Positions 1-14,354 of a DNA stretch of 14,354 nucleotides are shown here, in pieces. A program made the translations under genes and the position numbers. Under the pieces are notes generated by a model, which ran no database searches, was not told where the DNA came from, and saw nothing but the letters and a program-made list of their open reading frames with translations. This stretch comes from Flavobacterium psychrophilum (GTDB lineage: Bacteria; Bacteroidota; Bacteroidia; Flavobacteriales; Flavobacteriaceae): contig CAMBHH010000082.1 in the NCBI GenBank assembly GCA_945866505.1, positions 1 through 14,354 of the forward strand, written 5' to 3'. Within the stretch, counting starts at the first letter, position 1, and each line of letters opens with the position of its first letter.

Positions 1-66
1 CTTCAAAAAAACCATACCGCCCCAAGGCGTAATCTCTTTATTGGTAAAGGATACATCGAATTCCAT
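1..66 (-). CDS. IS1380-type transposase, N-terminal fragment (runs off left edge)
   Basis: Reading leftwards from an ATG at 66, 22 codons remain open to the window edge. The peptide begins MEFDVSFTNKEITPWGGM and continues VFLK. The stretch around TNKEITPWGG followed by a hydrophobic V-F-L-K resembles, from memory, the start of IS1380-family DDE transposases of Flavobacteria and Bacteroides. Its position some 75 bases inside an IS-like terminus supports this. The catalytic DDE domain lies outside the window, so the family call rests on a short N-terminus and the terminal sequence. It reads in the same direction as the upstream operon, but probably has its own promoter inside the element. Whether the element is intact cannot be judged. 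Confidence 0.6.
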   Translation of the reverse strand, partial: MEFDVSFTNKEITPWGGMVFLK

Positions 67-74
67 AGTGTTGA

Positions 75-136
75 TTTTTCTAATGCTACGCATTAGGATT
101 TTGAACTCAAATTTAGTTGTTTTTTTCTAATGCGTA
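75..136. repeat. Nested direct and inverted repeats at the IS tip
   Basis: The 12-mer tttttctaatgc occurs at 75-86 and again at 122-133. In addition, tacgcattag at 87-96 is the exact reverse complement of ctaatgcgta at 127-136, and 80-96 is itself a palindrome with 7-base arms around a 3-base loop (ctaatgc, tac, gcattag). The outer copy overlaps the presumed terminal inverted repeat. The inner copy lies just upstream of the transposase ATG. Such an arrangement could be a transposase binding-site array or an attenuating hairpin in the transposase leader. This function is inference. Confidence 0.7.
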
Positions 137-234
137 ATCTGGGTTAAAAAGATAATTATACTGAGTACTAAAACCGACTATTTTATTCCTTGTTAAATCG
201 TTGCGAGTAATTTTCACTAGTTTTTACTGTAAGG

Positions 235-255
235 AAAAAGTTTGCAATACTTTTT
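235..255. terminator. Weak AT-rich hairpin, possible operon terminator
   Basis: The arms aaaaagt (235-241) and acttttt (249-255) pair over a 7-base loop, 34 to 54 bases beyond the stop codon of the last propeller gene. On the plus strand it is followed by a T-rich run; on the minus strand, the direction of the operon, the run is the arm itself. The stem has only one G-C pair, so it would be a poor intrinsic terminator. The rest of 144-288 shows no ORF, convincing promoter or stronger hairpin. Confidence 0.25.
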
Positions 256-288
256 TATTTTCAGAGGAACTTTATTTTAACATTTATT

Positions 289-1329
289 CTATTTCACAAA
301 TGCCATTCCGTCTGGAATTTTACCCGTTCCGATGGTGCTAACTACAGTAAAAGTTTTCATATCAATTACTTCAATTTTGTTGGCGTTGGAATTGGCCACA
401 AAAGCATATAATCCATTTGGGTGCATTAAGATATTAACTGGACGTGGTGTATGGTAAAGTATTTTTTCTAGTAACGTTGTTTTACCATTAAGAATGATGT
501 TCTTAATTTTCTCTTTGGATGCTTGATTATAGACTGCGATAGCGCCATCAACAGCATTTACCACTAAACAATATTTACCATCTGTAGAGAATTTTAACTT
601 TAAAGGCTCGACGCCTGTTTTTAAGGTATTTACAATTTCAAAAGTAGATGTGTTTATAATCGTTATCGAACTTTCTTTGGTGTTGGTCACCCAAATTTCT
701 GACCCGTCAGGGGTAATATCAATGCCTTTTCTTCCTACACCACAAGGAATTATTTTAATAACTTTGTTGAGATTTATGTCAATTACACTAATGGAACCCG
801 AGTCAATATTAGTTACATAAGCTATCAATTTGTTAGGATGGAATACTAGTAGATGGCTCTTTTTTTGTTTGGTGTTTATCTGCCTTTCAATTTTATTGGT
901 TTCAACATTAATTACTAATAAGTCATTGTTTACATAATCGATTACAGCAACTTCATTTGTATTATGTGTAGCCACAATGCCATTTACTTTTATGTTCCTG
1001 TTTAAACTTATATTTTTTTCAAATTTATTGTTTTTGGTGTTAATAACTTTAATGGGGTTTCCATTGGTAGACTCATAATTTGTATAAACAACTCTATTTT
1101 CATTAGCGGTTGTTACAATTTCATGAGAAAGAATATCAATAGGAATTTCTGCTATTTCCTTTCCAGTAAATAGATCAATAACTTGAATATCTTCACTTAT
1201 TTTATTAATAACATATAATTTTCCACTGGTTTTGATAGTATAAGATGGTAATCTAAAAACAGCAAGTGATAGTCGCAACAATAAGTAAACCATTACAAAT
1301 GCTACAAAAACATAGATAAGTCGTTTCAT
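289..1329 (-). CDS. YVTN-family seven-bladed beta-propeller protein, copy 2
   Basis: This 346-residue protein is membrane-anchored. Residues 5-25 form a hydrophobic N-terminal segment with no lipobox or obvious cleavage site, so the propeller probably sits in the periplasm on an uncleaved anchor. About seven repeats of roughly 40 residues follow, with hallmark strands such as AYVTN (170-174), DITPDG (204-209), IWVTN (212-216) and AFVANS (309-314), and a recurring VID-type strand. YVTN propellers are binding or scaffold domains; no catalytic residues or CxxCH haem motif are visible. It is a tandem paralogue of the gene 13 bases upstream (about 58% identical by hand alignment). The last 55-60 residues are nearly the same, while blades 2-3 have diverged. 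It is the last gene of the convoy. Its partner is probably the GMC dehydrogenase module, but this rests only on location. Confidence 0.85.
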   Translation of the reverse strand: MKRLIYVFVAFVMVYLLLRLSLAVFRLPSYTIKTSGKLYVINKISEDIQVIDLFTGKEIAEIPIDILSHEIVTTANENRVVYTNYESTNGNPIKVINTKNNKFEKNISLNRNIKVNGIVATHNTNEVAVIDYVNNDLLVINVETNKIERQINTKQKKSHLLVFHPNKLIAYVTNIDSGSISVIDINLNKVIKIIPCGVGRKGIDITPDGSEIWVTNTKESSITIINTSTFEIVNTLKTGVEPLKLKFSTDGKYCLVVNAVDGAIAVYNQASKEKIKNIILNGKTTLLEKILYHTPRPVNILMHPNGLYAFVANSNANKIEVIDMKTFTVVSTIGTGKIPDGMAFVK

Positions 1330-1342
1330 GCACGAGCTAAAA

Positions 1343-2389
1343 TTAATTGATTAAAGCTAAACCGTCTGGGATTTTACCTGTTGCAATAGTACTAATTACA
1401 GTAAATGTTTTCATATCAATCACTTCAATTCTATTAGCATTGGAATTAGCCACAAAAGCATATAACCCATTAGGATGAATTAAAATACCAACGGGGCGGG
1501 GCGTATGATAAAGTATTTTTTCAACCAGATTAGCCTTTCCGTGAAGTCTTATCGTTTTGATTTGCTTTTTAGTGTGCTGGTCATAAACAGAAATGGTTCC
1601 ATCGCTTGCATTCGTAACCAAACAATGTTTGCCGTCAATTGAAAACTTGAGTCTCAAGGACTCTTTTCCACTGGTTAAAGTATTTGTAATTTGGTACGTG
1701 GCAGTGTTGATAACAGAAATTGTGTTTTCTTTATTGTTGGTTACCCAAAGTTCCAAACCATCAGGCGTAATGTCAATACCTTCTGTTTTGAATCCGCAAG
1801 GAATAATTTTAATTACTTTATCCAAATTTAGGTCAATAACGCTAACAGAACCCGAGTTAATGTTGGATACATACGCAAACGGTTTTTTGGGATGAAGTAC
1901 TAGAAGATGACTGATTATTTGTTGAGTTGGTATGTTTTTTTCGACAATTCCTTTTTCTACATCTACCACTAACAAATTATTACCTATATCGGTAACCACT
2001 CCTACTTTATTGGATTTTGGAAAAGCAACGATTCCGTGTGGTGCTATACTTCCCTCTAACTCAATTGTTTTTTCTATTGTATTAGTTTTTGCGTTGATAA
2101 CCGTGATGCTTTTTCCTAAAACGTCTGGAGTTCCGTAATTAGTAACCACAACTTTACTTTGGTTAGTCAAAGTTGTTGGATCGTGAGGTTCTACTTCAAT
2201 AGGAATTTCTGCGATTTCTTTGCCCTTAAACAAATCAAAAACCGTAATACTGCTGCTGCGTTTATTTACAATATATAATTTTCCATCGGTTTGTATGGTA
2301 TACGAAGGTTTTCTAATAACATAAATTGTTATCTGCAACGCTATAAAGCACAATAAACCAAATAATAATGCTAATTTTATTTTTTTCAT
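1343..2389 (-). CDS. YVTN-family seven-bladed beta-propeller protein, copy 1
   Basis: This 348-residue protein has an N-terminal hydrophobic anchor (about residues 5-25) and about seven 40-residue propeller blades over residues 36-345. Recognisable strands include LYIVN (38-42), AYVSN (172-176), DITPDG (206-211), LWVTN (214-218) and AFVANS (311-316). Cys14 lies in the hydrophobic segment but lacks a lipobox (Leu precedes it), so lipoprotein processing is unlikely. Cys198 and Cys256 are shared with the second copy. Unlike copy 2, it keeps the proline-histidine motifs EPHD (67-70) and PHG (117-119) in the early blades. The ATG overlaps the stop of the GMC gene as ATGA, which implies translational coupling with the oxidoreductase and is the best local evidence that the propeller works with it. 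The biochemical role is unknown; a periplasmic partner or scaffold is plausible. Confidence 0.87.
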   Translation of the reverse strand: MKKIKLALLFGLLCFIALQITIYVIRKPSYTIQTDGKLYIVNKRSSSITVFDLFKGKEIAEIPIEVEPHDPTTLTNQSKVVVTNYGTPDVLGKSITVINAKTNTIEKTIELEGSIAPHGIVAFPKSNKVGVVTDIGNNLLVVDVEKGIVEKNIPTQQIISHLLVLHPKKPFAYVSNINSGSVSVIDLNLDKVIKIIPCGFKTEGIDITPDGLELWVTNNKENTISVINTATYQITNTLTSGKESLRLKFSIDGKHCLVTNASDGTISVYDQHTKKQIKTIRLHGKANLVEKILYHTPRPVGILIHPNGLYAFVANSNANRIEVIDMKTFTVISTIATGKIPDGLALIN

Positions 2390-4071
2390 AATTGATTGGA
2401 CTGAAATTGTTTAAGAGCAAATTGGCATGCTCTGGCGGTAATTGCCATATAAGTTAAGGACGGATTTTGGCAACCAGAAGAGGTCATAAAGCTTCCATCA
2501 GTGATAAAAACATTTTTTACATCGTGCATTTGGTTGTATTTATTTAAAACTGAAGTTTTGGGATCAAGTCCCATTCTTGCAGTTCCCATTTCGTGTACTG
2601 CTGAGCCTGGATCAGGATAAGTTCTATAACTTCCAACATTTTTAAAACCTGCTTTGGTTAGCATTTCCTCGCTGGCTTTAGTCATATGTTCCAGCATAGC
2701 CAATTCATTTTCTCTGTATTTAAAGTCGACCTTAATTATGGGAAGCCCCCATTGATCTACATTTTCGGAATCTAGTGTAATTTTGTTTTCATAATTGGGT
2801 AACGATTCTCCTCGTCCACCAAGAGCAATTTCCCATTTTCCTGGAGTTGCCAAATTAGCTTTTAAAGAAACCCCAAAACCAACTGTATCCACTGATTGCC
2901 AATTTTCTCTTTCTCCTTTGCCTTGAATACCATAACCTCTTAAAAAATCAGTTTTTTCTGTTTTAGTATCTAAATTTTGAAATCTTGGTATATAAAATGT
3001 TCCGGGAGATCTGCCTTCATAATATTTGTCTTGTAACCCGTCAAATGTCCCATAAGAACCTTCATTTACTACGTGATCCATTAGATTGTGCCCAACTTGT
3101 AAGCTAGAATTACCCAGACCATTAGGAAAAGACGGCGAAACAGAATTCAGTAAAATGGCAGCGGTTGCTATGGCTGAGGCATTTAAGAATATTATTTTCG
3201 CATAATAATTCGTTTCCTTTTTAGTTATTGCATCAATTACAACTACACCAATTGCTTTTTTTTGCACTTCATCATATAGTACTTCTTTTACAATAGAATC
3301 TGGTCTTAGGGTTAAATTACCAGTTTCCTGAGCATCTAACAATGTTGATGAATTGCTGCTAAAATAGCCAGAAAATGGACATCCTCTACTGCATAGATTG
3401 CGATATTGACAAGGTCCTCGGCCTTTTTTAGCCTCGGTTAAATTGGCGACTCTGCCATTTATTATAACCCGATCTGAATATTCTGTACTAATTTTTTCTT
3501 GTAAATGCAATTCTACAGCGTTCATTGGGATTGGTGGCAAAAAAATACCGTCTGGCAAGTGCGGTAGCGATTCTGCACGACCACTAATTCCAACATATTC
3601 CTCAACGTAATCGTACCATTTGGCTAAATCGTTGTATCGAATTGGCCAATCCACTCCGTGCCCATCTTTTTTATTGGCTTCAAAATCCAAATCAGAAAGG
3701 CGGTAACACTGACGTCCCCAAGTTAATGATCGACCACCAACCTGATACCCTCTAATCCATTTGTAAGGATTAACTTGAGTGTATGGGTGCTGCTTATCGT
3801 TGACATAAAAATGTTTATTGGTGTCATCACAATGACTGCTTTGGACGGGTCTTTCTTCCAAATCTTTGTTGCATAAATGACCTCTGTTTTTAAAATCCCA
3901 AGGACTTTGTAAAGCAGTTGTATAATCGACAATATGATCTACTTTGCGACCTCTTTCTAATAGCAAAGTTTTTAAACCTCCTTCAGTGAGCTCTTTGGCT
4001 GCCCAACCTCCACTGATACCTGAACCTACTACAATAGCATCAAAAGTATTTTCTGTTGTTTGATTTTTCAT
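2386..4071 (-). CDS. GMC-family FAD oxidoreductase, sugar dehydrogenase catalytic subunit
   Basis: This 561-residue flavoprotein should oxidise a hydroxyl of a sugar or sugar-like alcohol and pass electrons to an acceptor. The N-terminal dinucleotide fold shows GSGISG (16-21) and the ribose-binding Glu39 in LLERG. The C-terminal GMC domain shows the catalytic histidine in VHEMGTARMG (His493) and the second active-site position in QNP (Asn536). Cys221, Cys227 and Cys231 form a CX5CX3C cluster, in the region where the FAD-dependent glucose dehydrogenases carry an Fe-S cluster near the flavin. There is no signal peptide. In this family the large subunit is exported with its Tat-bearing small subunit, and that gene lies 7 bases upstream. 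The stop overlaps the start of propeller copy 1 (ATGA). The substrate cannot be told from sequence; glucoside 3-dehydrogenase, gluconate and glucose dehydrogenase-like activities are all possible. Confidence 0.9.
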   Translation of the reverse strand: MKNQTTENTFDAIVVGSGISGGWAAKELTEGGLKTLLLERGRKVDHIVDYTTALQSPWDFKNRGHLCNKDLEERPVQSSHCDDTNKHFYVNDKQHPYTQVNPYKWIRGYQVGGRSLTWGRQCYRLSDLDFEANKKDGHGVDWPIRYNDLAKWYDYVEEYVGISGRAESLPHLPDGIFLPPIPMNAVELHLQEKISTEYSDRVIINGRVANLTEAKKGRGPCQYRNLCSRGCPFSGYFSSNSSTLLDAQETGNLTLRPDSIVKEVLYDEVQKKAIGVVVIDAITKKETNYYAKIIFLNASAIATAAILLNSVSPSFPNGLGNSSLQVGHNLMDHVVNEGSYGTFDGLQDKYYEGRSPGTFYIPRFQNLDTKTEKTDFLRGYGIQGKGERENWQSVDTVGFGVSLKANLATPGKWEIALGGRGESLPNYENKITLDSENVDQWGLPIIKVDFKYRENELAMLEHMTKASEEMLTKAGFKNVGSYRTYPDPGSAVHEMGTARMGLDPKTSVLNKYNQMHDVKNVFITDGSFMTSSGCQNPSLTYMAITARACQFALKQFQSNQL

Positions 4072-4078
4072 AGTCTAA

Positions 4079-4651
4079 TTATTTTGTTGCCCACGATTTT
4101 TGATTAACACCAAGCTTGGTAATGGCTATATATTTTCCTGGAATAAGTTGGTACTCTAAATGTTTTGTAGCGCCAAGTTCGGAAGTACAGTAACCTTCGA
4201 TGGTTAATGATTTTAAAATATCGTAAAAAGGGCGTCCTTGTAATTTATTACTAATTTTCGAAAATAAGCCGTTGGAACCTGAGTTCTTGTCTAAATCTTC
4301 TACAATTTTAATTTTTTGAATCGCGTTACATTTTTCAAAATTATGATTATTGTTGCTAACACAATTTTCCTGCAACTCGGTCAGTCCATTTATGAAATTA
4401 TTGTATTCTTTTATTGGCGCACAGTCTTCCATATAACTAATTATATATTCGTGTACCAATGCTTCTTTAGCACCTGGAGTTGTTGTTGGAGGTATAATAA
4501 CGTTTGCTAATTCGGCAATTAGGGTCGCCTGAGCTTTTAATTTTCCTCTTTCTTGGTTAGAATGTCCAATGAAATATTTTACACCAATTACTGAAGCGTA
4601 ACCAAGTCCTGCGACTCCCAAAATCCCTTTAATGGCTGTTCTTCTATTCAT
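4079..4651 (-). CDS. Gluconate 2-dehydrogenase subunit 3 family protein (Tat-type small subunit)
   Basis: This 190-residue protein is the small, Tat-targeted chaperone-like subunit of membrane sugar dehydrogenases. It starts with a twin-arginine-like leader, NRRTAIKG, followed by a hydrophobic Gly/Ala/Val stretch to about residue 28. This is close to the S/T-RR-x-F-L-K consensus, but with Ala in the Phe position. The family hallmarks follow: a helix ending in ANVIIPPT then TPGAKEA (about 49-65), and near the C-terminus IEGYCTSELGATKHLEYQLIPG (about 151-172). It lies directly before the GMC gene with a 7-base gap, the standard small-large subunit order, so the two should form one complex exported together. 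The 44-base gap to the upstream glycosyltransferase shows no Bacteroidetes-type promoter (TTTG / TAnnTTTG) that I can see. Confidence 0.88.
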   Translation of the reverse strand: MNRRTAIKGILGVAGLGYASVIGVKYFIGHSNQERGKLKAQATLIAELANVIIPPTTTPGAKEALVHEYIISYMEDCAPIKEYNNFINGLTELQENCVSNNNHNFEKCNAIQKIKIVEDLDKNSGSNGLFSKISNKLQGRPFYDILKSLTIEGYCTSELGATKHLEYQLIPGKYIAITKLGVNQKSWATK

Positions 4652-4695
4652 CTTTAATAGTTATTGATAGGGTTATTACTATTTACTATTTCTAT

Positions 4696-5886
4696 TTAGT
4701 TTGCGCGTTTCGATCTTTCCCAGTTCACAGATTGTGATTTTTTCATGTAGCGAAAAAATCCTAATACAACCGATAAGTTCATAATGAAAAAGTAATAAGG
4801 AACAAATAGAATTTTTATCCTTGTTTCCCTATTTTCAAGAAACCAACCTGTTAATGCAGCAACATAGAAAAGCAGTTGCAACCAAAACATAATGGAATAA
4901 AGTCCAAAACTAAAAAGCCCCTCATTAAAAGCTAGGACAAATAGCAGTGGTATTAATACAACTAAACAGAGTGGAGTTAAAGTCCAACGCAAAACACGGT
5001 GTGAAATGTATTGAAATGAAAGCGTACCATATTTAAAAATGTTAAGTAAAGACCGTAACCTAACGATGGCTTGAATTCCTCCTGCAGAAATTCGAATTTT
5101 TCGTTTTAATTCTTCTTTTACATTGGCAGAAGCCGATTCAATTGCGTAAGCATCAGGATCATATTGAATAGTATACCCATCTTGTGCGACTCTTAGTGAA
5201 ATTATGAAATCATCGAGTAAAGTATCAGGCTCTACGTGGCGATACAATTCGGTTCTAATCGCAAACAATTCGCCGGCCGCTCCAACAACGGAATACAATT
5301 CAGCATCCCATTTTTTCAAAGTAGATTCATACTTCCAATACAAGCCTTCGCCTGCTCCAGAGGCAACATCCGTTTCTTTATTTATAATTCTTTTTTCCCC
5401 TGAAACACAACCTACTTTGGGCGTAGCAAATAAATTTACAATGCGTCTGATGGATTCTTTACCAAGTCCAGTATTGGCATCACTAAATATGACTATAGGT
5501 GTTTTAACAAATGCCATACCACGGTTCATCGCACCAATTTTTCCGTTTCTCGCATCTAAATGGTGTACCGTTGTGTTTGGATATTTACGTACTAAATCTG
5601 GCGTGCCATCATCGGAACCATCGGTAACCCAAATGATGTTTAATTTTTCTTTTGGGTAATCCAATTCTAATGAATTTTTCATTTTAGCATCAACATAATC
5701 CTTTTCGTTATAAGCGGCTATAAACAAGGTCACCTCTGGTTCATAATCAGGATTAAGAATAGGTTTTTTGCCAATATTAAAAACCCGACGAATTTTAATA
5801 ATTAGGTATAACAAAATACCATAACCCACATAAGTATATACTATTATGAAAAGTAGTATCCAAAAAATAATTTTTAAAATTAGCAT
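4696..5886 (-). CDS. Membrane-associated family 2 glycosyltransferase
   Basis: This 396-residue inverting GT2 faces the cytoplasm and probably extends the polysaccharide repeat unit or glycan chain. A transmembrane helix (about 3-30) precedes the GT-A domain. The GT-A domain has the nucleotide-sugar motif FIAAYNE (55-61), DGSDD (89-93), the metal-binding SDAN (135-138) and the acceptor-side LLDDF (223-227). Where processive synthases have Q/RxxRW, this protein reads RKIRISAGG (262-270). About four C-terminal hydrophobic helices occupy residues 293-375, and the protein ends in a basic WERSKR tail. The architecture is that of the BcsA/HasA-like membrane GT2s, but the missing tryptophan motif argues for a non-cellulose, perhaps non-processive enzyme. 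It is the last polysaccharide gene before the dehydrogenase module. The donor sugar is unknown. Confidence 0.88.
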   Translation of the reverse strand: MLILKIIFWILLFIIVYTYVGYGILLYLIIKIRRVFNIGKKPILNPDYEPEVTLFIAAYNEKDYVDAKMKNSLELDYPKEKLNIIWVTDGSDDGTPDLVRKYPNTTVHHLDARNGKIGAMNRGMAFVKTPIVIFSDANTGLGKESIRRIVNLFATPKVGCVSGEKRIINKETDVASGAGEGLYWKYESTLKKWDAELYSVVGAAGELFAIRTELYRHVEPDTLLDDFIISLRVAQDGYTIQYDPDAYAIESASANVKEELKRKIRISAGGIQAIVRLRSLLNIFKYGTLSFQYISHRVLRWTLTPLCLVVLIPLLFVLAFNEGLFSFGLYSIMFWLQLLFYVAALTGWFLENRETRIKILFVPYYFFIMNLSVVLGFFRYMKKSQSVNWERSKRAN

Positions 5887-5931
5887 ATTAGATCAGTTTA
5901 ATAGGTTTATAAATTTGAAGGCAATATATAA

Positions 5932-6942
5932 TTATTTTTTTCCAAGAAACAGCAATCGTGTGATCTTAAATCGTTTCAGAATTTTTTCGGTTAGAATAGG
6001 CAATGACAGGCCCGCAACTAAAGAAACAGTAAAAATTAAAGCAGAAGATTGAATATCAAACCTCTTAGCAATAATTCTTCCGCTGGCAGTTCCGAAGCCG
6101 TGAAATAAATAAATGGAATAGGCAAAACCGCCAAACCAGATTAACCATTTTGTTTCAAATCGATACCTTAATAGCAATATAGTTCCTGTAATTCCAATTA
6201 GCAAACCGATTATATTGTCTTTGTAAACAGTGTAATCAATGACTTTAAACCAAGATAATTGTTGGATGGTTATACAAAGTACCAAAATTATTGGGATGGA
6301 ATATTTCATATGCTGTCTTTGAAAAAAGACTTTGAATCGGTTTAAACCAACTCCTAAAATAAAATAAGGCAATAAATACATTGCTCCTTTGTAACTGAAA
6401 TAATTAGGCAGTTCCTCAGAAATAACCACGTCTCGGATTAGTAAAGTAAAAAGGGAAACACCAAAAAATACAAACCAGCTATTGATGGTATTCATTTTAT
6501 TGAAGGAATCAATAAACGCCATAATAACGAAAACAAGAAATAGCGAATATAAATACCAATATAAGGTGTACGGAAATAACAGTAATTTCCAAATATCCAA
6601 GAGATTTCCTTTGTTATTTGTTCCGGGTGTAAAATATTGAACCAAAAAATAGCACATTCCAACGACTAACATTGGCACAAGAACCCGCATCACTTTTTTT
6701 AGTATAAAATCATTTGTTTTTTCGTAACTAACAGGTTTAAGGGTATAGACCCATCCAGCAATGACCGTAAAAAGAGGCATTTGTATGGAGTCTATAAAGG
6801 TGTCGTAAAAATAACGTAAAAAAGAATCATCACGAACCATCATGCCACCATCTGATTCCGATCCGATAACATGACCTATAACTACCAAAATGATAACGGC
6901 ACCTCTGAGCGTTTCTATAGTTTGATCTTTATCCGAATTCAT
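5932..6942 (-). CDS. Acyltransferase family 3 membrane protein (polysaccharide O-acylation)
   Basis: This integral-membrane acyltransferase should move an acyl group, usually acetyl, onto sugar hydroxyls during polysaccharide assembly. From the ATG at 6942 it is 336 residues. It opens MNSDKDQTIETLRG, the usual family start, followed by the first helix with the invariant histidine in VVIGHVIG (His24). About ten hydrophobic helices follow, and the family's FxxxAGW-type segment is present as FTVIAGWVY. The frame stays open upstream to a TTG at 6990, which would add 16 residues and overlap the previous gene. I prefer the ATG because the family signature begins there and it leaves a natural 29-base gap. 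It sits next to a soluble O-acetyltransferase, so the glycan may carry two different acyl decorations. Confidence 0.88.
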   Translation of the reverse strand: MNSDKDQTIETLRGAVIILVVIGHVIGSESDGGMMVRDDSFLRYFYDTFIDSIQMPLFTVIAGWVYTLKPVSYEKTNDFILKKVMRVLVPMLVVGMCYFLVQYFTPGTNNKGNLLDIWKLLLFPYTLYWYLYSLFLVFVIMAFIDSFNKMNTINSWFVFFGVSLFTLLIRDVVISEELPNYFSYKGAMYLLPYFILGVGLNRFKVFFQRQHMKYSIPIILVLCITIQQLSWFKVIDYTVYKDNIIGLLIGITGTILLLRYRFETKWLIWFGGFAYSIYLFHGFGTASGRIIAKRFDIQSSALIFTVSLVAGLSLPILTEKILKRFKITRLLFLGKK

Positions 6943-6971
6943 TTTATAAAATCTTGATGGTTTTATGATTA

Positions 6972-7589
6972 CTAGATAGCTTTTTCCCAAGTTTTGGTCT
7001 CAGGATTGTACGTTTTAATCACTCTTGCTGGATTGCCTACAGCAACTGAAAACGGAGGAATATTTTTGGTAACAATACTTCCCGCCGCAACAATAGAATG
7101 CTTGCCAATGGTAACTCCTGCTACGACAACTACATTGGCTCCAATCCAGCAGTCATCTTCAACAATAATAGGAGCTGTAGAAACGCCTTGCACATGAATT
7201 GGAAGACTTACATCTTCGTAGTTATGATTTAAGCCGGACAGCGTTATATTCTGTGCAAGCCTAATGTCATTTCCTATCTTAACTGGCCCAATAATGGTAT
7301 TGCTTAATCCAATTTTAGTTCTATCGCCAATAATGACATCGCCAACTCCATTGTTTATAGCCGAAAAATCTTCAATTGTAGAATCTATTCCCAATTCAAA
7401 TCTATTCCAAGGGACAACGTCCATTCTCGTTCTGGGTCTAATATAAGCACCCTTGCCTTTTTTATGATAAAAAGGATTCACAAACCATTTGATCCAAAGT
7501 CTGGGTCTGGTTTGTTTAGGAATAAGAATGGACCAATGAACCCATTTTTTTATAGATTCATTCGATTTTATTTTTTCTTTTAATCCCAT
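6972..7589 (-). CDS. Left-handed beta-helix O-acetyltransferase (WcaF/maltose acetyltransferase type)
   Basis: This 205-residue cytoplasmic, acetyl-CoA-dependent sugar O-acetyltransferase belongs to the hexapeptide-repeat class. Isoleucine/valine-rich hexapeptides run from about residue 66 to 178, for example VIIGDRTKIG, IIGPVKIGND, CWIGANVVVVAGVTIG and SIVAAGSIVTKNI. The probable catalytic histidine is in the loop SGLNHNYED (His122), and the coenzyme-A-binding end has VAVGNPARVIK (182-191), as in the WcaF and maltose acetyltransferase group. The first 60 residues are basic and not part of the helix. It overlaps the upstream glycosyltransferase by 10 bases, implying coupled translation, and most likely acetylates the repeat unit or a precursor sugar before export. 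The target hydroxyl is not predictable. Confidence 0.88.
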   Translation of the reverse strand: MGLKEKIKSNESIKKWVHWSILIPKQTRPRLWIKWFVNPFYHKKGKGAYIRPRTRMDVVPWNRFELGIDSTIEDFSAINNGVGDVIIGDRTKIGLSNTIIGPVKIGNDIRLAQNITLSGLNHNYEDVSLPIHVQGVSTAPIIVEDDCWIGANVVVVAGVTIGKHSIVAAGSIVTKNIPPFSVAVGNPARVIKTYNPETKTWEKAI

Positions 7590-8794
7590 TTTATACGATT
7601 TTTAGTTGAAGTTATAATGGCATTGTAAATAGCTTTAACATTGTTCTCCCAAGTATGACTTTTAGCAAAATGTATTCTTTTAGCAATCAGCTCTTTAGAA
7701 TTATCAGCCAAAGCTTTTTCGGTTAAACTGATGTAATCTTCCTTGGTAGCACCTAAATAAACACACTCTTTAAACATTTCCATTGCTTTGGTTTGGGTAG
7801 CAATTATGGGTTTTCCCATGGCTAAATATTCATCAATTTTTCGGGGATAATTTCCAATTGTTAAATCGTTAGCCAACTGTGGATTCATTGCCACGTCAAA
7901 CCCTTTGACATAAGCAGGTAACTCAGATTCATCTTTGCTTCCTAAAAAATAAACATTGGATAAATGGTGCAAATTAGAATTTTTGAAGTCTGTGTCTTCA
8001 GGACCTACTAATACAATACTCCAATTTTTTCTTTGATTTGCAAGATGCACAATCAGGGCTATATCAAGTCTCAATGTGGTCAAAGAACCCACATAACCAA
8101 TTACTGGTTTTGGAATGTCTTTGAATTCATCTGGGATTTTTATAGTATCATTTTCATCGCTAAAATGCGAAACATCACATCCTTGACCTACCATAAAGCT
8201 ATTCGGATTGTATTGCAAACCAAAGTCGGAGAAAAATTCTGAATTGGTAGTCAATACATCTGCGAGTTTAATAATTTCAGGCTCTAAACGTTCTCCGTGT
8301 TTTTGCCAATAAGGTACTTTTACAAGATAATCTCGCATATAATAAACATATACTTGTGGCTTCAAAAATTCCTTTAAATGCTGGCCTAAAAACATCGAAC
8401 TGTCATTAAAGAGAATTACATTTTTGAAATCCAAACGGGAAACCGCAGTTTGAATATCATTGGCAAATCGGCGTGAATTTCTTTTATTTAATATTTTAAA
8501 AACGGAATGTAATGGAATCCAATTAATAGAATCAATGGTATTTTTGGGATATAAATTCCATAAATTGTGCCCAATTTCGACTAGGTCTGTTTCTAAACCT
8601 TTTTTAATTCGTATCCTTTTTTGAATGCTTTCTTTGTGTTTGTCGTTACGCTCCGTAGATTTCATCATTGGAGGATTCACATAAAGTACGCGATTGTTTT
8701 TGGCAAATTCTAAAGCAATATTTTTACAGTTACTGCCTATTTCTATATCCCAAGCTTGTATTCCGACCACTATAATATCTTTTCCCTTAATCAT
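7580..8794 (-). CDS. GT-B glycosyltransferase (TuaH-like group 1)
   Basis: This 404-residue retaining GT-B enzyme probably adds one sugar of the repeat unit at the inner membrane. The N-terminal domain opens IIVVGIQAWDIEIGSNCKNIA and includes the RVLYVNPP strand (35-42), like the TuaH-type enzymes that start by locating the partner family of transferases. The C-terminal nucleotide-sugar domain shows IGYVGSL (232-238), a VLVGP strand (261-265), and NYPRKIDEYLAMGKPIIAT (315-333), the family's donor-binding region in place of the usual EX7E. It overlaps the GT4 gene upstream by 8 bases and the acetyltransferase downstream by 10 bases, so all three are probably translated together. The donor and linkage are unknown. 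Confidence 0.85.
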   Translation of the reverse strand: MIKGKDIIVVGIQAWDIEIGSNCKNIALEFAKNNRVLYVNPPMMKSTERNDKHKESIQKRIRIKKGLETDLVEIGHNLWNLYPKNTIDSINWIPLHSVFKILNKRNSRRFANDIQTAVSRLDFKNVILFNDSSMFLGQHLKEFLKPQVYVYYMRDYLVKVPYWQKHGERLEPEIIKLADVLTTNSEFFSDFGLQYNPNSFMVGQGCDVSHFSDENDTIKIPDEFKDIPKPVIGYVGSLTTLRLDIALIVHLANQRKNWSIVLVGPEDTDFKNSNLHHLSNVYFLGSKDESELPAYVKGFDVAMNPQLANDLTIGNYPRKIDEYLAMGKPIIATQTKAMEMFKECVYLGATKEDYISLTEKALADNSKELIAKRIHFAKSHTWENNVKAIYNAIITSTKNRIKWD

Positions 8795-9944
8795 AATGTT
8801 GCGTTTTTATTTCATTATACAATAGAAGAACTTGTTCGGCCATATTTTTCCATGAAAATAATTTGTTTCGATCTATTCCTTTTTTACAGAGTGACTCATA
8901 ATAAGCCGGATCACCAAGGATTTTGATAATAGCCTGCGTGATTTCTTCAGGATTATACGGATTGATAACGTGGGCCGAATCACCTGCAACTTCTGGCATT
9001 GACGAAGTATTAGAGGTAATTACAGGCACACCACAGCCCATAGCTTCTAGCATTGGAATACCAAAACTTTCACGTAAGGATGGGTATAGAAAAATAGTAC
9101 ATAAAGAATAAATGGCTGGTAAATCCGTATTGATTACATATCCTGTTAACACAATGCTATTGATGAGGTCTTTGTCGCCAATTTCAAGTAACAATTTTTC
9201 GAGTTCGCGGGCATCATAATCCAGCATCACTAATTTATAATCGGATTTGCTTTGCTTTAGGAAATCTGAAAAAGCTTTTAAGGTTCCAATGGTATTTTTT
9301 TTAGGATCGGTATTACCAAGGAAAAAGAAAAAATGATCCGGTAAATGATACTTTTCTTTGACTCTTTTTAATTCTGATTCATCGGTAACTGGTTTGAAAT
9401 GAGTGCTAACCCCATTGTAAATTGCGGTGAGACGTTTGTCATCTTTCATTCCAAAAAACTCCCCAATCCGATTTTTCTCAAAATGGGAAACGGTAACTAT
9501 TTTATCACTTTTTTTAACAACCCAAGGCACAATTAATTTTCGATAAGCGTTGCCAAATTTTTGATAGGGAGTTGCACTTCCGGTCAGTATTTTATAATAA
9601 CTGCTCTCCATATAAATAATGTCGTGCAGAATGGTAATCAATGGAATGTCAGTAAAAATGGGAGCGGTGTTACTGGTGCAATGCAAAATCTCACAACCGT
9701 ATTTTTTGGCAGCCTTAGGCAATGCTATTTGTTCCCACATTGGATAGGAACCTCCATCAAGTTGAATAATTTTAAAATTCGGGGTTTCCTTTAAAACGGT
9801 ATTGTCTTCATCCGGTTTTACGAAGATAAAATACTCATTTTCGGTATCAATAAGTTGCAGGTTTCTTATCAATTCCAAAGCCACCATATCCATACCATGT
9901 TTTTTCTTGCGAAAAAGGCGTTGACCTTCAATTCCTATTTTCAT
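8787..9944 (-). CDS. Family 4 glycosyltransferase
   Basis: This 385-residue retaining GT4 is likely cytoplasmic and peripheral to the membrane. It begins MKIGIEGQRLFRKKKHG, the acceptor-side Gly-rich loop of the mannosyltransferase-like subgroup. It continues with TVSHFEKNRI (151-160) and the inter-domain IYNGVS (175-180). The donor domain has FFLGNTDPKKN (207-217), GYVINTDLPAIYS (268-280) and the signature ESFGIPMLE (Glu292 and Glu300 of EX7E), followed by GVPVITSNTSSMPEVAG. Many relatives transfer mannose, but the sequence does not fix the sugar. It shares an 8-base overlap with the next gene. The two genes form a GT-B pair that may act consecutively. Confidence 0.9.
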   Translation of the reverse strand: MKIGIEGQRLFRKKKHGMDMVALELIRNLQLIDTENEYFIFVKPDEDNTVLKETPNFKIIQLDGGSYPMWEQIALPKAAKKYGCEILHCTSNTAPIFTDIPLITILHDIIYMESSYYKILTGSATPYQKFGNAYRKLIVPWVVKKSDKIVTVSHFEKNRIGEFFGMKDDKRLTAIYNGVSTHFKPVTDESELKRVKEKYHLPDHFFFFLGNTDPKKNTIGTLKAFSDFLKQSKSDYKLVMLDYDARELEKLLLEIGDKDLINSIVLTGYVINTDLPAIYSLCTIFLYPSLRESFGIPMLEAMGCGVPVITSNTSSMPEVAGDSAHVINPYNPEEITQAIIKILGDPAYYESLCKKGIDRNKLFSWKNMAEQVLLLYNEIKTQHYD

Positions 9945-9989
9945 TCTATTTTAGTTTTTATGGAACATTGTACTAACTATTTTAAAATT

Positions 9990-11174
9990 TTAATTGGTAG
10001 TACCATGTTTGGTATGAATAAATTTTTTGTTAGCCCCTTTTATTTTCAACAATGACAAAAGCATCATAAACATCCCTTTTGGTAAACTCAGTAAAGCTTG
10101 AAGCGTTTTGGTATTGTAAAATGATTTTGGTATTGAAAAAAGGAATGACAAAACACAGGCTATTGCAATGATACCCCAACAATTAGTATATATGATTTCA
10201 TTGTTAAAGAGGTAATTGCTGATTACAAATAATCCTCCAAAAACGATGACACCACCTAATAATAAAACCCTTGGCGGCTGAATAAATTGAATTGCTTTGT
10301 CGAAATAATCAATATTTCCTTTTGTCAAAAGGTCTTTTAGAGCATTTAAAAAATCTTTTCTAAAATAATGCAGTTGTGCTGAAAGCCAACGTCTTCTTTG
10401 GTTGCCAAAAACATCTGCTTTTTGAATTTTTTCATCATAAACTAAGGCATGGTCAAGGTAAATAATTTTATGTCCTGCCTTTAACATTTTTAACTCGATT
10501 TCTTTGTCGAAACCACCTACAGCTGTAACGGTTGACATAAGCGATTTAAAATAATCGTATTTAAAAGCCATCCCCGAGCCAATGATGGCAGATGAAAGTC
10601 CCAATGCTATATGGCCTTTTCTGAAAATATGATTGTTTATTTCTTCACTAACAGCGTCTAGAACTGCCCAAGAATTATTCGTGTTTTTTGCTGTTCTATG
10701 ACCTTGAACTGCAATAAAACCCTGTTCGAAAACAGCATTAATTTTACCTAAAAAATCACGGGCCATTAAATTGTCGGCATCTAGAACAACGGCAATCTCA
10801 TAGTTTTCGGTGAGAGTCGCCATCGCCTTATTCAAAGCTTTAGACTTGGTACTTTTATCAAAACTAACTTCAATCAGTTTTATTGGCAATACTTTTAATT
10901 GATCGAGAGTTTCTTTTAAAAAGGAATCCGCTATAATAATTACATCAAAAAGATGGGCTGGATAATCTTGTAATAATGCCGAATTAGCTACTTCAATGAT
11001 GACTTCATCTTCTTTGTATCCGGGAATGAGCACTGCAATTTTTTTTTGTTCTCCTTTAGATTTAAAAGTGGGCTGTTTGTAAAACAAACCTGCAATTGAA
11101 AACACAAAAATGTAGAGTGTAGCCAATCCCAAAAAGATCAGCAAAACAATTTGTATTAGATTAAATACTACCAT
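9990..11174 (-). CDS. Processive-type family 2 membrane glycosyltransferase
   Basis: This 394-residue membrane GT2 has an N-terminal helix (about 5-31), a cytoplasmic GT-A domain, and C-terminal hydrophobic segments at about 304-347 plus a further one near 358-376. Motifs are in order: IPGYKEDE (50-57), a VLDADN metal site (130-135), GGFDKEIELK (220-229) carrying the acidic acceptor residue, and Q-R-R-R-W at 259-263, the QxxRW motif of HasA/NodC/BcsA-like enzymes. The usual DxSxD near residue 82 reads ADSFLKE. The QRRRW motif suggests a chain-extending or HasA-like enzyme rather than a one-step transferase, but in a Wzx/Wzy locus it probably adds one sugar. It lies 78 bases after the PRTase-HAD gene, the largest gap in the run. 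Confidence 0.88.
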   Translation of the reverse strand: MVVFNLIQIVLLIFLGLATLYIFVFSIAGLFYKQPTFKSKGEQKKIAVLIPGYKEDEVIIEVANSALLQDYPAHLFDVIIIADSFLKETLDQLKVLPIKLIEVSFDKSTKSKALNKAMATLTENYEIAVVLDADNLMARDFLGKINAVFEQGFIAVQGHRTAKNTNNSWAVLDAVSEEINNHIFRKGHIALGLSSAIIGSGMAFKYDYFKSLMSTVTAVGGFDKEIELKMLKAGHKIIYLDHALVYDEKIQKADVFGNQRRRWLSAQLHYFRKDFLNALKDLLTKGNIDYFDKAIQFIQPPRVLLLGGVIVFGGLFVISNYLFNNEIIYTNCWGIIAIACVLSFLFSIPKSFYNTKTLQALLSLPKGMFMMLLSLLKIKGANKKFIHTKHGTTN

Positions 11175-11252
11175 AAGACATCAATTAAATTTTGTTTTTA
11201 AGATTTTGGAAAGACAAGTCATCGGTTAATAAAGTGAGTGATGTCTCAGGCA

Positions 11253-12194
11253 CTATTTTTTTAATTTTCGTATTATATCTCTTATTTTTAAAGCATATTT
11301 TCGCAAAAAGGGAAAGTGTTTTCCGCTTTTCAGATTGTACATTAAAGATTCTGCCTCAAAAATCATCTCAAAATTTGCTGTACACAAAACCGGTTTTTTC
11401 GACAATCTATTGATCTCCACCGCTTGGTGGTATTCACTTTCAACGAATAACACATACGGTTTAGCCATATAAGCTTTAGCTTTATGATCTCCGTGATTAT
11501 TGGCTCGTTGACGGGCTTCCATATTTGGCAAGTCTAACATTACCAAATCATTGTATTTGATATTGTTAGCCTTTAACCAAGTTTCGGTTTCTTTGCGGTA
11601 TTTCTCTAAACGAGAGGTTACAACAGTTCCAATTTTACTGCCAGGAATAAATAGAGGAGGAGCATTCAAAAGAAAATCTATATATTTTGGACCATCATCA
11701 TTTTGTTCTGGTAAGGGGTCTGCGCACAATACACCATCAATATCAAAACAGGCTTTTTCTAAAGTGGTATGGTTTAAAATATTCCATTGGAAATATCTTG
11801 GCAATGGTACAATTTCAAAAAAGTAGTCTACCATTTTTTCTTTTCCAGCAATAATATAAACGGCACAATATTTTATGTCAAATTTTGATTCCAGATGTTT
11901 TAAACTTTCTCTTACTTCTACCATCGCCGAACCAGAGGCAATGCTGTCATCTACCACCAATATTTTTTTAAATTCGGAAATATCAAAGAATTGGCTTCTT
12001 GCACCTGCTTTATAAATATGACCATTCAAAAAGGAATGAATGTCAGTATAAGGCCTGTTTAAATACAAAGACAATAAATTGGCTGGAAGCATACCGCTTC
12101 TAGGCACACCAACTATCAAATCGAAATCACGGGGAATAATATTTAATCTTTTTAGGATGATATTATTCAAATCGGTAATATTTCTATAGTTCAT
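11253..12194 (-). CDS. Phosphoribosyltransferase-HAD phosphatase fusion, candidate PRPP-dependent glycan enzyme
   Basis: This 313-residue protein joins two enzymatic domains. Residues 1 to about 140 are a type I phosphoribosyltransferase: the pyrophosphate loop is VGVPRSGMLPA (28-38) and the PRPP-binding loop is ILVVDDSIASGSA (78-90), with the paired Asp82-Asp83 and the S-G of the usual T-G. Residues about 147-285 are a HAD phosphatase: motif I FDIDGVL with Asp151 and Asp153, motif II VVTSR (Thr193), a lysine candidate in the HGDHKAK region (about 234-240), and motif IV VLFVESEYHQA, where Glu252 and Glu254 replace the usual Asp pair. The role is inferred. PRPP-derived ribofuranose is known to be installed in some bacterial glycans as ribose 5-phosphate and then dephosphorylated by a HAD enzyme, so this fusion could do both steps. 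Salvage or nucleotide roles remain possible. Confidence 0.85.
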   Translation of the reverse strand: MNYRNITDLNNIILKRLNIIPRDFDLIVGVPRSGMLPANLLSLYLNRPYTDIHSFLNGHIYKAGARSQFFDISEFKKILVVDDSIASGSAMVEVRESLKHLESKFDIKYCAVYIIAGKEKMVDYFFEIVPLPRYFQWNILNHTTLEKACFDIDGVLCADPLPEQNDDGPKYIDFLLNAPPLFIPGSKIGTVVTSRLEKYRKETETWLKANNIKYNDLVMLDLPNMEARQRANNHGDHKAKAYMAKPYVLFVESEYHQAVEINRLSKKPVLCTANFEMIFEAESLMYNLKSGKHFPFLRKYALKIRDIIRKLKK

Positions 12195-12245
12195 AATTTG
12201 GGTTTTTAAAGGTTTTACACTTGGTTTTTATACCTTAGTTATTTT

Positions 12246-13721
12246 CTAATTTTTTAGTAATTGCAATTCAGTTTCTTCAACTGGCGTATCAAAAGTTTCT
12301 GGATTAGAGATTATTGCCAATGAAGCATACATTAATAAGGCTGTGGGCATCCCACCAAAAACCGCATTCCCATAAGACGCTGCCATTATTCCAAGAATTC
12401 CCGCAATCAGGGCACTTAGTTTTTGCTTTGCTATAGGATCTCGAATTTTAAACATGACTTTTAATGAAGCTTTTCCGAGAACAAAAAACAAAATACACAA
12501 ATGGATTGTTAAACCAATGATTCCCAGCTCGGCCCATATCATGACATACCAGCTATCTGTAGCCACATGTGAAAGAAAAGCGTTTGGCAAAAATCGCTGT
12601 GCCTTATCACCAGCGTGTCCTATACCACCGCCAAATGGCCTTGATGCCAAATAACCTTTAAGGATTTTTTGATTGTTAAGTCGTACTTGTAATGATGGTT
12701 CATTGGGGTCAAAAGCCGATCTCATTCTTCTTATTTGATCATTTCCATTTGCAATCATTGTAAATTTAAAAAATACAAACAACATAATTACTAGCGTAAA
12801 GCCAACAACAACAACGCGTACATTTTTACTCAAAATAAAATAGGTCATAAAACCTGCGAAGGGTACACTTATTGATCCCCTAGTGCCTGATATTAGCATT
12901 CCATAAAGTCCCAATATACCCATTGTGAGAAAAAATATTTTTGGTAATCCTTTTTTAGACATAGAATAAAGAATGCCAACCACACCGGCAAGTCCTTGGT
13001 TAGCGCCGAATTGGCCTGCATCACTCATAAAGGAAAAAATTCTTAACTTGCCAAATAAAATATGGGTTTGGGCTGCGCCGCCATTAAGCCATGCTTGTTC
13101 TGCTTCATCTACTCCAAAAAACAATTGAATCATTCCCTTTAGTGTCGCTATTATGGAGAAAACACCCCATACGTAAAGAAACACATCCAGTTTTTTTTGA
13201 GTGTTTATAAGCATCAAAGTTAGCGGAATAAACAAAAAGAAATAAAACCCAATACCTCTGCCCGCAATCCAAGCCTCTACACTTCGAGCTTCTGGATTTA
13301 CGAGTTGAAATATGCAATACAATAACCATATAGCTGCAAAGTAGGTAATGTTCTTATTAACTGGAGACCAATCAATTCTTTCTTTAAATTTAGAAAAAAA
13401 TAAGGCTAAATAGGTCAAAATAATAATGCCGTCAATACCGAAACCTAGGGGTAGTCCGGGAATATAGCGTGTTGCGCCAAGTACTAAGAAATTAAGTCCA
13501 ATTGCTGTAAAAAATCCTAATATAGGATGGTTAAATAGCTTATATAAATACAAACCACCAAAAATCAATGCAAATAAAATCCCTAAACCAGTCATTTCTA
13601 ATTTAGCAAGTATTACAGCAAAAAAGACAGCTGCTATAAATAGCAGTAGCAAAGCCTTAGGTTTAGTTATAGCACCTGAGCCAGAATTTTCATCAAAAGG
13701 GTTTATATTGACGCTTGTCAT
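12246..13721 (-). CDS. O-antigen/EPS polymerase, Wzy-like (O-antigen ligase family)
   Basis: This 491-residue protein has about ten to twelve hydrophobic segments and is an inner-membrane polymerase that links repeat units on the periplasmic side. The ligase-family core includes SGTRGS (278-283) at the start of a transmembrane segment, a large periplasmic loop around 319-400, and RPFGGGIGHAG (361-371), with the catalytic-region arginines of Wzy_C proteins. The first 20 residues are non-hydrophobic and the C-terminus is acidic. Its ATG directly follows the stop of the flippase (TAA-ATG), so the two are probably co-translated. A WaaL ligase would have the same fold, but the adjacency to Wzx and the glycosyltransferases favours a polymerase. 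A 51-base gap precedes the PRTase-HAD gene. Confidence 0.87.
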   Translation of the reverse strand: MTSVNINPFDENSGSGAITKPKALLLLFIAAVFFAVILAKLEMTGLGILFALIFGGLYLYKLFNHPILGFFTAIGLNFLVLGATRYIPGLPLGFGIDGIIILTYLALFFSKFKERIDWSPVNKNITYFAAIWLLYCIFQLVNPEARSVEAWIAGRGIGFYFFLFIPLTLMLINTQKKLDVFLYVWGVFSIIATLKGMIQLFFGVDEAEQAWLNGGAAQTHILFGKLRIFSFMSDAGQFGANQGLAGVVGILYSMSKKGLPKIFFLTMGILGLYGMLISGTRGSISVPFAGFMTYFILSKNVRVVVVGFTLVIMLFVFFKFTMIANGNDQIRRMRSAFDPNEPSLQVRLNNQKILKGYLASRPFGGGIGHAGDKAQRFLPNAFLSHVATDSWYVMIWAELGIIGLTIHLCILFFVLGKASLKVMFKIRDPIAKQKLSALIAGILGIMAASYGNAVFGGMPTALLMYASLAIISNPETFDTPVEETELQLLKN

Positions 13722-14354
13722 TTACTTTACTTTTTTAGTTATTTTTAAGTAACCCTCATAGCGGTTATTGGTGGCTTTATTAAGAAGCACAGAATAGAAT
13801 TTTAGCCCACTTGAAAAAATTTCTTTGAACGATAATGTCAATTCTTTATTCAAAAAATACATTCCTAGCCAAATACCGACTAATGTAAATAGTATTGATG
13901 CGACTGCTACAAGTAGCAAAGATTTGAAGATAAAAATGGCTATTAAATCTCCAACAACATTAGCAATTACCATAAAAAACACTTTTAAAGCATTAATATT
14001 TGGCTTGTTTATGCTGTCAAGACCGATGCCAGTCATTCGATCTATGGGCAATAAAAGTCCGTAAATTGAAAATACACGAACAATATCAATGACATTAAAT
14101 CCGGTAATTGGATCTGTTTTTAGATATTGATTTCCCGAAAGTAAAAACACAAAAAACTCGGCGAATATAAAGGTGAACAAACTTATAAATACAAATAAAT
14201 AGGTCAGTGCACCAGTATAGGAGTAAAACAAATCTTTTACTTCATCTATTTTATGATGTAAGCTTGCTTTAGACATTTTAGGAAATGCAGTGGCAACAAA
14301 ACTTCTTAAAGGAATTTGTTGTAATTCAGTAAGTTTTAATGGGATACTATAAAG
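13722..14354 (-). CDS. Wzx-type polysaccharide flippase, C-terminal part (5' end beyond window)
   Basis: The frame is open from the right window edge to a stop at 13722, giving 210 residues. An internal Met at 14276 is not the true start: the codons before it (LYSIPLKLTELQQIPLRSF and on) continue a hydrophobic, in-frame polypeptide. This is the C-terminal half of an MOP-superfamily oligosaccharide flippase, which moves undecaprenyl-linked repeat units across the inner membrane. From the internal Met it shows a short basic segment, then about five transmembrane helices (FVFISLFTFIFAEFFVFLL; VFSIYGLLLP; ALKVFFMVIANVVGDL; FIFKSLLLVAVASILFTLV and others), with a lipid-linked-oligosaccharide-transport type RMTGIGLDSI loop. 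The stop abuts the polymerase start. The missing N-terminus lies outside the window. Confidence 0.85.
   Translation of the reverse strand, partial: LYSIPLKLTELQQIPLRSFVATAFPKMSKASLHHKIDEVKDLFYSYTGALTYLFVFISLFTFIFAEFFVFLLSGNQYLKTDPITGFNVIDIVRVFSIYGLLLPIDRMTGIGLDSINKPNINALKVFFMVIANVVGDLIAIFIFKSLLLVAVASILFTLVGIWLGMYFLNKELTLSFKEIFSSGLKFYSVLLNKATNNRYEGYLKITKKVK

Follow-up and report, generated by a model that had tools for sequence, protein, structure and literature searches.

The gene examined here lies in a 14,354-nucleotide stretch of Flavobacterium psychrophilum DNA (contig CAMBHH010000082.1; hereafter the window) and encodes a fusion of a type I phosphoribosyltransferase (PRTase) with a HAD phosphatase, which we consider reasonably likely to be a one-gene PRPP-dependent ribofuranosyltransferase of exopolysaccharide. 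The protein probably builds ribose into the sugar coat by a kind of enzyme unlike those characterized so far. Observed here are the predicted fold, two intact active sites, the loss of purine-site residues, and the operon context, from which we infer the ribose product, the glycan acceptor, the beta configuration, the order of steps, and the membrane contact of the C-terminal helix. In the proposed mechanism, the PRTase domain would join PRPP to a hydroxyl group on the repeat unit, itself bound to its lipid, to form a beta-ribofuranoside 5-phosphate, the fused Pnkp-type HAD domain would then remove the 5'-phosphate, Wzx would flip the ribosylated unit, and Wzy would subsequently polymerize it, with the C-terminal helix possibly holding the enzyme at the membrane.

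More tentatively, we propose that the family forms a second class of glycan ribofuranosyltransferases that use PRPP, with an evolutionary origin of its own, in Bacteroidota, Alphaproteobacteria, and phages, in which a purine-salvage-type PRTase has been re-aimed at sugar hydroxyls and joined to a Pnkp-type phosphatase, and which in some flavobacteria and rhizobia is accompanied by a probably periplasmic GMC dehydrogenase that would oxidize the ribose to riburonic acid; we regard this wider proposal as possible, somewhat short of probable. If it is true, several thousand proteins, some of them named hypoxanthine PRTases, would be glycosyltransferases, and ribofuranose in the glycans of marine and soil Bacteroidota, rhizobia, and phages could be predicted from sequence. 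A canonical nucleotide-synthesis fold would then have been shown to make O-glycosides in sugar coats, and a gene candidate would be at hand for the riburonic acid of rhizobial exopolysaccharide, which is read by a plant receptor.

Domain architecture and active sites of the fusion protein

The fusion protein (313 aa; positions 11253..12194, stop included; all window features described here lie on the minus strand) was delineated using the ORF list, Pfam, and a structure model, which predicts a soluble alpha/beta fold. Its type I PRTase domain (residues 1-142; 11769..12194), XGPRT-like in its predicted fold, contains the PRPP loop (residues 78-90; 11925..11963) with the vicinal pair Asp82-Asp83, recognized in the sequence and in the alignment. 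PF00156, the sole Pfam family matching the protein at E 1, scored 33.7 bits against a cut-off of 26.3, and this match together with the acidic pair of the PRPP loop assigns the domain to the type I PRTases.

The second domain (residues 143-276; 11367..11768) is a Pnkp-phosphatase-like HAD phosphatase. Its motif I, FDIDGVL (residues 150-156; 11727..11747), contains D151 and D153, invariant in the 153 aligned rows, and the alignment also located the motif II region VTSRLEKYR (residues 192-200, including T193; 11595..11621), motif III Lys238 (11481..11483; 151/153 rows, the remaining two being gaps), and motif IV Glu252-Ser253 (11436..11441). The set D151/D153, T193, K238, and E252 identifies a HAD phosphatase and is conserved across the rows, apart from two that have gaps at motifs III and IV. 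The acid of HAD motif IV is usually an aspartate, and in the fusion family it is a glutamate; by this residue, and by having no kinase domain, the HAD part differs from the T4 Pnkp 3'-phosphatase and Pnkp1.

Across the alignment (88 cellular and 65 viral members), D83 was present in 153/153 rows and D or E occupied position 82 in 152/153. The acidic pair and the HAD catalytic residues were both intact in 150/153 rows, the three exceptions being two rows truncated where their locus stops and a second Rhodobacter copy. Among cellular members, P132, R133, F135, W137, and N138 were also near-invariant. The initial annotation had described a 313-residue protein carrying the PRPP loop at residues 78-90 and HAD motif I at residues 150-156; both are present with their residues kept, and a fused PRTase-HAD protein with both active sites intact is thus confirmed as an observation. 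The second Rhodobacter copy (Rhodobacter sp. CZR27, locus L003, 14605-15579) has a degraded PRPP loop and an intact HAD half.

The protein ends in a basic amphipathic helix (residues 296-313; 11256..11309) with a net charge of +7 and the highest hydrophobic moment of the whole fusion protein, which makes a contact with the membrane surface possible for this segment.

Glycan operon context and the nucleobase alternative

All 13 non-overlapping ORFs of the window lie on one strand, separated by -19 to +78 bases; longer plus-strand ORFs, e.g., 5204-5659, merely overlap them. The order begins with a Wzx-like flippase truncated by the window edge (13722..14354), whose counterpart in Flavobacterium salmonis (locus L009) belongs to PF01943, the window-edge fragment having no convincing Pfam match of its own, and continues with a Wzy-like polymerase (12246..13721; PF04932) and the fusion gene. 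Immediately downstream are a GT2 glycosyltransferase (9990..11174; PF13641), a GT4 glycosyltransferase (8787..9944; PF00534), a GT4-like glycosyltransferase (7580..8794; PF13692), a hexapeptide acyltransferase, probably an acetyltransferase (6972..7589; PF14602, PF00132), an acyltransferase-3 (5932..6990; PF01757), and another GT2 glycosyltransferase (4696..5886; PF13641). These are followed by a gluconate 2-dehydrogenase subunit 3-like protein (4079..4651; PF13618) and a GMC oxidoreductase (2386..4071; PF05199/PF00732). The last two genes of the operon encode beta-propeller proteins in tandem (289-2389), the one at 1343-2389 being assigned without a scan of that protein itself.

Gene order in F. 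salmonis is identical, and it is preceded there by genes encoding a UDP-sugar dehydrogenase, a PF02397 sugar transferase, an OEP protein, and a protein whose GNVR match stays below the cut-off, which marks the window as an exopolysaccharide-type locus. The closest relatives of the window protein in the tree are also from Flavobacteriaceae. The earlier placement of the fusion gene between a polymerase and glycosyltransferases, inside a Wzx/Wzy-type glycan locus, was correct.

The survey for co-occurrence with Wzx/Wzy genes, suggested in the initial annotation, covered 80 of 442 genome loci, analyzed as Bacteroidota loci (all named as such except one 'uncultured bacterium'). Using window-derived profiles, a GT, Wzy, or Wzx-like gene was found within two genes on either side of the fusion gene in 78/80 loci, the other two having no such neighbor by the profiles used, and a Wzy-like gene lay within eight genes in 51 of the 53 loci with at least 15 ORFs. 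Gene -1 was co-directional with the fusion gene in 78/79 loci and matched Wzy_C in 36/79, Glyco_trans_1_4 in 28/79, and pyruvyltransferase in 5/79, whereas gene +1 was a GT2 glycosyltransferase in 53/76 and a pyruvyltransferase in 8/76. By contrast, when 12 other PRTase loci were taken as controls from nine of these genomes, GT, Wzy, or Wzx-like neighbors were found at 0/12; nine of the controls are the top-scoring HGPRTase match in their respective genomes, and the zero count covers every ORF within their span of ~1.5 kb on each side. The glycan context is thus supported for the family in Bacteroidota. A distant Bacteroidota member (locus L195) has no GT, Wzy, or Wzx-like ORF in its 3.9 kb.

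These data also bear on whether the protein is instead a nucleobase or nucleoside enzyme, the PRTase converting a base to its nucleotide and the HAD part yielding the nucleoside, either in salvage or as a nucleoside-like signal of the kind proposed for Ter systems. The closest folds to the predicted structure of the PRTase part are indeed the purine salvage enzymes XGPRT/HGXPRT, JGI annotation names some family members hypoxanthine PRTase, and Ter systems pair nucleobase PRTases with HAD phosphoesterases (PMC7824862). However, Pfam scans of the 155 genes directly beside the fusion gene (79 at -1 and 76 at +1) gave no match to a salvage or ter family at E 1e-5; the fusion gene is accessory and patchy; and a separate HGPRTase-family gene was found in 9/9 genomes tested, over the cut-off in seven of them.

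The base site argues in the same direction. Purine PRTases bind the base through an Asp, a Lys, and a stacking Trp, and when four solved purine PRTases were aligned to the family profile, this site comprised the PRPP-loop Asp, the Lys, and the Trp. None of the three letters was present in any of the 88 aligned cellular members, in which the Asp place holds A, S, G, N, K, R, or P, the Lys place never Lys, and the Trp place always Pro. Among the 65 viral members, Asp occurred in 0, Lys in 5, and Trp in 6, with at least one of these letters in 11/65; all three were found together in 0/153 rows. Trp137, kept in 152/153 rows, could itself stack on a base. Scores fell far below the NCBIfam equivalog cut-offs for HPT_Archaea (19/200 bits), xanthine PRT (17.1/138), and HGPRTase (13.4/150), and neither these nor the base-site residues place the protein among the 6-oxopurine salvage PRTases. 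Purine salvage was rejected as the main reading on account of the lost purine-site residues, the separate HGPRTase-family gene, and the glycan context, and we regard the nucleobase or nucleoside role as a whole as unlikely. Retention of the PRPP and HAD catalytic residues, loss of the purine-site residues, the separate HGPRTase-family gene, and the glycan context give partial support to the earlier interpretation of the protein as a ribofuranose-installing enzyme.

Relation to characterized ribofuranose-transferring systems

The XGPRT/HGXPRT enzymes thus differ from the fusion protein both in the base-site loop Asp, Lys, and Trp, replaced in its cellular members, and in having neither an added HAD domain nor glycan neighbors. 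Three-component polyprenyl phosphoribose synthases, which likewise lead from PRPP to glycan pentofuranose and in some cases include a HAD-family phosphatase, as proposed here, belong to a UbiA-type membrane family. This family differs from the fold of the fusion protein, in which no UbiA membrane domain was found by Pfam at E 1 or in the soluble alpha/beta model. The acceptor of these synthases is a lipid (PMC11127046), and the fusion protein might by analogy transfer ribose 5-phosphate to undecaprenyl phosphate, its HAD domain then giving a lipid-linked ribose donor for use outside the membrane. The shared donor and HAD-type phosphatase of the three-component systems (PMC11127046) and the basic amphipathic C-terminus would fit such charging of a lipid carrier. 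The soluble PRTase fold lacking a UbiA-type domain speaks against it, as do the count of GT-C-type families, 0 among the 12 scanned of the 13 window proteins (elsewhere, one of 76 +1 neighbors matches PF03901), and the several viral members of 271-286 aa that end without the C-terminal stretch; we hold it to be quite improbable.

Direct transfer to a glycan hydroxyl, the reading we prefer, has precedent. Two-step ribofuranose chemistry is established (PMC11127046, PMC10299916, PMC12096443), and PRPP-dependent ribofuranosyltransferases with a HAD phosphatase have been characterized as gPRT-PRP of Klebsiella (PMC11127046, PMC11231755), Bcs3 (PMC10299916), Cj1432 (PMC12096443), and KrkA (PMC12887879). 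Like the fusion protein, the gPRT-PRP enzymes (Klebsiella O4/O7, Thermobacillus, Bcs3 CriT-CrpP, Cj1432, KrkA) combine a PRPP-using transferase and a HAD phosphatase in one protein and are encoded in glycan loci, and their net reaction, the addition of ribofuranose, is the one proposed for the fusion family. What distinguishes the two is the type of PRTase: the acidic pair of CriT is split between two separate loops (D680 and E818; PMC10299916), whereas the fusion family has the canonical vicinal pair, D82-D83, in a short XGPRT-like domain. Since this vicinal-DD PRTase is unlike that of gPRT-PRP, the family may be a separate invention; it would work like gPRT-PRP, with only putative membership in that group.

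In searches of a PDB set from which these proteins are perhaps absent, Bcs3 and the Thermobacillus enzyme appeared neither among the HAD-profile matches at E 10 nor among the best 60 of 76 whole-protein matches, and the 50 fold matches listed included neither CriT nor the Thermobacillus enzyme, an absence that carries no weight against homology. Earlier screens gave sequence outliers beyond the group treated in PMC11127046, and these could include the PRTase-HAD family. The initial annotation knew of no characterized protein with exactly this layout. That holds for the PRTase-HAD family, for which no characterization was found in the openly licensed PMC literature, but not for two-domain enzymes of this general design, of which the gPRT-PRP proteins are characterized examples (PMC11127046, PMC12096443, PMC12887879).

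Family distribution and the accompanying GMC dehydrogenase

The exact PRTase-HAD layout belongs to a large, patchy family, with 3882 proteins matching at E 1e-5. Scanning 84,980 species genomes with a pattern gave 473 matches, of which tblastn confirmed 442 as genome loci; occurrence within the phylum was 4/296 genomes, one being the genome at the center of this study, i.e., 3/295 further genomes. Plasmids carried the family in 41/72,556 records, all from alphaproteobacterial genera, with 43-49% identity among the 40 matches listed, and Mesorhizobium also encodes a member. A single-sequence scan of viral contigs found no relative, but alignment-based scans did, confirming 97 loci in addition to nine from an earlier scan; 80 of the 97 were retrieved, giving 89 loci with the nine, of which 80 yielded an ORF matching the family profile, corresponding to 65 distinct proteins. 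INPHARED phage records gave no family match by tblastn. One locus without a family ORF (L092) was dropped, one (L004) was added by coordinates, and the tree was built from 100 of the 153 rows. The viral-contig members (L100-L179) are highly diverse, and the Bacteroidota and alphaproteobacterial groups appear nested within them under a midpoint root used for drawing only. A role in anti-phage defense was rejected, as PADLOC run on five proteins gave only weak PRTase_III-A matches in two of them (E 0.006 and 0.001).

In Alphaproteobacteria, the fusion gene adjoins flippase-type and/or GT genes on Paracoccus, Rhodobacter, and Allorhizobium plasmids, an opposite-strand flippase gene adjoins it in two S. 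fredii records, and in Novosphingobium (L004) a distance of ~6 kb separates it from the closest GT-like genes. Plasmid loci of Rhizobium etli, beringeri, and lentis (L001, L098, L099) show no Wzx/Wzy set; a C14 caspase-like gene, a GT gene, and T6SS-type genes lie nearby, and the fusion proteins have a longer C-terminus. UbiA, GtrA, FAD, and SDR genes found upstream in R. etli resembled an arabinofuranose set, a reading that was rejected, their adjacency being taken as a coincidence since they are missing from the other two Rhizobium loci.

Some viral contigs carry GT and methyltransferase genes beside the fusion gene. Among -1/+1 viral neighbors (104/128 scanned; a first list had 40 of 45 ORFs scanned), single methyltransferase families matched up to 14 times, whilst matches to a UDP-galactopyranose mutase family and to each of several GT families numbered 1-4; with window-derived profiles, a GT-like gene lay within three genes on either side in 10/65 viral loci. 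One viral-contig protein of 806 aa consists of a methyltransferase domain followed by PRTase-HAD (L152 4438-6855, identical to L094 6453-8870). These diverse viral members, including the methyltransferase fusion, and the caspase-like and T6SS-type neighbors in Rhizobium would suit an enzyme whose target is not the repeat unit but, for instance, a protein or, in phages, a component of the virion or the DNA; the gene would then be an accessory of glycan loci. The position beside Wzy or GT genes, conserved in Bacteroidota, speaks against this, and we give it only a slim chance.

For the ribofuranosyltransferase reading, the GMC oxidoreductase of the window is a candidate oxidizer of a glycan sugar. 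A GMC gene with a small partner was found in 10/57 Bacteroidota loci with >9.5 kb downstream, and in two S. fredii records genes for a GMC oxidoreductase and its 147-aa partner immediately precede the fusion gene. The Rhodobacter GMC protein, encoded with its partner within a few kb of the two fusion copies, shares 68% identity with one of the S. fredii copies, and the small partners are 43% identical. The window GMC protein is distant from these (25% over the best stretch), and its own small partner, which has a signal-like start as read by eye, shows no similarity to that of S. fredii and Rhodobacter. Since a GMC dehydrogenase accompanies the fusion gene in some loci of rhizobia and flavobacteria, the ribose may become riburonic acid there: the dehydrogenase could oxidize its C5, in the periplasm if the partner's signal-like start is real. 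The exopolysaccharide of M. loti R7A ends in beta-riburonic acid (PMC8227245, PMC6144797), and the portions of these two sources covered name no transferase for this terminal residue. In Novosphingobium, a GMC match lies ~12 kb from the fusion gene.
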